This document shows, piece by piece, positions 1 to 64,000 of a stretch of 64,000 nt of DNA. Under the pieces are notes generated by a model. It was not told the DNA's origin, made no database searches, and worked only from the letters and a program-made list of their open reading frames with translations. The stretch's first letter is position 1; each line of letters starts with the position of its first letter. The stretch spans positions 62,001-126,000 of the forward strand of contig SCQP01000014.1 in the NCBI GenBank assembly GCA_004299485.1, given 5' to 3'. Origin of the DNA: Acidobacteriota bacterium (lineage in GTDB: Bacteria > Acidobacteriota > Terriglobia > Terriglobales > SCQP01). The translations under genes and the position numbers were made by a program.

Positions 1-1633
1 CATTGGCGCGCACCCCAATCTTGCGGTGCGGTTCGGCCCAGGCCATGAAGGCCTGCAACAGCGGATCTTTCGGATCGCCAGGCACCGTTGGCACCTGGCC
101 TGCGTAGATATTGCCGCTGCTGCCGTCAATCGAAATCCAGGCGCCTTCGGCAAAGCTGCGCTTGCCGATGGTGAGCTTGCGGGTGTGCTCGTCCACCACG
201 ATGCCGCTGGCGCCGGCCACACAGCACTTACCCATGCCGCGCGTAACCACGGCGGCGTGGCTGGTCATGCCGCCGCGCGAGGTGAGAATACCCGCGGCGA
301 CTTCCATGCCATGAATGTCTTCCGGTGTCGTCTCGGCGCGCACCAGCAACACCGGTCCTTTCTTCTTTTGCGTCCACGCGACGGCAGCGTCTGCAGTAAA
401 CACGATTTGGCCAACGGCCGCGCCCGGCGAGGCCGGTAGACCATGCGCCAGCGGCTCGTAATTCTTCAACTGCTTTGGGTCAAAGCGCGGGAACAGCAGC
501 TCGTAGACCTGATTGGCATCCACGCGGAACACAGCCTCGACCTTGGTGATCAGCCCTTCGTTGACCATGTCGGTAGCCAGCTTCACCGCGGCGCGGCCGG
601 TGCGTTTGCCGTTGCGCGTCTGCAGCATATACAGCCGGCCGTCCTGAATAGTGAACTCGAAATCCTGCATATCGCGGTAATGCCGCTCCAGCCGCGTGGT
701 GATGTCGCGCAGTTGCTGATAGACATTGGGCATTTGCTTCTCGAGCTCGCGGATGGGCACCGGCGTGCGAATCCCAGCGACCACGTCTTCGCCCTGCGCG
801 TTCATCAGGAACTCGCCGTAAAACTCCTTTTCGCCCGTTGCCGGATTGCGCGTAAAGCCCACGCCCGTGCCGCTGGTTTCGCCCAAATTACCGAAGACCA
901 TGGCCTGCACGTTTACCGCGGTGCCGAGGTCCTCAGAAATATTATTCATACGGCGGTAATGCCGCGCGCGATCGTTAAACCAGGAACGGAAGACGGCGTC
1001 GCGCGCCATGGTGAGCTGCTCAACGGCATCCTGTGGGAACGGCTTGCCGGTGTGCTTCTGGATCAGCTTCTTGTAGCCGGCGATGACCGCCTGCAAATCG
1101 GCGGCGTTCAGATCGGTGTCCAGCTTCACGCGCCGGCGTTTCTTCTGCCCGTCGAAAATCGCGTCGAAGGCATCTTTGGGGATTTCCTGCACCACGTTGC
1201 CGAACATCTGCATCAGCCGCCGATAGGAGTCGTAGGCGAAACGAGGATTCTGGCTGCGCTTCGCCAGCCCCGCCACCGTCTGGTCGTTCAGCCCGAGATT
1301 GAGGATGGTATCCATCATGCCCGGCATGGAGAATTTGGCCCCGCTGCGCACGCTCACCAGCAGCGGATTGGCGGCGTCGCCCAATTTCTGCCCAGCGGCG
1401 CGCTGCAAGCCCTCAAGCGCCGCCCGCATCTGCGTATCGGCCTCCTCGGGCACGCGGTTGCCGAGCTTGTAGTACTCGCGGCAGGTCGCCGTCGACAACG
1501 TAAATCCAGGAGGCACCGGCAGCCCGGCGTTGGTCATTTCCGCCAGACCCGCGCCTTTTCCGCCCAGCTCATCCTTCATTTTGCCGTTGCCGTCCGCCTT
1601 GCCTTCACCGAATGAAAATACGTATTTGGCCAT
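1..1633 (-). CDS. ppdK: pyruvate phosphate dikinase, 5' part (runs off window)
   Basis: Pyruvate phosphate dikinase interconverts pyruvate, ATP and Pi with phosphoenolpyruvate, AMP and PPi in the cytoplasm. The gene reads leftwards from ATG at 1633 and leaves the window, so 544 codons are visible of an enzyme that usually has about 880-900. The protein starts MAKYVFSFGEG and continues with GGKGAGLAEM, the nucleotide-binding start. The phosphohistidine-domain motif GGMTSHAAVVTRGMGK is encoded near 235-285, so the His that carries the phosphate is present. AGGAGAAGG ends 7 nt before the ATG and fixes the start. The C-terminal PEP/pyruvate TIM-barrel lies outside. It is divergent from the S10 peptidase operon, with 161 bp between the starts. 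It could be confused with PEP synthase, but the N-terminal sequence is PPDK-like. Confidence 0.95.
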   Translation of the reverse strand, partial: MAKYVFSFGEGKADGNGKMKDELGGKGAGLAEMTNAGLPVPPGFTLSTATCREYYKLGNRVPEEADTQMRAALEGLQRAAGQKLGDAANPLLVSVRSGAKFSMPGMMDTILNLGLNDQTVAGLAKRSQNPRFAYDSYRRLMQMFGNVVQEIPKDAFDAIFDGQKKRRRVKLDTDLNAADLQAVIAGYKKLIQKHTGKPFPQDAVEQLTMARDAVFRSWFNDRARHYRRMNNISEDLGTAVNVQAMVFGNLGETSGTGVGFTRNPATGEKEFYGEFLMNAQGEDVVAGIRTPVPIRELEKQMPNVYQQLRDITTRLERHYRDMQDFEFTIQDGRLYMLQTRNGKRTGRAAVKLATDMVNEGLITKVEAVFRVDANQVYELLFPRFDPKQLKNYEPLAHGLPASPGAAVGQIVFTADAAVAWTQKKKGPVLLVRAETTPEDIHGMEVAAGILTSRGGMTSHAAVVTRGMGKCCVAGASGIVVDEHTRKLTIGKRSFAEGAWISIDGSSGNIYAGQVPTVPGDPKDPLLQAFMAWAEPHRKIGVRAN

Positions 1634-1690
1634 TGCCGTTCCTTCTCCTAAACCTTCCCTTGTCAGAATAACAGGACCATGACGATGTCC

Positions 1691-1711
1691 CACGCGTCAT
1701 GCACGCGTGCA
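1691..1711. promoter_or_regulatory. repeated ACGCGT motif with a 12-bp palindrome between ppdK and S10 genes
   Basis: TGCACGCGTGCA (1700-1711) is a perfect 12-bp palindrome. CACGCGT occurs twice, at 1691 and 1702, exactly 11 bp (one helical turn) apart. It lies in the 161-bp divergent region between ppdK and the peptidase operon, so it may be an operator serving either side. No regulator can be named from the sequence. A weak promoter for the plus-strand operon (TTGCCG at 1719, CACAAT at 1743, 18-bp spacer) follows it. Confidence 0.3.
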
Positions 1712-1794
1712 AAAACCTTTGCCGTTGCCTTCCGCTTTTTGTCACAATGCGAGCTTCAAGCAGAGTTGTTCGTAACCCGAGAGGATTTCTTGCC

Positions 1795-3360
1795 ATGACG
1801 TCACGATGTTTCCGCTGGACGGGCCTTGTCTTGGGCCTCGCCCTGGCTGCCAGCGTGCCCGCGACGGCTCAGTTTGCCGCCCGGCCCCAGACATTCGCCT
1901 ATGAAACTGCGGCCACCGATCCACCGCCGGTCAAAACCCAACACAGCATTACCGTCGGCGGCAAGACGCTTAGCTACACCGCCGAGGTGGGCAAGATAGC
2001 CGTTCCCGATGCCAGCGGCAAGACCATGGGGCACATGTTCTATGTGGCCTACATCCTCGACAACCCGGACCCGAGCCATCCCCGCCCCGTGACGTTCAGC
2101 TATAACGGCGGCCCGGGATCGGATTCGGTCTACGTGCACATGGGGGGGTTCGGCCCGCGCCGTGTGGTCCTGCAGGACAACGGCAACAACCCTCCGCCGC
2201 CGTACACTATCGTGGACAATGCCGATACCTGGCTCGATTCTTCCGACCTGGTTTTCATCGATGCCATCGGCACCGGCTACAGCCGTGCCACCTCGCACAA
2301 GAACCTGGTCTATGCCTCCAGTGCCCAGGGCGACCTCGAGTGCTTCGCGCAGTTCGTCCGCCTCTGGCTCTATGACAACAATCGTCTGAACTCGCCCCTT
2401 ATTCTGGCTGGCGAAAGCTATGGCACCTTCCGCTCGGCCGGCCTGGCCGACGTGCTCTGGCAGCATCACATTCCCGTGAGCGGCATCGTGCTGCTCTCGA
2501 GCGTACTGAACATGGCGACCCTGCGGCCTTCCTACAGCAACGATCGGCCCTACTGGCTGGCGTTGCCCACGCAAACCGCCATCGCCTGGCATTTCCACAA
2601 GCTCGCACCTCAATATCAAAAAATGTCGCTGCCCGACGCCGTCAAAGCATCCGAAGAATGGGCACAAACCAAGTACGAGCATTATCTCGACCTGGGCGAT
2701 GCGCTCCAGGGCGCTCAGCGCCAGCAGGCACTGCAGGAAATGTCCGGCTTCACCGGCCTCTCGCCCCAATTCCTCGATAGCTGGAATCTGCGCGTGAGCA
2801 CGGCGCTGTTCGACGCTTCTCTGCTCCGTGGCCAGCGCGAAACTATCGGCCGCTACGATGGCACGCAAATCGGCACCTCGCAGACGCCCGGCCAGACGCG
2901 ACCGGATTACGACGCCAGCGACCTGCTCGGCGTGCCCTACCTGCATGAGTTCGTGAGCTACATGGAAAACGAGCTCGACTATAAGACCACGCTGGAGTAC
3001 GGCGATCGCGGTATGGGGGGCGCCGGCATCGAGCGCTGGAACTACAACATCAGCAGCGGTGGCTTCGGCAACTTTTTCGGAGGCGCGGGCGACGACGTCA
3101 GCCAGGATTTGGAGCGCGTCTTCGCCCAGAATCCGTCCATGCGACTCATGCTGTGCGAAGGCTACTTCGATCAGGCGACGCCGATGCTCGAAGCCACCTA
3201 CAGCATGCGGCATCTGTTCATCACCCCGGCCGAACAGAGCCACATCAGCATCGAGCATTACTTGTCCGGTCACATGATCTACGCCCACAAAGATTCGCGC
3301 GAAAAGCTGCACCGCGACTTTGGCGCCTTTGTGAAGACGCTGCCGGGAGTCGCCCAGTGA
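1795..3360 (+). CDS. secreted S10-family serine carboxypeptidase, copy 1
   Basis: Predicted peptidase family S10 enzyme of 521 residues, which would remove C-terminal amino acids from peptides outside the cytoplasm. The N-terminus is a signal peptide (hydrophobic stretch to about residue 26, ATAQ cleavage-like). The oxyanion region FSYNGGPGSDSVYVHMGG is followed by GESYG with nucleophile Ser about residue 208. The Asp of EGYFDQATPM (about 459) and the His of SGHMIYAH (about 493) complete the triad. ATG 1795 is chosen because GAGAGG lies about 10 nt upstream and the signal peptide begins there; the frame is open further upstream but that part looks non-coding. Its stop overlaps the GTG of copy 2. 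The substrate is unknown. Confidence 0.9.
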   Translation: MTSRCFRWTGLVLGLALAASVPATAQFAARPQTFAYETAATDPPPVKTQHSITVGGKTLSYTAEVGKIAVPDASGKTMGHMFYVAYILDNPDPSHPRPVTFSYNGGPGSDSVYVHMGGFGPRRVVLQDNGNNPPPPYTIVDNADTWLDSSDLVFIDAIGTGYSRATSHKNLVYASSAQGDLECFAQFVRLWLYDNNRLNSPLILAGESYGTFRSAGLADVLWQHHIPVSGIVLLSSVLNMATLRPSYSNDRPYWLALPTQTAIAWHFHKLAPQYQKMSLPDAVKASEEWAQTKYEHYLDLGDALQGAQRQQALQEMSGFTGLSPQFLDSWNLRVSTALFDASLLRGQRETIGRYDGTQIGTSQTPGQTRPDYDASDLLGVPYLHEFVSYMENELDYKTTLEYGDRGMGGAGIERWNYNISSGGFGNFFGGAGDDVSQDLERVFAQNPSMRLMLCEGYFDQATPMLEATYSMRHLFITPAEQSHISIEHYLSGHMIYAHKDSREKLHRDFGAFVKTLPGVAQ

Positions 3361-4910
3361 GGCGTCTGGCGCTCGCCGCGACCCTGGTCCTGAGCATTGG
3401 CCTGCTGGCCAGTGCTCAGCGCCGGCGTCCAGAAACCTTCGGCTATGAACCTGCGGCTACCGATCCGCCACCGGTCAAAACGCACCACAGCATCACCGTG
3501 AACGGCAAGACGCTGAGCTACACGGCTGAAGTGGGCAAAATTCCGATCCCCGACGCCAGCGGCAAAACCATGGGCCACATGTTCTACGTGGCCTACATGC
3601 TCGACCATCCCGATCCGGCGCATCTGCGTCCGGTCACCTTCAGCTACAACGGCGGCCCGGGGTCGGATTCCGTCTATGTGCATATGGGCGGCTTCGGTCC
3701 CGAGCGCGTCGCCCTGGACAACAACGGCAGCAATCCTGCGCCGCCTTATGAAATCGTTCCCAATGCCGATACCTGGCTCGACGTAACCGACCTGGTGTTC
3801 GTTGATGCCATCGGCACCGGTTATAGCCGCGCCACCTCGCGCAAGACCTTGATGGAAGCGGCTACGGCGCAGGGCGACCTCGAGACCTTCGCGCAGTTCG
3901 TCCGCCTCTGGCTCTACCAGAACAATCGCCTCAACTCGCCGCTGATTTTAGCCGGAGAAAGCTACGGTACCTTTCGCACCGCCGGACTGTCCGACGTGCT
4001 TTGGCAGCATCACATTCCGCTGAGCGGCATCGTGCTGCTGTCGGCCGCGCTCAACATGAACACCATTACCGCTTCTTACAGCGACGATCTGCCCTACTGG
4101 CTCGCTCTCCCAACCCAGACCGCCATCGCCTGGCACTTCCATAAGCTGCCGGCAAATTTGCAAAGCGAGCCGCTGCCGCAGGTCGAGCAACAAGCTGAGC
4201 AGTGGGCCGAAACCAAATACGTTCATTACTTGAATCTGGGCGGCGCACTGCAAGGTGCTGAGCGTCAGCAGGCGATCGAGGAGATGTCGGAGTACACCGG
4301 CTTGTCGCCGCAATTCCTCGATAGTTGGAACCTGCGCATCTCCACCGGCCTGTTCGACTCTTCCCTGCTGCGCAGCCAGCGCGAAACCATCGGCCGCTAC
4401 GACGGCACGCAGATCGGCCACAGCCGCACGCCCGGCCAAACTTATCCGGATTACGACGCCAGCGATCTGCTTTCTACGCCCTACCTGCACGAGTTCGTGA
4501 ACTACCTGAAAAACGACCTCGATTTTAAAACCACCGTCGAATATGGGGATCGCGGCATGGGCGGCGCGGGCATTCCGGCCTGGACCTATAACATTCGTGG
4601 CAACGGCAAAGCCGGTGGCTGGGGTACCAGCGGCGGCGGCAACGACGCCAGCCAGAATCTCGAACTCACCTTCGCTCAGGATCCTTCGCTGCGGCTCATG
4701 CTCTGCGAGGGCTACTTTGATCAGGCCACGCCAACCCTCGAGGCCGAGTACGCCATCCGGCATCTCTTCATTACACCCGAGGCGATGACCCACGTCACCA
4801 TCGAACATTACATGTCCGGCCACATGATCTACGCCCACAAAGATTCGCGGGAAAAACTGCACCGCGATTTCGATAATTTCGTCAAAACCCTCCCGGGAGT
4901 TGCGCAATGA
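3357..4910 (+). CDS. secreted S10-family serine carboxypeptidase, copy 2
   Basis: A second S10 paralog of 517 residues, closely similar to copies 1 and 3 along its whole length. It starts at GTG 3357, which overlaps the previous TGA (GTGA) and has GGGAG about 7 nt upstream; translation from there gives MRRLALAATLVLSIGLLASAQ, a signal peptide. The same frame is open for 68 codons before this, but that segment is the copy 1 sequence read in another frame. Catalytic elements are conserved: NGGPGSDSVYVHMGG, GESYG, EGYFDQATPT and SGHMIYAH. A glycine-rich insertion (GNGKAGGWGTSGGGN) lies before the Asp motif, where the three copies differ most. It is probably translated by coupling to copy 1. Confidence 0.9.
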   Translation: MRRLALAATLVLSIGLLASAQRRRPETFGYEPAATDPPPVKTHHSITVNGKTLSYTAEVGKIPIPDASGKTMGHMFYVAYMLDHPDPAHLRPVTFSYNGGPGSDSVYVHMGGFGPERVALDNNGSNPAPPYEIVPNADTWLDVTDLVFVDAIGTGYSRATSRKTLMEAATAQGDLETFAQFVRLWLYQNNRLNSPLILAGESYGTFRTAGLSDVLWQHHIPLSGIVLLSAALNMNTITASYSDDLPYWLALPTQTAIAWHFHKLPANLQSEPLPQVEQQAEQWAETKYVHYLNLGGALQGAERQQAIEEMSEYTGLSPQFLDSWNLRISTGLFDSSLLRSQRETIGRYDGTQIGHSRTPGQTYPDYDASDLLSTPYLHEFVNYLKNDLDFKTTVEYGDRGMGGAGIPAWTYNIRGNGKAGGWGTSGGGNDASQNLELTFAQDPSLRLMLCEGYFDQATPTLEAEYAIRHLFITPEAMTHVTIEHYMSGHMIYAHKDSREKLHRDFDNFVKTLPGVAQ

Positions 4911-6589
4911 AATCGAAATTTACCCTCTCTCTCCTGGCGCTCGCGGTCGCGGCCACGCTGCCGACCTTTGCACAACAGACTCGCCCGGCACGCAACCGTC
5001 GCCCCAACTCACAAAACAGCTCGCAGGCGACGGCGCAAACCAATGCTCAGCCCAAGACGCCCACGCCGGCGCCAGAAGCTACGCCCGCGCCAGGCCGCGG
5101 CAACCAGATGTACGGCTTTGAGCCGGAGGCAACTGACCCGCCGCCGGTCAAAACCCACCACAGCGTGACGATCGACGGCAAGACCTACCAGTACACCGCC
5201 GAAGTCGGCAAAATGCCCATCGCCGATGCCAGCGGCAAGACCATGGGGCACATGTTCTACGTGGCCTACCTCGTCGATAATCCCGACCCCTCGCATCCGC
5301 GCCCGGTGACCATCAGTTATAACGGTGGCCCGGGCTATGCCTCGGTTTGGGTCCATGTCGGCGGCTTCGGTCCGCGCCGCGTCGCGCTCAACGACAACGG
5401 CAGCGTTCCTCCGCCGCCCTACAAGTTGGTCAACAACGCCGACAGTTGGCTCGACGCCACCGACCTGGTTTTTGTCGACGCCGTCGGCACCGGCTATAGC
5501 CGCGCCACCGATCTGAAGAACCTGAAAGCCGCGACCAATGCGCAGGGCGATCTGGAAGCGTTCGCCCAGTTCATCCGCATGTGGATGTATCAAAACAATC
5601 GGCTGAATTCGCCGCTGATTCTGGCCGGTGAAAGCTACGGCACATTCCGCTCCGCCGGTTTGTCCAACGTCCTCTGGCAGCACCACATCCCGGTGACCGG
5701 CATCGTGCTGCTTTCGAGCGTGCTGAACTTCGATACGCTGCGACCCTCCTACAGCAACGACCGGCCCTACTGGCTGATGTTGCCCACGCAGACGGCGATT
5801 GCCTGGCATTACCACAAGCTCGCACCTCAATATCAAAAGGAAACTTTACCCGAGGCGGTAAAGCAGTCCGAGGAGTGGGCCGAAACCAACTATCAACACT
5901 ACCTCGATTTGGGGGATGCTCTCCAGGGCGCTCCGCGCCAACAGGCCCTGAAAGAAATGTCGGCACTGACGGGTCTTTCGCCGCAGTTTCTGGACGGTTG
6001 GAATCTACGTATTTCCACCGCTCTGTTTGATTCTTCCTTGTTGCGCGACCGGCGCAAAATCATCGGCCGCTATGACGGCACACAGATCGGAACCAACCGC
6101 ACGCCGGGTGACATCCGCCCCGATTACGACGCCAGTTCCGACCTCGATACCGCCTACCAGCACGAGTTCGTCGAGTACCTGCGCAATAATCTCGACTACA
6201 GGTCCACGCTCGAGTACGGTCAGTATGGCCTCGGCGGCTCGGGCTTTCCGGGCTGGAGCTACAACATCAGCAGCGGTGGCCGCTTTGGCCGTGGCAGCAG
6301 TGGCCCCGGCAACGCCAATGACGACGTGAGCCAGGATCTCGAACGCGCCTTCGCTCAGGATCCCTCGCTACGCGTCATGCTCTGCGAGGGTTACTTTGAC
6401 CAGGCTACGCCCATGCTGGAGGCGACGTACAGCATGCGCCACCTGTTCATCACGCCCGCCGAACAGACCCACATCTCGATTGAGCACTACGAGTCCGGCC
6501 ACATGATTTACGCCATCAAGGGCACCCGCGAGAAGCTGCACCGCGACTTTGACGCCTTCGTGCGCTCTGTCACTGGAGCTGGACAATAG
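4907..6589 (+). CDS. secreted S10-family serine carboxypeptidase, copy 3
   Basis: The third S10 paralog in the array, 560 residues. ATG 4907 overlaps the TGA of copy 2 (ATGA), with GGGAG upstream. A signal peptide (MKSKFTLSLLALAVAATLP, then TFAQ) is followed by a Q/N/P/T/A-rich linker of about 40 residues that the other two copies lack. The catalytic domain has NGGPGYASVWVHVGG, GESYG, EGYFDQATPM and SGHMIYA. The oxyanion segment differs from copies 1 and 2 (YASVWVHV instead of SDSVYVHM), which could alter substrate choice. It ends the array; 49 bp separate it from the next small gene. No obvious terminator with a T-run is visible. Confidence 0.9.
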   Translation: MKSKFTLSLLALAVAATLPTFAQQTRPARNRRPNSQNSSQATAQTNAQPKTPTPAPEATPAPGRGNQMYGFEPEATDPPPVKTHHSVTIDGKTYQYTAEVGKMPIADASGKTMGHMFYVAYLVDNPDPSHPRPVTISYNGGPGYASVWVHVGGFGPRRVALNDNGSVPPPPYKLVNNADSWLDATDLVFVDAVGTGYSRATDLKNLKAATNAQGDLEAFAQFIRMWMYQNNRLNSPLILAGESYGTFRSAGLSNVLWQHHIPVTGIVLLSSVLNFDTLRPSYSNDRPYWLMLPTQTAIAWHYHKLAPQYQKETLPEAVKQSEEWAETNYQHYLDLGDALQGAPRQQALKEMSALTGLSPQFLDGWNLRISTALFDSSLLRDRRKIIGRYDGTQIGTNRTPGDIRPDYDASSDLDTAYQHEFVEYLRNNLDYRSTLEYGQYGLGGSGFPGWSYNISSGGRFGRGSSGPGNANDDVSQDLERAFAQDPSLRVMLCEGYFDQATPMLEATYSMRHLFITPAEQTHISIEHYESGHMIYAIKGTREKLHRDFDAFVRSVTGAGQ

Positions 6590-6638
6590 GTAGCAGACGC
6601 CACAACCTATCACGTCGCCCGCCGCATCGCAGCGAGCG

Positions 6639-6830
6639 ATGTTGCTCATCCTGGCGATTCTGCTGCTGGTGTCGTGGTGGTTCCTTTGGGGAATCTTCCA
6701 TCTCGCCGGCAGCGGCATTCATCTCGCCTTGGCCGTCGGAATCGGAATTCTCGTCCTTCGGCTCGTCCGCCTGAGCGATGCGCGCCATCCTCCTACAGCC
6801 CAGGTCTCTGCTAACATCGAGAAACCATGA
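6639..6830 (+). CDS. small two-helix membrane protein (lmo0937/DUF5670-like)
   Basis: A 63-residue protein with two hydrophobic helices (about 1-20 and 25-44) separated by a short GSGIH turn, then a charged tail with RLVRLSD. The spacing and the WxxGxxxxxxGxxIHxxL pattern resemble the lmo0937/DUF5670 family of small membrane proteins, whose function is not established. The start ATG 6639 has no good Shine-Dalgarno sequence. Its stop TGA overlaps the ATG of the following 38-codon ORF (ATGA), and it runs in the same direction as thrC and lgt. The family match is from memory of the pattern. Confidence 0.6.
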   Translation: MLLILAILLLVSWWFLWGIFHLAGSGIHLALAVGIGILVLRLVRLSDARHPPTAQVSANIEKP

Positions 6831-6943
6831 CTAGCATCATTCCAGATCAGGACGGTCTTCCCCTGGAGGCTGAAACCGCATTGGCGCAGCGTTCGCTTGC
6901 CACTGCGGACACTACCCTGCTCTGGATGGTCCTATGGCCCTAG
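6827..6943 (+). CDS. possible 38-codon ORF coupled between the small membrane protein and thrC
   Basis: ATG 6827 forms ATGA with the upstream stop, and the TAG at 6941 lies 10 nt inside thrC. The ORF is therefore overlapped at both ends, as in coupled operon genes. The product (MTSIIPDQDGLPLEA, ending TTLLWMVLWP) resembles nothing I recognise. It has five Thr and two adjacent Ile, which is mildly suggestive of a threonine leader peptide, but there is no Thr run or terminator hairpin. It could also be a non-coding leader of thrC. A TAACAT hexamer lies at 6812-6817, 9 nt before the ATG. Confidence 0.25.
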   Translation: MTSIIPDQDGLPLEAETALAQRSLATADTTLLWMVLWP

Positions 6944-8265
6944 CCGAACCCTCCCATTGCGTCCCCAGAGGTTTTCTGCGCTGTATCACCTGCGGTGCAC
7001 ACCCAGGTGCTCTCGCCAATGATGCGCTCTGTCCCTCCTGCGGCGATTTGCTCGAATGGATATGGGACGATGGCTTTTGGCATGCGCGCACTCCTGCCCA
7101 GTGGCAGGCTCTTTGGCGTGCGCGCCGTACCAGCAATGCCCCGCTCGATCGCAGCGGCGTGTGGCGCTTCCGCGAAATGCTGCCGCTGCTGGCGGACACG
7201 GAGCAACCCGTAACCCTGCAGGAAGGCAACACCCCCCTCTATCCTCTGCCCCGCTACGGTGCGGCAATCGGCGTCGGAAATCTTTTTGCCAAGCATCAAG
7301 GCGCCAATCCGACCGGTTCGTTCAAAGACACCGGCATGACCGCCGCGGTTTCTGCGGCGCGCGCTGCGGGCGCGCGCTGGCTGGCCTGTGCCTCAACTGG
7401 AAACACCTCGGCCTCGATGGCCGCCTATGCTGCGCGCGCCGGCCTAGGCTGCCTGGTGCTCGTTCCCGAGGGCAAAATCTCGTGGGGCAAGCTGGCGCAG
7501 GCACTCGACTACGGCGCGCTCACCTGCCAACTGCGTACCGACTTTGACGGCTGCGTGCGCATTCTCAAAGAGGTCATCGCCCGCTTTCCGGCCGCAACCG
7601 TAAATTCGATCAACCCTAACCGGATTGAAGGTCAAAAAACCGTCGCAGTCGAAATAGCTGAGGCGTTCGACTGGCAAGCCCCCGATCACGTTGTCGTTCC
7701 CGGTGGCAACCTGGCCAATGCTTCCGCGCTGGGCAAGGGATTTTTGGAAATGCGTCCCTGGGGCCTGATCGCGCGCGTTCCCCGCATCTCGATCATCCAG
7801 GCGCAAGGCGCGAATCCATTGGTTCGGTGCTGGCGCAATGGGGGTGAACAGATGGTTCCAGTCGTAGCCGATACGCTCGCCAGCGCCATCCGCATCGGCA
7901 ATCCGGCCTCCTGGAATAAAGCCGTGCGCGTGCTGCACGAAACCGGCGGTGAGTGCCTTGATGTAACCGAGGCAGAAATCGCCGAGGCCAAAGCCACGCT
8001 GGGGCGCGAAGGCGTCGCCTGTGAGCCGGCCTCCGCAACCACACTGGCAGGCGCTGCCAAGCTTGCGCGCCTAGGACGCATTCGCTCCAGCGAATCAGTC
8101 GTTCTCATTCTGACCGGGCACGGGCTGAAAGACCCCGATATTACGCTTGCCTTGCACCGCGGCCAACTTCCCTTCCCCATTGATCCACCGCTGCGCCGCG
8201 CTCCGTTGGTGCTCGAACCGCAGGCGGACGCTGTTCTCCATTTACTGGATGCGGAAGTAAACTAA
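6934..8265 (+). CDS. thrC: threonine synthase
   Basis: PLP-dependent threonine synthase (443 residues), which converts O-phosphohomoserine and water to threonine and phosphate in the cytoplasm. The N-terminus has CITC and CPSC pairs, a zinc-ribbon-like element seen in many of these enzymes. The PLP lysine sits in NPTGSFKDTGMT, and the phosphate-binding loop is VPGGNLANA. The length fits the longer class of the family. ATG 6934 has GGATGG a few nt upstream, inside the preceding small ORF. lgt follows after 8 nt. No other threonine pathway genes are in the window. Confidence 0.93.
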   Translation: MALAEPSHCVPRGFLRCITCGAHPGALANDALCPSCGDLLEWIWDDGFWHARTPAQWQALWRARRTSNAPLDRSGVWRFREMLPLLADTEQPVTLQEGNTPLYPLPRYGAAIGVGNLFAKHQGANPTGSFKDTGMTAAVSAARAAGARWLACASTGNTSASMAAYAARAGLGCLVLVPEGKISWGKLAQALDYGALTCQLRTDFDGCVRILKEVIARFPAATVNSINPNRIEGQKTVAVEIAEAFDWQAPDHVVVPGGNLANASALGKGFLEMRPWGLIARVPRISIIQAQGANPLVRCWRNGGEQMVPVVADTLASAIRIGNPASWNKAVRVLHETGGECLDVTEAEIAEAKATLGREGVACEPASATTLAGAAKLARLGRIRSSESVVLILTGHGLKDPDITLALHRGQLPFPIDPPLRRAPLVLEPQADAVLHLLDAEVN

Positions 8266-8273
8266 GAATTTCC

Positions 8274-9089
8274 GTGCTTCCCATCCTCGTTCATTTTGGC
8301 GGTTTCGTCATTCACACCTATGGCGTAATGATTGCGCTCGGCGCGGTGGCGCTGATTTACGTCGCATGGCATTGGGCCGAACGCTTCGGAATTGACCCGG
8401 AAAAGCATTTTCGGGGCGCCGTCTACCTGGCTTTGGCGGGCATCATCGGCCCGAAGCTGTTCCTGGTGATTCAGGACTTTCATTTCTACGTTCGTCAGCC
8501 CGCTGCTCTGCTCACCGTTAGTTTCTGGGAGTCGGGCGGCATTTTTTACGGCGGCATCGTGTGCGGCCTGCTGGTCCTGACGGCTTACACGTATCGCCAT
8601 AAGCTGAGCTGGTTTGGGGTCGCGGATGCGCTGGCGCCGGGCATTGCTATTGGACAGTCGATTGGCCGCCTGGGCTGCTTTTCCGCCGGCTGCTGCTGGG
8701 GCAAGCCCACCACCGGTTTCTTCGGCTATACCTTCCACAGCGCGTACGCACATGCGACTGTCGGCGTACCGCTCGGCGTTGAGCTCTACCCGACGCAACT
8801 GCTCATGGCGGCAGGCCAGCTCGTGATTTTCCTAATCCTCTGGCGTGTAGCGTCGCGCCGAACCTTTGACGGCCAAGTCGCTGCCATCTACCTGCTCTGT
8901 TACGGCGTCTTCCGTTTTCTAATTGATTTCTTACGCTACTACGTTCCCTCGGCGATGCTGTTTGGCGGTCTGCTCACCGACGCCCAGCTCACCAGCCTGT
9001 GCCTGATCGCCCTGGGTATTGGAATTTGGATCGCGCGCAGCCGCCTACCCGCCGCGCTCCCCGCGGGTGTGGCTAGTATTGCACCGTAA
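8274..9089 (+). CDS. lgt: phosphatidylglycerol-prolipoprotein diacylglyceryl transferase
   Basis: Inner-membrane enzyme that moves diacylglyceryl from phosphatidylglycerol to the lipobox cysteine of prolipoproteins, the first step of lipoprotein maturation. The 271-residue protein has about seven hydrophobic segments and the Lgt signature region IGQSIGRLGCFSAGCCWG. That is the Cys-rich variant of the GRxGNFxNGE signature of proteobacteria. The start is GTG 8274, 8 nt after the thrC stop, giving MLPILVHFGGFVIHTYGVM, with only a weak ribosome site (AAGAA). Its 3' end overlaps the 3' end of the opposing large repeat protein by 17 nt. Confidence 0.93.
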   Translation: MLPILVHFGGFVIHTYGVMIALGAVALIYVAWHWAERFGIDPEKHFRGAVYLALAGIIGPKLFLVIQDFHFYVRQPAALLTVSFWESGGIFYGGIVCGLLVLTAYTYRHKLSWFGVADALAPGIAIGQSIGRLGCFSAGCCWGKPTTGFFGYTFHSAYAHATVGVPLGVELYPTQLLMAAGQLVIFLILWRVASRRTFDGQVAAIYLLCYGVFRFLIDFLRYYVPSAMLFGGLLTDAQLTSLCLIALGIGIWIARSRLPAALPAGVASIAP

Positions 9090-12000
9090 TTTGCTGGCTT
9101 GTCGTCACCGCGGGGAACGAAGTGCCCTTCCGCGGTATTCCTGTGGCCGTAACGGTAATCGTCGCCGTCTGGTTTGAAGGAGTGGGCGGCAGGCCACCGC
9201 AGGCGGCGAGGGCAACACCGGCTACAATCATGGACCATGCCAGACGCTGCTTCCGGCTTTTCAGCAGCCTCAATCCGGTCAGCAGCGCGCCCAGCAGACC
9301 AAGTAGAACCCAAACCCAGCGCCCAGAGCCGCTGCCGCCCTCCCCAAGCCACGCGAACCCGCCGCTTTGGCTAGTCGATAGTGTGAACACTAGATTGCGT
9401 TGTACGGACGTATTGGTGCCGTCCAAGGTAACACTGTCTGACTGAGTCTTGAGGTCCGGCGTCGTGTAGAAACTGCAGGTGCGACCCATGTCTGCAGGGA
9501 TCCCGGAGCAGCTCAAGGCGACGATTCCCGCATAATTCCCTGTGGGCGTGAGTGTGAGCGTAGTGGCTATTTGCGCCACGTTAATACTTGTGGGGTTGAT
9601 CCCCATCGTAAAGCCTGCGTTCCCCGGCGCCCCTGCCACCTGCACCTGCACCGTATTCGAGGCTGCACCTGCAAAATCAGTGTTGGGGAAAAACGTTGCC
9701 TGGAGTGTATTGGTTCCGAGCGTATTCAGCACGGGGTTTACGATTGCCTGACCGCCTGTTGTAAACGCGCTGATCAGCGTCCCTGTCTGGGTCGAGGTGG
9801 TGAACAAAATGAGACCATTCGCCACCGCCGGCGTCGATGACGTCGCCGTGGCCGTAAGCGTAATGGGTACGCCCGCGGCAATCGAACTGGCCGATGCGGT
9901 CAGCACCAGCGTAACCGTAGCTTTCGTGACCGTGATGCTGCCGCTCACATAGCTGATTGCATAATTGGCATCGGCTGCTCCGGCGCATGCGGTAGCGGCA
10001 GTTGTGCCGGGTGCGGATGTCGCCGTGGCCGTGGTAGTGCAGACCGGCTGCGTGGACAGCAATTTTGCAGTATCCCCACCGACGAATCCAGTGAACAACG
10101 GTGTTACCGCCGGCGTCTCCCCATACTGCATCGTTCCGCTCGAGGCCGTAATTGTCAGCGGCGCTGGCGCCACCACCAGCGATTGCGACACCGGCGTCGC
10201 CGCGGCGTAGGTGCTATTGCCGGCCTGCATCGCCTCAACCACCACGGTGCCTGCGCCGATAACCGTGAGCGTCGAGCCGGCCACCGTCGCGGGGCCGCTG
10301 AGGATCTGAAACGTCGGCGCCAGACCGCTGGTGCTCGTCGCGCTCAGCATGATAGGCGCGGCGCCATAGCTCACCGCCGCGAGTGGACCGAAGGTGATGG
10401 TCTGCAGGCTCAATTTGGAAATCGTCAAGACGCCTGCAACGTAGCTGAAACCGTAATTCGGGTCGACCGCGCCGCTGCACGTCGTCGGGTACGTGCCTGC
10501 CGGACTGCTGCTGCTCGCCGTCGTGGCGCACGCGGGCGCAGTGGTCAGCGCGGCCGCGGTGTCTCCATTCACAAATCCTGTATACACCGGGGTAACCTTG
10601 GGGATGGCAGCTCCGAGGTTGATCGTGGCACTGGACGCGGTAATCGTCAGCGGCGCGGGCGCTACTGTCAGGCTTTGTGACACCGGCGCCGCCGCCGCGT
10701 AGGTGCTGTTCCCCGCCTGCTCGGCCTCCACGACGACGGTTCCCGCTCCGGTTACGGTCAGCGTTGTGCCCGAAACCGTTGCTGGGCCGCTCACAAGCTG
10801 AAAGGTTGGCGCCAGCCCGCTGCTGCTCGTCGCGCTCAACGTGATGGGCGCGGCTCCGTAGGTCACGCCCGCCAGCGCGCCGAACGTGATCGTCTGCGCG
10901 GTGAGATTGCTGATCGTGATCGCGCCCGGCGCGTAAGTAATCGCGTAGTTGGCGTCTACCGCCCCCGAGCACGTTGTCGGATAGGTGCCCGCAGGGCTTC
11001 CGCTTTTCGCCGTTGTGGTGCAGGTGGGCGCGGTAGTCAGCGAGGCCGCCGTATCGCCGTTAACAAAACCCGTGTAAACGGGCGTAATCGCCGGAATCGC
11101 GGCCCCTTGCGCCACCGTGGCGCTCAGACCCGTAATTTTCAGCGCCGCTGGCGTCACCGTCAGGCTCTGCTGCACCGGCGTCGCCGCCGCGTAGGTGCTG
11201 TTGCCCGCTTGCTCCGCCTCCACTACCACCGTGCCGGCGCCCGTAACCGTCAGCGTCGTGCCCGCAACCGTGGCCGGCCCGCTGACCACGCTAAACGCTG
11301 GCGCCAGTCCGCTGCTGCTGCTGGCGCTCAACGCAATGGGCGCGGCGCCGTAGCTTACGCTGGCCAGCGCACCGAACGTGATGGTCTGTACCGTCAGCTT
11401 CGTGATCGTGATCGTTCCCGATACATAGGTGAAGCTGTAATTGGCATCGACGGCGCCGTTGCACGTGGTCGGATACACTCCCGCCGGACTGCTGTTGGTG
11501 GCCGTCGTCGAACAGGTCGGCGCGGTCGTTAGCGACGCCGCCGTATCACCATTGACAAAACCTGCATACGCGGGCGTAATTTTCGGAATCGCTGTCCCGA
11601 GGGTGATGGTGGCGCTCGAAGCCGTAATCGTCAATGGCGCCGCCGTACCCGTGCCGTTGAACACTACTTTCTGGAGAGAGCCGCTCACGCCCAAATCGTC
11701 GTCGCTGAAGTTGATGTTGCCCGCGACCGCGCCTAGCACCTGCGGCGAAAACGTCACCGTCTCGCTGCAACTGCTGCCGTTCGCCACCGTCCCGGCGCTG
11801 CAGCCGCTGGCCACGAAGCCCGATCCCGGATTGCTCACCGAGGTGAAGGTCAGCGGCAGCGTGCCCAGGTTCAGGAGCGAAAACGCCGACGTACCCGTCG
11901 CGCCCAGCGCAAGGGAGCCGAAGTTGAGGGTTGGCGCAGATCTGCGGTCGATCCGCTCCATCTGTCCCGCGCTTGTGCCTTCCCAATATGCAATTCCCTT

Positions 12001-13911
12001 CGCGTCCACCGCCAATGCCTGACTATTGCTTGTGCCCGCGGTAGTCGCCGTAGTATAGCCGCTGGCCGCGCTCAGCATCGTGACCTGATTCGTGCTCTTG
12101 TCGTATATGTACAGGTTGCCAGCAGCATCCAGCGTCAACCCTGTTGGATTGGTGAGATCGCCCACGCCCAGCAGGTGCGTGGTGTACGCGCCGTTGTCGG
12201 GCACGGCCTCCAGCACTGCCTGCTGTCCCGGATCAGCGGCGAAAACGGTTCCATCGCCTGCCACCGCCAGCCCCCCTCCCTGCGGCAGCGTCGCCGTAAC
12301 TACCGTAGACTGCACGTAGTTGCCCAACACCGGCGTTTCACGGATCACTCCGGTCGTATACGCAACGTAAATCGAGCCGCCCGCGTCTACGGCAATCTGC
12401 CCTGGTGTAGCCGGTATGCCGGGGACAAGGTTCGTCTGGGTATAGCCGCCGCCGGAGGGAGTCTCTTTGTAAATATTGCTCGTGCCCGTGTCCGAGATGT
12501 ACACGTTTCCGGCACCATCTACGGCGACACCCTGTGGTGCATTGATGAACGTGCCAATCGTCGTCTGTGTATACCTGCTGCCCGATAGCTTGTCCTCATA
12601 CACGCCCGGCGCAGTACCCGTGACGGCCACAAACACGTTGCCTGTGCCATCAACGGCGGCTTCAAACGATGTGCTCAGTGTCCCGCCGATAGATGTCGCG
12701 GTGCCTGGCCCGAACGCCACTTGCGGGCCATCTCCCGTTCCGCGCACCGGGACGGAAATCTGGACAACGCCTGTGTTATCGGTGAGTTCGATGGCGCCCA
12801 GGCGGAGGCCCGCCAGTGATGGCTTAAACGACGCTGACATCGTGCATGACTGGGCGCCGAAAAAACTTCCCGTACAGGTTCCAGCAGCAGCGGTAAAATC
12901 AAGTCCTGAAACCCCGCCGGTGAGCGCGAGCGGTGTACCCATCGTCACGCCAGCCGTAAAGTAAAAGCGCAGCGTGACCGCGCTGGTTGCGGCGCCCACC
13001 GCACTCCCACCAAAATCTACTCCCAACGCCGGAAATTCCAGCACTAGATTCAGGCTGCCATCGGCGACAAAAATACTGCCTTCAGTGTCCACGTACAGAC
13101 CGAGGGGCTGTGCCAGCCCGTTGTGCGAGAAATCGGCAACCGCGGTCGCGGAGTAGGAGGTGCCTGACGGCACTTCTTTAGTCACCTGTTCGAACGAAGT
13201 ATCAATGACATACACGTCACCGGCGCCGTCGACCACCAGCGCGCCGGGTGCTGTGATCGTGGTGTCAATGTTGGTTTGCGTGTAGGTGCCGCCTGCGGCC
13301 GGCGTCAGCTTGACGACTTCGTTCAGGGCCGAGTACGAAAGATAAATGTTGCCCGACGCATCGACCCCGACGCCGTCGGTCAGATTGCCGGAAACGATCG
13401 TGCGCGCTGTGTAGGTGCTGCCGTTGGGCGTGTACTCGACCACCTGCCCCGAACCCGATGAGCTGGCCACAAACACGTCACCGTTCGCGTCCACGGCAAC
13501 GGCATTACCGTCGTAGCCGCTCGCAATCGTGCTCGCCGTATACGTACTGCCGGAAGGCGTTTCTTTAATGACCGCGTTGGCTTCGCCGATATAGACGTTG
13601 CCACTGGCGTCGACCGCCAGTCCCGCGCCGCCGCCCGCGTTCAAGGTCAGACCGCTGGCCACGACACTCTGCACCCCCGACGGCGTCTGCTGGATCACTT
13701 CGCCGTTAGCCTGATCAGCTAGGTACAGATTGCCGGAGGCGTCCCGCGCCACGGCCACCGGCACGGCGCCGGTTTTCTGGAACACGACCACACCTCCAAA
13801 ATTGACCACGGGGGAAGTCGCGCAAGCTCTTGCGGGAGTCAGGCCAATGCCAATCGCAACACTCACAAAGGCCCAAAAGAAAGCTGCCGGCAGACACCGT
13901 GCGTAAAACAT
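9073..13911 (-). CDS. giant secreted NHL/MBG/Ig-repeat protein
   Basis: A 1612-residue surface or exported protein. A signal peptide is followed by beta-propeller repeats of NHL/SBBP type (VAVARDASGNLYLADQ and similar, two blocks about 45-290 and 395-660). Between and after these are choice-of-anchor/ASPM-like segments with GSxFxxxxCxG patterns. Then come MBG/Ig modules (about 780-1350), a Big-type Ig domain, and a C-terminal hydrophobic pair around 1515-1560 (WVLLGLLGALLTGL, then a second helix ending ACGG) with a short tail. Proteins like this are common in Acidobacteria; adhesion or scaffold roles are guesses. No catalytic motif was seen. The gene is alone on its strand here, and no strong ribosome site precedes ATG 13911. 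Confidence 0.85.
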   Translation of the reverse strand: MFYARCLPAAFFWAFVSVAIGIGLTPARACATSPVVNFGGVVVFQKTGAVPVAVARDASGNLYLADQANGEVIQQTPSGVQSVVASGLTLNAGGGAGLAVDASGNVYIGEANAVIKETPSGSTYTASTIASGYDGNAVAVDANGDVFVASSSGSGQVVEYTPNGSTYTARTIVSGNLTDGVGVDASGNIYLSYSALNEVVKLTPAAGGTYTQTNIDTTITAPGALVVDGAGDVYVIDTSFEQVTKEVPSGTSYSATAVADFSHNGLAQPLGLYVDTEGSIFVADGSLNLVLEFPALGVDFGGSAVGAATSAVTLRFYFTAGVTMGTPLALTGGVSGLDFTAAAGTCTGSFFGAQSCTMSASFKPSLAGLRLGAIELTDNTGVVQISVPVRGTGDGPQVAFGPGTATSIGGTLSTSFEAAVDGTGNVFVAVTGTAPGVYEDKLSGSRYTQTTIGTFINAPQGVAVDGAGNVYISDTGTSNIYKETPSGGGYTQTNLVPGIPATPGQIAVDAGGSIYVAYTTGVIRETPVLGNYVQSTVVTATLPQGGGLAVAGDGTVFAADPGQQAVLEAVPDNGAYTTHLLGVGDLTNPTGLTLDAAGNLYIYDKSTNQVTMLSAASGYTTATTAGTSNSQALAVDAKGIAYWEGTSAGQMERIDRRSAPTLNFGSLALGATGTSAFSLLNLGTLPLTFTSVSNPGSGFVASGCSAGTVANGSSCSETVTFSPQVLGAVAGNINFSDDDLGVSGSLQKVVFNGTGTAAPLTITASSATITLGTAIPKITPAYAGFVNGDTAASLTTAPTCSTTATNSSPAGVYPTTCNGAVDANYSFTYVSGTITITKLTVQTITFGALASVSYGAAPIALSASSSSGLAPAFSVVSGPATVAGTTLTVTGAGTVVVEAEQAGNSTYAAATPVQQSLTVTPAALKITGLSATVAQGAAIPAITPVYTGFVNGDTAASLTTAPTCTTTAKSGSPAGTYPTTCSGAVDANYAITYAPGAITISNLTAQTITFGALAGVTYGAAPITLSATSSSGLAPTFQLVSGPATVSGTTLTVTGAGTVVVEAEQAGNSTYAAAAPVSQSLTVAPAPLTITASSATINLGAAIPKVTPVYTGFVNGDTAAALTTAPACATTASSSSPAGTYPTTCSGAVDPNYGFSYVAGVLTISKLSLQTITFGPLAAVSYGAAPIMLSATSTSGLAPTFQILSGPATVAGSTLTVIGAGTVVVEAMQAGNSTYAAATPVSQSLVVAPAPLTITASSGTMQYGETPAVTPLFTGFVGGDTAKLLSTQPVCTTTATATSAPGTTAATACAGAADANYAISYVSGSITVTKATVTLVLTASASSIAAGVPITLTATATSSTPAVANGLILFTTSTQTGTLISAFTTGGQAIVNPVLNTLGTNTLQATFFPNTDFAGAASNTVQVQVAGAPGNAGFTMGINPTSINVAQIATTLTLTPTGNYAGIVALSCSGIPADMGRTCSFYTTPDLKTQSDSVTLDGTNTSVQRNLVFTLSTSQSGGFAWLGEGGSGSGRWVWVLLGLLGALLTGLRLLKSRKQRLAWSMIVAGVALAACGGLPPTPSNQTATITVTATGIPRKGTSFPAVTTSQQITVQY
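10148..11623 (-). repeat. three tandem 492-bp units inside the repeat-protein gene
   Basis: The landmark GTAAT at the MBG module boundary recurs at 10148, 10640, 11132 and 11624 on the plus strand, which is exactly 492 bp (164 codons) each time. Each unit encodes an MBG-like segment (TPVYTGFVNGDTAASLTTAP) plus an Ig-like segment (VVVEAEQAGNSTYAAA). The units are diverged at the nucleotide level but identical in length, so they come from in-frame duplication. A fourth, partial MBG copy follows downstream in the protein. Confidence 0.85.
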
Positions 13912-13991
13912 GAAACTAGGAGTCTACTGTCTGGTCTCTCTCGGAGTCAAGTCTTCCTGATGTCGTTCGTGGCTGGCTCCCTGAAATTGGA

Positions 13992-14470
13992 TTAAAACGT
14001 TTGGTACTGCACCGTGATCTGATGCGTAACCGTCTCGTCCACAGGACCAGAATTCGGCGCTACCACCGCGGTGGCCGTTACCGTGACGCTTGCGGTCTTT
14101 TTTGTCCCAACCGGCATGGGCGGTGGATTGTAACCACAGACAACGAGTGCGGCGCCGGCAATCACCATCGGCTATGCCAACCGCTGCTTGCGCTGCGCCA
14201 GCAGCCACCAGCCGGTCAGCAGCATGACCAGCAGATCCAGCAATATCCACGCCCAGGACCAGCGGTTGCCGCTGCCCTTGCCGGACCACGGCAACGCGCC
14301 GCTCTGGGGCAAAGGGCTGCCAAAATAAATCAGCCGCTGTAGCAGGGTTCACGTCGAGGGCTTGATCGTCATCGTGAAACCCTGGCCGAAGGTCGTCACG
14401 CTTACGGGAACAACATTGGATCCCGATCCGGCAAAATCTGCGTTGGGGACAAAGGTTGCTTGGAGATTAA
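13992..14470 (-). pseudogene. decayed 3' fragment of a second NHL/MBG-type protein gene
   Basis: Read on the minus strand, this region matches the C-terminus of the adjacent 1612-residue protein. NLQATFVPNADFAGSGSN matches TLQATFFPNTDFAGAASN, and RWSWAWILLDLLVMLLTG matches RWVWVLLGLLGALLTGL. The end THQITVQYQTF matches SQQITVQY. It is broken: a TGA interrupts after TIKPST, a TAG follows QRKQRLA, and about 70 residues between the two blocks are missing compared with the intact protein. No start region is present. It is best read as the relic of a tandem paralog. The remaining 14471-14629 holds nothing I recognise. Confidence 0.75.
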
Positions 14471-14629
14471 ATTCGCAACCGGGGGCTTGCTACTGCCGGC
14501 GTTGCACTCAGACCGGCAACAAACGCAGCTCTCAGGGCGACCCGCATGTTCCCCAGAGAGATGCGCGGCGACACATAAAGCCGAGAGTGTATCCGCGACC
14601 GGTGCCCCCGTCAAATGGATCCGCGCAAG

Positions 14630-16000
14630 CTAAAATTTCGTCACTTCGGTGAAGTTGAAGCCCCGCACCTTGAGTGCGGGCACGACCATATCAAACGATT
14701 CCTCGCCGCTGGCGCGCACCGAGGGGCTCATCGCTTCAATCGAATTGAGCAATTCGATCATGTTCTGGTTGAAGCGGAAATTGCGCACGCCGTGCGCCAG
14801 CTTGCCGTTCTCGATCAGGAAGGTTCCGTCGCGGGTCATGCCGGTCAGAATCTTCTGGTACGGATCGACTTCTCGGATGTACCACAGCCGTGTGACCAGA
14901 ATGCCGCGCTCGGTCTCGCCGATCATGCGCTCGACTGGAACGTCTCCGCCGGCGAATACCACATTCAGCGGAAACTCTCCGTAGGGGTTCGGCAGCGGCA
15001 AGCCATGGCCGGTTGGTGCGGGTGCTGGATCTTCTGGATGCCGCCGCTTCCATTCCGCCGCCGACTGGCGCGAGTAAACCAGGTTGCGCACCCAGCCGTT
15101 CTCCACTAACACCACGCGCTGCCGTGGCACGCCTTCGCCATCAAACGGCGCGCCGGTCTGCAGCGGATCCCGGCAATTATCCGTGATGGTCACGTTGTCG
15201 CCGAACAGTTTTTGGCCCATCCGGCCGCTTAAGAAGCTGCTTTGCTCGAGAATTTGCCGTGCGCTGAAATCCCACATCACAAAGCCGAGCAAATCCAATA
15301 CCGCCGCCGGCTCGAGAATTACCGTGTAGCGGCCAGCGGGAACTTCCGTCGGGTTCACGCTCGCCAGTGCCTTCGCGGCCGCGATGCGCGCGCCGGCGAC
15401 CGGATCGAGATCGCTCCAGCGCACCGAGCCGCCTTTCGCCCAGCCGCTGCTCAAGCCTCGCAGCATCGTCACGGAAAACTGCGCGCCGGTGGAACGATAG
15501 AAATCCTCAACGCCGTTGGTGTTGACGATGGCCGTGGCATCGTGCTGGCTCGAGCAAATGCCCGCCGCGGTTAGGCCCTCTTTACGCGCCACCTCGACCA
15601 TGCCGGCTACGGCATCGGCACGCTGTGCGGGCGTGAGTGCCGCCGTCGCATCGTCCCATCGGCTTACCGGCTCGATCGCCGCCGGCGCCGCCATCGGCAG
15701 CAACTCCGCATCCTGCGCCTGCGACCGCGTCAGGCTCAGTGTGCGGGCTACCAGGTCGGCGATGCCGGTGGCGTCGTTTCGGTGCGACGTGGCGCGTGCC
15801 GTGCGGCCTTCGATCTGCGCCCGCAGCGACAGCGTCAGGCTGGCATCCGCCATGTGTTGATGAATGGCGTTGTTGGCGAAGCGCGTCAGCTCCGAACTTG
15901 ACTCTTCCAGCAGCAGCTCCAGCGCCGTACCCGTCGGTGCGGCCTTCTGCGCCTGTTGCAGCAGCTCGCGGGCATACTCGGGCTTCAGACGCAAGCTCAT
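14630..16000 (-). CDS. tldE: TldE/PmbA-type partner of metalloprotease TldD
   Basis: A 456-residue TldD/PmbA-family protein without the HExxxH zinc motif, as expected for the non-catalytic TldE (PmbA) subunit. With TldD it forms a protease known to process peptide antibiotics and the CcdA antitoxin in enterobacteria; the natural substrate here is unknown. The start is ATG 16000, which overlaps the tldD stop (ATGA). The open frame continues upstream, but that part is tldD sequence in another frame. The N-terminal region (MSLRLKPEYARELLQQA) and the C-terminal PALKVRGFNFTEVTKF fit the family. Confidence 0.88.
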   Translation of the reverse strand: MSLRLKPEYARELLQQAQKAAPTGTALELLLEESSSELTRFANNAIHQHMADASLTLSLRAQIEGRTARATSHRNDATGIADLVARTLSLTRSQAQDAELLPMAAPAAIEPVSRWDDATAALTPAQRADAVAGMVEVARKEGLTAAGICSSQHDATAIVNTNGVEDFYRSTGAQFSVTMLRGLSSGWAKGGSVRWSDLDPVAGARIAAAKALASVNPTEVPAGRYTVILEPAAVLDLLGFVMWDFSARQILEQSSFLSGRMGQKLFGDNVTITDNCRDPLQTGAPFDGEGVPRQRVVLVENGWVRNLVYSRQSAAEWKRRHPEDPAPAPTGHGLPLPNPYGEFPLNVVFAGGDVPVERMIGETERGILVTRLWYIREVDPYQKILTGMTRDGTFLIENGKLAHGVRNFRFNQNMIELLNSIEAMSPSVRASGEESFDMVVPALKVRGFNFTEVTKF

Positions 16001-17463
16001 TTCTGGTATGCCGTCCCGATCTTGATATTGCGGAAGCGCGCCGGCGCAGCCCCGTGCCCGGTGCCCATGGTCTGCTGTGGCTGGCCCTTGCCGCAATTGG
16101 GCGTGCCCCACAGCGTCCAGTGTTCGCGCGAACAGATGGCGTCCATTGAATTCCAGAATTCCGTGGTTATGCCCGAATAGCTCGGGTTTTTGAGCATCCG
16201 CACCTTTTTACCGTGCTTGATCTCCCATCCGATTTCGGTCCCGAACTGAAAGTTGTAGCGCTTGTCGTCAATCGACCAGCTCCGGTTCGTCTCCATGTAA
16301 AAGCCGGAATCGGTATCGGCGATTAACTCCTCCGGGCTTAACGGCCTCGGCCCCGGTTCAATGCTGATGTTGGTCATCCGGATCAGCGGCAGCCGGTTGA
16401 CGGCTTCCGCCCGCATGCAACCATTCGAACGCGGCTGGCCGATCTGCGCCGCAGTCTCGCGGCTGGTGATATAGCCGGTAAACTCGCCGGCCGTAATAAT
16501 ATTCGTCCGCTGTGCGGCCACGCCTTCATCATCAAACGCGAATGTCCCCAGGCCGGGCCCATGTTCCAGCCGCGCATCGGCCACCACGTTGACCACAGGC
16601 GAGCCGTAGCGCAGCTTGCCGAGCTGATCGAGCGTCAAAAAGCTCATGCCCGCAAAGTTGGCTTCTGTGCCCAGAACACGGTCCAGCTCAATCGGATGCC
16701 CGATTGACTCATGCACCTGCAAGCCAAGCTGCGAGCTGTCCAGAATCAGTGTGCCCACCGCCTGCGGGCACTGTTTGGCCTTATGCAGGGCGACCGCTTC
16801 CTCGCCCACGCGCTGCGCGTTTTCCAGTAGCTTCAGCTCCTGAATGAGTTCGTACCCCTTGAGCTGATATTGCCCACCAAACGAGTTCGGGTACGACCGC
16901 TTTTGAATCTCGCCCTCCGCAAACGCGAGCGCCGTGTACCCCGCCCCGCTGAGCACACGCGTTTGCTCGATACGCGAGCCTTCGCTCGACAGAAACAACT
17001 GCTTCTGCCGGATGAAGTTCATCTGTGCTTCGGCCAGCGTCACGCCCTTCACGGCGCGCAGTTCCTTGTCAATGGCCAGCAGCAGCGCGAGGTTTTCGTC
17101 CACGCTAACCGCAAACGGATCACGCCGGCAAGGTGCGATCCAAGTGGCCTGGTGTGCCGGTTCCGGCGCCAGCCGCACTTCTGCCTGCTTGACCCGTGCC
17201 GAAGCCCGCGCAATCGCCAGGGCCCGCTCGGCGGTTGCGATCACAGCCTCGCGCGAGCAGTCGTCGCTGGCCGCGAAGCCCCAGGCGCCATGGAGCAGTA
17301 CCCGGACGCCGATGGCCTGCGCTTCGCTGTCGGCCGCATGGCCGAGCTTGCCGTTTTTGGTGATCAGACTGCGATGCCGCTGCTCGCCCACCCGCGCATC
17401 GGCGTAGCTGGCTCCCCCGCTGACTACGGCGTCCAGTGCCAGTTGGCCAATCTCATCCATCAC
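15997..17463 (-). CDS. tldD: metalloprotease TldD
   Basis: Zinc metallopeptidase of the U62/TldD family, 488 residues. The zinc motif HESIGHPIELDRVLG (HExxxH) is present, and the C-terminal Cys of TPNCGKGQPQQ is in the place of the third zinc ligand known for TldD. It is coupled to tldE by a 4-nt overlap. The start is GTG 17463 immediately followed by ATG 17460; no Shine-Dalgarno sequence is visible. TAAATT lies exactly 6 nt before the GTG, and its first three bases are the stop codon of metK. A leaderless transcript from inside the metK end is therefore possible, besides read-through from metK. Confidence 0.92.
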   Translation of the reverse strand: MMDEIGQLALDAVVSGGASYADARVGEQRHRSLITKNGKLGHAADSEAQAIGVRVLLHGAWGFAASDDCSREAVIATAERALAIARASARVKQAEVRLAPEPAHQATWIAPCRRDPFAVSVDENLALLLAIDKELRAVKGVTLAEAQMNFIRQKQLFLSSEGSRIEQTRVLSGAGYTALAFAEGEIQKRSYPNSFGGQYQLKGYELIQELKLLENAQRVGEEAVALHKAKQCPQAVGTLILDSSQLGLQVHESIGHPIELDRVLGTEANFAGMSFLTLDQLGKLRYGSPVVNVVADARLEHGPGLGTFAFDDEGVAAQRTNIITAGEFTGYITSRETAAQIGQPRSNGCMRAEAVNRLPLIRMTNISIEPGPRPLSPEELIADTDSGFYMETNRSWSIDDKRYNFQFGTEIGWEIKHGKKVRMLKNPSYSGITTEFWNSMDAICSREHWTLWGTPNCGKGQPQQTMGTGHGAAPARFRNIKIGTAYQK

Positions 17464-17469
17464 TTGAAC

Positions 17470-17475
17470 AATTTA
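17470..17475 (-). promoter_or_regulatory. candidate -10 hexamer for tldD (TAAATT, overlaps metK stop)
   Basis: TAAATT reads on the minus strand from 17475 to 17470; GTTCAA (6 nt) separates it from GTG 17463. The TAA is the metK stop codon. The same arrangement occurs at vapB2 near 55639. There is no recognisable -35. If active, transcription would begin at or next to the GTG. Confidence 0.35.
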
Positions 17476-18639
17476 ACGCGCGGACGCCATTTCACGGGCG
17501 CCTATCACCGCCTGCAGTTCCTCGACCTTGTCTTCGCGCTCCCAGGTGAAGTCGGGATCATTCAGTCCAAAATGGCCGAACGCCGCCGTCTTCTGGTAGA
17601 TCGGCCGCCGTAACTGCAAGGAGTCGATAATGCCCTTGGGCGTGAGCTGGAAGCACTTGCGTACCGCCGCGCTGATTTTATCCTCCGGTGTGGTGTGCGT
17701 CCCAAAGGTTTCGACGCGAATCGAAACCGGCTCGGCCACGCCAATCGCGTACGCGAGTTGGACTTCGCAGTTCCGCGCCAGACCTGCGGCAACCACGTTG
17801 CGCGCAATGTAGCGCGCCACATAGGCCGCCGAGCGGTCCACCTTGGTCGGGTCCTTGCCGCTGAAGGCGCCGCCACCGTGCCGTCCCCAACCACCATAGG
17901 TGTCGACGATGATCTTGCGCCCGGTCACGCCGGTGTCGCCCATCGGCCCGCCAATCACAAAACGTCCGGTCGGGTTGATGTGGTACTTGGTCGCCTTGTC
18001 GATCATCTCCACCGGCACAATCGGGTCGATCACATGCTCGCGGATCGCCGCGCGCAGGTCTTCGGTCGTCACTTCTTCGCTGTGCTGGGTCGAGATCACC
18101 ACCGCATCGACGCGTACGGGACGTCCGTCTTCGTACCCAATTGTGACCTGGCTTTTGCCGTCCGGACGCAGGAACTCGAGCTTGCCCTCGCGCCGCACTT
18201 TCGAGAGCTGCCGCGTCAGCCGCCGCGCCAGCGCGATGGGCAGCGGCATTTTCTCTGGCGTCTGATCGCAGGCATAGCCGAACATCATGCCCTGGTCGCC
18301 CGCCCCCTCGCGGTCCACGCCCATGGCGATGTCGCCCGATTGTTGATGTACGCTCACCATCACGCCGCAGGTATCGCAATCGAAACCAAAGCGGGCGTCG
18401 GTATAGCCCACCGAGCGTACGGCCTCGCGCGCGACCTGCTGATAGTCGATCTGGGCGCGCGTCGTGACCTCGCCCGCTACCACAATCAGGCCGGTGGTGA
18501 GCAGAGCCTCGCAGGCAACGCGGCTTTGCGGATCTTCCGACAAGGCGGCATCAAGCACGCCATCGGAGACCTGATCTGCGATTTTATCGGGGTGACCTTC
18601 TGTGACCGATTCGGAAGTAAACAATGTGCGGCTCGACAA
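17473..18639 (-). CDS. metK: S-adenosylmethionine synthetase
   Basis: Makes S-adenosylmethionine from methionine and ATP in the cytoplasm. The 388-residue protein carries both family signatures, [12 protein letters not shown] and GGGAFSGKD, and the N-terminal [16 protein letters not shown]. The start is TTG 18639, with AAGGA about 10 nt upstream and the expected N-terminus [11 protein letters not shown]. It lies 43 nt downstream of nuoI on the same strand, which leaves no room for a SAM riboswitch directly upstream, and 9 nt before tldD. Confidence 0.97.
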
Positions 18640-18682
18640 GGTGGGGAATCCTTTCGGAGAGATTCAAACAGTCAGCATACGG

Positions 18683-19135
18683 CTATTCAGGCAGCGGCGC
18701 CAGCAATTGTTCCTTGCGATACACCATGGACCCGGCGTCGTAGTTGGCCAATTCAAACCCGTGTCCATGCGTAATGGCGTCGGTCGGGCAGGCCTCGACA
18801 CAATAGCCGCAAAAGATGCAGCGATTGTAATCGATGTTGTACACCTTGGCGTAACGTTCGCCTGCACTGATGCGCTGGGCGGCGGTGTTTTCCGCTGCTT
18901 CTATGTAGATGCAGTTGGAAGGACACGCGGCGGCACACAGGAAGCAGGCGACGCACTTTTCCAAGCCATTCTCGTCCCGCTGCTGCACGTGGACGCCACG
19001 GAAGCGAGCTTCAAAGCGCACCGGCTCGTCCGGGTAAAACTCCGTGACCGGTGGCAGGAACATGTTCTTCAGCGTGACCCCAAGGCCCTGGGCAATGGCG
19101 CTCAGATCCTTGGCCGGCTGCAGCAAATCAGGCAT
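18683..19135 (-). CDS. nuoI: NADH-quinone oxidoreductase subunit I (stand-alone)
   Basis: The 150-residue subunit of respiratory complex I that carries two [4Fe-4S] clusters and passes electrons towards the quinone site. Two ferredoxin motifs are visible: [15 protein letters not shown] (C-x2-C-x2-C-x3-C plus spacing) and [32 protein letters not shown] is the typical end. It is not within a nuo operon here; its neighbours are metK downstream and the divergent rph. The start ATG 19135 has no ribosome site, but a perfect TATAAT lies 6 nt upstream (19142-19147). It could instead belong to another complex I-like oxidoreductase, but the sequence is NuoI-like. Confidence 0.92.
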
Positions 19136-19141
19136 GCGAAG

Positions 19142-19147
19142 ATTATA
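19142..19147 (-). promoter_or_regulatory. -10 box TATAAT, 6 nt before the nuoI start
   Basis: The whole nuoI-rph divergent gap is 14 bp and contains a full-consensus TATAAT on the minus strand, then CTTCGC, then ATG. No -35 consensus is seen upstream. At this spacing transcription would begin at the A of the ATG, giving a leaderless mRNA. Confidence 0.55.
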
Positions 19148-19149
19148 CC

Positions 19150-19884
19150 GTGCGTATTGACTTGCGACAGCCTGATCAACTGCGTCCGGTTCGCTTCGAA
19201 CCCGACTTTCTGCCCACCGCCGAAGGCTCGGTCCTGGTCAGCGTAGGCAACACCCGCGTCCTCTGCGCCGCCACGCTCGAGGAAACCGTGCCCGCCTTCC
19301 TGCGCGGCCAGGGCAAAGGCTGGGTCACCGCTGAATACGCCATGCTGCCACGCGCCACCCTAACCCGCACACCACGTGAGGTCACCAAGGGGCGGCCCTC
19401 GGGACGAACGCTGGAAATTCAGCGTCTGATCGGCCGCGCGCTGCGCTCGGTAACGGATATGCAGGCGCTGGGCGAGCGCACCCTCGTCCTCGATTGCGAT
19501 GTTCTGCAAGCCGATGGAGGAACGCGCACCGCCTCGATCTGCGGCGCCTTTGTGGCTCTGGGCATGGCTTTGCAGCGCCTCGTCGATGCGGGCACCCTCA
19601 AGCGGCTGCCCTTGCGCCAGTACCTGGCGGCCATCAGCGTCGGCATGGTCAAGGGCGAACCCGTACTCGATCTCGATTACCAGGAAGATTCTCACGCCGA
19701 TGTCGATATGAATGTCGTCATGACCGGCGATGGCTGCTACTCTGAAATCCAGGCGACCGCGGAAACCCGGCCCTTCAGTGATGACCAGGCACGGGAACTG
19801 CTGCGCCTCGCCCGCGTCGGCATCAGCCAGATCATGATGCTGCAGGACGGCATCCTGCACCTGCCTTTGCCGCGGTTGGCATGA
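19150..19884 (+). CDS. rph: ribonuclease PH
   Basis: Phosphorolytic 3'-to-5' exoribonuclease that trims tRNA 3' ends; 244 residues. The family N-terminus is intact ([20 protein letters not shown], then [15 protein letters not shown]). The phosphate/RNA-binding motifs [19 protein letters not shown] and [12 protein letters not shown] are present, with the catalytic core [17 protein letters not shown]. The start GTG 19150 is only 14 bp from the divergent nuoI start. The stop overlaps the rdgB ATG by 4 nt, so rph-rdgB-nth form one coupled unit. Confidence 0.96.
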
Positions 19885-20471
19885 CGATTTATCTGGCCAC
19901 CGGCAATCCCGGCAAGGTCGCCGATTTTCACGGCATCGGCCTGCCGCTCGAGATGCTGCCCAACTTCGCTTCCCTTCCCTCGATTGCAGAAACCGGCGCA
20001 ACCTTCGAAGCGAATGCCCGCCTCAAGGCCGAACATTACAGCCGCTTCACCACGGCCATGGTTCTCGCCGACGACTCCGGCCTCGAGGTCGATGCCCTCC
20101 AGGGCGCCCCGGGCGTTTACTCCGCCCGCTTCGCAGGAAAACATGGCGATGATGTCGCCAACAATCGCCTACTGCTGCAAAAGCTGGAGGGAATCCCTCA
20201 GCCGCAGCGTAGCGCGCGTTTCGTTTGTGTCTTGGCGCTGGCGCAACTGGGCCGGCCTATCGCCACGTTTTGCGGCACAGCGGAAGGCCGCATCCTGGAC
20301 GCCCCGCGCGGCGACGGTGGCTTCGGCTATGATCCTTTGTTCTATTCCCCGGCGACTGGCGCCAGCTTTGCGGAACTGCCGCCCGACCGCAAAGCGCAGC
20401 TCAGCCATCGCGGTGCTGCCGCGCGCGCAATGCTAGAGTGGATCGGTGCCCAGCAAGCGCACAAATCCTGA
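19881..20471 (+). CDS. rdgB: XTP/dITP pyrophosphatase (HAM1/RdgB family)
   Basis: Removes deaminated purine nucleotides (dITP, XTP) from the nucleotide pool by hydrolysis to monophosphate and PPi. The 196-residue protein begins [12 protein letters not shown] and has the metal/phosphate motif [26 protein letters not shown]. It also has [11 protein letters not shown] and the C-terminal [14 protein letters not shown] 19881 overlaps the rph stop, and its own end overlaps the nth start by 26 nt. An rph-rdgB pairing is common in bacteria. Confidence 0.96.
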
Positions 20472-21096
20472 GCGCGTTCGCGCCATTCTCAAAGGTCTCG
20501 CCGAGGCTTACCCGGATGCCCAATGCGCCCTCATCCACCACTCCGCCTGGGAGCTGCTGGTGGCAACCATTCTCTCGGCGCAGTGTACCGATGTGCGTGT
20601 CAACCTGGTTACGCCCGCGCTGTTCCGGAAATATCCAAAGCTCACTGATGTCGCCGCCCTCAACCCCGGGCAGTTGGAACCGGACATTCGCAGCACCGGC
20701 TTTTACCGCAACAAGGCCAAGTCCATAGTGGGCGCCGCCCGCCGTATTGTTGACACCTACTCGGGCGTCGTTCCCGACGCCATGGAAGCGCTCCTCACCC
20801 TCCCCGGCGTCGCCCGCAAAACCGCCAACGTCGTGTTGGGCGTTTGGTTCCACAAGGCCAGCGGCATCGTGGTCGACACCCACGTCATGCGCATCAGCCG
20901 CCGTCTCGATCTGACCCGCAACGAAGCTCCTGAAAAAATCGAGCGAGACCTGCAGATGCTGATCCCGCCGCAGCAATGGATCGCCTTCAGCCATCGCGTC
21001 ATCGCCCACGGCCGTCAAACCTGCCTCGCCCGCAAGCCCCGCTGCGCCTCCTGCCCCATCGAACCCCTCTGCTTCTCGAAAGATAAAGCTGTCTGA
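20446..21096 (+). CDS. nth: endonuclease III
   Basis: DNA glycosylase/AP lyase that excises oxidised pyrimidines in base-excision repair. The 216 residues contain the helix-hairpin-helix LPGVARKTANVVLG with catalytic Lys in that segment, catalytic Asp in VDTHVMR, and a C-terminal [4Fe-4S] motif CLARKPRCASCPIEPLC (C-x6-C-x2-C-x5-C). The GTG start at 20446 lies inside rdgB, 26 nt before its stop, which suggests coupling. With rdgB this makes a small nucleotide-pool and DNA-damage unit. Confidence 0.96.
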   Translation: MPSKRTNPERVRAILKGLAEAYPDAQCALIHHSAWELLVATILSAQCTDVRVNLVTPALFRKYPKLTDVAALNPGQLEPDIRSTGFYRNKAKSIVGAARRIVDTYSGVVPDAMEALLTLPGVARKTANVVLGVWFHKASGIVVDTHVMRISRRLDLTRNEAPEKIERDLQMLIPPQQWIAFSHRVIAHGRQTCLARKPRCASCPIEPLCFSKDKAV

Positions 21097-21108
21097 TCTG
21101 TTGCAATC

Positions 21109-21137
21109 TTGACAGTGTTTGGTCAAGGCATCATGAT
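21109..21137 (+). promoter_or_regulatory. promoter/operator of the first vapBC pair
   Basis: TTGACA (21109-21114) is followed after 17 bp by CATGAT (21132-21137), a reasonable -35/-10 pair. TTGAC and GTCAA (21109-21113 and 21122-21126) form an inverted repeat around the -35, a plausible site for autorepression by the VapBC complex. Transcription would start near 21144, only about 12 nt before the GTG start. Confidence 0.45.
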
Positions 21138-21155
21138 GTCATCAAGCGGACCACT

Positions 21156-21461
21156 GTGACATTGGATGCGGACGTGCTGCGCCTGTTGCAGGACGAAATG
21201 CATCGAACGCGCAGCAGCTTTAAGCAGAGCCTGAATCAGGCCGTGCGGCGCGCACTGACTGTAGGACAGCCCCGCAAGTCAGAGGCCTTTGTGTTGCGCC
21301 CGGGCCCCCGGGGTTTGCGGCCCGGAATCGACGATACCCGGCTGGGGCAGTTCGCCGACCAACTGGAAGACAAAGCCCTGGTGGAGCGCATGCGCCGAGC
21401 CGAAGCGGCTGCGGCGGCAATTCAGGAGCGGGCCACGAAAAAGCGACGGGGCCGGTCTTGA
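21156..21461 (+). CDS. VapB-like antitoxin
   Basis: A 101-residue protein encoded directly before a PIN-domain toxin. The N-terminus (TLDADVLRLLQDEMHRT, then SFKQSLNQAVRRAL) has the ribbon-helix-helix pattern of VapB antitoxins, a DNA-binding dimer that also neutralises the toxin through its C-terminal part. The C-terminal half is charged and Ala-rich (RMRRAEAAAAAIQE), as expected of a toxin-binding helix. The best legal start is GTG 21156. Oddly, the codons just upstream read I-K-R-T-T, which resembles the usual MKRTTVTLD start but with ATC (21141) in place of ATG. Its stop overlaps the toxin TTG start. Confidence 0.75.
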   Translation: MTLDADVLRLLQDEMHRTRSSFKQSLNQAVRRALTVGQPRKSEAFVLRPGPRGLRPGIDDTRLGQFADQLEDKALVERMRRAEAAAAAIQERATKKRRGRS

Positions 21462-21889
21462 TTTTGCCGGATATCAATCTCCTGCTGTACGCCTACAATC
21501 CGGAATCCCGTTTCCACCGTGAGGCCGCCGCTTGGTGGCTTGGAGTCATGAACGGCGCCGAACCCGTGGGCTTGGCTGTACCGGTGGCGCTGGGATTCGT
21601 GAGACTGTCTACCCAGAGCTTTGCCTTCCGCGAACCGCTGTCGGTCCAAGCGGCTACCGCGATAGTGCGCGACTGGATCGCACGCCACCAAGTAAGCCTT
21701 CTGCACGTCGAGGCATCGGATCTGTCGCGTGCATTGGCTCTGCTCGACGCCTGCGGAACCCCAGGCAACTTGGCAAGCGATGCTGTCCTGGCCGCGCTCG
21801 CTATCGCTCACGACGCCGTCGTCCACACCGCCGACGCCGACTTCACGCGGCTCAAGTCGGTGAAGTGGCGCAATCCGCTGGCGCGCTAG
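21458..21889 (+). CDS. VapC-family PIN-domain ribonuclease toxin
   Basis: A 143-residue PIN-domain protein, predicted to be the RNase toxin of a type II toxin-antitoxin pair. Acidic residues expected in the metal site are present: Asp5 in LPDINLLLYAYNP, Asp in NLASDAVLAALA and the TADADF motif. The ending VKWRNPL is typical of a VapC subgroup. The start is TTG 21458 overlapping the antitoxin TGA. The stop TAG shares four bases (CTAG) with the stop of the convergent nirK. Confidence 0.85.
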   Translation: MILPDINLLLYAYNPESRFHREAAAWWLGVMNGAEPVGLAVPVALGFVRLSTQSFAFREPLSVQAATAIVRDWIARHQVSLLHVEASDLSRALALLDACGTPGNLASDAVLAALAIAHDAVVHTADADFTRLKSVKWRNPLAR

Positions 21890-23451
21890 GGGTGCTTTCG
21901 CTGTTCCGCGATCAGAACGCTGCCGGCGCCGGGCGCTTTCACGATCACCGTGCCGATCATGCCGTTATGCTCGTGCTGCGTGCACACATAGCGGTAAATG
22001 CCCGGTTGCGTGAACACCCGCGTGTAGCTTTGTCCGGGCTGCAGGAACGAGGAGGCGAACGTTGCCGCGCCAATCGGCAGCATGACGTCCGCGCGGCTCA
22101 GCGCCACGTTGGGATCGTCCACCACGGTATGCATCGTGCCCGAGGTGTTGACCCACGTCACCGCCTGTCCCGGCCGGATCTGGATCACCGCGGGCACGAA
22201 GTTCATGTCCGTCATCGTGACCTTGGTGGTCGAGACCACGACCGAGCTGGCAAGCTCGGCCGCGATCAACGGCGACGGCGCATCGGACTGGTCCGCCAGA
22301 AAAGCTTCCTCCGCATCCTCCGGCGTGATCGCCAGCGGCGGAATTGCCCCGATGCGCTCATCCGGTCCCGCGTACATCAGATGAGCGACATCCTCACCGC
22401 TGACGCTGAAGATGCCCACCAGGCCCTTCGTCACCCGCTCCAGAGCATGATCGACCAGCGTAAATTGCCCCGGCATCTTGGCCTTCATCTCCAAAATGGC
22501 CGCGCTGCCGGGCGGCACGGTACCGGTCTGTACACCCTCGAGCGGCGGCGACTCCAGCGATCCAAACGGGTAGTAGTGCGTAAACATCTCCCCGATGACG
22601 TGCGGCGAGGAGGTGAGATTCGGTCCCGCATTGCCGAAGAAAATCCGTACCGTCTGGCCGACGCGCGCCCTCAGCGGGTACTGCTTGGTGAGGGCATCGA
22701 CGGCGCCATTGAAGACGATGAACTGCGGCTTTTCTTCCAGCAGTCGCGTTTCATCGAGCGATAGCGTGTCACCGCGCTTGCCCGGACCATCGGTGTAAAT
22801 CTCGCCCTGCATCACGTAGTACTCGTGATCGACACGGCGCAGGCCGCCGGGCGGTTCCACGAGAACCAGCCCGTACATGCCGTTGGCGACGTGGTCCGCC
22901 GCCACCGGCGTGCCACAGTGATACACGAACAATCCGGGAACGGTGGCTTTGAAACTGAATGTGCGGCCCCAGTTAAGCTGGCCTCCAGGCTCCGGAGGCA
23001 ATTCGGAAAGCCCCATGCCGCCGCCCGGCCCAAGTGCTGCGTGAAAATCCAGAGAGTGGGCCATGTGATTGCTCGCGTTGTTGTACAGCGTCACCTCAAC
23101 GGTGTCGCCGACGCGCACGCGAATCATCGGTCCAGGAACCTTGCCATCAAACGTCCAGTAGCTGTACGACACGCCGGTCTCCGGATCGAGAGGCGCCACC
23201 AGTTCTTTGGCGGTCAGAACCACTCGTACCACTTCCGGTCCGCGTGTGCCGATCGGAGGAGGAACATCGCTGGGATTCCGGACAATGATCGAACCTGCCG
23301 GCTGGACATTCGTTTTTGACTTCGGTTCTGACCGGTGCTGCTGGGCCAGAACCGAAACAGCGGGAAATATGAAAAACAGTAGTAGAGCAAGCCAACGCCG
23401 CCCGTGCGCTCGACGCGCAGAAGCCGCGGTGGTCGTATAAAGAGGTGTCAT
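21886..23451 (-). CDS. nirK: copper nitrite reductase with C-terminal cupredoxin domain
   Basis: A three-domain periplasmic copper nitrite reductase (521 residues) that reduces nitrite to nitric oxide. After a signal peptide (ALLLFFIFPAVSVLAQ) come two NirK cupredoxin domains: HMAHSLDFHAALGPGGG and LFVYHCGTPVAADHVANGM hold the type 1 (His, Cys, His, Met) and type 2 ligands. SSPHVIGE and LVDHALERVTKG supply the active-site and type 2 His. A third domain (MNFVPAVIQIRPGQAVTW, MHTVVDD, YVCTQHEHNGM) has its own complete type 1 site and may deliver electrons in cis. ATG 23451 is preferred over the adjacent TTG; AGGTGA lies 7-8 nt upstream. No nor or nos genes are in the window. Confidence 0.9.
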   Translation of the reverse strand: MTPLYTTTAASARRAHGRRWLALLLFFIFPAVSVLAQQHRSEPKSKTNVQPAGSIIVRNPSDVPPPIGTRGPEVVRVVLTAKELVAPLDPETGVSYSYWTFDGKVPGPMIRVRVGDTVEVTLYNNASNHMAHSLDFHAALGPGGGMGLSELPPEPGGQLNWGRTFSFKATVPGLFVYHCGTPVAADHVANGMYGLVLVEPPGGLRRVDHEYYVMQGEIYTDGPGKRGDTLSLDETRLLEEKPQFIVFNGAVDALTKQYPLRARVGQTVRIFFGNAGPNLTSSPHVIGEMFTHYYPFGSLESPPLEGVQTGTVPPGSAAILEMKAKMPGQFTLVDHALERVTKGLVGIFSVSGEDVAHLMYAGPDERIGAIPPLAITPEDAEEAFLADQSDAPSPLIAAELASSVVVSTTKVTMTDMNFVPAVIQIRPGQAVTWVNTSGTMHTVVDDPNVALSRADVMLPIGAATFASSFLQPGQSYTRVFTQPGIYRYVCTQHEHNGMIGTVIVKAPGAGSVLIAEQRKHP

Positions 23452-23468
23452 CAAAGTTCACCTGCTTT

Positions 23469-23474
23469 ACCCTA
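23469..23474 (-). promoter_or_regulatory. candidate -10 of nirK (TAGGGT)
   Basis: TAGGGT reads on the minus strand at 23474-23469. A transcript starting 7 nt further (about 23462) would include the AGGTGA ribosome site. From that start the upstream palindrome is centred at -41.5, the class II activator position. Confidence 0.4.
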
Positions 23475-23495
23475 GCCCACTACGCCGTCTGGGCC

Positions 23496-23511
23496 AGTGA
23501 CCGAGGTCACT
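23496..23511. promoter_or_regulatory. CRP/FNR-family-like operator AGTGACCGAGGTCACT
   Basis: A perfect 16-bp palindrome with GTGA-N6-TCAC half-sites, the core recognised by CRP-type members of the CRP/FNR superfamily (FNR and NnrR prefer TTGAT or TTGAC half-sites). It lies 21 bp upstream of the candidate nirK -10, matching class II activation. The divergent glycosyltransferase gene has a TACAAT box at 23569-23574. The regulator itself is not in the window. Confidence 0.6.
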
Positions 23512-23585
23512 TCTATCAGAAGTGGGATATATCCCCGCTCCGCGGCGCCGACCGCGGGCCGTTTCGACTACAATGAGATCCAGGC

Positions 23586-24923
23586 ATGCAACCCATGCTG
23601 CACGCCCAAGCACAGCGCTCGGCTGAGTCTGCACCCCGGGGTAGATCGCAGCCAGCCTTCCCCCAGCAGTTTTGGATTCCGTTGGCCGCGACGGCATGCC
23701 TGCGAGTCGGATTCGGCTGGACTTACCTGGAGCGTGTAAGCCACAGCGCTGTACCGATCGCGCCCTTCGCCTTCGAATCCGGCAACATCGCCCGCGCCTT
23801 GGCGACCGGCCATGGCTTTGCCTCGCCGCTGCCGGTTGCGAGCGGCCCCACGGCCTGGGTCGCACCGGTCTACCCAGGGCTGCTGGCCATCCTGTTCCGG
23901 CTTTTCGGGGTGGCCTCGTTTTCGGCGTTTATCGCTGCCGTGTCCCTGAACGTCGTTTTCGCCACTTTGGTGTGCCTGCCGTTATTTGCTGCAACCCGAG
24001 CGATGGCCCGGCACGTCGGCAGCCAGCGCACGGCCCAGCTTGCCGGCCTGCTCGCCTGCTGGCTTTGGGCCATCTATCCGAACGCCATCCTGCTCACCTA
24101 CCAGAGCATGTGGGATGGCTGCCTCTCCGCCCTGCTGGGGATTACCGTTTTGTGGCTGACGCTGCGACTGCTCGACGACGGCGACCGCGCGCGGGATTGG
24201 GTTCTCTACGGCGTGCTCTGGACTGTCCTTCTGCTGACCAATCCGGTTTTCATTGCGGTGTTGCCCATCTTGTTTGCAGTGCTGCTCTGGCGGCGGGCCG
24301 CCATGCCACGCGCTGCCCTGGCTCTGCTCGTGACCGTTCTGTGCGTCCTGCCCTGGACAGTCCGGAACCGCGAAGCGTTCCACGCCTGGGTGCCCATACG
24401 CAGCGACTTGGGATTGTCACTTTGGTTGGGCAACAACACCGATACCACGGTTCCCTGGCACGGTCAGCAGCATCCGCTCGACGATCTCAGCGAGCGGGCG
24501 TTATTTGTGCGCCAGGGCGAAGTGCCTTACATGCGCGCCAAGTTTGGCGCCGCGCTTGCCTATATTGCGGCACATCCTCTCCAGACGGCAGAGCGCGCGT
24601 GGCTGCGCTTCCGGGCATTCTGGTCCGGCGGCACGCCGCACCCCCTCCACACTTTTCTTTGGGGAAACTGGCAGGTTCGTTACGTTCTGTTCGCCGATCT
24701 GTTGCTCGGCCTGGGCGCACTCGCCGGCATCACTGCCCTGCTCCGCCGCAAAGCCACCGTCGCTTGGGCAGCGGCAATTTTCCCGATACTGATTCCCTTC
24801 GCCTACTATTTCACTGAAGCCATTCCGCGCTACCGGCTCGCCCTCGACCCGGAAGTCATCCTGCTCGCTGCCTGCTGGATCGCCCTGCGCGCGAACCGCG
24901 CCCGCGCTGGCACCGCCTCATGA
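23586..24923 (+). CDS. multi-span membrane glycosyltransferase (PMT/ArnT-like)
   Basis: An integral membrane protein of 445 residues with about 10 hydrophobic segments. Its layout resembles dolichyl-phosphate-sugar-dependent glycosyltransferases (GT39/GT83 type), with a periplasmic loop after helix 1 containing the acidic FESGNIARALATGHGF (the acidic residue is usually catalytic) and PVYPGLLAILFRLFG. It probably transfers a sugar from a polyprenyl-phosphate donor to an envelope acceptor; donor and acceptor are unknown. The stop overlaps the ATG of a GT2 glycosyltransferase, which could make the lipid-linked sugar. TACAAT at 23569-23574 is a possible -10. Confidence 0.7.
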   Translation: MQPMLHAQAQRSAESAPRGRSQPAFPQQFWIPLAATACLRVGFGWTYLERVSHSAVPIAPFAFESGNIARALATGHGFASPLPVASGPTAWVAPVYPGLLAILFRLFGVASFSAFIAAVSLNVVFATLVCLPLFAATRAMARHVGSQRTAQLAGLLACWLWAIYPNAILLTYQSMWDGCLSALLGITVLWLTLRLLDDGDRARDWVLYGVLWTVLLLTNPVFIAVLPILFAVLLWRRAAMPRAALALLVTVLCVLPWTVRNREAFHAWVPIRSDLGLSLWLGNNTDTTVPWHGQQHPLDDLSERALFVRQGEVPYMRAKFGAALAYIAAHPLQTAERAWLRFRAFWSGGTPHPLHTFLWGNWQVRYVLFADLLLGLGALAGITALLRRKATVAWAAAIFPILIPFAYYFTEAIPRYRLALDPEVILLAACWIALRANRARAGTAS

Positions 24924-25633
24924 TCGTCTCCATTATCATTCCGGTTTACAACGAGATCGGAACCCTAGCGCAGGTTCTCCAGCAGGTACTCGCTGCACCC
25001 TTGCCTCCCGGCTGCGACCGCGAAATTCTCGTCGTCGATGGCGGCTCGACCGACGGCTCCCGCGCCTTCCTGACGTCCATCGCGCACCCAGGCATCAAGA
25101 CGATTCTCTATGCCAGCAACGGGCGTCCTCCCTTTGGCAAGGGCACGGCCATTCGGGTCGCGCTGGATCAGGTGCGCGGCGAGTGCGTGCTCATTCAGGA
25201 TGCTGACCTGGAATACGATCCCGCCGACTACTCCCGGCTCTTTGGCCCCATGATCAGCGGCCAAGCCGAGGTCGTCTTCGGTTCCCGATTTCTGAATGGC
25301 TGCAGGCGGCAAGAGCTCGGCATGAGCTCCGGCTCTTGGCTTGCCAACCGCATTTTGTCTGGAACCGCCAACATTCTCTACCGCGCCGGCCTCAGCGATG
25401 AGGCGACGGCTTACAAGGTCTTCCGCACGGAGCTGCTGCGCAGCCTCCAGCTGCGCTGCCGGCGCTTCGAGTTCTGCCCGGAAGTGACCGCAAAGCTCTG
25501 CCGCCGCGGCATCCGCATTCACGAAGTGCCCGTTCAGTATCATGCCCGCAGCCGCGCCTCGGGCAAAAAGATCCGTGCCCGTGACGGTTGCGTGGCGCTA
25601 TGGACGCTGCTGCGCTACCGGGTCGGAAACTAG
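24920..25633 (+). CDS. GT2-family glycosyltransferase (polyprenyl-phosphate sugar synthase-like)
   Basis: A 237-residue GT-A fold enzyme: MIVSIIIPVYNEIGTLAQVL, then EILVVDGGSTDGS, and the metal motif DADLEYDP. The pattern is that of DPM1/dolichyl-phosphate-mannose or -glucose synthases, which load a sugar on a polyprenyl phosphate in the cytoplasm. There is no C-terminal membrane domain. ATG 24920 overlaps the stop of the preceding membrane transferase, and the two probably act in sequence. The last 36 nt overlap the 3' end of the convergent GH20 gene. Confidence 0.85.
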   Translation: MIVSIIIPVYNEIGTLAQVLQQVLAAPLPPGCDREILVVDGGSTDGSRAFLTSIAHPGIKTILYASNGRPPFGKGTAIRVALDQVRGECVLIQDADLEYDPADYSRLFGPMISGQAEVVFGSRFLNGCRRQELGMSSGSWLANRILSGTANILYRAGLSDEATAYKVFRTELLRSLQLRCRRFEFCPEVTAKLCRRGIRIHEVPVQYHARSRASGKKIRARDGCVALWTLLRYRVGN

Positions 25634-27673
25634 CGGCGGCAGAGTGCCTTCAGTGTTGTACGCCCGCTGAACCCGTGTAAACCGCCGCGACTGCTGCTCC
25701 CAGTACATGCGCTCGTTGTCGTAGCGCACCAGAATGTTACCCACAAAGTAGGGCGTGTTGCCCTCCAGCCACAATGCTCTGTACTCGCCCCGCAGCGTGG
25801 TCACGCCATCGCGCATGTCCTGCACAAGGCCGTTGATCGAATTAATGCGGTTGAAGATCCGGTTGACCTTGTACGGGGCCTGGCCCGGCTTCCCGGCCTG
25901 CTTGTACAGTTGGGCGATCAGCACCGCGTAAATCGCCTTTTCCCCCACAAAATCAAAGCGGCGGGCGGCAAATTCGACCGGCATCAGCAGTTTCGGGTAG
26001 CGCCGGGCGCCGTCGCGGTGCGCTGCCATCGACGCAATCACATCCTCGGCGAGCAAGCGCACCGGATGTGCCGCTGGCGCCATCTCGCCGTAGATGCGCT
26101 GGCCCTCCGGGCTGAAGGCTTGGTGCCACATCAGCCGGTCGCTGCCATCAGCATGGATGGTCTTCTCCAGCAGCGCATGGATCTGCGTGAGCGTTTCGAT
26201 CTGCTTCAGGAAGAAATGCCCATCGGCGCGGTACAGCGCCCAGTCGTAAGCGCCCTGAAAACGCGGCACCGAAGGCTGCTCTTCCCATCCCTGCGCAGCG
26301 CCCAGCGCAATGCCGTACCAGCAGTAGTCGAACATGCTCTCGCCGTCGTCATTCCAGTTGGTATTGAGAATGCCGGTAGCACCGAGCGCACGGCCGTCAC
26401 GCACGAAGTTGACGATGTTGGGCGTGGCTTCGTTGTAATCCGGGAAAATCCGGCTCCAGTTGCTCACGCCCGGCGCGACCCAGGTCTCCAGACCCGCATC
26501 GGTAAACGGCTGGATGAGCTTCACGAAGCTCTGGCGTGGGGCGTAGTTCCACGGCACCGCGATCATGTCCTTGGGCAATTGCGAAAGCAGCTCGGGGTGG
26601 TTTTGCGCAATGTCGCCCCAGAACAGAATCTTGCGGTGGTAGGGCTCGAGCCGCTGCGCGATGGCCTTAATGTAGTTCAGATACAGCGCCCCGGCGCCTT
26701 CGGCCTTCTGCATCGCCTGTGACCGTCCGGTGCCGAGCGCGATGGTCTCGTCTGCGCCGATGTGAAAGAACGGTCCGGGAAAATATTGCGCCAGCTCGGC
26801 ATACATCTTGCTGATGAAATCGAGCGAGGCGGGGACGGCCGGCGACAGCAGGCCGCCATAGGGCTTCTCCAGCAGATTCTGAAAGCGTTCTTCCCGCAAC
26901 CCCAGGTGGAGATGCCCGAACGCCTCCTGTTCGGGAATCACCGTAATGTGGTACTTCGCCGCCAGTGAGACGATCTCGGTCGCTTCCTCCGGCGTGATCG
27001 CTCCGCCCGGGACCGCCCACACAGGCAGGTTCGAATAGGCGAATGTGTTCTCGAAATACAGCACCAGTGCGTTGATCTTGAACTCCGCCAGCAGTGGGAT
27101 ATCGCGCCGGAACGCGGCCAGCGAAGGAATGGCGCCCCGGCTGAGGTCCATCTGCACCCCGCGCCAGCGCAGCGCCGGCCAGTCCACAATTTGCGTGGCA
27201 TCGGCAACGGCCGCGTCCGCCAGCGGATGAAACAACTGACGGAGCGTTTCCACCCCGTACAGTATCCCCGCAGCGCTTGCCGCAATCACCACCGCCTGCT
27301 TCGGCGACACCAGCAGCACGTAACCTTCGGTCTGCGCTGCCGGCGGCAGACTCACGCCCGCACGCTGCAGCAGTTGTTCGCCACGCTTGCTCTGGGCCCG
27401 CACCAGCAGGATCTCGCCGCTGTGGCCCTGCTTGATCCGCACGGGTAGATGGTCGATGCGGCTCAGCTCCTGCGCCAGCACCTGGGCCGCAGACCGATCC
27501 TGTGCGTTCTTGCTCTCGACCCCAATCGTGACGCGGCGATTCAGAATCAGCGCGCCACCTTGCATCGTAATCTGCCGGGGATAGGGCAGCAGTTCGGGCG
27601 TGCTCGGTGCCGCCGCTGCAACTGCGGCCAAGCATAACAGCAGTATGGTAATGCCCAGGTGGCGCAGGTGCAT
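25598..27673 (-). CDS. secreted family 20 beta-N-acetylhexosaminidase
   Basis: A 691-residue exported GH20 glycosidase that would release terminal GlcNAc or GalNAc from glycans such as chitin or peptidoglycan fragments. It has a signal peptide (MHLRHLGITILLLCLAAVAAA), an N-terminal GH20b-like domain (about 25-150), and a TIM barrel with RWRGVQMDLSRGAIPS. The catalytic Asp-Glu pair is in FHIGADETIALG. A C-terminal helical region of about 200 residues follows the barrel. The gene starts 3 nt after the ftsZ stop, on the same strand and without its own visible promoter, so it is probably co-transcribed with ftsZ. Confidence 0.88.
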   Translation of the reverse strand: MHLRHLGITILLLCLAAVAAAAPSTPELLPYPRQITMQGGALILNRRVTIGVESKNAQDRSAAQVLAQELSRIDHLPVRIKQGHSGEILLVRAQSKRGEQLLQRAGVSLPPAAQTEGYVLLVSPKQAVVIAASAAGILYGVETLRQLFHPLADAAVADATQIVDWPALRWRGVQMDLSRGAIPSLAAFRRDIPLLAEFKINALVLYFENTFAYSNLPVWAVPGGAITPEEATEIVSLAAKYHITVIPEQEAFGHLHLGLREERFQNLLEKPYGGLLSPAVPASLDFISKMYAELAQYFPGPFFHIGADETIALGTGRSQAMQKAEGAGALYLNYIKAIAQRLEPYHRKILFWGDIAQNHPELLSQLPKDMIAVPWNYAPRQSFVKLIQPFTDAGLETWVAPGVSNWSRIFPDYNEATPNIVNFVRDGRALGATGILNTNWNDDGESMFDYCWYGIALGAAQGWEEQPSVPRFQGAYDWALYRADGHFFLKQIETLTQIHALLEKTIHADGSDRLMWHQAFSPEGQRIYGEMAPAAHPVRLLAEDVIASMAAHRDGARRYPKLLMPVEFAARRFDFVGEKAIYAVLIAQLYKQAGKPGQAPYKVNRIFNRINSINGLVQDMRDGVTTLRGEYRALWLEGNTPYFVGNILVRYDNERMYWEQQSRRFTRVQRAYNTEGTLPPLVSDPVAQQRP

Positions 27674-27676
27674 GGC

Positions 27677-28861
27677 TCAGTTCGATGATCCCGGGTTTCC
27701 CTGACCGGGAGTGCTGGAGCTGTTCAGCCGCATGAAGGCCGGAATATCGAGATCGTCCTCGCCCCCTGCGGCCGCAGCCGCCGCCCCGGGTGCGCCCGAT
27801 CCAGCGGGCATGCGCGTGGTGGTGCTCGAAGCCGCTGCAGTGATTACCGGTGCTGCCGGCGGCGTGTGTTTCTGCTGCTGAATATACTCGGCGCGGAAGC
27901 CGGTGGCGATGACGGTGATCTTGATCTGGTCGCCCATCTCCTCATTCAGTGTGGCGCCAAAAATGATGTTGGCATCTTCGTGTGCCGCCGCCTGAATCAC
28001 GCTTGAGGCTTCATTGACTTCCGACAGCATCAGGTTGCTGGAGCCGCTGATATTGATGAGGATGCCGCGCGCGCCGTCGATCGATGTGTTCTCCAGCAGC
28101 GGGCTCGAAATCGCCGACCGCGCCGCTTCCACCGCGCGATGGGGTCCGGTCGCCACCGCCGTGCCCATGATGGCGTAGCCCATGCCGTGCATGATGGTTT
28201 TTACGTCGGCGAAATCGCGGTTAATGATGCCGGGAATCGTGATGATGTCGCTGATCCCCTGCACCGCCTGCCGCAGAATGTCATCGGCAATACGGAAGGA
28301 TTCCACAAACGCCGCATTCTGCGCCACCATCAACAGCCGGTCGTTGGGAATGGTGATCACCGTATCCACCGCTTCGGCCAGTTCCTTCAGTCCCTGCTCG
28401 GCCTGTGCCATGCGACGTTTGCCCTCGAATTGAAACGGCTTCGTCACCACCGCAACCGTCAAGGCGCCGATCTCATTCGCCAGCGAGGCAATCACCGGCG
28501 CCGCGCCGGTGCCCGTACCGCCGCCCAGTCCCGCCGTGACAAATACCATGTCGGCGCCGTCGAGCGCCTCGAGGATCTTTTCGGTATCCTCCAGCGCCGC
28601 TTGCCGCCCGACGTCGGGATCGCTGCCGGCACCGCGCCCGCCCGTCAGCTTGCCTCCAAGCTGAATCTTCACCGGCGCCAGTGACAGCTTGAGCGCCTGA
28701 ATGTCGGTGTTGGCGACGATGAACTCCACGCCATCGAGGTGCGCATCGATCATGCGGTTCACGGCATTGCCGCCGCCGCCACCGATGCCGATGACCTTGA
28801 TTCGTGCCGCTGTGGTTTCGTCCTCATCGAGGACCAGACGAATGGAGGATTCCGAGCTCAT
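27677..28861 (-). CDS. ftsZ: cell division protein FtsZ
   Basis: The tubulin-like GTPase that forms the division ring. The 394 residues contain the GTP-binding [14 protein letters not shown], the tubulin signature [15 protein letters not shown] and the synergy-loop region [12 protein letters not shown] Pro/Ala/Ser-rich linker leads to the conserved tail [11 protein letters not shown], which binds FtsA/ZipA-type partners. It is not in a dcw cluster: its neighbours are GH20 downstream and ilvE divergent, with a 22-bp gap holding a shared TATACT box. No Shine-Dalgarno sequence precedes ATG 28861. Confidence 0.97.
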
Positions 28862-28869
28862 TTCGGTCT

Positions 28870-28877
28870 AGTATACT
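28870..28877. promoter_or_regulatory. shared symmetrical -10 (AGTATACT) of ftsZ and ilvE
   Basis: The 22-bp divergent gap contains the 8-bp palindrome AGTATACT, which reads TATACT on both strands. On the plus strand the box (28872-28877) is 6 nt from ATG 28884 of ilvE. On the minus strand it (28875-28870) is 8 nt from ATG 28861 of ftsZ. Both transcripts would be leaderless or nearly so, and the two polymerases would compete for one site. -35 elements would lie inside the opposite coding region and are weak. Confidence 0.55.
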
Positions 28878-28883
28878 GACGCC

Positions 28884-29831
28884 ATGGCGCTAACTCCGAG
28901 TGAGAAAATTTGGCGGAACGGCAGCATGGTGGCCTGGGACGACGCCCGCATCCATGTTTTGTCCCACATCGTCAGCTACGGTTCCGGCCTGTTCGAGGGC
29001 CTGCGCTGCTACTCGACCGCCCACGGGCCCGCTATTTTCCGCCTCCGCGACCACATGCAGCGGTTGCTGAACTCAGCCAAGGTCTACCAGATGGAAATCG
29101 GGTTCACCCGCTCCCAGCTCGAGCGCGCCTGCGTCGAACTGATCCGGGTGAATCACCTGCCCCAGGCCTACATCCGGCCCATCGTCCTGCGCGGTTACGG
29201 CAGCATGGGCATCGGCATTAAGGATGGTGACTGCCCGATTGAAACCTATATTGCCGCCTGGAACTGGTCCGATTACCTCGGCGGCAAAACCGTTACTGAA
29301 GGCGTGGACGCCCGCATCGCCTCCTGGACGCGATTGGCGCCCAACACCCTCCCGGTCATGGCCAAAGCCGCCGCCAACTACATGAATTCACAGTTGATCA
29401 AGCAGGAAGCGCTCGCCGACGGTTACCAGGAAGGCATCGCCCTCGACGAAACCGGCCACCTCAGTGAAGGCAGCGGCGAAAACGTCTTTCTGGTGCGGGA
29501 GGGCAAACTCTTTACCCCCCCGCTCAGTTCCTCCGTGCTGCCCGGTATTACCCGCGATTCCATCATCCGCATCGCCGGCGACATGGGGCTGGAGGTCGTG
29601 CAAGAGCCGCTGCCGCGCGAAGCCCTTTATCTCGCCGACGAAGCCTTCTTCTGCGGCACAGCGGTCGAAATTTCGCCCATCAAATCCGTCGACCATCGCC
29701 TCGTCGGCGCCGGCACCCGCGGTCCCATGACCAAGGCCATCCAGGACCGCTTCTTCGCCCTCGCCCGCGGCGAATCTGACGACATCTACGGCTGGCTCAC
29801 ACCCGTGGAGGCCCCAGTCGGAGTGCGGTAA
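28884..29831 (+). CDS. ilvE: branched-chain amino acid aminotransferase, copy 1
   Basis: PLP fold-type IV transaminase (315 residues) acting on Val, Leu and Ile and their 2-oxo acids. Visible signatures are the N-terminal SHIVSYGSGLFEGLRCY, the PLP lysine within VMAKAAANYMNSQL, EGSGENVFLV, and the phosphate-binding end FFCGTAVEISPIKSVD. There is no ribosome site; a TATACT box lies 6 nt before the ATG. It is a different subgroup from the second copy at 37.7 kb and looks like the biosynthetic type. Its TAA overlaps the ATG of the next gene by one base. Confidence 0.93.
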   Translation: MALTPSEKIWRNGSMVAWDDARIHVLSHIVSYGSGLFEGLRCYSTAHGPAIFRLRDHMQRLLNSAKVYQMEIGFTRSQLERACVELIRVNHLPQAYIRPIVLRGYGSMGIGIKDGDCPIETYIAAWNWSDYLGGKTVTEGVDARIASWTRLAPNTLPVMAKAAANYMNSQLIKQEALADGYQEGIALDETGHLSEGSGENVFLVREGKLFTPPLSSSVLPGITRDSIIRIAGDMGLEVVQEPLPREALYLADEAFFCGTAVEISPIKSVDHRLVGAGTRGPMTKAIQDRFFALARGESDDIYGWLTPVEAPVGVR

Positions 29832-30382
29832 TGAGCACGCGAACTCTGCTGACGCTGGCGCAATTCGACGCCCTGCCGCGCGTCGAGCCAAAGAAATATG
29901 AGCTCAGCGAGGGAGAGCTGGTCATGACGGCGTCACCACGGCCGCTGCACGGCATTGTGCGGGAGAAATTGGGGAAGTCGCTAATCATTTTTGCCGACGC
30001 TCACCATCTCGGCAGCGTTTTTTGGGAGATGGAGTTCCATCTGAGTGCCGAGACCGTCCGCATTCCCGATCTGTCGTTTGTAACCTCCGAGCGCATGCGA
30101 CTACAAAACATAGACGAGCGCATTCAGGGTGCGCCGGAACTCGCCATCGAGGTCGTGTCGCCTTCTAACGAACCTAGCGATTTGATCCTCAAAGCCAAAC
30201 AGTACCTGCAAACTGGCGCCAGGCTGGTCTGGATTGTGTACCCGCAAACCCAAATGGTCTACATTTATCGCCCGGGCGAGCGGGTCGAGATTCGCGAAGA
30301 CGGCCAAGTGCTCGACGCGCCTGAGTTGCTGCCCGGCTGGTCCATCCAATTAGGCGAGCTGTTCAGTGTTTCCCGGAGCTAG
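29831..30382 (+). CDS. Uma2-family (PD-(D/E)XK-like) protein, copy 1
   Basis: A 183-residue protein of the Uma2/DUF820 family, a PD-(D/E)XK nuclease-like fold with unknown biological role. The conserved core is visible: [44 protein letters not shown] with the acidic E-x-V-S-P-S motif, and the lysine in KAKQYLQTGARLVWIVYP. The start ATG 29831 overlaps the ilvE stop (TAATG). Copy 2 follows after 10 nt. These genes are common in Acidobacteria and cyanobacteria and may be mobile; no toxin-antitoxin partner is seen. Confidence 0.85.
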   Translation: MSTRTLLTLAQFDALPRVEPKKYELSEGELVMTASPRPLHGIVREKLGKSLIIFADAHHLGSVFWEMEFHLSAETVRIPDLSFVTSERMRLQNIDERIQGAPELAIEVVSPSNEPSDLILKAKQYLQTGARLVWIVYPQTQMVYIYRPGERVEIREDGQVLDAPELLPGWSIQLGELFSVSRS

Positions 30383-30392
30383 GAGGATCGAA

Positions 30393-30938
30393 ATGAGCAC
30401 GCGGACGCTGCTCACGGAGGCCGATTTCGACGCGCTGCCACGCGAGGAGGGGAAAGCCTATGAACTCAGCGAAGGCGAACTCGTTGTGACCGCCTCTCCC
30501 CGGCTGCTACATAACCTGGTGCGTGAGCGCCTACACCTTTCGCTCGGAGCATTCTGTCAGGAGCACAAACTTGGCGTATTGCTCACCGAGATGGACTGTC
30601 GCCTGGCAACCGCTACGATCCGCATACCCGATTTTGCCTTCGTGACCGCCGGCCGGCTTCGAGACATGGATCTGAACGACCGCATCGAGGGTGCCCCCGA
30701 TCTGGCTGTCGAGATCGTGTCACCCTCGAACAGTCCGGCCGATCTGGCCTTGAAGGTCCGGCAGTATCTGCAAGCCGGCGTGCGGCTGGTCTGGGTGATC
30801 TATCCAGAGACGCGGCTCGTCTGCATTTACCGACCTGACGGCAGCTTTGAATACCGCGAAAACGGCCAGGTCCTCGACGCCCCCAGCATCTTTCCCGGCT
30901 GGAGTCTGCCGCTACCCGATCTGTTCAACGTTAGCTAG
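30393..30938 (+). CDS. Uma2-family (PD-(D/E)XK-like) protein, copy 2
   Basis: A 181-residue paralog of the preceding gene, matching it nearly end to end ([20 protein letters not shown] against [20 protein letters not shown]). The core motifs [27 protein letters not shown] and [18 protein letters not shown] are kept. ATG 30393 is chosen because AGGAGG lies 6 nt upstream; the frame is open nine codons further up but without a ribosome site. The end overlaps the convergent ispG by 8 nt. The pair arose by tandem duplication. Confidence 0.85.
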
Positions 30939-32160
30939 CCGTAGCTTCTGCCGTAGCGTAGTGCGAGGCGACGTAGTCTTCCAGAATGGCGATGAACTCG
31001 TCGGCGAGCTGCTCGCCGTGGAGGGTTTTGTAAAGGTGGCCGTCGATGTAGACGGGCGCTTTGGGATCTTCGAACGTACCCGGCAGCGAGATGCCGAGAT
31101 TGGCGTGGCGGCTTTCACCGGGGCCGTTGACGATGCAACCCATCACGGCGACGTTCATCGCCGCAACGCCCGGCCGCTCACGCCGCCATACGGGCATGCG
31201 TTGCTCGATATGGGTCTGAATGCGCTCGGCCATGACCTGAAAAAACGTGCTCGTGGTCCGGCCGCAGCCGGGGCAGGCGGTGACCTGCGGCGCAAACGAT
31301 CGCAGTTCGAGCGATTGCAAAATTTGCTGTGCGACGCGCACTTCCTCGCAGCGGTCGCCCGCCGGCGCCGGAGTGAGCGAGACGCGGATGGTATCGCCGA
31401 TACCCTCCTGCAGCAGCACCGCCATAGCAGCCGTCGAGGCGACAATGCCCTTGGCGCCCATGCCGGCTTCAGTTAAGCCCAGGTGCAGCGGATAATCACA
31501 GGCCGCGGCCAGCTTGCGGTAGACCTGGATTAAATCCTGCACGCCCGATAGTTTCGCGCTCAGAATAATGCGGTCGCGTGGCAGGCCGTGGCGCTCGGCA
31601 GCCTCGGCTGAGTTCAATGCCGAAGCAACGATCGCCTCGATCAGGACCTCCTTAGCGCCGAGTGGTTCGGCGGATTTGGCATTTGCGTCCATCATCCGCG
31701 TCAGCAGCGCCTGATCGAGCGAGCCCCAGTTCACGCCGATACGCACCGGCTTGCCATGCCGCAGCGCGGTTTCGATCAGAACCTGAAAATTGCCGTAATC
31801 CTTGCGGCCGATGTCGGCATTGCCGGGATTGATCCGGTACTTGGCCAGCGCTGCAGCGCAGGCCGGATATTTGGTCAACAGCAGGTGGCCGTTGTAGTGA
31901 AAATCACCGATCAGCGGGACTTGACAGCCATGTGCTTCGAGCCGCTCGCGAATGCGCGGCACGGCTTGGGCGGCAGCTTCGGTATTCACCGTGATGCGCA
32001 CCAGCTCCGAACCGGCACGGGCCAAGGCTCCCACCTGGGCCGCCGTGGCGGCGGCGTCCGCCGTATCGGTGTTAGTCATCGACTGCACGACGATGGGAGC
32101 ATTGCCGCCCACCCACACGCCGCCCACATCGACCGCGACCGTTTTGCGCCGCGAAGGCAT
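30931..32160 (-). CDS. ispG: 4-hydroxy-3-methylbut-2-enyl diphosphate synthase
   Basis: [4Fe-4S] enzyme of the MEP isoprenoid pathway (409 residues) that turns MEcPP into HMBPP. It begins with [15 protein letters not shown], has the TIM-barrel segment [11 protein letters not shown], and the cluster ligands are in the C-terminal half ([13 protein letters not shown] and [11 protein letters not shown]). ATG 32160 shares one base with the rseP stop (TGATG), so the two are coupled. It is the last gene of a cluster with uppS, cdsA, dxr and rseP, together supplying isoprenoid carriers and membrane lipids. Confidence 0.97.
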
Positions 32161-33521
32161 CAGTTGCGGACCACAACAGCGCGGACGATGTCGTTGTAGA
32201 CGACCACCGTCATCAGAATCAGCAGGAACGCGAAGCCGGCCTGGTAGACGCGCTCCTTGATCCGGGTCGAGACATCATGCCGCAGGATTGACTCGATGAA
32301 CAGGAACAGAATCATGCCGCCATCGAGCACCGGAATCGGCAGCAGGTTCAGCAGCCCGAGGTTCAGGCTGATGAGCGACGTGACCGAGAACAGCGGCAGC
32401 AGCGTGGGGGCGCGCGCCGCCTCGCCCGTCACTGCCGCAATGCCCACCGGACCTTGCAGCGTCTGGATCGAAGCTTTCTGCGAGACCAGCTTACCGACCA
32501 GATCCAGGATCACCATGCTGTAGCGCTTATTGTCCTGGAGCGAGTGTTGCAGCGCCTCAGAAAACGGCAAACGCAGGAAGGTGGTGTCGCTGGTAAACGC
32601 CGCGCCAATCATCCACTGCCGCTTACTCACATTTTCCGCCAGCGTCGGCGTAACCGGCAGCGTCAGCGACTTCCCGTTGCGTTCCACGGTAAGAGTGATG
32701 GTTTTGCCGGGAGTGCCGAGCTTGACCGAATCCAGAGGCGGCTGCACCGCCTGGATTTCTTCGACCAGATTGCCTGGATCGAGCACTTTACGGCCGTCCA
32801 CGGCCAGCGCCAGATCACCCGGCTTCAACCCTGCCTGCTCGGCCGGCGAATTTTTGTTGACTTCGCCAAAGCGCGTCACTTCTTCGGGCGCCAAACCCAC
32901 CAGCGGCGGATTGCTGTTGCCATCCTGAATCGGCGTCAGCGCGGTGTGCACAACCTGGCCGCCGCGGTCGATGGTCAGCGACAGCGGCCGGTCCACCGAG
33001 ATCGCCGTCTGCATGAACAACGTTTCCCACGTGGGGTTCTGGTTGCCGCCGACCTCGATGATGCGGTCCTGGGGTCGAATTCCTGCCTTGGCGGCGGGCG
33101 AATCCGGCTGCACTTCGGCCACGACGGCCGGGCGGTCCAGGACCGGATTGTGCGGGTATTCGCGCATGTAGACGGGCACCAGCAGTCCGATCGCCAGCAA
33201 AATGTTCATCAACGGTCCGGCAAAGGCGATGATGAAACGCTGCCAGCGCGGCTTGGACAGGAATTCGTCCGGCTTGCCGCTGGGCTGGTCCATCGGATTC
33301 TCACCTGCCATGCGGACGTAGCCGCCCAGAGGAAGCAAGCTGATGCGGTAATCGGTATCCCCGGCCGTAAATCCCATCAGCCGCTTGCCGAAGCCGAGAG
33401 AGAAGGTCTCGACCCGCACGCCGAAAATCTTGGCCGCAATAAAGTGCCCCAGCTCGTGCACGAAGACGATGACGCCCAGGACAATTGCAACCGCAACAAT
33501 GTCAATCAGGATGGGATTCAT
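32160..33521 (-). CDS. rseP: site-2 intramembrane metalloprotease (RseP family)
   Basis: Inner-membrane zinc protease that cleaves transmembrane anti-sigma factors and signal-peptide remnants. The first helix holds the zinc motif [11 protein letters not shown]. Two PDZ-like domains follow (about 125-200 and 210-290, with [10 protein letters not shown] and [10 protein letters not shown]), and the second active-site motif [11 protein letters not shown] lies in a late helix. ATG 33521 is chosen over TTG 33527, two codons upstream; neither has a good ribosome site. The length (453 residues) fits the family. A dxr-rseP order is widespread in bacteria. Confidence 0.95.
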
Positions 33522-33539
33522 GTTCAAAAGTTGACGTGC

Positions 33540-34709
33540 TTAGCAGAGCGCCGCCAGCGCCGAAGCCGCCACTTCGCGCGCCTGCCGATCACAGGCCAGC
33601 GCTTCCGCGACGGTTGATATCGCAGACGCACCCATACGCTGCATCGTTTCCTCCACCACGCGCGCAATCGCCGGAAACTCGATCTGGCCGGCGACAAATG
33701 CCTCCAACGCAACTTCATCTGCTGCGTTGAGAACCGCCCCCGCACCTCCTCCAGCCCGCCATGCCTGCCGTGCCAACTCCAGGCATGGAAAACGCTGATC
33801 GTCCGGGGGCATAAATTCCAGCCGCCCTACCTCTTCTAATTTTAACGGCAAACGCTCCGTCGGGAGCCGGTCCGGATAAGTCAGGGCGTACTGGATCGGG
33901 GTTCTCATATCGGCCGTCCCCAACTGGGCTATGACGGATCCATCGGCAAATTCCACTAGGGAATGAACAATGGACTGAGGATGGACCAGCACACCTACCT
34001 GCGATTCTTCAAGCCCGAACAGGTGGCAGGCCTCCATGATTTCAAAGCCTTTATTCATCAGCGTCGCCGAATCCAGCGTGACCCGCGTGCCCATGTTCCA
34101 GGTGGGATGGCGAAGCGCCTGAGCAGGCGTCACATGGGCCAGCTCCGCCGCCGTGAATGTGCGGAAGGGTCCGCCGGAAGCCGTAAGGATCACGCGGGCC
34201 AGCTCCTGCCGCTTTCCGGCTCGCAGGCACTGATGAACCGCGCTATGCTCGCTGTCAATGGGAAGGATTCTCCCTCGGCCCAACCGTGCTGCTTCCAGCA
34301 AGGCGGCGCCGGAAACCACCAGTGCCTCTTTGTTCGCCAGCGCCACCGTGCAACCGCTGGAAAGGGCAGCCGAAATGGCCTCGAGCGCAGCCACGCCAAC
34401 CACAGCCGCCACCACAAGGTCTGCGCCACACTGGCTGGCCGCGGCCAGCAGGCCCTCCTGGCCGGCGAGAATGCGAGGCGCGTAGTCGAGCTTCTGCCGC
34501 AGCGCTGCAATCGAGTCCTGATTTTTGACGGCGAGGAGTTGAGGCCGAAAGCGGTTCGCCTGTTCTGCAAGGATAGCGACATTGCTGCCGGCGGCAAGAG
34601 CGGTGATCTCAAAGCGGCCGGCGAGGCCTTGAATCACATCCAGCGTGTTGCGCCCGATAGAGCCGGTTGCGCCCAGGATAGCAACGCGGCGCGGTGTAGC
34701 AGAAGACAT
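33540..34709 (-). CDS. dxr: 1-deoxy-D-xylulose-5-phosphate reductoisomerase
   Basis: NADPH-dependent enzyme of the MEP pathway converting DXP to MEP (389 residues). NADPH-binding GATGSIGRNTLDVI is at the N-terminus. The metal/substrate motifs are LPIDSEHSAVHQC, LTASGGPFR and TLMNKGFEIMEA. Start ATG 34709 gives MSSATPRRVAILGATG; the frame is open much further upstream but that stretch is cdsA read in another frame. It lies 8 nt downstream of cdsA and 18 nt upstream of rseP. Confidence 0.96.
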   Translation of the reverse strand: MSSATPRRVAILGATGSIGRNTLDVIQGLAGRFEITALAAGSNVAILAEQANRFRPQLLAVKNQDSIAALRQKLDYAPRILAGQEGLLAAASQCGADLVVAAVVGVAALEAISAALSSGCTVALANKEALVVSGAALLEAARLGRGRILPIDSEHSAVHQCLRAGKRQELARVILTASGGPFRTFTAAELAHVTPAQALRHPTWNMGTRVTLDSATLMNKGFEIMEACHLFGLEESQVGVLVHPQSIVHSLVEFADGSVIAQLGTADMRTPIQYALTYPDRLPTERLPLKLEEVGRLEFMPPDDQRFPCLELARQAWRAGGGAGAVLNAADEVALEAFVAGQIEFPAIARVVEETMQRMGASAISTVAEALACDRQAREVAASALAALC

Positions 34710-34717
34710 TGTTTTTG

Positions 34718-35521
34718 CTAATGAAAGTAGCTTACATAGTACCAAAGCACCGGCGCGGCGAAGAGCAGGGCGTCGATGCGATCGAGGATGCCGCCGTGGC
34801 CAGGCAGCAGGTTGCTCGAATCCTTTACCTGGGCGCCGCGTTTGAATAGCGATTCCACCAGATCGCCGATTTGCGCCGCGACATTGATGACACCGCCGAG
34901 CACCGCCATTTCCACGATCGGCCAGTGGCCCGGCGCGACATCGAACCATGCTCCAAATCCAGCTCCCAAGAGGATGGCGACGACAAGCGATGCGGCCGCA
35001 CCCTCCCAGGTCTTTTTCGGACTGACGCGCGGCGCGATGCGATGCCGTCCCCAGGCGCGCCCGGCGTAGAGCGCGGCGGTGTCGCCAATCCAGACGACAG
35101 CAAAGAGAAAGAGCAGCCAAACGATGCCGGCGCTGCTGTTGCGGATGCTACCCAGCAGACCGAGCAATAAGCCCAGATAAAATGCGCCGAACAAGGTCAG
35201 ACTGGCGTTGGAGGCGTGCGTGGCCATCAAACTCGGCTGGCACAGGGCCCGAATCCCGAGCGCCAGCAGCAGGCCCACCAGCACCGCGACCCAAACTTGC
35301 TCTCCGACGGTCATTGCCGTGAGCACCACAAAGGCACCTGTGGCCACGGAGCCGATCCAGAGGAAGGGCGAGGCGCCACACGCGCGCGCGAGGCCGTAAA
35401 ATTCATGCGCGCCCAAAATGGCTACCGCCGCGAGGAGCACAGTAAATAGCCAGGCCGGCGCCCACACCACTACCGCCAGCACTGGAATAACCAGCGCGAT
35501 CGCAGTCCAGACGCGCATCAT
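34718..35521 (-). CDS. cdsA: phosphatidate cytidylyltransferase
   Basis: Membrane enzyme making CDP-diacylglycerol from phosphatidic acid and CTP, the branch point to all phospholipids. The 267 residues have about seven to eight hydrophobic helices and the C-terminal signature VESLFKRGAQVKDSSNLLPG followed by HGGILDRID. ATG 35521 overlaps the uppS stop by 4 nt. Order and spacing support co-transcription with uppS and dxr. Confidence 0.95.
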   Translation of the reverse strand: MMRVWTAIALVIPVLAVVVWAPAWLFTVLLAAVAILGAHEFYGLARACGASPFLWIGSVATGAFVVLTAMTVGEQVWVAVLVGLLLALGIRALCQPSLMATHASNASLTLFGAFYLGLLLGLLGSIRNSSAGIVWLLFLFAVVWIGDTAALYAGRAWGRHRIAPRVSPKKTWEGAAASLVVAILLGAGFGAWFDVAPGHWPIVEMAVLGGVINVAAQIGDLVESLFKRGAQVKDSSNLLPGHGGILDRIDALLFAAPVLWYYVSYFH

Positions 35522-36366
35522 GGACGTCGGCTTCCGCGCTCGGCTCGTGGCAGCTTCAGGCGATACCGTAGTTCCTCCTGGGCGGACAGGCCGCCGAAGC
35601 GGCGCTCGCGACTCTGAAATGCAAGCAGGGCCTGGAGCAAATCGGCGCCGCGGAAATCAGGCCAAAGCACCGGCGTGGTCCAGATTTCCGCGTACGCAAG
35701 TTGCCACAGCAAAAAGTTGCTGAGGCGCAGCTCGCCGCTGGTGCGAATGAGCAAATCCAGATCGGGCAGGTGTGCGGTGGAAAGATGCGCGGCGATATCG
35801 CTCTCGGTGATCGTCAGGTCCTCCAGACTTCCCTGCTGCCGCGCCTCTTCTACGATCGCCTGGCAGGCGTCGGCGAGCTCGTGGCGGGCACCATAATTCA
35901 ACGCCAGGGTGAGCACCATGCCGGTATTGGCGGCGGTTGCGGCGAGGCTGCTCTCCAGATCGCGCTGTACCATTGCCGGCAGCTCGTGCAGGCGGCCAAT
36001 GGCGCCCAGCCGCACGTTTTGCTGATTGAGCTCTCGGATCTCGCTGCGCAGATACCGGCGGAGCAGGCGCATGAGGAAATTGACTTCGGCTTGCGGCCGG
36101 CGCCAGTTCTCCGCCGAGAAGGCATAGAGCGTCAAGGCAGGAATATGGAGACGGACGCAGGCTTCCACGGTCGCCCGCACGGCGCGCACTCCGGCCAGAT
36201 GGCCGGTGACACGCGGCCGGTGATAGCGCGCCGCCCAGCGTCCACTGCCATCCATAATGACGGCAATGTGGCGCGGCAACCGGGCCGGATCGACCCGGCG
36301 CTCCAGTTCCGTTTCATCCGGCGCGCCGGCGAACGCTGCGGTCGCGCCTTGCGATGCAGGAGCCAT
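35518..36366 (-). CDS. uppS: undecaprenyl diphosphate synthase (cis-prenyltransferase)
   Basis: Makes the C55 lipid carrier precursor from FPP and IPP. The 282-residue protein has the cis-prenyltransferase motifs IAVIMDGSGRWA, SAENWRRP, and DLLIRTSGELRLSNFLLWQ with ELYF-like AYAEIWTTPVLWPDF. The first motif normally reads DGNGRWA; here the Asn is Ser (codon AGT at 36244-36246). The catalytic Asp and Arg are kept, so activity is expected. The N-terminus has an extra 30-odd residues. TACTAT lies 8 nt before ATG 36366 and no ribosome site is visible. Confidence 0.94.
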   Translation of the reverse strand: MAPASQGATAAFAGAPDETELERRVDPARLPRHIAVIMDGSGRWAARYHRPRVTGHLAGVRAVRATVEACVRLHIPALTLYAFSAENWRRPQAEVNFLMRLLRRYLRSEIRELNQQNVRLGAIGRLHELPAMVQRDLESSLAATAANTGMVLTLALNYGARHELADACQAIVEEARQQGSLEDLTITESDIAAHLSTAHLPDLDLLIRTSGELRLSNFLLWQLAYAEIWTTPVLWPDFRGADLLQALLAFQSRERRFGGLSAQEELRYRLKLPRAERGSRRP

Positions 36367-36399
36367 GATTCTGAATAGTATGGCGTATTGGCGGGAGCG

Positions 36400-37629
36400 T
36401 TAATCTTCGCTCAGCCAGGAGATCACGTCGTCGGCGGTAACGACGCCCAGGACCCGGCGCTGGTCATCGACCACCGGCAGCGCCAGCAGGTTGTACTTGT
36501 TGAACAACTCCGCCACGTCCGCTTCCGCCCGCTCCCGCTCCACGGCAATCGCTTCATCCGCCATATCCTGCAGCAGATTACTTGGGGCGGCGAGCAGAAT
36601 ACGGCTGACGGGGACGGCGCCGGAAAGCTGGCCCTCGTCGTTGAGCAGGAAGATGGTGGTTACACCGGAAATCGGCCCCTCGAAAGCGCGCGTCGCGGCG
36701 ATAGCGGCAGCCGCGGTAGCGGATTCCGGGACCGCGATGAATTCCGTGGTCATGCGCCCGCCGGCGGTATCTTCTGGATATTCCAGCAGGTCGGCCACGT
36801 CTTCGCGTTCAGGCGCTTCCATCTCGCGCAGAATCTCTTCCGATTGTTCTGCGGGAAGGTCGGCCAGGACGTCGGCAGCCTCGTCCGGCTCCATTTCCTC
36901 GATGATGTCGGCGGCGTGATCGCTTTCGAGGCCCTCAATCAGCGAGCGCTGCAACTTGGGCGTGACCTCGCCGAGAATGTCGGCCGCCACTTCGTGGTCG
37001 AGCGAACCGAACACGGCATCGCGTCCGGCCGGCGCCAGCTCTTCCATGATATCGGCGGCGTCGGCCGGGTGCAGCCGGCCCAGGGCACGATAGGTGATCT
37101 GCAGGCGTATGCGCCGCGCGGGGTCGGTTTCTACCAGATCGAAGGCCCGCCAGGGGATGGGGCGCGAGTTCGGCCACTCGGAGGCGCCCTTGAGCCAGGC
37201 CCGGGGCACGGCGCCCTGCAGCAGGCGCCGCAGGGCCCCGGAGACGCCGATATCCACCTGCTGGGCGCGCAATTCGTAGCTGCCATCCTTCTCGCGCAGA
37301 TCCATGCCAATGTCGTTGACGCGCACCACGCGGCGGCCATTGACATCAATGATTTGCTGGTCCAGAACGTCGTGACGCAAGAGCAAGTGGCCGGAGTTGA
37401 TTTCCATGGGCACGGGCGAAACTTGCCGCATTTCCACGGTCATGCCCTCCAGGTCCAGGCCCAGCAGCCGTAGTGGCACTTCCCACAGGTTACCGTTATG
37501 GCGGTAAATCACCCGCCGCACCAGATTGTCGTCCGCCTCCGGTTCGACCACCAGCTCGCGCACGTTGCCGTAACGGTGGCCGTCGCCGCCCCGCAGAGGC
37601 AGGTTGATCAGTTCGGTCAGATAGAACAT
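36400..37629 (-). CDS. PRC-barrel / MgtE-N / CBS protein without membrane domain
   Basis: A 409-residue soluble protein. Residues about 1-130 form two PRC-barrel-like halves (YGNVRELVVEPE and VNDIGMDL). About 190-290 is an MgtE intracellular N domain of repeated acidic helices (HPADAADIMEELAP, DHEVAADILGEVTP, DHAADIIEEMEPDEAADVLA). About 290-409 holds two CBS motifs (TEFIAVPESATAAAA and LALPVVDDQRRVLGVVTADD). The MgtE transporter's five-helix Mg2+ channel domain is absent, so it is not itself a transporter. It may sense Mg2+ or nucleotides and act on a separate channel. TAAACT lies 8 nt before ATG 37629. It is 33 nt upstream of uppS. Confidence 0.82.
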   Translation of the reverse strand: MFYLTELINLPLRGGDGHRYGNVRELVVEPEADDNLVRRVIYRHNGNLWEVPLRLLGLDLEGMTVEMRQVSPVPMEINSGHLLLRHDVLDQQIIDVNGRRVVRVNDIGMDLREKDGSYELRAQQVDIGVSGALRRLLQGAVPRAWLKGASEWPNSRPIPWRAFDLVETDPARRIRLQITYRALGRLHPADAADIMEELAPAGRDAVFGSLDHEVAADILGEVTPKLQRSLIEGLESDHAADIIEEMEPDEAADVLADLPAEQSEEILREMEAPEREDVADLLEYPEDTAGGRMTTEFIAVPESATAAAAIAATRAFEGPISGVTTIFLLNDEGQLSGAVPVSRILLAAPSNLLQDMADEAIAVERERAEADVAELFNKYNLLALPVVDDQRRVLGVVTADDVISWLSED

Positions 37630-37691
37630 CCGCTACCAGTTTAATTCTGCTGCAAATTAGGCGAAAATGAATGCCGGAGGAGAATACCGCT

Positions 37692-38642
37692 ATGCCTACG
37701 CCACCGGATCCCAATCTTACCGTCTGGTTCCGCGGTCAGTATGGACGCCTGGGCGATGCCAACGTGAACATCCTGACGCATGGGCTGAACTACGGCTCAG
37801 GCGTGTTTGAAGGCATCCGCGGTTACCACGACGAAGGCGACGGCAATCTCTACCTCATGCGGATTGCCGATCATTACCGGCGATGGAAGCACAACTGTGG
37901 CATTCTCCGGCTCCGGGTTCCCGAGAGTGTCGAGGAACTCTGCGAAATCACCGCGGAGCTTTGCCGCCGCAACCAGTTCCACACGAACGTCTATGTGCGC
38001 CCGCTCGCCTACAAGGCTTCGGCGGCCATTGGCGTGCATTCGGACAACAATGACGCCTATGCGATTGTGGTCGTGCCCTTTGGCGCGTACTTTCCCCGGC
38101 AAGGCGGCTTGCGCGCCGGCGTATCGGCGTGGCGGCGGGTGGATGACAACTCGATCCCCGGCCGCGGCAAGATTACCGGCGCCTATGCCAACAGCGTTCT
38201 GGCCGGCGATGACGCAGCCGCCAACGGTTACGACGAGGCCATCTTTCTCAACCAGGACGGTCACGTCTGCGAGGCGGCGGCTGCGAACCTGTTTATCGTC
38301 CGCAACGGAGAACTGCATACGCCCTCGATCACCGAAAATATCCTGGAAGGCATTACGCGGGATACCGTCATGGAGCTGGCGCGCGCGGAGTTGAAACTGA
38401 CGGTGCGCGAGCGCCCGATTGACCGCACCGAGCTCTATATCGCCGATGAGATCTTCCTATGCGGCACGGGCGCAGAAATCGCGCCCATTATCGAAGTCGA
38501 TCATCATACCGTAGGCGCGGGAAAGCCAGGGCCGCTGACGCAGAAGCTGAGCGAGGTATATCGCAACGCCACGCGTGGACACCTGCCTGCTTATCGCCAC
38601 TGGCTCGCTCCTGCGTATGCGAACGAGGTTGTGCGTGCCTGA
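37692..38642 (+). CDS. branched-chain amino acid aminotransferase, copy 2
   Basis: A second fold-type IV PLP transaminase (316 residues), with LTHGLNYGSGVFEGIRGY, KITGAYANSVLAGDDA (PLP lysine), EAAAANLFIVRNGE, and FLCGTGAEIAPIIEVD. ATG 37692 is used because GGAGGAG lies about 10 nt upstream; an ATG seven codons earlier has no ribosome site. It overlaps the start of the fused E1 gene, which implies that it feeds 2-oxo acids from Val, Leu and Ile to that dehydrogenase. It differs clearly from the first copy at 28.9 kb. Confidence 0.92.
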   Translation: MPTPPDPNLTVWFRGQYGRLGDANVNILTHGLNYGSGVFEGIRGYHDEGDGNLYLMRIADHYRRWKHNCGILRLRVPESVEELCEITAELCRRNQFHTNVYVRPLAYKASAAIGVHSDNNDAYAIVVVPFGAYFPRQGGLRAGVSAWRRVDDNSIPGRGKITGAYANSVLAGDDAAANGYDEAIFLNQDGHVCEAAAANLFIVRNGELHTPSITENILEGITRDTVMELARAELKLTVRERPIDRTELYIADEIFLCGTGAEIAPIIEVDHHTVGAGKPGPLTQKLSEVYRNATRGHLPAYRHWLAPAYANEVVRA

Positions 38643-40929
38643 AATCGAGAACGAGACCCCTGCCAACGAAACCCTGCCGGAAGCTACGCCGGAGCCGGCA
38701 GCATCGCCGGAACCGGAACCGGCGGAAATGGCTGCGCCTGCCTTGCCGCCAGCGGCAACCGGGCAACCGCCTGCGGAGCCGCAGCGTCCACGGCGGCCAC
38801 GGCACCGGCATGGCCGGAGGCGTCCTCGCCCCGCACCTTCCGTGAATACGGCGGCCGTGGCGGCCCCGGGCGCTGCGCCCTTGCCGCGCGCCACCCACCC
38901 CGCGCCCGCCACTACCGGCGTCGACCCTCGCTTTGACTGGCGTCGCGTCGTCCGCACGATGCTGGTTTCGCGGGCGCTGGACGCACTGGAGGAGAACGAA
39001 CTCTATCCCAAGAAGGTTCCGTATCAGTTTTCGGCCCGCGGCCATGAACTGGGACAAATCCTACTGGGCACGATGCTGGTGGGCCCGCACGACGCCGCGA
39101 GCGGCTATTACCGATCCCGTCCGCTGCTGTTGACGCTGGGCCTGAGCGCGGCGGATGCGCTGGCCGGCGGCATGGGCAAAACCGGCAGTGTCAGCGAAGG
39201 GCGCGACATCGGCGCCGTGTACAATCTGCCGCGCCCGCCAGGCGAAGCCGGCGTGATCGTGCTGCCCATGTCGGGCGGCGTCGGCACCCAATTCACAACC
39301 ACCGCAGGCTGGGCGCGGGCCATCACCTACTACCGCGATGAGCTGCGCCAGGCCAGCTACAAAGGATCGATCGCGGTTGCGCTCGGAGGCGAGGCCTCGT
39401 GCGCCGCCAACGGTTTCTGGTCGGCATTGAACATTGCCACCACCGAGCGGCTGCCCATGCTTTTTTACATCGAGGACAACGGCTTTGGCATTTCCGTGCC
39501 CGGCACGCGCCAGACGCCAGGGGGCAATATCGCCCAAAACCTGGCTTCGTTCCGCAATCTCCGCGTCTGGGATGGCGACGGCACCGACCCCGCCGACACC
39601 ATCCGTTGTCTGAGCGGTGCGATCATGGCAGTGCGCGGCGACCGATCCCCGGCTCTGGTTCATCTGCGCATGCCGCGCCTGTCCGGCCACTCCGGTCAGG
39701 ATACGCAAGCCTACAAGAGTGCCGAGCTGCTGGTTGCCGAACGCGCACGCGACCCGCTGCCGCGGCTGAAGGCGTACCTGGTGCCCTCGGCCTTCTACGA
39801 AGGAGAGTGGCAGCGTCTGGAACGTGAGGCGGACGAGGAGGTGCGCGCGGCCTTGGCCGAGGTCGAGCAGCGGCCGGATCCCGACCCGGCCACGCTGCAG
39901 CGCTACCTGTTTGCGCCACAACCGCGGGTAGCCGCGATGGAACCGGCCACCTCGGGCGCGCGCATGAACATGGTCGCAGCCATCCGGCGGACGGTCGAAG
40001 TGGAGATGGAACGCAATCCGCTGCTGCTGACGTTTGGCGAAGATGTTGGCGCCAAAGGCGGCGTGCATACTGCGACGCAGGATTTGCAATCTCGTTTCGG
40101 CCCGCGGCGCGTATTCGACACCAGCCTGTCGGAGGAAGGCATAATCGGCTCGGCGGTGGGCATGGCGTTGGCGGGCTTGCGGCCGGTGGCGGAGATTCAG
40201 TTCCGCAAGTACGCCGACTCTGGAACCGAGCAGATCAATGACTGCGGCACGCTGCGCTGGCGCACCGCGAACCGCTTCTCTGCCCCGGTGGTGGTGCGTA
40301 TGCCGGGAGGGTTTTTCAAGTGCGGCGACCCCTGGCACAGCAAGTCAAGTGAAGTGACATTTGTGCATGAGTTCGGCTGGCAGGTGCTGTTCCCTTCCAA
40401 CAGCTCCGACGCGGTGGGCCTGCTGCGGTCTGCACTGCGGAGCGAAAATCCGAGCATCTTTTTCGAGCATCGGAATTTGCTTGACGCTGCGAGCGCCCGG
40501 CGGCCTTATCCCGGCGACGATTACGTTCTGCCGCTGGGCAAGGCCGCTTGTCTCCAGGAAGGTAGCGACGTCACGGTGGTGACCTGGGGCGCGATGGTGG
40601 AGCGCTGCCTCACTGCGGCCGCTGAGCAGGCCGGCTCGATTGAGATTCTTGATCTGCGGACGCTGATGCCCTGGGACAAGGAAGCCGTGCTGGCCTCGGT
40701 GCGCAAAACCGCGCGCTGCCTGATCGTTCATGAAGATACGCTCACCGCCGGGTTTGGCGCCGAAATCGCCGCCACCCTGGCTCAGGAAGCTTTTCTCTCG
40801 CTGGACGCACCGATCGAGCGGCTGGCCGTACCCGACGTCCCCATGCCGTATAACGTCGGCCTGTTGAACGCCCTCTTACCCAGCGTGGACTCCATCCGCG
40901 CCGCTATCTCCCGCTTGTTGGCCTACTGA
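38635..40929 (+). CDS. fused E1 alpha-beta branched-chain 2-oxoacid dehydrogenase
   Basis: A 764-residue thiamine-diphosphate E1 protein with alpha and beta parts in one chain. Residues 1-about 100 are low complexity: Pro/Glu/Ala-rich, then strongly basic (RPRRPRHRHGRRRPRP). The alpha-like domain contains YPKKVPYQFSARGHELGQ and the ThDP region ALGGEASCAANGFWSALNIA to YIEDNGFGIS, where GDG is replaced by GGE. The beta-like domain (from about 440) has LTFGEDVGAKGGVHTAT, FDTSLSEEGIIGSAVG and a C-terminal transketolase part. E2 and E3 are not in the window. Start GTG 38635 overlaps the aminotransferase end; ATG 38617 is an alternative. Confidence 0.85.
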   Translation: MPEIENETPANETLPEATPEPAASPEPEPAEMAAPALPPAATGQPPAEPQRPRRPRHRHGRRRPRPAPSVNTAAVAAPGAAPLPRATHPAPATTGVDPRFDWRRVVRTMLVSRALDALEENELYPKKVPYQFSARGHELGQILLGTMLVGPHDAASGYYRSRPLLLTLGLSAADALAGGMGKTGSVSEGRDIGAVYNLPRPPGEAGVIVLPMSGGVGTQFTTTAGWARAITYYRDELRQASYKGSIAVALGGEASCAANGFWSALNIATTERLPMLFYIEDNGFGISVPGTRQTPGGNIAQNLASFRNLRVWDGDGTDPADTIRCLSGAIMAVRGDRSPALVHLRMPRLSGHSGQDTQAYKSAELLVAERARDPLPRLKAYLVPSAFYEGEWQRLEREADEEVRAALAEVEQRPDPDPATLQRYLFAPQPRVAAMEPATSGARMNMVAAIRRTVEVEMERNPLLLTFGEDVGAKGGVHTATQDLQSRFGPRRVFDTSLSEEGIIGSAVGMALAGLRPVAEIQFRKYADSGTEQINDCGTLRWRTANRFSAPVVVRMPGGFFKCGDPWHSKSSEVTFVHEFGWQVLFPSNSSDAVGLLRSALRSENPSIFFEHRNLLDAASARRPYPGDDYVLPLGKAACLQEGSDVTVVTWGAMVERCLTAAAEQAGSIEILDLRTLMPWDKEAVLASVRKTARCLIVHEDTLTAGFGAEIAATLAQEAFLSLDAPIERLAVPDVPMPYNVGLLNALLPSVDSIRAAISRLLAY

Positions 40930-40958
40930 GGTACCGCGTGCCACGAGTGGGTGTCGTA

Positions 40959-42758
40959 TCAGTGGCCGGCTGCACGGATCGCTCCGGCCAGTACGGTTGT
41001 CCTTAGGTCCGCCAGCGGCGTGATGGCCATCGGAAAGTGACCGATCTGCGTGAAAGGGTCGAGGCCGTGCTCATAGAGCACCACCGGTTGTGCCGCCGTC
41101 ATCGCGCCCGGCTGCAGCGCACCACCCGGCAACTTGAACTCCCAAATCGTGCCTTCCAGCGGCCGCATGGCGCCATTGTCACTTACTTCTACTCTTCCCA
41201 TGTAGGAGCCTGCGTAGAGCACGCGCACCTTCAGGGGGCCGTGAATTACGTTCTGGCTGGTGTTGAGCACCCGGACCGCAAACGAGACGGTGTGCGTCTT
41301 CAGGTTATAGAAGCGCTCCAAAAATTGCAGCTTCACCTGCCCGCTTACGTCCACCAGGTTGGCCAGCGCCGGGCTGCCGTGGCGCACCGCGTCGCCGTCG
41401 ACGCGGATCGTCGTGGTCCACACTTGCGCCACGCCTTCCGGATTGGCGACCCACAGCGGGTGAAACGCCCCGGCAGCGTCGGCCGCCAGTCCCATGGTGT
41501 GTCCGCCATGAAATGCAAACCATGGCAATGCGAGATCGTTGAACAACGGCACGCGTCCGCCACGGCTAGGATCGTAATCCGCCGTTGAGGCCTTGACGCC
41601 CGGCACAAATGTATCGCCGCCGTCGCGCGAGGCGCGAAAGCGCACCGCCCACCCCAGGTTGTCCGGCTGATCGCGCCGGTCCAGCCACATTACTCCCACC
41701 ACTCCGCGATCGTTCACGGCGACGGTGCCATGGATATCGTCGGGCCCGTTCAGATGGTCACCATCCCGGCGTGCCAGATTGTCATCAAGATTCCGCGGCG
41801 CTGACCAGGTTTTGCCAAGATCGCTCGAGTAGGTCAGCCGCACACGCGAGCGGCCCGAATCCCAATCCTCCCAAACCGCGTAGATGCGATCACGGAATGG
41901 CCCGTGGGTGTGGTCAATCGCCAGCGTGGTGTAGTAGCTGCCGTTGGCGGCCAAATCCACCCACCAGCGCGTTACCCGGTCTACCTGGCTCTTCAATGGC
42001 CAGTTGGGCCTTTGAAAGTGCATGCGCACGACGTTAATAAAGCCCGGACGCCACACGCGTTCGTCCTGCCGCTGGCTGCCGGGCGGAGCGACGGTCGGAA
42101 CGGGAATCACCAGCGATCCATCGCTCAACAAATCGCCGGGGCCCACATTCACAACTTCGGCATCGGCCTGCACGGGCACGATTTGCGTCACAAACGTCGT
42201 ACCACCATCGCGCGAGTAGCTAACGCGAATGTCGTGATCGCCGTTCATTCCATAGACAAACAGCCAGCCGTGATGGGGTCCTGGTTGATTGTCAACCGTG
42301 AGAAAACTGCGCTCCGCATGAATCATCCGCGTGAACGGCAGCCACGTTTTCCCGCCGTCCAGCGACCGGTCCAACCGGTCGTAGCCATCCGGATATTGTC
42401 GCGTCTGTGCTTCCGACAATGAATACGCCACGCCGCCCGGCCCATACTCGCACGCCGGATCCCACGCCTCGAGTTGCGCCTTTTGCCGCAAGCTCAGTTG
42501 CCACGTACGCCCGCCGTCAAACGTAACGAACGTATCGACCTGGCTGGTCGGAGCCTCCGGTGGAAACACCATCGAACAGGCAATCAACTCTTTTGCATTA
42601 TTCGGGTTGGCGCCGATTTCAATTTCATAATGTGGGTCCTGCGCCAGGGCTTTGCTCACCTGCACGCTGGCACCCACCTGGATAGGGCTCTGGGCGGCGG
42701 TTAATACACCCATAGACAACAGCGCTGCGCCCATCAGACTCTGAAATCGAATGCGCAC
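40959..42758 (-). CDS. secreted BNR/Asp-box beta-propeller protein (sialidase-like)
   Basis: A 599-residue exported protein with a signal peptide and at least five Asp-box (S-x-D-x-G-x-T-W) repeats: TFDGGRTW, SLDGGKTW, SRDGGTTF, SSDLGKTW and SRDGGDTF. This is the fold of sialidases and related exo-glycosidases, but I do not see a full sialidase active site (Arg triad with FRIP), so the function is open. The last 120 residues look like a separate beta domain. GTG 42758 has GGGAGGGATC before it. It follows the PaiB-like gene by 9 nt on the same strand. Confidence 0.75.
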   Translation of the reverse strand: MRIRFQSLMGAALLSMGVLTAAQSPIQVGASVQVSKALAQDPHYEIEIGANPNNAKELIACSMVFPPEAPTSQVDTFVTFDGGRTWQLSLRQKAQLEAWDPACEYGPGGVAYSLSEAQTRQYPDGYDRLDRSLDGGKTWLPFTRMIHAERSFLTVDNQPGPHHGWLFVYGMNGDHDIRVSYSRDGGTTFVTQIVPVQADAEVVNVGPGDLLSDGSLVIPVPTVAPPGSQRQDERVWRPGFINVVRMHFQRPNWPLKSQVDRVTRWWVDLAANGSYYTTLAIDHTHGPFRDRIYAVWEDWDSGRSRVRLTYSSDLGKTWSAPRNLDDNLARRDGDHLNGPDDIHGTVAVNDRGVVGVMWLDRRDQPDNLGWAVRFRASRDGGDTFVPGVKASTADYDPSRGGRVPLFNDLALPWFAFHGGHTMGLAADAAGAFHPLWVANPEGVAQVWTTTIRVDGDAVRHGSPALANLVDVSGQVKLQFLERFYNLKTHTVSFAVRVLNTSQNVIHGPLKVRVLYAGSYMGRVEVSDNGAMRPLEGTIWEFKLPGGALQPGAMTAAQPVVLYEHGLDPFTQIGHFPMAITPLADLRTTVLAGAIRAAGH

Positions 42759-42767
42759 GATCCCTCC

Positions 42768-43400
42768 CTAGTCCTTCCGCCCGCGGTTATACTCCTCCAC
42801 CAGCGCCCCCAGAGCGCGGTCGTTTTCGCGCGGCGATGCCAGCAGATGTTCGGCAACCGCCAACGCATCCCGCCGCGGCTCATCCTGCCCCAGCTTGAAC
42901 TTCGCTTCGATCTGTTGCACTTCGATGCGAAATCCCAGAATCCGCGGCAGCCGACGCGTAATCGCTTGCTCCGGGATTTCTGCCGTAGCCCACGGCTGCG
43001 GATACGGAGCTTCCATCCGGTCGACAAGCTCCTCCAGCGCCTCCCGCAGTGCGGCAGCATCTTGAAATACGAGCCTTCCGCGACAGTGGACCGCGGTGTA
43101 ATAGTACGTTGGAGGCATGTCACGACCTGGGTACCAGCTTGACGTCACATAACTGTAGGGACCCTGAAAAATCGCCAGCACCGGCTCCGGTTGCGCCTGG
43201 AGTGCGGCCGCGTGTGCATTAGCTCGCGCCAGGTGTCCCGTGAGCCGCCAGCCGCCGGGCTGGGCGTGATCCAGCAACAGGGGCAGGTTGGTCGCCACGG
43301 GCGCTCCCTCACTCCCGCTGACCAGCAGCGCCCACGGGTGCGTCTCTATGAGCTCGATGACACTGGCTTCGCTCGGGCGCCATTCCCTCCGTACGTACAT
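42768..43400 (-). CDS. PaiB-like FMN-binding split-barrel protein
   Basis: A 210-residue protein of the PaiB/FMN-binding split-barrel family (MYVRREWRPSEASVIELIE, GHLARANAH, GPYSYVTSSWYP, TYYYTAVHCRGRL, KFKLGQDEPR). Bacillus PaiB was described as a negative regulator of sporulation and degradative enzyme genes, but the family members are probably flavin enzymes. ATG 43400 directly follows the TAG of the S9 peptidase gene. No DNA-binding motif is seen. Confidence 0.85.
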   Translation of the reverse strand: MYVRREWRPSEASVIELIETHPWALLVSGSEGAPVATNLPLLLDHAQPGGWRLTGHLARANAHAAALQAQPEPVLAIFQGPYSYVTSSWYPGRDMPPTYYYTAVHCRGRLVFQDAAALREALEELVDRMEAPYPQPWATAEIPEQAITRRLPRILGFRIEVQQIEAKFKLGQDEPRRDALAVAEHLLASPRENDRALGALVEEYNRGRKD

Positions 43401-45449
43401 CTAAGGCCTCAGGTGCGACTCGTACCAGTTGAGCATCCGGGTCAGTGAATCGATCCGGTGCGGCCGCTCCTGGAAGATATGATGCTCGCGCGGGTAGACC
43501 ACCATCACCGGATGACGGCCCAGGTCCTGCAGTCCATGGTAAAACTCGTAGCTTTGCGCAGCGGTAACCCGCGCGTCCGCACCGCCTACGACGATCAGCA
43601 CGGGCGTGTGGCAGTTCGCCAGGTAACGTTCCGGTGAGTGGCGATACAGGAGATCTTCGGCGCCCACAATCTGGCCCCAATAGTTGGACCAATACGACGG
43701 TGCGATATCGGAGGTGGTCGCGGCAGAAACCAGATCCGATATTCCAGCCCCCATCATCGCAACCTTAAAGCGATCGGTGTGCGTAATCGTCCACGCGGTC
43801 ATATAACCGCCGTAGCTCCAGCCGCCAATCCCCAGTCGCGCCGGATCCGCAATGCCCTGCTTCTCGAGCTGCGTGACCCCATCCATGATGTCCTGAAAAT
43901 CGCCGTCGCCCCACTTTTGATAGTTGGCATCGGCAAACGCCGGCCCCTGTCCATCCGAACCCCGTGGGTTGGGCAGCAAGACGACGTAACCATGCGACGC
44001 CAGCATCACCATCCAGTCGTACCAGCTGCCATGAAAATCCGTCACGTAGGCTTCTTCCGGGCCGCCATGCACCCACACCACAGTCGGATACCGCTGCCCC
44101 GTCCGATAGCCTGGCGGCAAGAGCAGGACCCCGTAAATCCTCGTCCCGTCCAACGTACTCTTCCATTGAATTTGCCGCGTGTTTGGCAGCAGCCACTGTT
44201 TGACCTGCGGATTAGCTTTGGTCAGTACCTGCTCCCGCCCGTTCGCGGCAACGCAGATGTCACCGGGGTCGCTCGGCGTCGCGCACACGAACGCGACCTT
44301 ACGCCCATCCTTGCTTAGTGAGAATTCCTCTCCGCCGGCGGCGCCGCTCACCGGCGTGATCGCTCCCGTCTTAGCGTTGACCTTCAGGAATACGTTCGAG
44401 GAGCCCTGAATCGCCATGCCCAGCAGCTCCTGCCCGTTCGGCTCCCAATGCAAATCTCCGATCGTCGCGGGGTAGTTGGCTCCGATCATGCGCGTCGCGC
44501 CGGTCGCCAAGTCACGAACCGCCGGCAGTTCCGCAATCCCGTGCGGCAGCCGCATCGAATACAGAATCGTGTGCCCGTCCGGCGACCAGCTTACCGGTCC
44601 ACCTCCCGCGTGCGCCACCAGCATTTTTTCGGCTCCGGTATGCACATCGATCAGCGCCAGCTTCGAGATGTACCAGCGGTCGTTATAGTGGGTGGTCGGC
44701 GAAGTACGCGCCAGAATCTGGCTCCCATCCGGTGACCAGGCAAAACTGTAGATGCTCCCCGCCTCTTTGGTCAGCAGATGCGCGCTGTGCGTTTCCAGGT
44801 CAAAAATCCAGAGCCGGCTAAACAGGTAATGTTCATCTTCCACTGTTTGGTCGTTTCCGGCATGGCGTGCCGCAGTTGTTTTTGCGTCCGGCCGGTCGTT
44901 ACGCACAAAGGCGATCTGCTTGCCATCGGGTGACCACCGGAATCCTGACACCCCTCCGGCAATCGCCGTTAAAGGCAGCGCATCCCCGCCCTGGATCGAA
45001 ATTGTCCAAATCTGCGATGGCTGCGGCTGCCGGCACGATCTCGACCGAGTACTCTCAGTCTCGCTTGCCAGATCCTGTCCGCTCTCGCTCCCCGCCACGC
45101 GGAATCGAAAACTCAGACTCAGCGGAGGCAGTTCGCGATTCGAGAGAAACGCAATCGTGCGTCCGTCCGGCGCCCACTCCGGCGACGTATTGCTCGATCC
45201 CCCGAGGATAAAAGCGCGGGGAGCCACACTCCCATCGCTCGGCACCAGCCAGATCTGGCTGTTCTGTCCCGCGCATTTCCCGCTCGGTACGTCCCGCACG
45301 TAGGCGACCATGCCGCCGTTCGGCGACAGTTGCGGATCGCTCAGGTTGGTCATGCTCATCAGCTCGGCAGGGCTGATCGCATGCTGCGCCTGCGCTCCCG
45401 CCAGGGTGGTCAATCCCACAGCAAGCGCCAGACCAAGGGCCACTTTCAT
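43401..45449 (-). CDS. secreted S9-family (prolyl oligopeptidase/acylaminoacyl-type) peptidase
   Basis: An exported serine peptidase of 682 residues. The signal peptide (MKVALGLALAVGLTTLAGAQ) is followed by a TolB/WD40-like beta-propeller (about 30-400, repeats such as PEWAPDGRTIAFLSNR and FRWSPDGKQIAFVRN). The C-terminal alpha/beta hydrolase has the nucleophile in GIGGWSYGGYMTAW, Asp in VGGADARVTAAQ and His in YPREHHIFQ. GGAGG sits before ATG 45449. It lies downstream of the TonB receptor gene; the two may cooperate in peptide use. Confidence 0.92.
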   Translation of the reverse strand: MKVALGLALAVGLTTLAGAQAQHAISPAELMSMTNLSDPQLSPNGGMVAYVRDVPSGKCAGQNSQIWLVPSDGSVAPRAFILGGSSNTSPEWAPDGRTIAFLSNRELPPLSLSFRFRVAGSESGQDLASETESTRSRSCRQPQPSQIWTISIQGGDALPLTAIAGGVSGFRWSPDGKQIAFVRNDRPDAKTTAARHAGNDQTVEDEHYLFSRLWIFDLETHSAHLLTKEAGSIYSFAWSPDGSQILARTSPTTHYNDRWYISKLALIDVHTGAEKMLVAHAGGGPVSWSPDGHTILYSMRLPHGIAELPAVRDLATGATRMIGANYPATIGDLHWEPNGQELLGMAIQGSSNVFLKVNAKTGAITPVSGAAGGEEFSLSKDGRKVAFVCATPSDPGDICVAANGREQVLTKANPQVKQWLLPNTRQIQWKSTLDGTRIYGVLLLPPGYRTGQRYPTVVWVHGGPEEAYVTDFHGSWYDWMVMLASHGYVVLLPNPRGSDGQGPAFADANYQKWGDGDFQDIMDGVTQLEKQGIADPARLGIGGWSYGGYMTAWTITHTDRFKVAMMGAGISDLVSAATTSDIAPSYWSNYWGQIVGAEDLLYRHSPERYLANCHTPVLIVVGGADARVTAAQSYEFYHGLQDLGRHPVMVVYPREHHIFQERPHRIDSLTRMLNWYESHLRP

Positions 45450-45476
45450 CGCATACCTCCGCAGTTCAGCATGCCA

Positions 45477-48467
45477 TCAAAAGCTGAATTTAATACCCAA
45501 CTGAACCTGCCGTGGCGTGCCGCTGCCAATTGTTGCTCCCAGCGTCTGGAAAATCTGGCCGAATCCGGCCGTCCCAAACGTCGTGTCGGGCTCAGCGAAG
45601 TTCGGATGATTGAACAGGTTGAAGGCTTCAAAGCGCAATTCCATGTTCCGGCCTTCGCCTAGCGGCGTCTCCTTGACCAGTGAGGTGTCCAGCTCGACGA
45701 ATCCAGGCCCATACACGCTGTTGCGCGGGCAGTTACCAAACGTACCGGCCGCCGGCTCGGCAAAGGCCGCCGGGTTCAGCCAGTTGTTCACGGTCTTATT
45801 CGCCGCATAGGGATTCACACCGGGAATACAATTCGCGCGCTGGTTTACATAGTCGCCGTTGCCGTACGGGTTGTCGCCGATGTACACCGTGACCGGGATG
45901 CCGGACCGTGCGACGCCGAGCGCGTTCAGGCTCCAGCCGCTGAAAACGGCACCCGCCGCACCGTGGGAAAACAGGTTGTGCCCGCTTCCCACCGGCAGAT
46001 TGTAGAGTGCATCGAAGCTGACGTTATGCCGCACGTCACCGGATCCGTTGCCGCGCTCGGCTTTGATGTTGTTGTTGTCCTGCGGCTGCGTCGAAAACGC
46101 CCCCTGGTCCTCGACATTGTCGATCGCGTGCCCAGTGGTGTAGTTGAACTGGAAGGTGAACGCGGGCCCGGTCTTTTTCAGCGAGACTTGCAGGCCATTG
46201 TAAGAGCTGAACCCGCTGTTCATGTTGATGTAAATGTCGCCAAAATTCGGGTTCGGGCGCAGACCCGTAGCCGGATTGATGTAATTGATATCTTCCGAGC
46301 GCCCCAGGTTCACGCCATGGTTGCCGACGTAGGCCACTTGCAGCGCCAGGTTTGACACCAGCTCGCGCGCGACGCTGAAGTTCCACTGACCGGAGTAAAT
46401 ATCGGGCTTGTTCCACGAAAAGCCGTTAGCGTTCGGTGGCGGGGGCGTCGCCGCCTGCGACAGGTAGCTGTCGTAGGGGTAGCTCAAAGTTGGAATCTGT
46501 TGCTGTAGCAGCGTGACGTTGCCAGGAATCGTGTTCGACGGGACGCCGTAGAAGCCAAATCCCACCGGATAATCCTGGTAATAGATTCCATAGCCGGCGC
46601 GGACTACGGTCTTTCCGTTGGGCGACCAGGCCAGGCCGAGACGCGGCCCAAAATCCTTGTTGTTGGGCGCAAAGTATGGGCTGCCAGCCGGCGCGAGCGT
46701 GTTCAACCGCGTATCGAACGGCCGCGTGTTATGGAAGGCATCATACGGCACGGTCTCCCGGTCGTATCGTAGCCCGTAGGTGAACGTCAGGTTCGGCCGG
46801 AGGCGCCAGCTATCATTGAAATACATACCCAACTGTGTCGCACGCGTCCCTTCCTCCGGCGAAGCGGGCGAAATGCTGACGAACGCCAAACGGTCGTTGA
46901 TAAAATCCTGCGGCGAGTTGAACTGCATCATTGGCGCAATGCCATTGTTGCCGTTCACCCAGATGCGCCACATCGTCGCGCCCCAGGTCATGGTGTGTTC
47001 GCCACGCACGTACGTCATCGAGTCGCCGTACTGGAAACTGGTGTTGTTTTCCGCAAAGACACTCTGCGAGCCGGGCTGAACTGAATACCCGACGATCGTC
47101 GTCGCCGGCCACGGCTCGGTCGAATCCACCGAACTCACCCAGCGCTGCATGCCGCCCAGAAACGTATTGATCAGATTGGGGCTAAACACGTGAACTTCCT
47201 GAATCGCCACATTGCGCGTCCCCAGCGGCACGTTCTGATGGTCGAAAATGCCGAGCGAGCTTGGAATTACGCCAAACAGGGGTCCGTTCACATACGAGTT
47301 GTTGATGTTGACCCGTACGAAGGCCTTGTCCTTGTTGCTCAGCGTCTGGTCAATGCGGATGGACCCGGTGTTCTCCCGCACCGCCGAGACTTGCGACGTA
47401 GTAAAGTCGTTCACGTTCGGATCCGAGGTCGTGGACGTGCCGTGCGGGAACATGGCGACAATTGGCGCGAGCTGCGGCGACTTGGCCAGCACCTGTGCCC
47501 GCAGCGAGTCACTCGGAACCGTACCCGACCCCGTTATCCCGAGCCGCTGGCGCGAACCTTCGTAATTCAAAAAGAAAAATGTCTTGTTTTTGACGATTGG
47601 TCCGCCCACATTGAATCCGAAATCGTTGTAGCGGAACTCCGGCTTGTCCGTGGCGAAGAAGTTGCGCGCATCAAGCGCATCGTTACGGAAAAAATCAAAC
47701 AACTCACCGTGGAACTGGTTGGTGCCTGACTTGGTGACGATGTTGATGTACGAACCAGCCGCGCGGCCGAACTGCGCTCCGTAGCCACTGGTTTCCACCT
47801 TGAACTGCGAAATCGTCTGCAGGCTGCCGGTCAGCAGCCGCGCGCCGCGTTCAAACCCATTCGCCATATAGGGCTGGTCGACGCGAGAGGCGTCAATGCC
47901 ATCGATGGAGAACTGGTTGTGGACTGTCTCCATGCCATCAAAGGTCAAGTCCGAGATGTAATTGCTGCGCAGAACCGCACCCGGCGTCAGCAGCGCAAAG
48001 CGGGTATAGTCCTGGCCGTTGATCGGCAGCTTCGTCACCGCCTTGTTGGTAAAGACCGTGCCGATGCTGGGGTTCTCCTTGTTGAGCAGCGGCGCCTGCG
48101 CCGTCACCGAGACCTGTTGACTCATCGAGCCGACCACCAGGGTGATGGTCAGCGTAACCGGCGAGGCCACGGCGACGGTGACGCGCTTTTCCGTCTGCTG
48201 CCGGAAACCCTGGTGGGTTACGGTGACATCGTAGTTGCCGACCGGCAGGTCCGGGATCACAAACTCACCCTGCGCCCCCGTTTTGGCCAGGCGCGTGGCG
48301 CCCGTCGCTTCGTCGATGGCGATGATACTCGCGCCGGGCACGGCAGCGTGCGAGGAGTCCTGCACGACGCCGTTGATTTGACTTCCGGTAATGCCCTGCC
48401 CCCGCGCCGGGGTGAACATCAGGGTTAGACAACCGACGACTGCCAACGCGCACAGAAGTGTTTTCAT
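45477..48467 (-). CDS. TonB-dependent receptor, Oar/CarboxypepD_reg type
   Basis: A 996-residue outer-membrane receptor. A signal peptide (to about 23) is followed by a carboxypeptidase regulatory-like Ig domain (ITGSQINGVVQDSSHAAVPG, FVIPDLPVGNYDVTVTHQGF). A plug domain follows (about 110-230) and then a long beta-barrel ending in VQLGIKFSF, the typical C-terminal beta-signal with terminal Phe. This is the Oar-like class abundant in Acidobacteria, used to take up large substrates with TonB energy. There is no SusD partner nearby. The substrate is unknown; the S9 peptidase downstream suggests peptides. GGAG precedes ATG 48467. Confidence 0.92.
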   Translation of the reverse strand: MKTLLCALAVVGCLTLMFTPARGQGITGSQINGVVQDSSHAAVPGASIIAIDEATGATRLAKTGAQGEFVIPDLPVGNYDVTVTHQGFRQQTEKRVTVAVASPVTLTITLVVGSMSQQVSVTAQAPLLNKENPSIGTVFTNKAVTKLPINGQDYTRFALLTPGAVLRSNYISDLTFDGMETVHNQFSIDGIDASRVDQPYMANGFERGARLLTGSLQTISQFKVETSGYGAQFGRAAGSYINIVTKSGTNQFHGELFDFFRNDALDARNFFATDKPEFRYNDFGFNVGGPIVKNKTFFFLNYEGSRQRLGITGSGTVPSDSLRAQVLAKSPQLAPIVAMFPHGTSTTSDPNVNDFTTSQVSAVRENTGSIRIDQTLSNKDKAFVRVNINNSYVNGPLFGVIPSSLGIFDHQNVPLGTRNVAIQEVHVFSPNLINTFLGGMQRWVSSVDSTEPWPATTIVGYSVQPGSQSVFAENNTSFQYGDSMTYVRGEHTMTWGATMWRIWVNGNNGIAPMMQFNSPQDFINDRLAFVSISPASPEEGTRATQLGMYFNDSWRLRPNLTFTYGLRYDRETVPYDAFHNTRPFDTRLNTLAPAGSPYFAPNNKDFGPRLGLAWSPNGKTVVRAGYGIYYQDYPVGFGFYGVPSNTIPGNVTLLQQQIPTLSYPYDSYLSQAATPPPPNANGFSWNKPDIYSGQWNFSVARELVSNLALQVAYVGNHGVNLGRSEDINYINPATGLRPNPNFGDIYINMNSGFSSYNGLQVSLKKTGPAFTFQFNYTTGHAIDNVEDQGAFSTQPQDNNNIKAERGNGSGDVRHNVSFDALYNLPVGSGHNLFSHGAAGAVFSGWSLNALGVARSGIPVTVYIGDNPYGNGDYVNQRANCIPGVNPYAANKTVNNWLNPAAFAEPAAGTFGNCPRNSVYGPGFVELDTSLVKETPLGEGRNMELRFEAFNLFNHPNFAEPDTTFGTAGFGQIFQTLGATIGSGTPRQVQLGIKFSF

Positions 48468-48571
48468 AGGACTCGGCTCCTCGCAATCAGACGTTTATCA
48501 GATGTACGCCTTGCAAACCCTTTCCGCTTTCTCACCACGGCCAAACCATAGCGAAAACGCGACAGCCATTT

Positions 48572-49701
48572 TTAGCGGGCTTTCCAGGGGCGCGCCCCCG
48601 GATCGCGCAAGAGCGTCTTTTGCCGGCTGGCGACGACGTCGCGATCCACGTATGCCTGCTGCATGTGGCGCATTCCGGTATCTAATCGAAAGCCGCGCCG
48701 TGCGTGGAACAGACGGTAGTTGTCGACCATGAACAGCTCCCCCGGCTGCAGCTTGAAGACCAGTTGCGCCGCAGCCGAGGAGATGATGCCGGAGTACATC
48801 CGCCTCGCCGCGTAAAGGTATCCAGCACATCCGGGTCCGCCGCGACCACCTGATCACATCGCCCATGGAACCTAAGGTGCAGAATGCGGCCGTCCGGGGC
48901 TACATCGATAAACGGCGCCGTGTTTTCCAGAATCGCCTGATCATCGCAGTAGCGATACACAACCGGGGTGGTCGATAAGGCGGCGAACAGATCGGGACGC
49001 TCCCGCCGGATCGTTTCCGCCACGAACAGCCCGTCGATCAAGACGGACTCTCCTCCTTCGGCATCGTTGCGCAGGCAATGGAGCGTCGTATAACCCGGCT
49101 GTGGAATGCGGTACGGATTATCCACGTGCGGCTCGAGCGCGCGCGGCGTCATGCTCAGATCGTAGTGTTGGCCTCGAGGCAGCGCCTTGATGTCCTCGAT
49201 GTCGCCGTTGTTGGTCATGCGCGTATACCCGATCAAGTCCAGAAACTCGCGGCTTCCTTGGTTCACCGCGGGCACGTGGCGCACCAGCGCAAAGCCCACG
49301 CGCGCCAGATCGCTCAGCAACGCCAGCAGCTTCTGCGGGTCAGCGCGCAGCGACTCCAGCTCATGCCAGCGCGGAATTCCCAGGCTTGCATCCCATAGGA
49401 GTTTTTCACCCACTAATTCGTCGCTGATGGGGTGCTCGGCCGCGCGTCGCAGCCGGTCCCATGCATAGCCGGCACGATGGCCGTCCGTGAACTCGATTTC
49501 GAGCCGCTCCGCTCCGGCTGTCGCGCGCGCGATGGCGATGTTCAGGGGGATCTCATTCGCGTTCTGCAGCTTGTGGCCGGTGATGGGGTCCCGGTAGCCG
49601 GGCGCGTCGCTGCTCTCCCGCAGCCAGAACGCATGGAAGGTATGCTGGAAGCCATCCTCGCCGGACAGCCGCAGATGCCGTGTGCTGTATTCGATTTTCA
49701 T
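48572..49701 (-). pseudogene. TauD/gamma-butyrobetaine-hydroxylase-like dioxygenase, frameshifted
   Basis: An Fe(II)/2-oxoglutarate dioxygenase of the gamma-butyrobetaine/TauD type split by one frameshift. From ATG 49701 the frame holds a DUF971-like N-terminal part (HTFHAFWLRESSDAPGYRD) and the double-stranded beta-helix with iron ligands EPHVDNPYRIPQPGYTTLHC. At about 48814-48816 a run of three A (plus strand) is one base short. Restoring it gives DTFYAARRMYSG and continues in the next frame to PGELFMVDNYRLFHARRGF, with the distal iron His, and RHMQQAYVDRDVVASR to a stop at 48572. Everything else is intact, so it is either a recent mutation or a base-calling error. AraC regulator upstream, same strand. 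Confidence 0.8.
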
Positions 49702-49778
49702 GAGGGGCCCCGGGTGCATTGCAGCACGCCCAGCCGCCGTCAGATTCTGCGCCCGCGCCAATCGATAGCGGGAACAGG

Positions 49779-50552
49779 TCAGGACTTCGAACGCAGGTAC
49801 TGGCCGGGGGTGGTGCCCAGCAGGCGCTTGAACGAGGCAATGAACGCGCTCGGGGTGCTGTAGCCGACTTCGGCTGCCGTAAACGTCATCTTCTCGCCCC
49901 GCTCCAGCATATCCAGGCTGCGTTGCACGCGCGCGCGCGTGCGCCACTGCCCCAGGCTCAGTCCCGTGTCCTGCCGGAACAGCCGCTCTATCGTCCGCCG
50001 GCTCGCGCCCGCCTCGTGGCAAATAGCATCCAGCGAATCCTCCGCCTGCTCAAGGTTGGCCAATGCCGCCGCCACCCGTCGCGCGCGCGGATCGTTGGGC
50101 ACGATCATATCCAATGCCGGTACCGGCCGCGCAACCTCCATTTCATCCCGGATCACCTCAGTGATACGCAAGTGCTTCGGATCCGTGCCGGGCACCGCCC
50201 ATTCCGAGGCCCGCACAATCAACTGCCGCAGCAGTGGAGAAACCTCCATCAGTTCCGGCCGCCGTTCCAGTCCGACGTAGCCGCCCGCCAGGTACAGGCA
50301 AACGATAGCCATCCCCGCCCCGCACTGCACCTCGTGTACCGTTCCTGCGGGCAGCCACAACGCCCGCAGCGGCGGCAGCACCCAGCATTGCGTAGCCGTT
50401 TTCGCCACCAGCACTCCGCGTGGCGAATAGATCAACTCATCCACGTTGTGCACGTGTGGCTGCCACGAGGCACTGGTCTCCGGCACTCGCGCGAAGCTCA
50501 GCAGCGGCGCGCCGCCTAAATCGATTGAATCGAGCGCAGGAAGCTGTCGCAT
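49779..50552 (-). CDS. AraC-family transcriptional regulator with cupin sensor
   Basis: A 257-residue regulator. The N-terminal cupin domain (QPHVHNVDELIYSPRG, WVLPPLRALWLPAGTVHEV) probably binds a small effector. The C-terminal double helix-turn-helix is AraC type (LDAICHEAGASRRTIERLFR and FTAAEVGYSTPSAFIASFKRLLG). ATG 50552 is chosen because AAGGA lies about 8 nt upstream; the open frame further up is implausible. It is 77 bp upstream of the dioxygenase and divergent (82 bp) from the permease, so it may control both. Confidence 0.9.
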   Translation of the reverse strand: MRQLPALDSIDLGGAPLLSFARVPETSASWQPHVHNVDELIYSPRGVLVAKTATQCWVLPPLRALWLPAGTVHEVQCGAGMAIVCLYLAGGYVGLERRPELMEVSPLLRQLIVRASEWAVPGTDPKHLRITEVIRDEMEVARPVPALDMIVPNDPRARRVAAALANLEQAEDSLDAICHEAGASRRTIERLFRQDTGLSLGQWRTRARVQRSLDMLERGEKMTFTAAEVGYSTPSAFIASFKRLLGTTPGQYLRSKS

Positions 50553-50634
50553 TTTCGTTATCCTTCGCCGGTCCGCATGAAGAGAGTAGCTTTCGCGCCG
50601 GAGTATAACACAGAGGTGATCTAATTGGTCCAAC

Positions 50635-52137
50635 ATGCCCAGCTCTTCCTCCGCCCCAGCCCTGGCACAACGCCTGGGCCTCGTCAGCGCCACGGCCATC
50701 GTCATGGGTTCGATGATCGGCTCGGGCATCTTCCTCGTCTCGGCTGAAATCGCCCGCGAGGTCAATTCCGCCGCGCTGCTGCTTTTGGTCTGGCTCATTA
50801 CCGGACTCATGAGCATGGCCGCGGCGCTTTGCTACGGAGAGCTGGCCGCCGCCATGCCCGCTGCCGGCGGCCAATACGTCTATTTGCGCGAAGCGCTGGG
50901 TCCGATCTTCGGCTACCTCTACGGATGGACCGATTTCTGGGCGATTCAGACCGGCGCCATTGCCGCGGTCGCTATGGCGCTGGCCATCTTTCTGGGCAAC
51001 ATTTTCCCCTCGGTATCGTCTTCCCATTGGTTGTTTCACTGGGGCGACTGGGGACCGCTGCACTTCGGAGTCAACACGGTCGAACTCGCCGCCATTGCCT
51101 GCATCGCCCTGCTTACCTGGTCAAACACGCGCGGCGTCCGGACCGGTGCCTGGATCCAGAATGTTTTCACGGCGCTGAAGGTGCTGGCCCTTGCCGCCAT
51201 TATCGCCATCGGCTTATTCCTCATTCGCGTACCGGCCGCGGTCCATGCCAATTTCGCTCACTTCTGGTCGGGCATTCGCTGGACCGAACCGCATCTGCTC
51301 CAGCTCGGTGACCGGCACTTCATGGTCACCACCCTCACCCTGATCTTCGTGGCCATGATCGGCTCCCTGTTTTCCTCCGACGCCTGGAACACGGTCACCT
51401 TCACCGCCGGCGAAACCCGCTCGCCCCAGCGCAATATTCCTCTGTCTCTGATCCTTGGCACGGGCATCGTCACCGCCCTCTACTTGCTGGCCAATCTTGC
51501 CTATCTCAACGTCCTGCCGCTGGCCGGGCATGCCAACGCGCTGACCACGTCCGCGCGCGGCATCCAGCACGCCACCGAAGATCGCGTGGCGACCGCCATG
51601 ATCTCCGTCTTGCTGGGCCATCACGGCGTGGTTGTCATGGCCGCGGCCATCGTGATTTCCTGTTTTGGGTGCATGAACGGCCAGATCATGGGCGGCGCCC
51701 GCGTCTACTACGCCATGGCCAAGGATGGCGTCTTCTTTCGCCGCATGGCGAGGCTCCATCCCGAGCGCCGTGTTCCAACCTTTGCCTTGGTGGCACAGGG
51801 TGTGTGGGCGTCGCTGTTATGTCTTTCCGGCACCTATACGCAATTGCTCGAATTTGTAATGTTTCCGATTTTTCTGTTTTACATCCTGACCGTCGCCGGC
51901 CTATTCGCCCTGCGCTGGAAACGGCCCGATATGCCGCGTCCCTACCGCGCACTCGGCTATCCGGTACTGCCCGCCCTGTACATCCTGGCGGCCGCGTGGT
52001 TCGATTTTCAGATTCTGCGCTTTGAACCGGTCTACGCCGGCGCCGGCCTGACGCTGGTGTTGATCGGATTGCCGGTGTTTCTCGCCTGGCGACGTCCGCG
52101 CCGCCCTGTCGCAATCGAACTACCGATTGTCAAGTGA
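50635..52137 (+). CDS. APC-superfamily amino acid permease
   Basis: An inner-membrane transporter of 500 residues with about 12 helices. It begins with the APC consensus region ATAIVMGSMIGSGIFLVSAEIA and has GELAAAMPAAGGQYVYLREA and TRGVRTGAWIQN. It resembles the LAT-like/YjeH group of amino acid antiporters or exchangers. ATG 50635 has a weak ribosome site; TATAAC in the upstream 82-bp gap may be a -10. Its TGA overlaps a GTG that is in frame with the amidohydrolase, indicating an operon. Confidence 0.9.
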   Translation: MPSSSSAPALAQRLGLVSATAIVMGSMIGSGIFLVSAEIAREVNSAALLLLVWLITGLMSMAAALCYGELAAAMPAAGGQYVYLREALGPIFGYLYGWTDFWAIQTGAIAAVAMALAIFLGNIFPSVSSSHWLFHWGDWGPLHFGVNTVELAAIACIALLTWSNTRGVRTGAWIQNVFTALKVLALAAIIAIGLFLIRVPAAVHANFAHFWSGIRWTEPHLLQLGDRHFMVTTLTLIFVAMIGSLFSSDAWNTVTFTAGETRSPQRNIPLSLILGTGIVTALYLLANLAYLNVLPLAGHANALTTSARGIQHATEDRVATAMISVLLGHHGVVVMAAAIVISCFGCMNGQIMGGARVYYAMAKDGVFFRRMARLHPERRVPTFALVAQGVWASLLCLSGTYTQLLEFVMFPIFLFYILTVAGLFALRWKRPDMPRPYRALGYPVLPALYILAAAWFDFQILRFEPVYAGAGLTLVLIGLPVFLAWRRPRRPVAIELPIVK

Positions 52138-52178
52138 GGACTTCCCTCCCCCCGCCGGGCACTGGCACGATACCTTTC

Positions 52179-53822
52179 ATGGGCGACGAAATAACCCTCA
52201 TCCTGCTCCATGGCAACGTCTGGACCGGCAGCCTTTCGCAACCGCACGCCGAAGCGCTCGCCATCGCTGGAACCACCATCGCCGCGCTGGGCACTAACGC
52301 GGAAATCGAATCCCTGGCGCCGGCGGGTTGCCCGCGCCTCGACCTGGCCGGACGCCGTGTGCTGCCAGGATTCAACGATGCTCACGTCCACTTCTACATG
52401 GGCGGCGCCGGTCTTGCCGGCGTCCAACTGCGTACGGCACGCAGCGCCGAAGAATTTCGTGACCGCCTCGCTGCGTTCGCCAAATCGGTCCCTGAGGGCG
52501 AGTGGATTCTCGGCGGCTTCTGGGACGAAGCGAACTGGGAACAGCCGGAGTTGCCTACGCGTGACCTGGTTGATGATGTAACGCCTCGCCATCCCGTTTT
52601 TGTGCGCGGCATGGCCGGCCACATGTCGTTTGCCAATTCCCTGGCGCTGCGCCTGGCACGTGCCGAAAGCACTCCCGACGTCCCCGGCGGCGTTATCGTG
52701 CGCGACGCGCAAGGCCGCGCCACCGGCGTCCTCATGGAAGCTGCCCAGACCCTCGTCGAGCGTGCCATCCCGGTTCCTTCGGTAAAACAGGTTCGCGGCG
52801 CACTGCTCGCCGCCCAGCGCCACGCCCTCACCCACGGCGTCACCAGCATTCAGGATATGGGCGTCGTCGGCTCGCAACGCCTCGCCCTCACCGGCCGAAT
52901 CCTGCAGGTCTATCAGGACTTGCTGCACAGCGGCGAACTGCAAATGCGGGTTTCCTTCCATCTTCCGCTGCCGGAGTTCCGCGAACACCTGGACGCCGCG
53001 CTCTCTACCGCTGCCGGGCAGAAACTTCGCGTGGATGCGATTAAGAGCTTTTCCGATGGCGGCCTGGGCTCTTCCACTGCCTGGTTCCTCGACGACTACA
53101 GCCATCGGCCCGGCTGGCGCGGCTTGCCGAGCGAGGAAATGTCCGATCCAAAAACCATGCTGCGCAACTTGTTCGACGCGGATCGCGCCGGCTTGCGTCT
53201 GGCGGTGCATGCCATTGGCGATCGCGCCAACCGCACCGTTCTCGATATGTATGCGGCGCTTGCCACCAGCGAGGGCTACCGCGACCGCCGTTGGCGCATC
53301 GAACACGCGCAACATCTCCATCCGGACGACATCGGCCGCTTTGCCGAACTCGGTGTTATCGCCTCGGTGCAGCCCTATCACTGCATGGACGACGCCCGCT
53401 GGGCGGAAGCGCATATCGGACCCGAGCGTGCCAAAGGCACCTACGCCTTTCGCTCGCTGCTGGACGCCGGCGCCCGCCTCGCCTGCGGTTCCGATTGGTT
53501 CGTTGCACCTCTCGATCCTCTCGCCGGGCTCTACGCTGCTGTGACCCGCCGCGTGACCGGCGCCAGCCAGGAAACCTGGCACCCGGAACAGGCGATCACA
53601 CTGACAGAGGCGCTCCACGGCTATACCAGCGGATCCGCCTTCGCCTCTGGTGAAGAAAGTGTCAAGGGAACCTTGAGCCCCGGGAAACTCGCAGACCTGG
53701 TGGTTTTGTCCAGCGACATTTTCGTGCTCGACGCCGGGCATATCCGCGACGTTCAGGTCGAATTGACCATCTGCAACGGCGAAGTCGTCTACCAAAGGGA
53801 AGCAAAGTCAGTTCCGGCTTAG
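52179..53822 (+). CDS. YtcJ-like metal-dependent amidohydrolase
   Basis: An amidohydrolase-3 family enzyme of 547 residues if ATG 52179 is the start; an in-frame GTG at 52134 overlapping the permease stop (GTGA) would add 15 residues. The metal-site motifs are PGFNDAHVHFYMGG (HxH), RLAVHAIGDRANR, RRWRIEHAQHL and CGSDWFVAPLDPL. The family hydrolyses amide or ester bonds of small molecules; the substrate is unknown. Its partner is the amino acid permease, so an N-acyl or cyclic amino acid derivative is possible. The stop overlaps the stop of the convergent thiolase by 3 bases. Confidence 0.88.
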   Translation: MGDEITLILLHGNVWTGSLSQPHAEALAIAGTTIAALGTNAEIESLAPAGCPRLDLAGRRVLPGFNDAHVHFYMGGAGLAGVQLRTARSAEEFRDRLAAFAKSVPEGEWILGGFWDEANWEQPELPTRDLVDDVTPRHPVFVRGMAGHMSFANSLALRLARAESTPDVPGGVIVRDAQGRATGVLMEAAQTLVERAIPVPSVKQVRGALLAAQRHALTHGVTSIQDMGVVGSQRLALTGRILQVYQDLLHSGELQMRVSFHLPLPEFREHLDAALSTAAGQKLRVDAIKSFSDGGLGSSTAWFLDDYSHRPGWRGLPSEEMSDPKTMLRNLFDADRAGLRLAVHAIGDRANRTVLDMYAALATSEGYRDRRWRIEHAQHLHPDDIGRFAELGVIASVQPYHCMDDARWAEAHIGPERAKGTYAFRSLLDAGARLACGSDWFVAPLDPLAGLYAAVTRRVTGASQETWHPEQAITLTEALHGYTSGSAFASGEESVKGTLSPGKLADLVVLSSDIFVLDAGHIRDVQVELTICNGEVVYQREAKSVPA

Positions 53823-55024
53823 ACCCGCTCGAGGATGGTGGCGATGCCCTGGCCGACGCCGATGCACATAGTACAGAGGGCGAAGCGGCCGCCGGTGCGC
53901 TGGAGCTGGTAGGTTGCTGTCGCGGCCAGGCGGCCGCCGCTGGCGCCGAGCGGGTGGCCGATGGCGATAGCGCCGCCGTTGGGATTCACGCGCGGGTCGT
54001 CGCCGGCCAGGCCCAGATCGCGCAGCACGGCGAGCGATTGCGATGCGAAGGCTTCGTTGAGCTCAATGACGTCCATTTGATCGAGTGTCAGGCCGGCGCG
54101 GGCCAGCACCTTGCGCGTCGCCGGCGCCGGGCCCATGCCCATGATGCGCGGCTCGACCCCGGCGACGGCGCTGGAGACGACGCGCGCCAGCGGGTGCAAG
54201 TTAAAACGCTTGACGGCTGCGGGCGAAGCCAGCAGCAGGGCGACGGCACCGTCATTGACGCCGCTGGCGTTGCCGGCGGTGATGGTGCCTGTGGGCTTGA
54301 CAATGGGCTTGAGCTTGGCGAGGGCAGCGAGGGTTGAATCGGGACGTGGATGCTCGTCGGTATCGACAATATGCGGCTCGCCTTTGCGCTGCGGGACCGG
54401 GACGGGCATGACTTCCGATTTGAAGAAGCCACTGTCGTGCGCGCGCTTCCATTTGTGCTGGGTGGCGCAGGCGAATTTGTCCTGATCTTCGCGGCTGATG
54501 TGGAATTGTTCGGCCACGTTTTCGCCGGTCTGGGGCATGGAGTCGCTGCCGTACTGCGCATGCAGCGCCGGGTTCACGAAGCGCCAGCCGATGGTAGTGT
54601 CGAAAATCGAAGCGGAGCGGCTAAAAGCAGTTTCGGCCTTGCCCAACACGAAGGGTGAGCGCGACATACTCTCGACGCCACCGGCAATCATCACTTCGGC
54701 CTCGCCGCACTTGATGGCGCGCGCGGCCTGCGCCAGGGCATCCAGGCTGGAGCCGCAGAGGCGGTTGAGCGTGACGCCGGCCACGACCACCGGCAAGCCC
54801 GCCAGCAGCGCGGCCATGCGGGCGACGTTGCGGTTGTCCTCGCCCGCCTGGTTGGCGCAACCATAGAGCACGTCCTCGACCGCGGCGGGGTCCAGGCCGG
54901 AGTTGCGCCGCAGCAGCTCGCGGATCGGGTGCGCGGCCAGGTCATCGGTGCGCACCGGCGCCAGCGCGCCGCCATAGCGGCCGAACGGCGTGCGCACGGC
55001 ATCACAAAGGAGAGCTTCGGTCAT
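53819..55024 (-). CDS. paaJ: acyl-CoA thiolase, PaaJ/PcaF type
   Basis: Thiolase of 401 residues. The nucleophilic Cys is in TLNRLCGSSLDALAQA, the catalytic His in AIGHPLGASGG, and the second Cys in CTMCIGVGQG. The N-terminus ALLCDAVRTPFGRYGGAL is close to 3-oxoadipyl-CoA thiolases. Given the adjacent paa genes, it probably cleaves 3-oxo-5,6-dehydrosuberyl-CoA and 3-oxoadipyl-CoA, giving acetyl-CoA and succinyl-CoA. It is separated from paaI by an FNT transporter and vapBC. A plain acetyl-CoA acetyltransferase is the alternative. It starts 6 nt after the vapC2 stop. Confidence 0.88.
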   Translation of the reverse strand: MTEALLCDAVRTPFGRYGGALAPVRTDDLAAHPIRELLRRNSGLDPAAVEDVLYGCANQAGEDNRNVARMAALLAGLPVVVAGVTLNRLCGSSLDALAQAARAIKCGEAEVMIAGGVESMSRSPFVLGKAETAFSRSASIFDTTIGWRFVNPALHAQYGSDSMPQTGENVAEQFHISREDQDKFACATQHKWKRAHDSGFFKSEVMPVPVPQRKGEPHIVDTDEHPRPDSTLAALAKLKPIVKPTGTITAGNASGVNDGAVALLLASPAAVKRFNLHPLARVVSSAVAGVEPRIMGMGPAPATRKVLARAGLTLDQMDVIELNEAFASQSLAVLRDLGLAGDDPRVNPNGGAIAIGHPLGASGGRLAATATYQLQRTGGRFALCTMCIGVGQGIATILERV

Positions 55025-55030
55025 CGTATT

Positions 55031-55432
55031 TCAGGTTAACAAACGCAGTGGCGCCACGGCAGCAATCGAGGTGAAATCGCGGTCGGAGGTCAACAGCGCA
55101 TATCCCCAGCGTATACATGTCTGAGCTATGAGGCAGTCGACGTAGCCGCGAACGCTCCGCCCGCTGTGGCGAGCTTGTACAAAAAGCTCCGCAGCGGCTA
55201 CAAAGTCCCAACGATCCAATTCTGGAGCTGGTCTGAGTTCCGCCATTTGTGCCCGGATTCCCATCGCCTGCGCGCCTTCGGCTCCGCAAAACACCTCGCC
55301 CATCACGATACTGGCCACCACCAAATGCTCCGCGCTCTTCAGCTCCCGGCTGAGGCGCGCCACTGCTGTGGAGTCGCGGTTACGAAAAAAGTCGATCCAT
55401 ACAGACGTGTCGGGCAGGACCAGCTCCCTCAT
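55031..55432 (-). CDS. vapC: VapC PIN-domain ribonuclease toxin, second pair
   Basis: A 133-residue PIN-domain RNase toxin. Metal-binding acidic residues are seen in VLPDTSVWIDFF, in GYVDCLIAQTCIRWG and in LLTSDRDFTSIA. ATG 55432 overlaps the antitoxin stop (ATGA); the frame extends upstream only through antitoxin sequence. It is unrelated in detail to the pair at 21.5 kb. It lies between the FNT transporter and the thiolase, inside the paa region. Confidence 0.9.
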   Translation of the reverse strand: MRELVLPDTSVWIDFFRNRDSTAVARLSRELKSAEHLVVASIVMGEVFCGAEGAQAMGIRAQMAELRPAPELDRWDFVAAAELFVQARHSGRSVRGYVDCLIAQTCIRWGYALLTSDRDFTSIAAVAPLRLLT

Positions 55433-55632
55433 CGCTTGAACCGGTCCCGCCGCAACTCGTCCAGATCGCCCTCCCACTTCACCTTGCCGCGGAGCTCGAG
55501 CAATCTTCGCCCCGCCATTTTTCTGACGTATGCCTGAAGAGCCGCGCGAACCGCTTCGGTCCGGTTCTTGCACCCGCCGAGCTCGACCGCAGTTCGAAGC
55601 AGGTCTTCGTCGATATCCAAGTGTGTTCTCAT
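55429..55632 (-). CDS. vapB: VapB antitoxin, second pair
   Basis: A 67-residue antitoxin with the common VapB layout: MRTHLDIDEDLLRTAVELGG and KNRTEAVRAALQAYV form the DNA-binding dimer, and LLELRGKVKWEGDLDELRRD is the toxin-binding tail. The start ATG 55632 has no ribosome site. Instead TAAAAT lies 6 nt upstream within an inverted repeat, suggesting a leaderless, self-repressed transcript. Confidence 0.92.
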   Translation of the reverse strand: MRTHLDIDEDLLRTAVELGGCKNRTEAVRAALQAYVRKMAGRRLLELRGKVKWEGDLDELRRDRFKR

Positions 55633-55660
55633 GGGACTATTTTAGGCCGATTTAGTCCCA
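55632..55660 (-). promoter_or_regulatory. vapBC promoter/operator: TAAAAT box in an 8-bp inverted repeat
   Basis: TGGGACTA (55632-55639) and TAGTCCCA (55653-55660) form a perfect 8-bp inverted repeat with a 13-bp centre. The minus-strand -10-like TAAAAT (55644-55639) begins in that centre and reaches one base into the repeat. Its TAA is the stop codon of the FNT gene, and AGTCCC separates it from ATG 55632. Binding of VapBC here would cover the promoter and the start codon. Confidence 0.55.
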
Positions 55661-56511
55661 CTGGGTTCCGTGCCGGGGGAGCGGTGGTGGGCGGCGAGCT
55701 GGGCGTAGCCGAGGGCAGCGACCAGGGCGACGCCGCCGATGATATTGCCGACGACGGTCGGCAGGAAGAACGCGCTGAAGTAATGACCGGGCGAAATCTC
55801 GCGGGTCACCACCAGGTAGAACATCGCAGTTGAACCCGCGATGATGTGATTGAACGAGCCGAGGCCAATGATGTAGGTGATGATGATGATGATGGGCACG
55901 CGGCCGGTTTGGGCGCTGGGCAGGAGCCAGACCATCAGGGCGATGAGCCAGCCCGCGAAGATGGCGCGCCAGAGCGCAACGCCGAAGCCCAGGCCGAGGT
56001 GGCTGCGGCCAATCTGCAAAAACGCCTGATGCACGATGGGATCGAACATGCCCGTGCGGCCGACGATCAGCGCAAACAGGAAGGTGCCGATCAGATTGAG
56101 CAGCAAGACAATACCCCAGAGACGCAGCATCGCGATGAGCGTTTTGCGGTCTTTGCGGATCAGGAGCGGCAAAACGGAGGTGAGGGTGTTCTCGGTGAAA
56201 AGCTGCTGCCGTCCGAGGACGACGATGAGGAAGCCCAGGCAGTAGCCAAAGCGGGTGATAAGCGGCGCCCAGGCGCGGTGGGGCAAATGCGCGACCAACA
56301 GACCTTCGGCCACCAGCGAAAAACCCATGGATAGACCGGCAGCCAGTGCTGACCAGGCGAGGGCTTGCCAGCTTCGGTTGAGCTCGGCATCGCCCTCGCG
56401 CCGGATAGTCTCGTAGACGACGTTGGCGCCAATCGCCTCGCGCTCCTCAACCTGCTTGCGCTCAGCGGGAGTGGATATCGTTGCATCGGAAGGCGGCACT
56501 TCGTCCGGCAT
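55642..56511 (-). CDS. formate/nitrite transporter (FNT) family channel
   Basis: A 289-residue inner-membrane protein with six predicted helices and FNT signatures: LFTENTLTSVLPLL and the second half-helix region GLGSFNHIIAGSTAMFYLV. It is of the YfdC-like branch rather than FocA proper, so the transported anion is uncertain. The hydrophilic N-terminus is about 45 residues. The neighbours are paaI upstream (18 nt) and vapB downstream (9 nt). Transport of a weak acid linked to aromatic catabolism is conceivable but unproven. Confidence 0.88.
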   Translation of the reverse strand: MPDEVPPSDATISTPAERKQVEEREAIGANVVYETIRREGDAELNRSWQALAWSALAAGLSMGFSLVAEGLLVAHLPHRAWAPLITRFGYCLGFLIVVLGRQQLFTENTLTSVLPLLIRKDRKTLIAMLRLWGIVLLLNLIGTFLFALIVGRTGMFDPIVHQAFLQIGRSHLGLGFGVALWRAIFAGWLIALMVWLLPSAQTGRVPIIIIITYIIGLGSFNHIIAGSTAMFYLVVTREISPGHYFSAFFLPTVVGNIIGGVALVAALGYAQLAAHHRSPGTEPSGTKSA

Positions 56512-56528
56512 ACTCGCCGGTTGGATGC

Positions 56529-56918
56529 CTACGCAGAGTTCACACGACGGGAGCGGCCGCGAAACAGAGCGACCACTTCGCCGGCCTGATTGGCTACGGA
56601 AACCTCGTAGACCCCGCTGCGTCCGACGAGCGCGGTTTCGACGGCCTCGGCGGTGAGCAGCTCATCCAGCAGTACGGGGCGGAGATACTCGATGGAGCAG
56701 CCGGAGGCGACCGCGGCGTAGCCGTGGCTGTTGCAGGCGAAAGCAAAGGTCGAATCGGCCAGCGTGAAGACATAGCCGCCGTGGCAGGTATTATGGCCCT
56801 GGAGCATTGCGGCGGTGACGCGCATGCGGACGCGGGCGTAGCCGGGGCGCACTTCGAGCAGCTCCATGCCGAGCGCCTGGGAGGCGCGGTCGCGGTCGAA
56901 AAGTTCACTCGTGGACAT
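56529..56918 (-). CDS. paaI: PaaI-type hotdog thioesterase
   Basis: A 129-residue hotdog-fold acyl-CoA thioesterase. The motif GHNTCHGGYVFTLADSTFAF contains the HGG and the acidic D of PaaI enzymes, which hydrolyse phenylacetyl-CoA ring-hydroxylated or stalled intermediates and free CoA. ATG 56918 is used; it overlaps the paaH end by 14 nt. The frame runs further upstream only through paaH sequence. Confidence 0.92.
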   Translation of the reverse strand: MSTSELFDRDRASQALGMELLEVRPGYARVRMRVTAAMLQGHNTCHGGYVFTLADSTFAFACNSHGYAAVASGCSIEYLRPVLLDELLTAEAVETALVGRSGVYEVSVANQAGEVVALFRGRSRRVNSA

Positions 56919-58407
56919 GAAAACGGCCGGATAGTACCTGTTGGCGGAGGAAGGGCGAGATGCGGTAGCGGTCTTCGCCATAGAAGGCGCCAAGCGCAGC
57001 GAGGACGGCATGGATGCGGGACAGACCGATCTTGTGCGCCCATTCCAGCGGCCCCAGAGGATAGTTCACGCCTTTGCGCATGGCCAGGTCGACGCTGGTG
57101 GCATCGGCGACGCCGAAGTGTACGGCATCGGCGGCTTCATTGGCGAGCATGGCGACGGTCCGCATGACGGCGAGGGCGGGCAGATCGCGCAGCCGCACGA
57201 CGGCGATGCCGGCGGCTTGCAAGGCGCCAGCGACCGAGGCCCAGGCGCCGGGGCCGCAATGGGGCGAGACGGCCAGCGCCAACCGCTTCACCGTGCCGTA
57301 ATCCAGAGCGAGATCGGCGACGACGGTGGGTTGCGGCTGATCCCCAGCCGCCAGCTCACACTCGAGCGCGGTACGGCCATCGGTGACCTGGAGCAGCGTA
57401 TCAGTGGGCAAGCGAGGCTCGCGGGTGACGTTGATGCCGGCGGCTCCGATGCGGGCGGCGAGCGCATCCGTCAGAGCGTCGCTGCCGGGTGTGCCGGCGA
57501 TGGCGATGCGATCAGGTTTGGGATGCGGGGGCTCGACCTGAGGCTGCGGCGGCGCGGCACTCTCGCCATAGCGGAAAAAACCGCGGCCAGACTTGCGGCC
57601 GAGCCAGCCAGCTTCGACCAGCTCCTGCTGCACGAGCGAAGGCTGAAAGCGCGGATCGCCGAAGTAGGCGTGGAAGACGGAACAGGTGACGGCAAAGTTG
57701 ACGTCCTGGCCGATCAGGTCGGTCAGCTCGCAGGGGCCCATGCGGAAGCCACCAGCGTCGCGCAGCAAGGCATCGAGCGTGGCCGGATCGGTGGCTTGCT
57801 CGGCGAGCAGCCGCAGGCCTTCGGCATAGTAGGGTCGCGCGACGCGATTCACGATGAAGCCGGGGGTGGCGCGCACGCGCACCGGCGATTTTCCCCAGCC
57901 GACGGCAAGGCGCTCGATGGCATCGAGCGCGGCAGGGGCGGTGACGACGCTGCCGACAACTTCGACCAGCGCCATGAGTGGCGCGGGGTTGAAGAAGTGC
58001 ATGCCCACGAGGCGTTCGGGCGCGCGCAGCGCGGTGGCGATGGCGGCGAGCGAGAGCGAGGAGGTATTGGTGGCGAGCAGGCAATCGGCGGCGACGATGG
58101 CGTCGAGCGATTGGAAGAGTTGGCGCTTGACGGCCAGGTCTTCGATGACGGCTTCGATGACCAGGCCGGCATTCGCAAAATCCGAAAGCGCGGTCGCGGC
58201 GGCCAGCCGCTGCGACGCGGCGGCGGCATCGGCAGCGGTCATCCTGCCCTTTGAGGCAAGCTGTTCGAAGCGCTTGCGAATGGAGCCGAGGGCGGCCTCT
58301 GCCGCGCCGGTGCGGGTATCAAACAGCAGCACGGACTCGCCGGCGGCGGCGGCGACCTGCGCGATGCCGGAGCCCATCGCTCCCGCGCCCACAATGCTCA
58401 CCTTCAT
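56905..58407 (-). CDS. paaH: 3-hydroxyacyl-CoA dehydrogenase PaaH
   Basis: NAD-dependent dehydrogenase (500 residues) for 3-hydroxyadipyl-CoA in phenylacetate degradation. The Rossmann motif MKVSIVGAGAMGSGIAQVAA is followed by the catalytic segment LVGMHFFNPAPLMALVEVV. Two C-terminal helical dehydrogenase domains are visible (about 185-280 and 400-500, with NRVARPYYAEGLRLL and MLANEAADAVHFGV). The roughly 500-residue two-copy layout is typical of PaaH/PaaC. It overlaps paaG by 4 nt. Confidence 0.94.
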   Translation of the reverse strand: MKVSIVGAGAMGSGIAQVAAAAGESVLLFDTRTGAAEAALGSIRKRFEQLASKGRMTAADAAAASQRLAAATALSDFANAGLVIEAVIEDLAVKRQLFQSLDAIVAADCLLATNTSSLSLAAIATALRAPERLVGMHFFNPAPLMALVEVVGSVVTAPAALDAIERLAVGWGKSPVRVRATPGFIVNRVARPYYAEGLRLLAEQATDPATLDALLRDAGGFRMGPCELTDLIGQDVNFAVTCSVFHAYFGDPRFQPSLVQQELVEAGWLGRKSGRGFFRYGESAAPPQPQVEPPHPKPDRIAIAGTPGSDALTDALAARIGAAGINVTREPRLPTDTLLQVTDGRTALECELAAGDQPQPTVVADLALDYGTVKRLALAVSPHCGPGAWASVAGALQAAGIAVVRLRDLPALAVMRTVAMLANEAADAVHFGVADATSVDLAMRKGVNYPLGPLEWAHKIGLSRIHAVLAALGAFYGEDRYRISPFLRQQVLSGRFHVHE

Positions 58408-59195
58408 TGGCCGGTGAACCTCGGCGGACGCTTTTCCAGGAAAGCGGCAACGCCCTCGGCGTAGTCGGCGCTGTGGCCTAACTCGCGGTTCAGATCGCGT
58501 TCCATATCTAGCTGTTGATCCAACGAGTTGGAGGCCGAACTATAAAGTGCATATTTAATCGCTGCCAGGCCGCGCGTGGGTGCTTGCGCGAGCTGGAGGA
58601 TGAGGGTGTCGACGGCGGTGGCGAAGTCGGCGTCGGGCACTGAACGCCAGATCAGACCCCAGGCTGCGGCCTGATCGGCGGAGATACGCTCACCCAGCAG
58701 GGTCATGGCCATAGCCCGCGCCGTGCCCACGAGACGAGGCAGGAAGTAGGTTCCGCCGGTGTCGGGCACGAGGCCCAATTTGCAAAAGGGTTCGTAAAAA
58801 TAGGCCGATTGGGTGGCGATCACGAGGTCGCAGGCGAGGGCGAGGTTGACGCCAGCGCCAGCGGCGATACCGTTGACAGCGCAGACGACGGGCAGGGGCA
58901 GATCGCGCAGGCTGCGGACCAGCGGCGCGTAAAACTTTTCGATCGACGCGCCGAGATCGACGCCCTCGTCTCCGGGCTTCATGGCGCGATCGCCCAAGTC
59001 CTGGCCGGCACAAAAACCGCGGCCGGCGCCGGTGAGCAGGAGGACGCGGGCGTGGGCGTCGCGGGCGCGGGCGATGGCGTTGCGCACCTCCAGATGCATG
59101 GCCTCGTTGAAACTGTTGAGCTTGTCGGGACGGTTGAGGGTGATGCGGGCCCGGCCGTCGCTCAGCTCGAAGACGATGTTCTGATAGGGTTCCAT
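58404..59195 (-). CDS. paaG: ring-1,2-epoxyphenylacetyl-CoA isomerase PaaG
   Basis: A crotonase-fold isomerase of 263 residues that turns the aromatic epoxide of phenylacetyl-CoA into the oxepin form. Typical PaaG motifs are GRGFCAGQDLGDR, NGIAAGAGVNLALACDL (oxyanion hole) and GLVPDTGGTYFLPRLVG with the catalytic Asp. The end is EGVAAFLEKRPPRFTGQ. It lies 10 nt after paaF and overlaps paaH by 4 nt. Confidence 0.94.
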   Translation of the reverse strand: MEPYQNIVFELSDGRARITLNRPDKLNSFNEAMHLEVRNAIARARDAHARVLLLTGAGRGFCAGQDLGDRAMKPGDEGVDLGASIEKFYAPLVRSLRDLPLPVVCAVNGIAAGAGVNLALACDLVIATQSAYFYEPFCKLGLVPDTGGTYFLPRLVGTARAMAMTLLGERISADQAAAWGLIWRSVPDADFATAVDTLILQLAQAPTRGLAAIKYALYSSASNSLDQQLDMERDLNRELGHSADYAEGVAAFLEKRPPRFTGQ

Positions 59196-59205
59196 GCGGC
59201 GAGAT

Positions 59206-59991
59206 TCAGCGGTGCTTGAAGTTGGGCTTGCGCTTTTCCGCGAATGCCGCCATGCCCTCGCGGCGGTCGTCGGTAGCGAAGGTGGACTGGAAGGCGCGGC
59301 GTTCGAAACGCAGACCCTCGGCGAGCGGCATTTCGTAGGCGGCGTTGATTGATTCCTTGATCATCATTACAGCGGGCAGCGAAAGCGAGGCGATTTTGGC
59401 GGCGACTTTGCGGGCCTCGGTCATGAGCTCCGCGGCTGGTACGACGCGGCTCACGAGACCGGAGCGTTCGGCTTCGGCGGCATCCATGCGGCGGCCGGCG
59501 AGGCACATTTCCATGGCTTTTGATTTGCCCACCGCGCGGGTGAGGCGCTGGGTGCCGCCGGCTCCGGGCATGGTGGCGAGGTTGATCTCGGGTTGGCCGA
59601 AGACGGCGGTGTCGGCGGCGAGGATGAGATCGCAGGCCATGGCCAGCTCGCAGCCTCCGCCGAGGGCGTAGCCGGCGACGGCAGCGATGATGGGCTTGCG
59701 GATGGTTGCGAAATGCTTCCAGGCGGCGGCGCGGCCGGAGGGGAAATCACCCAGGAAAACGTCGGTGAAGCCGGCATCGGCCATTTCCTTGATGTCGGCG
59801 CCGGCGGCAAAGGCCTTTTCGTTGCCGGTAAGGATGATGGCGCCGATGCCGGGGTCGGACTCGAAGGCTTCAAGCGCCTCACCGACTTCGCGCATGAGCG
59901 GGGTGGAGAGCGCATTCAGCGCCGCGGGACGGTTCAGGGTGATGAGGCCGACGCGGTCTTCCCTGCTGACCAGAATATTCTCGTAGGCCAT
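59206..59991 (-). CDS. paaF: enoyl-CoA hydratase PaaF
   Basis: A 261-residue crotonase hydrating 2,3-dehydroadipyl-CoA. Both catalytic Glu contexts are present ([15 protein letters not shown] and [16 protein letters not shown]), with [13 protein letters not shown] as the oxyanion strand. ATG 59991 starts [20 protein letters not shown]; the frame upstream of it is paaN sequence. The gap to paaN is 1 nt. Sequence alone cannot separate it from a general short-chain hydratase, but the context supports PaaF. Confidence 0.93.
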
Positions 59992-59992
59992 A

Positions 59993-61657
59993 TCAGATGT
60001 GGGCGCGGCTTTGGGTGACGCGGTAGCGGCCAGCGACGAAGGCGGGATCGGTGAGAGAGGCGTTAGCGGAGGGATTGGCGCCGGTGCCGTGGAAATCGCT
60101 GTAGGCGGCGGACTGGTTGACGTAGACGCCGCCGGTGAGGTTTTCGGAAAGCGAGACACCGGTATCAGCGGCGATGTCGCGCGCCTGGTCGAGCACCGCG
60201 GGATCGGTGGCGTAGACCGAGAAGGTGAGCGCGCCGCGTTCGCGGGCGCCACGGCCAGCCAAGGCCAGGCTCTCGGCGGTGGAGGCGGTCGCAATCACGA
60301 AGGCTACGGGACCGAAGATTTCATGCATGAAGCTGGCCTCGTCTTTGGCGGCGGCGCGCAGCAGCAGCGGGGTGCGCACCCGCGCTTCGGGAAACTGCGG
60401 ATGGGCGATGGTTTCGCTGGCCAGTAAAACCGCGCCTGCGTGCGCGGCTTTTTCGAGGCGCGCGAGGATAGCCGGGCTTTGAATGGCGCCCAGAATTTCG
60501 ACGGCGCGGGCAGGATCGCTGAGCAGCTTGTGCAGCGCCTGCGCGATGCCGTCGGCCACGGCGTCGAAGCTCATGGGGCCTTCGGGCGTCTTGATACCGG
60601 CGCTGGGGACGAAAATGTTTTGCGGCGCGGTACACATCTGGCCGGAATAGAGAGCCAGCGAGAAGGCGATGTTTTTGGCGAGGCCGGAAAAATCTGCGGT
60701 CGAGTCAATCACGATGGGATTGACGCCGGCTTTTTCGGTGAACACCAGGGCCTGGCGGGCGTTGCGCTCCAGCCATTCGCCATTGGCCGGGCTGCCGGTG
60801 AAGTCGATGACTTTAACCGACGGATTCAGCGCCAGCCGCTCGGGGATATCATCGCCTTCAGCGTGGGCGGCCAGCAGCGCCAGATTGGGATCAAAACCTT
60901 GTTCGGTCAAAACCTCGCGGATGGTCTGGACGGTCAGCGCCAGCGGCAGAATCACGGCGGGATGCGGCTTCACGATCACGGCGTTGCCGGTGGCGAGACT
61001 CGCGAACAGGCCGGGGTAGCCGTTCCAGTTAGGAAAGGTGCTGCAGCCGATGACCAGGGCGACGCCGCGCGGCACGATGCGGAAGTGCTTTTCCATTTTG
61101 AGCGGCGGGTTTTTGCCTTGCGGTTTTTCCCAGACGGCGCTCGAGGGCACGCGGCGCATTTGCTGCCAGGCGTAGGCGACGGCTTCGAGACCACGGTCCT
61201 GGGCATGCGGGCCGCCGGCCTGAAAGGCCATCATGAAGGCCTGACCGGTGGTGTGCATGATGGCGTAGGCCATTTCGAAGCTGCGCTGATTGATGCGGAA
61301 CAGAGATTCCAGGGCGACGCCGACCCAGGCTTCGGGGCCAGCATGTCTCCACGACGTGATCGCCGTTTCCGCGGCGGCAACCAGCGCGTCGGGGTCGGCA
61401 TGGGAATAGCGGATGCCGAGTTTGGGGCCGAAGGGCGAGACTTCGTTGCCGACAGTTTTGCCGTCTCCCGGCTCCTTGAGCGCGAAGGGTTTTTGCAGCA
61501 GGGCCTCGTAGGCGGCTTTGCCGTCGTCGTTGGCGGTGGCGCCATAGGCTTTGGCGCTGGGCATTTCGACGAAGGGTGACCAGTAGCCGCGCTCCTCAAT
61601 CGCCTTGACGGCGGCGTCGAGCGTGGCTTGATATTTGGCGAACAGTGGGTGGGGCAT
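59993..61657 (-). CDS. paaN: phenylacetate-degradation aldehyde dehydrogenase PaaN (no hydratase domain)
   Basis: A 554-residue NAD(P)-dependent aldehyde dehydrogenase of the stand-alone PaaN type. The catalytic Cys is in [14 protein letters not shown] and the general-base region is [12 protein letters not shown]. The N-terminus [20 protein letters not shown] is characteristic. Unlike PaaZ (about 680 residues) it has no C-terminal MaoC hydratase that opens the oxepin ring, so a separate ring-cleaving hydratase must exist elsewhere. It lies between paaE (3-nt gap) and paaF. Confidence 0.93.
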
Positions 61658-61660
61658 TGC

Positions 61661-62734
61661 TTAATCCTGATCGAAATCCACGGTCACCTTTTCCGTGACC
61701 GGATAGCTCTGGCAGGTAAGGACGTAGCCGCGGGCGACTTCGTAATCTTCCAAAGCAAAATTACCGTCCATATCGACCTCGCCCGACACCAGTTTGGCAC
61801 GGCAGGTGGCGCAAACACCACTCTTGCAGGAAAAGCGCAGGTCGAGGCCGGCACGCAGGCCAGCTTCGAGGATGGTTTCGCGGCCGCGCTCCATCGGGAA
61901 CTGGTACTGGCGGCCATCGAGGATCAGCATGACCTGGGTGGTTTCCGGCTTCGCGGCCACGGGCCTGAGCGCACGCAGGGGCTGCTTCTGCTGGCTGCTG
62001 GCGAACTGCTCGGTCTTGATGCGCGCGGCTGGATAGCCAGCCTGTTGGAACGCCTGCGCCAGCTCGCGGTTCATTTCATGCGGACCGCACAGGAAGACTG
62101 AGTCCATCGCCTCGAGCGGCCCCCAGTAGCGCAGCAGCTCCTGGCATTTTTGGGCGGTCAGGCGGCCATTGAGGAGATCGAGATCCTGATGCTCACGTGT
62201 CATCACGTGCACGAGGCTGAAGCGGTTGAGGTAGGTGTCTTTCAGATCGGCCAGCTCTTCCCGAAACAGGATGGAGCTGGAGGCGCGGTTACCGTAGAAG
62301 AGAGTAAAGTCGCTGTGCGGTTCGGCGGCAAGCGTGGTTTTGAGGATTGAAAGTACGGGCGTGATGCCGCTGCCGGCCGCGATGGCCAGGTAGCGGCCGT
62401 GGCGCTCGGGCGCGAGAGGGATATGGAACAGGCCCGCGGGCGGCATGACCTCGAGAGTTTGGCCGGCCTGCAGGGCATCGTTGGCCCAATTTGAGAACAC
62501 GCCGCCGGGCTGGCGCTTGACCAGAATGCGCAAGCGGCCGGCCTGCACGGCTTCGCAAATGGAATAGGAACGGCGGACCTCTTCGCCCTCGATGCGCGCA
62601 CGCACGTTGAGGTGCTGGCCCTGGGTGAAGCGGAAGGCGTCGTGCAGTTCAGGCGGGACGGCGAAGGTGACGGTCACCGCGTCGCGTGTCTCGGGCGTCA
62701 CCGCGGCGATCTGCAGAGGGTGGTAAACGCTCAT
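61661..62734 (-). CDS. paaE: 1,2-phenylacetyl-CoA epoxidase reductase subunit PaaE
   Basis: The reductase of the PaaABCDE monooxygenase (357 residues), passing electrons from NADPH through FAD and a [2Fe-2S] cluster to PaaA. The FAD motif is EEVRRSYSICEAV and the nucleotide motif AAGSGITPVLSILK. The C-terminal plant-type ferredoxin has CKSGVCATC plus a later Cys in VLTCQSYP. ATG 62734 overlaps the paaD stop by 4 nt. Confidence 0.95.
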   Translation of the reverse strand: MSVYHPLQIAAVTPETRDAVTVTFAVPPELHDAFRFTQGQHLNVRARIEGEEVRRSYSICEAVQAGRLRILVKRQPGGVFSNWANDALQAGQTLEVMPPAGLFHIPLAPERHGRYLAIAAGSGITPVLSILKTTLAAEPHSDFTLFYGNRASSSILFREELADLKDTYLNRFSLVHVMTREHQDLDLLNGRLTAQKCQELLRYWGPLEAMDSVFLCGPHEMNRELAQAFQQAGYPAARIKTEQFASSQQKQPLRALRPVAAKPETTQVMLILDGRQYQFPMERGRETILEAGLRAGLDLRFSCKSGVCATCRAKLVSGEVDMDGNFALEDYEVARGYVLTCQSYPVTEKVTVDFDQD

Positions 62735-63195
62735 CGCAGGGGTTTGAAGTAGTCGAAGGGTTCACGGCAGGCGCGGCAGCGGTAGAGAGCCTTGCAAGGG
62801 GTCGAGCCGAAGGCACTGACGCATTCGGTCTGGGAGGAGCCACAGTGTGGGCAATGCACGCGCGGAGCGATGGCGTTGAGTTCCGGGGGGGCGATTCCGA
62901 AGCCGTGCAGCTTTTCCCTGCCCTGCGGGCTGAGCCAGTCGGTGGTCCAGGGCGGCGAGAGGCGGGTGGTCAGCTTGACGCGCGCGACACCGTGCGCGTG
63001 CAGCGCGGCTTCGATATCGTGGGCGATTACGGCAACGGCGGGGCAGCCGGAATAGGTGGGCGTGATGGTAACTTCCAGCTCGTCGCCGTGCCAGGCGGCA
63101 TCGCGCAAGATGCCCAGGTCCACGACCGAGACCACGGGGATCTCCGGGTCGGGCACAGCCTCGAGCCATTCGCGGATTTTCCCGACCTCTACCAT
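62731..63195 (-). CDS. paaD: phenylacetyl-CoA epoxidase maturation/assembly protein PaaD
   Basis: A 154-residue PaaD protein with an N-terminal MIP18/DUF59 domain (VPDPEIPVVSVVDLGILRDA, TYSGCPAVAVIAHDIE) and a C-terminal zinc ribbon (HCPHCGSSQTECV and YRCRACREPFDYFKP). It is thought to help insert metal into the epoxidase rather than catalyse. It overlaps paaC by 7 nt and paaE by 4 nt. Confidence 0.94.
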   Translation of the reverse strand: MVEVGKIREWLEAVPDPEIPVVSVVDLGILRDAAWHGDELEVTITPTYSGCPAVAVIAHDIEAALHAHGVARVKLTTRLSPPWTTDWLSPQGREKLHGFGIAPPELNAIAPRVHCPHCGSSQTECVSAFGSTPCKALYRCRACREPFDYFKPLR

Positions 63196-63920
63196 TGCGC
63201 TCCCGGATAGGCGCGCTGCAGGAACTGCATTTCGGCGAGCAGCGTACCGAGTTTTTCGGTATGAACGCCTTGCTTGCCGCCGTGCTGCATCCAGGCATCG
63301 GAGGGCACGGCCAAGGTCGCATGGGCAAACGTAGATTCAATTTCGGATTGCCAGCGCGGGCGCAGAGCTTCCAGATCGATCACGCTGCTGTCGACCGCAT
63401 CGGCGGCGAACATTTCACCGGTGAGGGGCCAGAGGGCAGCGATGGCGGTTTCCATGCGCCGGTGGCTTTCTTCGGTGCCATCGCCAAGGCGGATGATCCA
63501 GTCGCGGCTGCGGCGCAGATGATAGGCGGCCTCGCGCGAGGCCTTGGCGGCGATGGCGGCTATGGCTGCATCGGAGCTCGACCCGAGCGTTTCCAGCAAG
63601 GGCAGGTGCCAGGCGTCAAAGAAGAACTGCCGCGTCATCGTGTGGGCGTAATCGCCATTGGGCTGTTCGACCAGCAGCAGATTGCGGAACGCACCCGCGT
63701 CGCGCAGGTAGGCAAGCTGATCTTCACTGCGTCCGCAGCCTTCGCGCTCGCCCGCGAGCGTGAGCCAGAGCCGCGCCTGGCCGAGGAGATCGAGAGCGAC
63801 GTTGGCGAGCGCCAGGTCCTCTTCCAGCACTGGGCCGTGGCCGCACCACTCGCCCAGGCGTTGGCTCAGGATCAGGTCCGTATCGCCCAACCTTAGACAG
63901 AACTCGAACGGCGCGGTCAT
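63189..63920 (-). CDS. paaC: phenylacetyl-CoA epoxidase subunit PaaC
   Basis: The structural, ferritin-like but non-catalytic subunit that pairs with PaaA; 243 residues. Recognisable segments are LRLGDTDLILSQRLGEWCGHGP, LANVALDLLGQARLWL and ASREAAYHLRRSRDWIIRLGDG. ATG 63920 overlaps the paaB stop (ATGA). The C-terminus KLGTLLAEMQFLQRAYPGAQW fits the family. Confidence 0.95.
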   Translation of the reverse strand: MTAPFEFCLRLGDTDLILSQRLGEWCGHGPVLEEDLALANVALDLLGQARLWLTLAGEREGCGRSEDQLAYLRDAGAFRNLLLVEQPNGDYAHTMTRQFFFDAWHLPLLETLGSSSDAAIAAIAAKASREAAYHLRRSRDWIIRLGDGTEESHRRMETAIAALWPLTGEMFAADAVDSSVIDLEALRPRWQSEIESTFAHATLAVPSDAWMQHGGKQGVHTEKLGTLLAEMQFLQRAYPGAQW

Positions 63921-64000
63921 ATGTTTTTGACCTCGGGAGGGACTTTGAAGAAGCCGGGATGGCGATAGACCTTGGTCTGGGCGGGGTCGAAGAGGGGTTG
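63917..64000 (-). CDS. paaB: phenylacetyl-CoA epoxidase subunit PaaB, 3' end only
   Basis: Only the last 27 codons are in the window. They read LFDPAQTKVYRHPGFFKVP and end VKNI, close to the end of known PaaB proteins (FFDPAESKVYRHPTF in E. coli). PaaB bridges PaaA-PaaC in the epoxidase. Its stop overlaps the paaC start. paaA is presumably just outside the window, on the same strand. Confidence 0.88.
   Translation of the reverse strand, partial: QPLFDPAQTKVYRHPGFFKVPPEVKNI

Follow-up and report, generated by a model that had tools for sequence, protein, structure and literature searches.

In a 64,000-nucleotide stretch of a contig from a soil Acidobacteriota bacterium (the window), a gene for a copper nitrite reductase, nirK, is preceded by a palindrome with CRP-type half-sites. 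We consider it very likely that this palindrome serves as operator in a class II nirK promoter belonging to a nitric oxide (NO)-response regulon, and that the regulon is run by the single CRP/FNR-family protein of the genome. Comparison with related genomes strongly supports the predicted operator, its spacing, the association of regulator and operator, and the content of the putative regulon.

The nirK gene and its predicted promoter

The NirK protein aligned to 6the_A with an E value of 1e-106 and kept the His/Cys/Met copper ligands and the catalytic Asp/His site residues; the presence of type 1 and type 2 copper ligands together with the catalytic pair in this alignment places it in the NirK class. 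Its score with the TIGR02376 profile was 290.4 bits, slightly below the cut-off of 296.3. Because the neighbouring gene is convergent, nirK is monocistronic. A small gene pair convergent with nirK lies at 21156-21889; by eye the second gene is PIN-like, and the pair has the appearance of a VapBC-type toxin-antitoxin system. The nearest relatives of the genome, which is 3.3 Mb in size, place it in the Acidobacteria. It is the sole carrier of nirK within its family, the gene being absent from 13 of the 14 family genomes, and 10 of the 399 genomes of the class carry nirK. Two COX1-family proteins were found in the source genome. One is cbb3-type and the second is an ordinary oxidase, judged from its gene context and strong COX1 score, and no NO reductase was recognised among these COX1-family matches. 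The same pairing, nirK without an NO reductase, is reported for strain KBS 96 (PMC5900883).

The earlier note on this DNA had described the sequence upstream of nirK as a perfect 16-bp palindrome. The element, AGTGACCGAGGTCACT at 23496-23511, has perfect arms of 7 bp each (AGTGACC at 23496-23502 and GGTCACT at 23505-23511), but the central GA is not self-complementary, so that the reverse complement reads AGTGACCTCGGTCACT and 14 of 16 positions are symmetric. Read on the minus strand, the order of elements upstream of nirK is GTGACCTCGGTCAC TG N20 TAGGGT ... AGGTG AACTTTG ATG (Table 1). The TAGGGT box was found on the minus strand where it had been reported, at 23474-23469, and its first base lies 29.5 bp from the centre of the palindrome (23503.5). 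With the usual -12/-7 convention for a -10 hexamer, this distance puts the centre at -41.5 relative to a predicted start. The earlier note had set that start at about 23462. The spacing from the hexamer stands and recurs in 50 other promoters, but a start exactly at 23462 would fall within the Shine-Dalgarno sequence, and the true start is therefore probably 1-3 nt upstream. A standard sigma-70 scan detected no promoter, as is expected of an activator-dependent promoter that lacks a -35 element. Judged by sequence alone, nirK and the 50 homologous promoters share the marks of class II CRP/FNR-dependent promoters, namely a site centred near -41.5, a -10 element, and no good -35 element.

Table 1. 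Elements of the nirK gene and of its predicted promoter, in window coordinates
Feature	Position	Strand	Basis
nirK, copper nitrite reductase, C-terminal plastocyanin-type cupredoxin domain, 521 aa	21886..23451	-	profile and structure matches
Shine-Dalgarno AGGTG, 7 nt before the ATG at 23451	23459..23463	-	sequence
Expected transcription start region	23462..23465	-	inferred from -10 position
-10 hexamer TAGGGT (TAnnnT)	23469..23474	-	position read from sequence; offset conserved in 50 other promoters
TG directly after operator, conserved remnant of -35 element	23495..23496	-	94% of the 50 homologous sites have G at the second base
Operator core GTGAC-CTCG-GTCAC (minus-strand reading), candidate CRP/FNR-type site	23497..23510	-	sequence; same site in related genomes

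The core GTGACN4GTCAC occurs exactly four times in the 3.3-Mb genome, compared with none for the reversed control. Apart from the nirK site, two of these cores (C14:134727 and C14:404582) appear intragenic, and the remaining one (C8:79237) lies between a cupin gene and a short-chain dehydrogenase gene. With one mismatch allowed, 117 sites were found versus 105 for the control, which is no overall enrichment; therefore, either the regulon has few members or such sites are for the most part noise. When the core was combined with the downstream elements into GTGACN4GTCAC-TG-N20-TAnnnT, nirK gave the only match without mismatch in the genome and the next best match had three mismatches, with about 0.006 matches expected by chance under uniform base composition. 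Two further symmetric elements lie between nirK and the divergent gene: an inverted repeat, CACTTCT-ATC-AGAAGTG (23508-23524), which overlaps the right arm of the palindrome, and after it a perfect 12-bp palindrome, GGGATATATCCC (23524-23535).

The CRP/FNR-type regulator and its probable operator across Terriglobia

The genome encodes one CRP/FNR protein above the family cut-offs, a second helix-turn-helix match falling below them. This protein of 228 aa is encoded outside the window, at G000:C20:87322-88005 (= L005:1195-1878), and belongs to the CRP/FNR superfamily by its matches to PF00027 (76.5 bits) and PF13545 (HTH_Crp_2, 63 bits), both above cut-off. The E. coli CRP sequence served as the guide for residue numbering. 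Its recognition helix, GTVREVVSRNLSR, contains REVVSR, in which R189, E190 and R194 are the equivalents of R180, E181 and R185 of CRP, the residues of CRP-type DNA specificity. Among 88 aligned sequences, R, E and R occupy these positions in 100, 98 and 100%, respectively. In the CRP/FNR family, R180 has been linked to the first G of the half-site (PMC1274295), and with an R-E-R helix GTGA half-sites are therefore expected over TTGA. The inspection of recognition helices proposed in the earlier note thus yielded a single protein with the CRP-type residues, and it is probably this regulator that reads the palindrome.

The sensor domain of the regulator matches neither E. coli-type CRP nor FNR. 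At the position of the cAMP-contacting arginine the regulator has Tyr99, and Tyr is found there in 93% of the orthologs; the NCBIfam CRP model scored 49.5 bits, far below its cut-off of 266. The four-cysteine [4Fe-4S] pattern of FNR is absent from the regulator, which has three cysteines, two of them conserved, and the FNR model scored 24.7 bits against a cut-off of 228. The two conserved cysteines are nearly invariant (C54 in 95% and C123 in 99%). H126 is also common in the sensor domain beside them, and C54, C123 and H126 may possibly serve as redox, metal or haem ligands. Among structures, 4ev0 (68.8 bits) matched the regulator better than the DNR structure 3dkw (52 bits).

Orthologs of the regulator are present in 171 of the 399 genomes of the class. 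All 10 nirK-bearing genomes have one, versus 161 of the 389 without nirK (Fisher p 0.0002, a value that ignores shared ancestry). The operator is found beside the regulator genes as well. Exact GTGACN4GTCAC was present in 27 of 87 ortholog loci, no more than 330 bp downstream of the regulator gene, and 47 of the 87 had it there when one mismatch was allowed. Beside the same 87 genes, control palindromes unrelated to the motif, TTGACN4GTCAA and TTGATN4ATCAA among them, gave no exact matches and at most three with one mismatch, whereas the overlapping variant ATGACN4GTCAT gave 2 exact matches and 13 with one mismatch.

We aligned 50 sites from other Terriglobia on GTGAC-N4-GTCAC alone, leaving the source nirK out of the set. 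A TAnnnT hexamer (A second, T sixth) stood at offset 37 in 76% of them, whereas the best other listed offset reached 10% and the maximum in 1000 shuffles was 20%. Offset 37 is the spacing of nirK, that is, a centre at -41.5. The palindrome was followed directly by TG, with G in 94% of the sites, and the source nirK, although outside the set, fits every fixed position of the consensus. The genes after the operator include those for RIC/YtfE/ScdA di-iron repair proteins (TIGR03652), for a TIGR04053 radical SAM protein related to heme synthases and for a NapH/NosR-like iron-sulfur protein, and NnrS genes are close to the operator in several Terriglobia loci. In genome G254 (L142 position 7240), a further exact site lies upstream of a small gene of flavin-binding type, PNPOx/NimA-like by eye, which is a possible further member of the regulon. 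In genome G308 (L177 12452-14764), the gene immediately preceding the regulator gene encodes a protein of 516 aa whose start looks ScdA_N-like by eye, and a site with one mismatch lies upstream, at 12383.

The source genome has ric and nnrS on the strand of the regulator gene, some 3 kb farther along, and a long kinase-like gene (914 aa; L145, G000:C20:80000-95000) stands in between; in many other Terriglobia the regulator gene and ric-nnrS are adjacent or close. Ahead of the source-genome ric there is a near-match site, GTGACCGAAGTCAT, with one mismatch and without the TG, and the hexamer at its offset 37, CATTCT, is poor. The ric site is weaker than the nirK site.

Conservation of the site at nirK was examined at the level of the class because the 13 other family genomes lack the gene. 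With at most one mismatch allowed, 8 of 22 acidobacterial nirK loci have a site upstream of the gene, versus 2 of 66 others (p 0.0002), and in Terriglobia about ten loci carry the operator ahead of nirK or of the operon that contains it. Exact sites stand before the nirK gene or operon in G218, G119 and G254, those of G218 and G254, which come in addition to the 8 loci just counted, preceding the first gene of the operon, and in G218 and G119 the regulator gene is about 1-2 kb from nirK. The hexamer is at offset 37 in the source nirK and in loci L009, L011, L018 and L072, and 1 bp farther out in L008, L019 and L106. At nirK of L010, L012, L013, L017, L098 and L100, the left half TGACAACTG is kept and the right half is degenerate; several acidobacterial nirK genes (L010, L012-L017, L098, L100) have one clear half-site or none. 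FNR/DNR sites are largely absent at acidobacterial nirK and present at many proteobacterial nirK loci. The search for the palindrome at other genes and at nirK of relatives, also suggested earlier, thus turned up ric, the vicinity of nnrS and about ten nirK loci in Terriglobia. The earlier proposal of a class II CRP/FNR promoter with a GTGA half-site agrees with the recurrence of palindrome and 29.5-bp spacing at predicted NO-response genes across Terriglobia, and with the CRP-type arginine in the helix.

Proposed mechanism and alternative explanations

We propose that a dimer of the 228-aa protein would bind GTGAC-N4-GTCAC centred at -41.5, overlap and replace the -35 element, and recruit RNA polymerase to the degenerate TAnnnT -10 box. 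Through the near match given above, this protein would also drive ric (ytfE/scdA) and the neighbouring nnrS. The signal would be NO, or NO derived from nitrite, as suggested by the make-up of the regulon (nirK, ric and nnrS) and by the fact that no NO reductase was recognised among the COX1-family matches. NO as the ligand, and with it the chemistry of sensing, is a weaker part of the proposal than the promoter mechanism.

The same regulator and site might instead answer to oxygen, redox state or nitrite, perhaps by way of the two conserved cysteines, with the NO genes forming part of a broader low-oxygen or redox programme. We regard this as rather unlikely, though it has points in its favour: the near invariance of C54 and C123 in the sensor domain, the many regulator-bearing genomes without nirK, and the genomes in which the site precedes the TIGR04053 radical SAM gene or the NapH/NosR-like iron-sulfur gene and not ric. 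However, no target recurs more consistently than ric, a gene for the repair of NO damage that often has nnrS in its vicinity, and both genes are tied to NO in other NO regulons (PMC1274295). Activation, like the dimer contacts, is what we infer from known families in preference to a repressor operator, at which the bound protein would block RNA polymerase and be released under NO. HcpR2, an NO regulator of CRP/FNR type, has been proposed to repress in this way (PMC5701242), and any protein on the nirK operator would cover the -35 region. Nevertheless, the strict -41.5 spacing, the poor -35 region with TG only and the degenerate -10 element in 50 promoters are marks of class II activation, and repression does not need a fixed spacing, which makes a repressor improbable here.

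Two other readings carry far less weight. The site is intergenic and nearly symmetric, and it could in principle serve the divergent gene at 23586, which encodes a membrane protein beside a glycosyltransferase. Read in that direction, however, the site is not followed by TG and the hexamer at offset 37 is CCCCGC, whereas nirK fits every position and is also the gene that accompanies the site in other genomes. We ruled out the divergent gene as the target on the grounds that neither TG nor a -10 element is found on its side, and the chance that it is served by the site is very slight. It is harder still to believe in a chance palindrome without function. One-mismatch sites are indeed no commoner than the control in the source genome, and of the four exact sites two are apparently intragenic, but the composite site is unique in the genome and the same architecture stands at related genes in dozens of genomes.

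Beyond the class II NO-response promoter at nirK, we tentatively put forward a wider idea, which is a possibility more than an expectation. The regulator may represent an undescribed NO- or redox-sensing CRP/FNR subfamily, with an RE[VL]VSR helix, a GTGAC-N4-GTCAC operator, and two invariant cysteines instead of the FNR cluster ligands or a known haem site. This subfamily might be a lineage-wide NO-stress switch of Terriglobia that took over nirK in more than one separate lineage; in the present genome, where no NO reductase was recognised, nitrite reduction would be wired into NO defence and not into respiration.

Significance and comparison with known systems

Few soil bacteria are commoner than Acidobacteria, some of which have nirK. 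In the open-access literature, we found no description of the transcription control of acidobacterial nirK, nor of the combination of a GTGAC-N4-GTCAC operator, a regulator group of its own and nirK-ric-nnrS in Acidobacteria. NO regulators with CRP-type half-sites (HcpR) are already known, as is the control of nirK by CRP/FNR proteins (DNR and NnrR). The analysis puts names to a regulator, to its operator and to the members of a small regulon, each of them testable. For an organism in which no NO reductase was recognised, the proposed wiring would explain how the reduction of nitrite to NO is coupled with defence against NO, and such coupling bears on the release of NO and N2O from soil. The earlier note had called the wiring of nirK unusual, and a CRP-type half-site at nirK is indeed uncommon; in Terriglobia, however, it is the standard site of a putative NO-response regulon, and such half-sites have precedents in NO regulators.

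E. coli CRP shares with the regulator described here the GTGA-N6-TCAC half-sites and the residues equivalent to R180, E181 and R185, but its cAMP-contacting arginine is replaced by Tyr in 93% of the orthologs. DNR-type sites have TTGA half-sites, whereas the first base of the half-site here is G. In Pseudomonas and beta-proteobacteria, DNR is, as proposed here, a CRP/FNR protein controlling nitrite reductase and NO-response genes (PMC1274295). NnrR of alpha-proteobacteria controls nir, nor and nnrS and thus overlaps with the regulon here, but its motif, ctTTGcgnnnncgCAAag (PMC1274295), is unlike the GTGAC operator. By published descriptions (PMC1274295, PMC5701242), HcpR/HcpR1 of Desulfovibrio resembles the present regulator in belonging to the CRP/FNR family, in having R-E-R at helix positions 1, 2 and 6, in recognising GTGA-N6-TCAC, and in responding to NO, a response that is assumed here. 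HcpR1, with R, E and R at the same positions, binds TGTGA-N6-TCACA, so that CRP-type half-sites are known for NO regulators (PMC5701242). The targets of HcpR are hcp, frdX and nap, whereas those proposed here are nirK, ric and nnrS, and unlike that of HcpR the half-site here is GTGAC without a requirement for the outer T...A.
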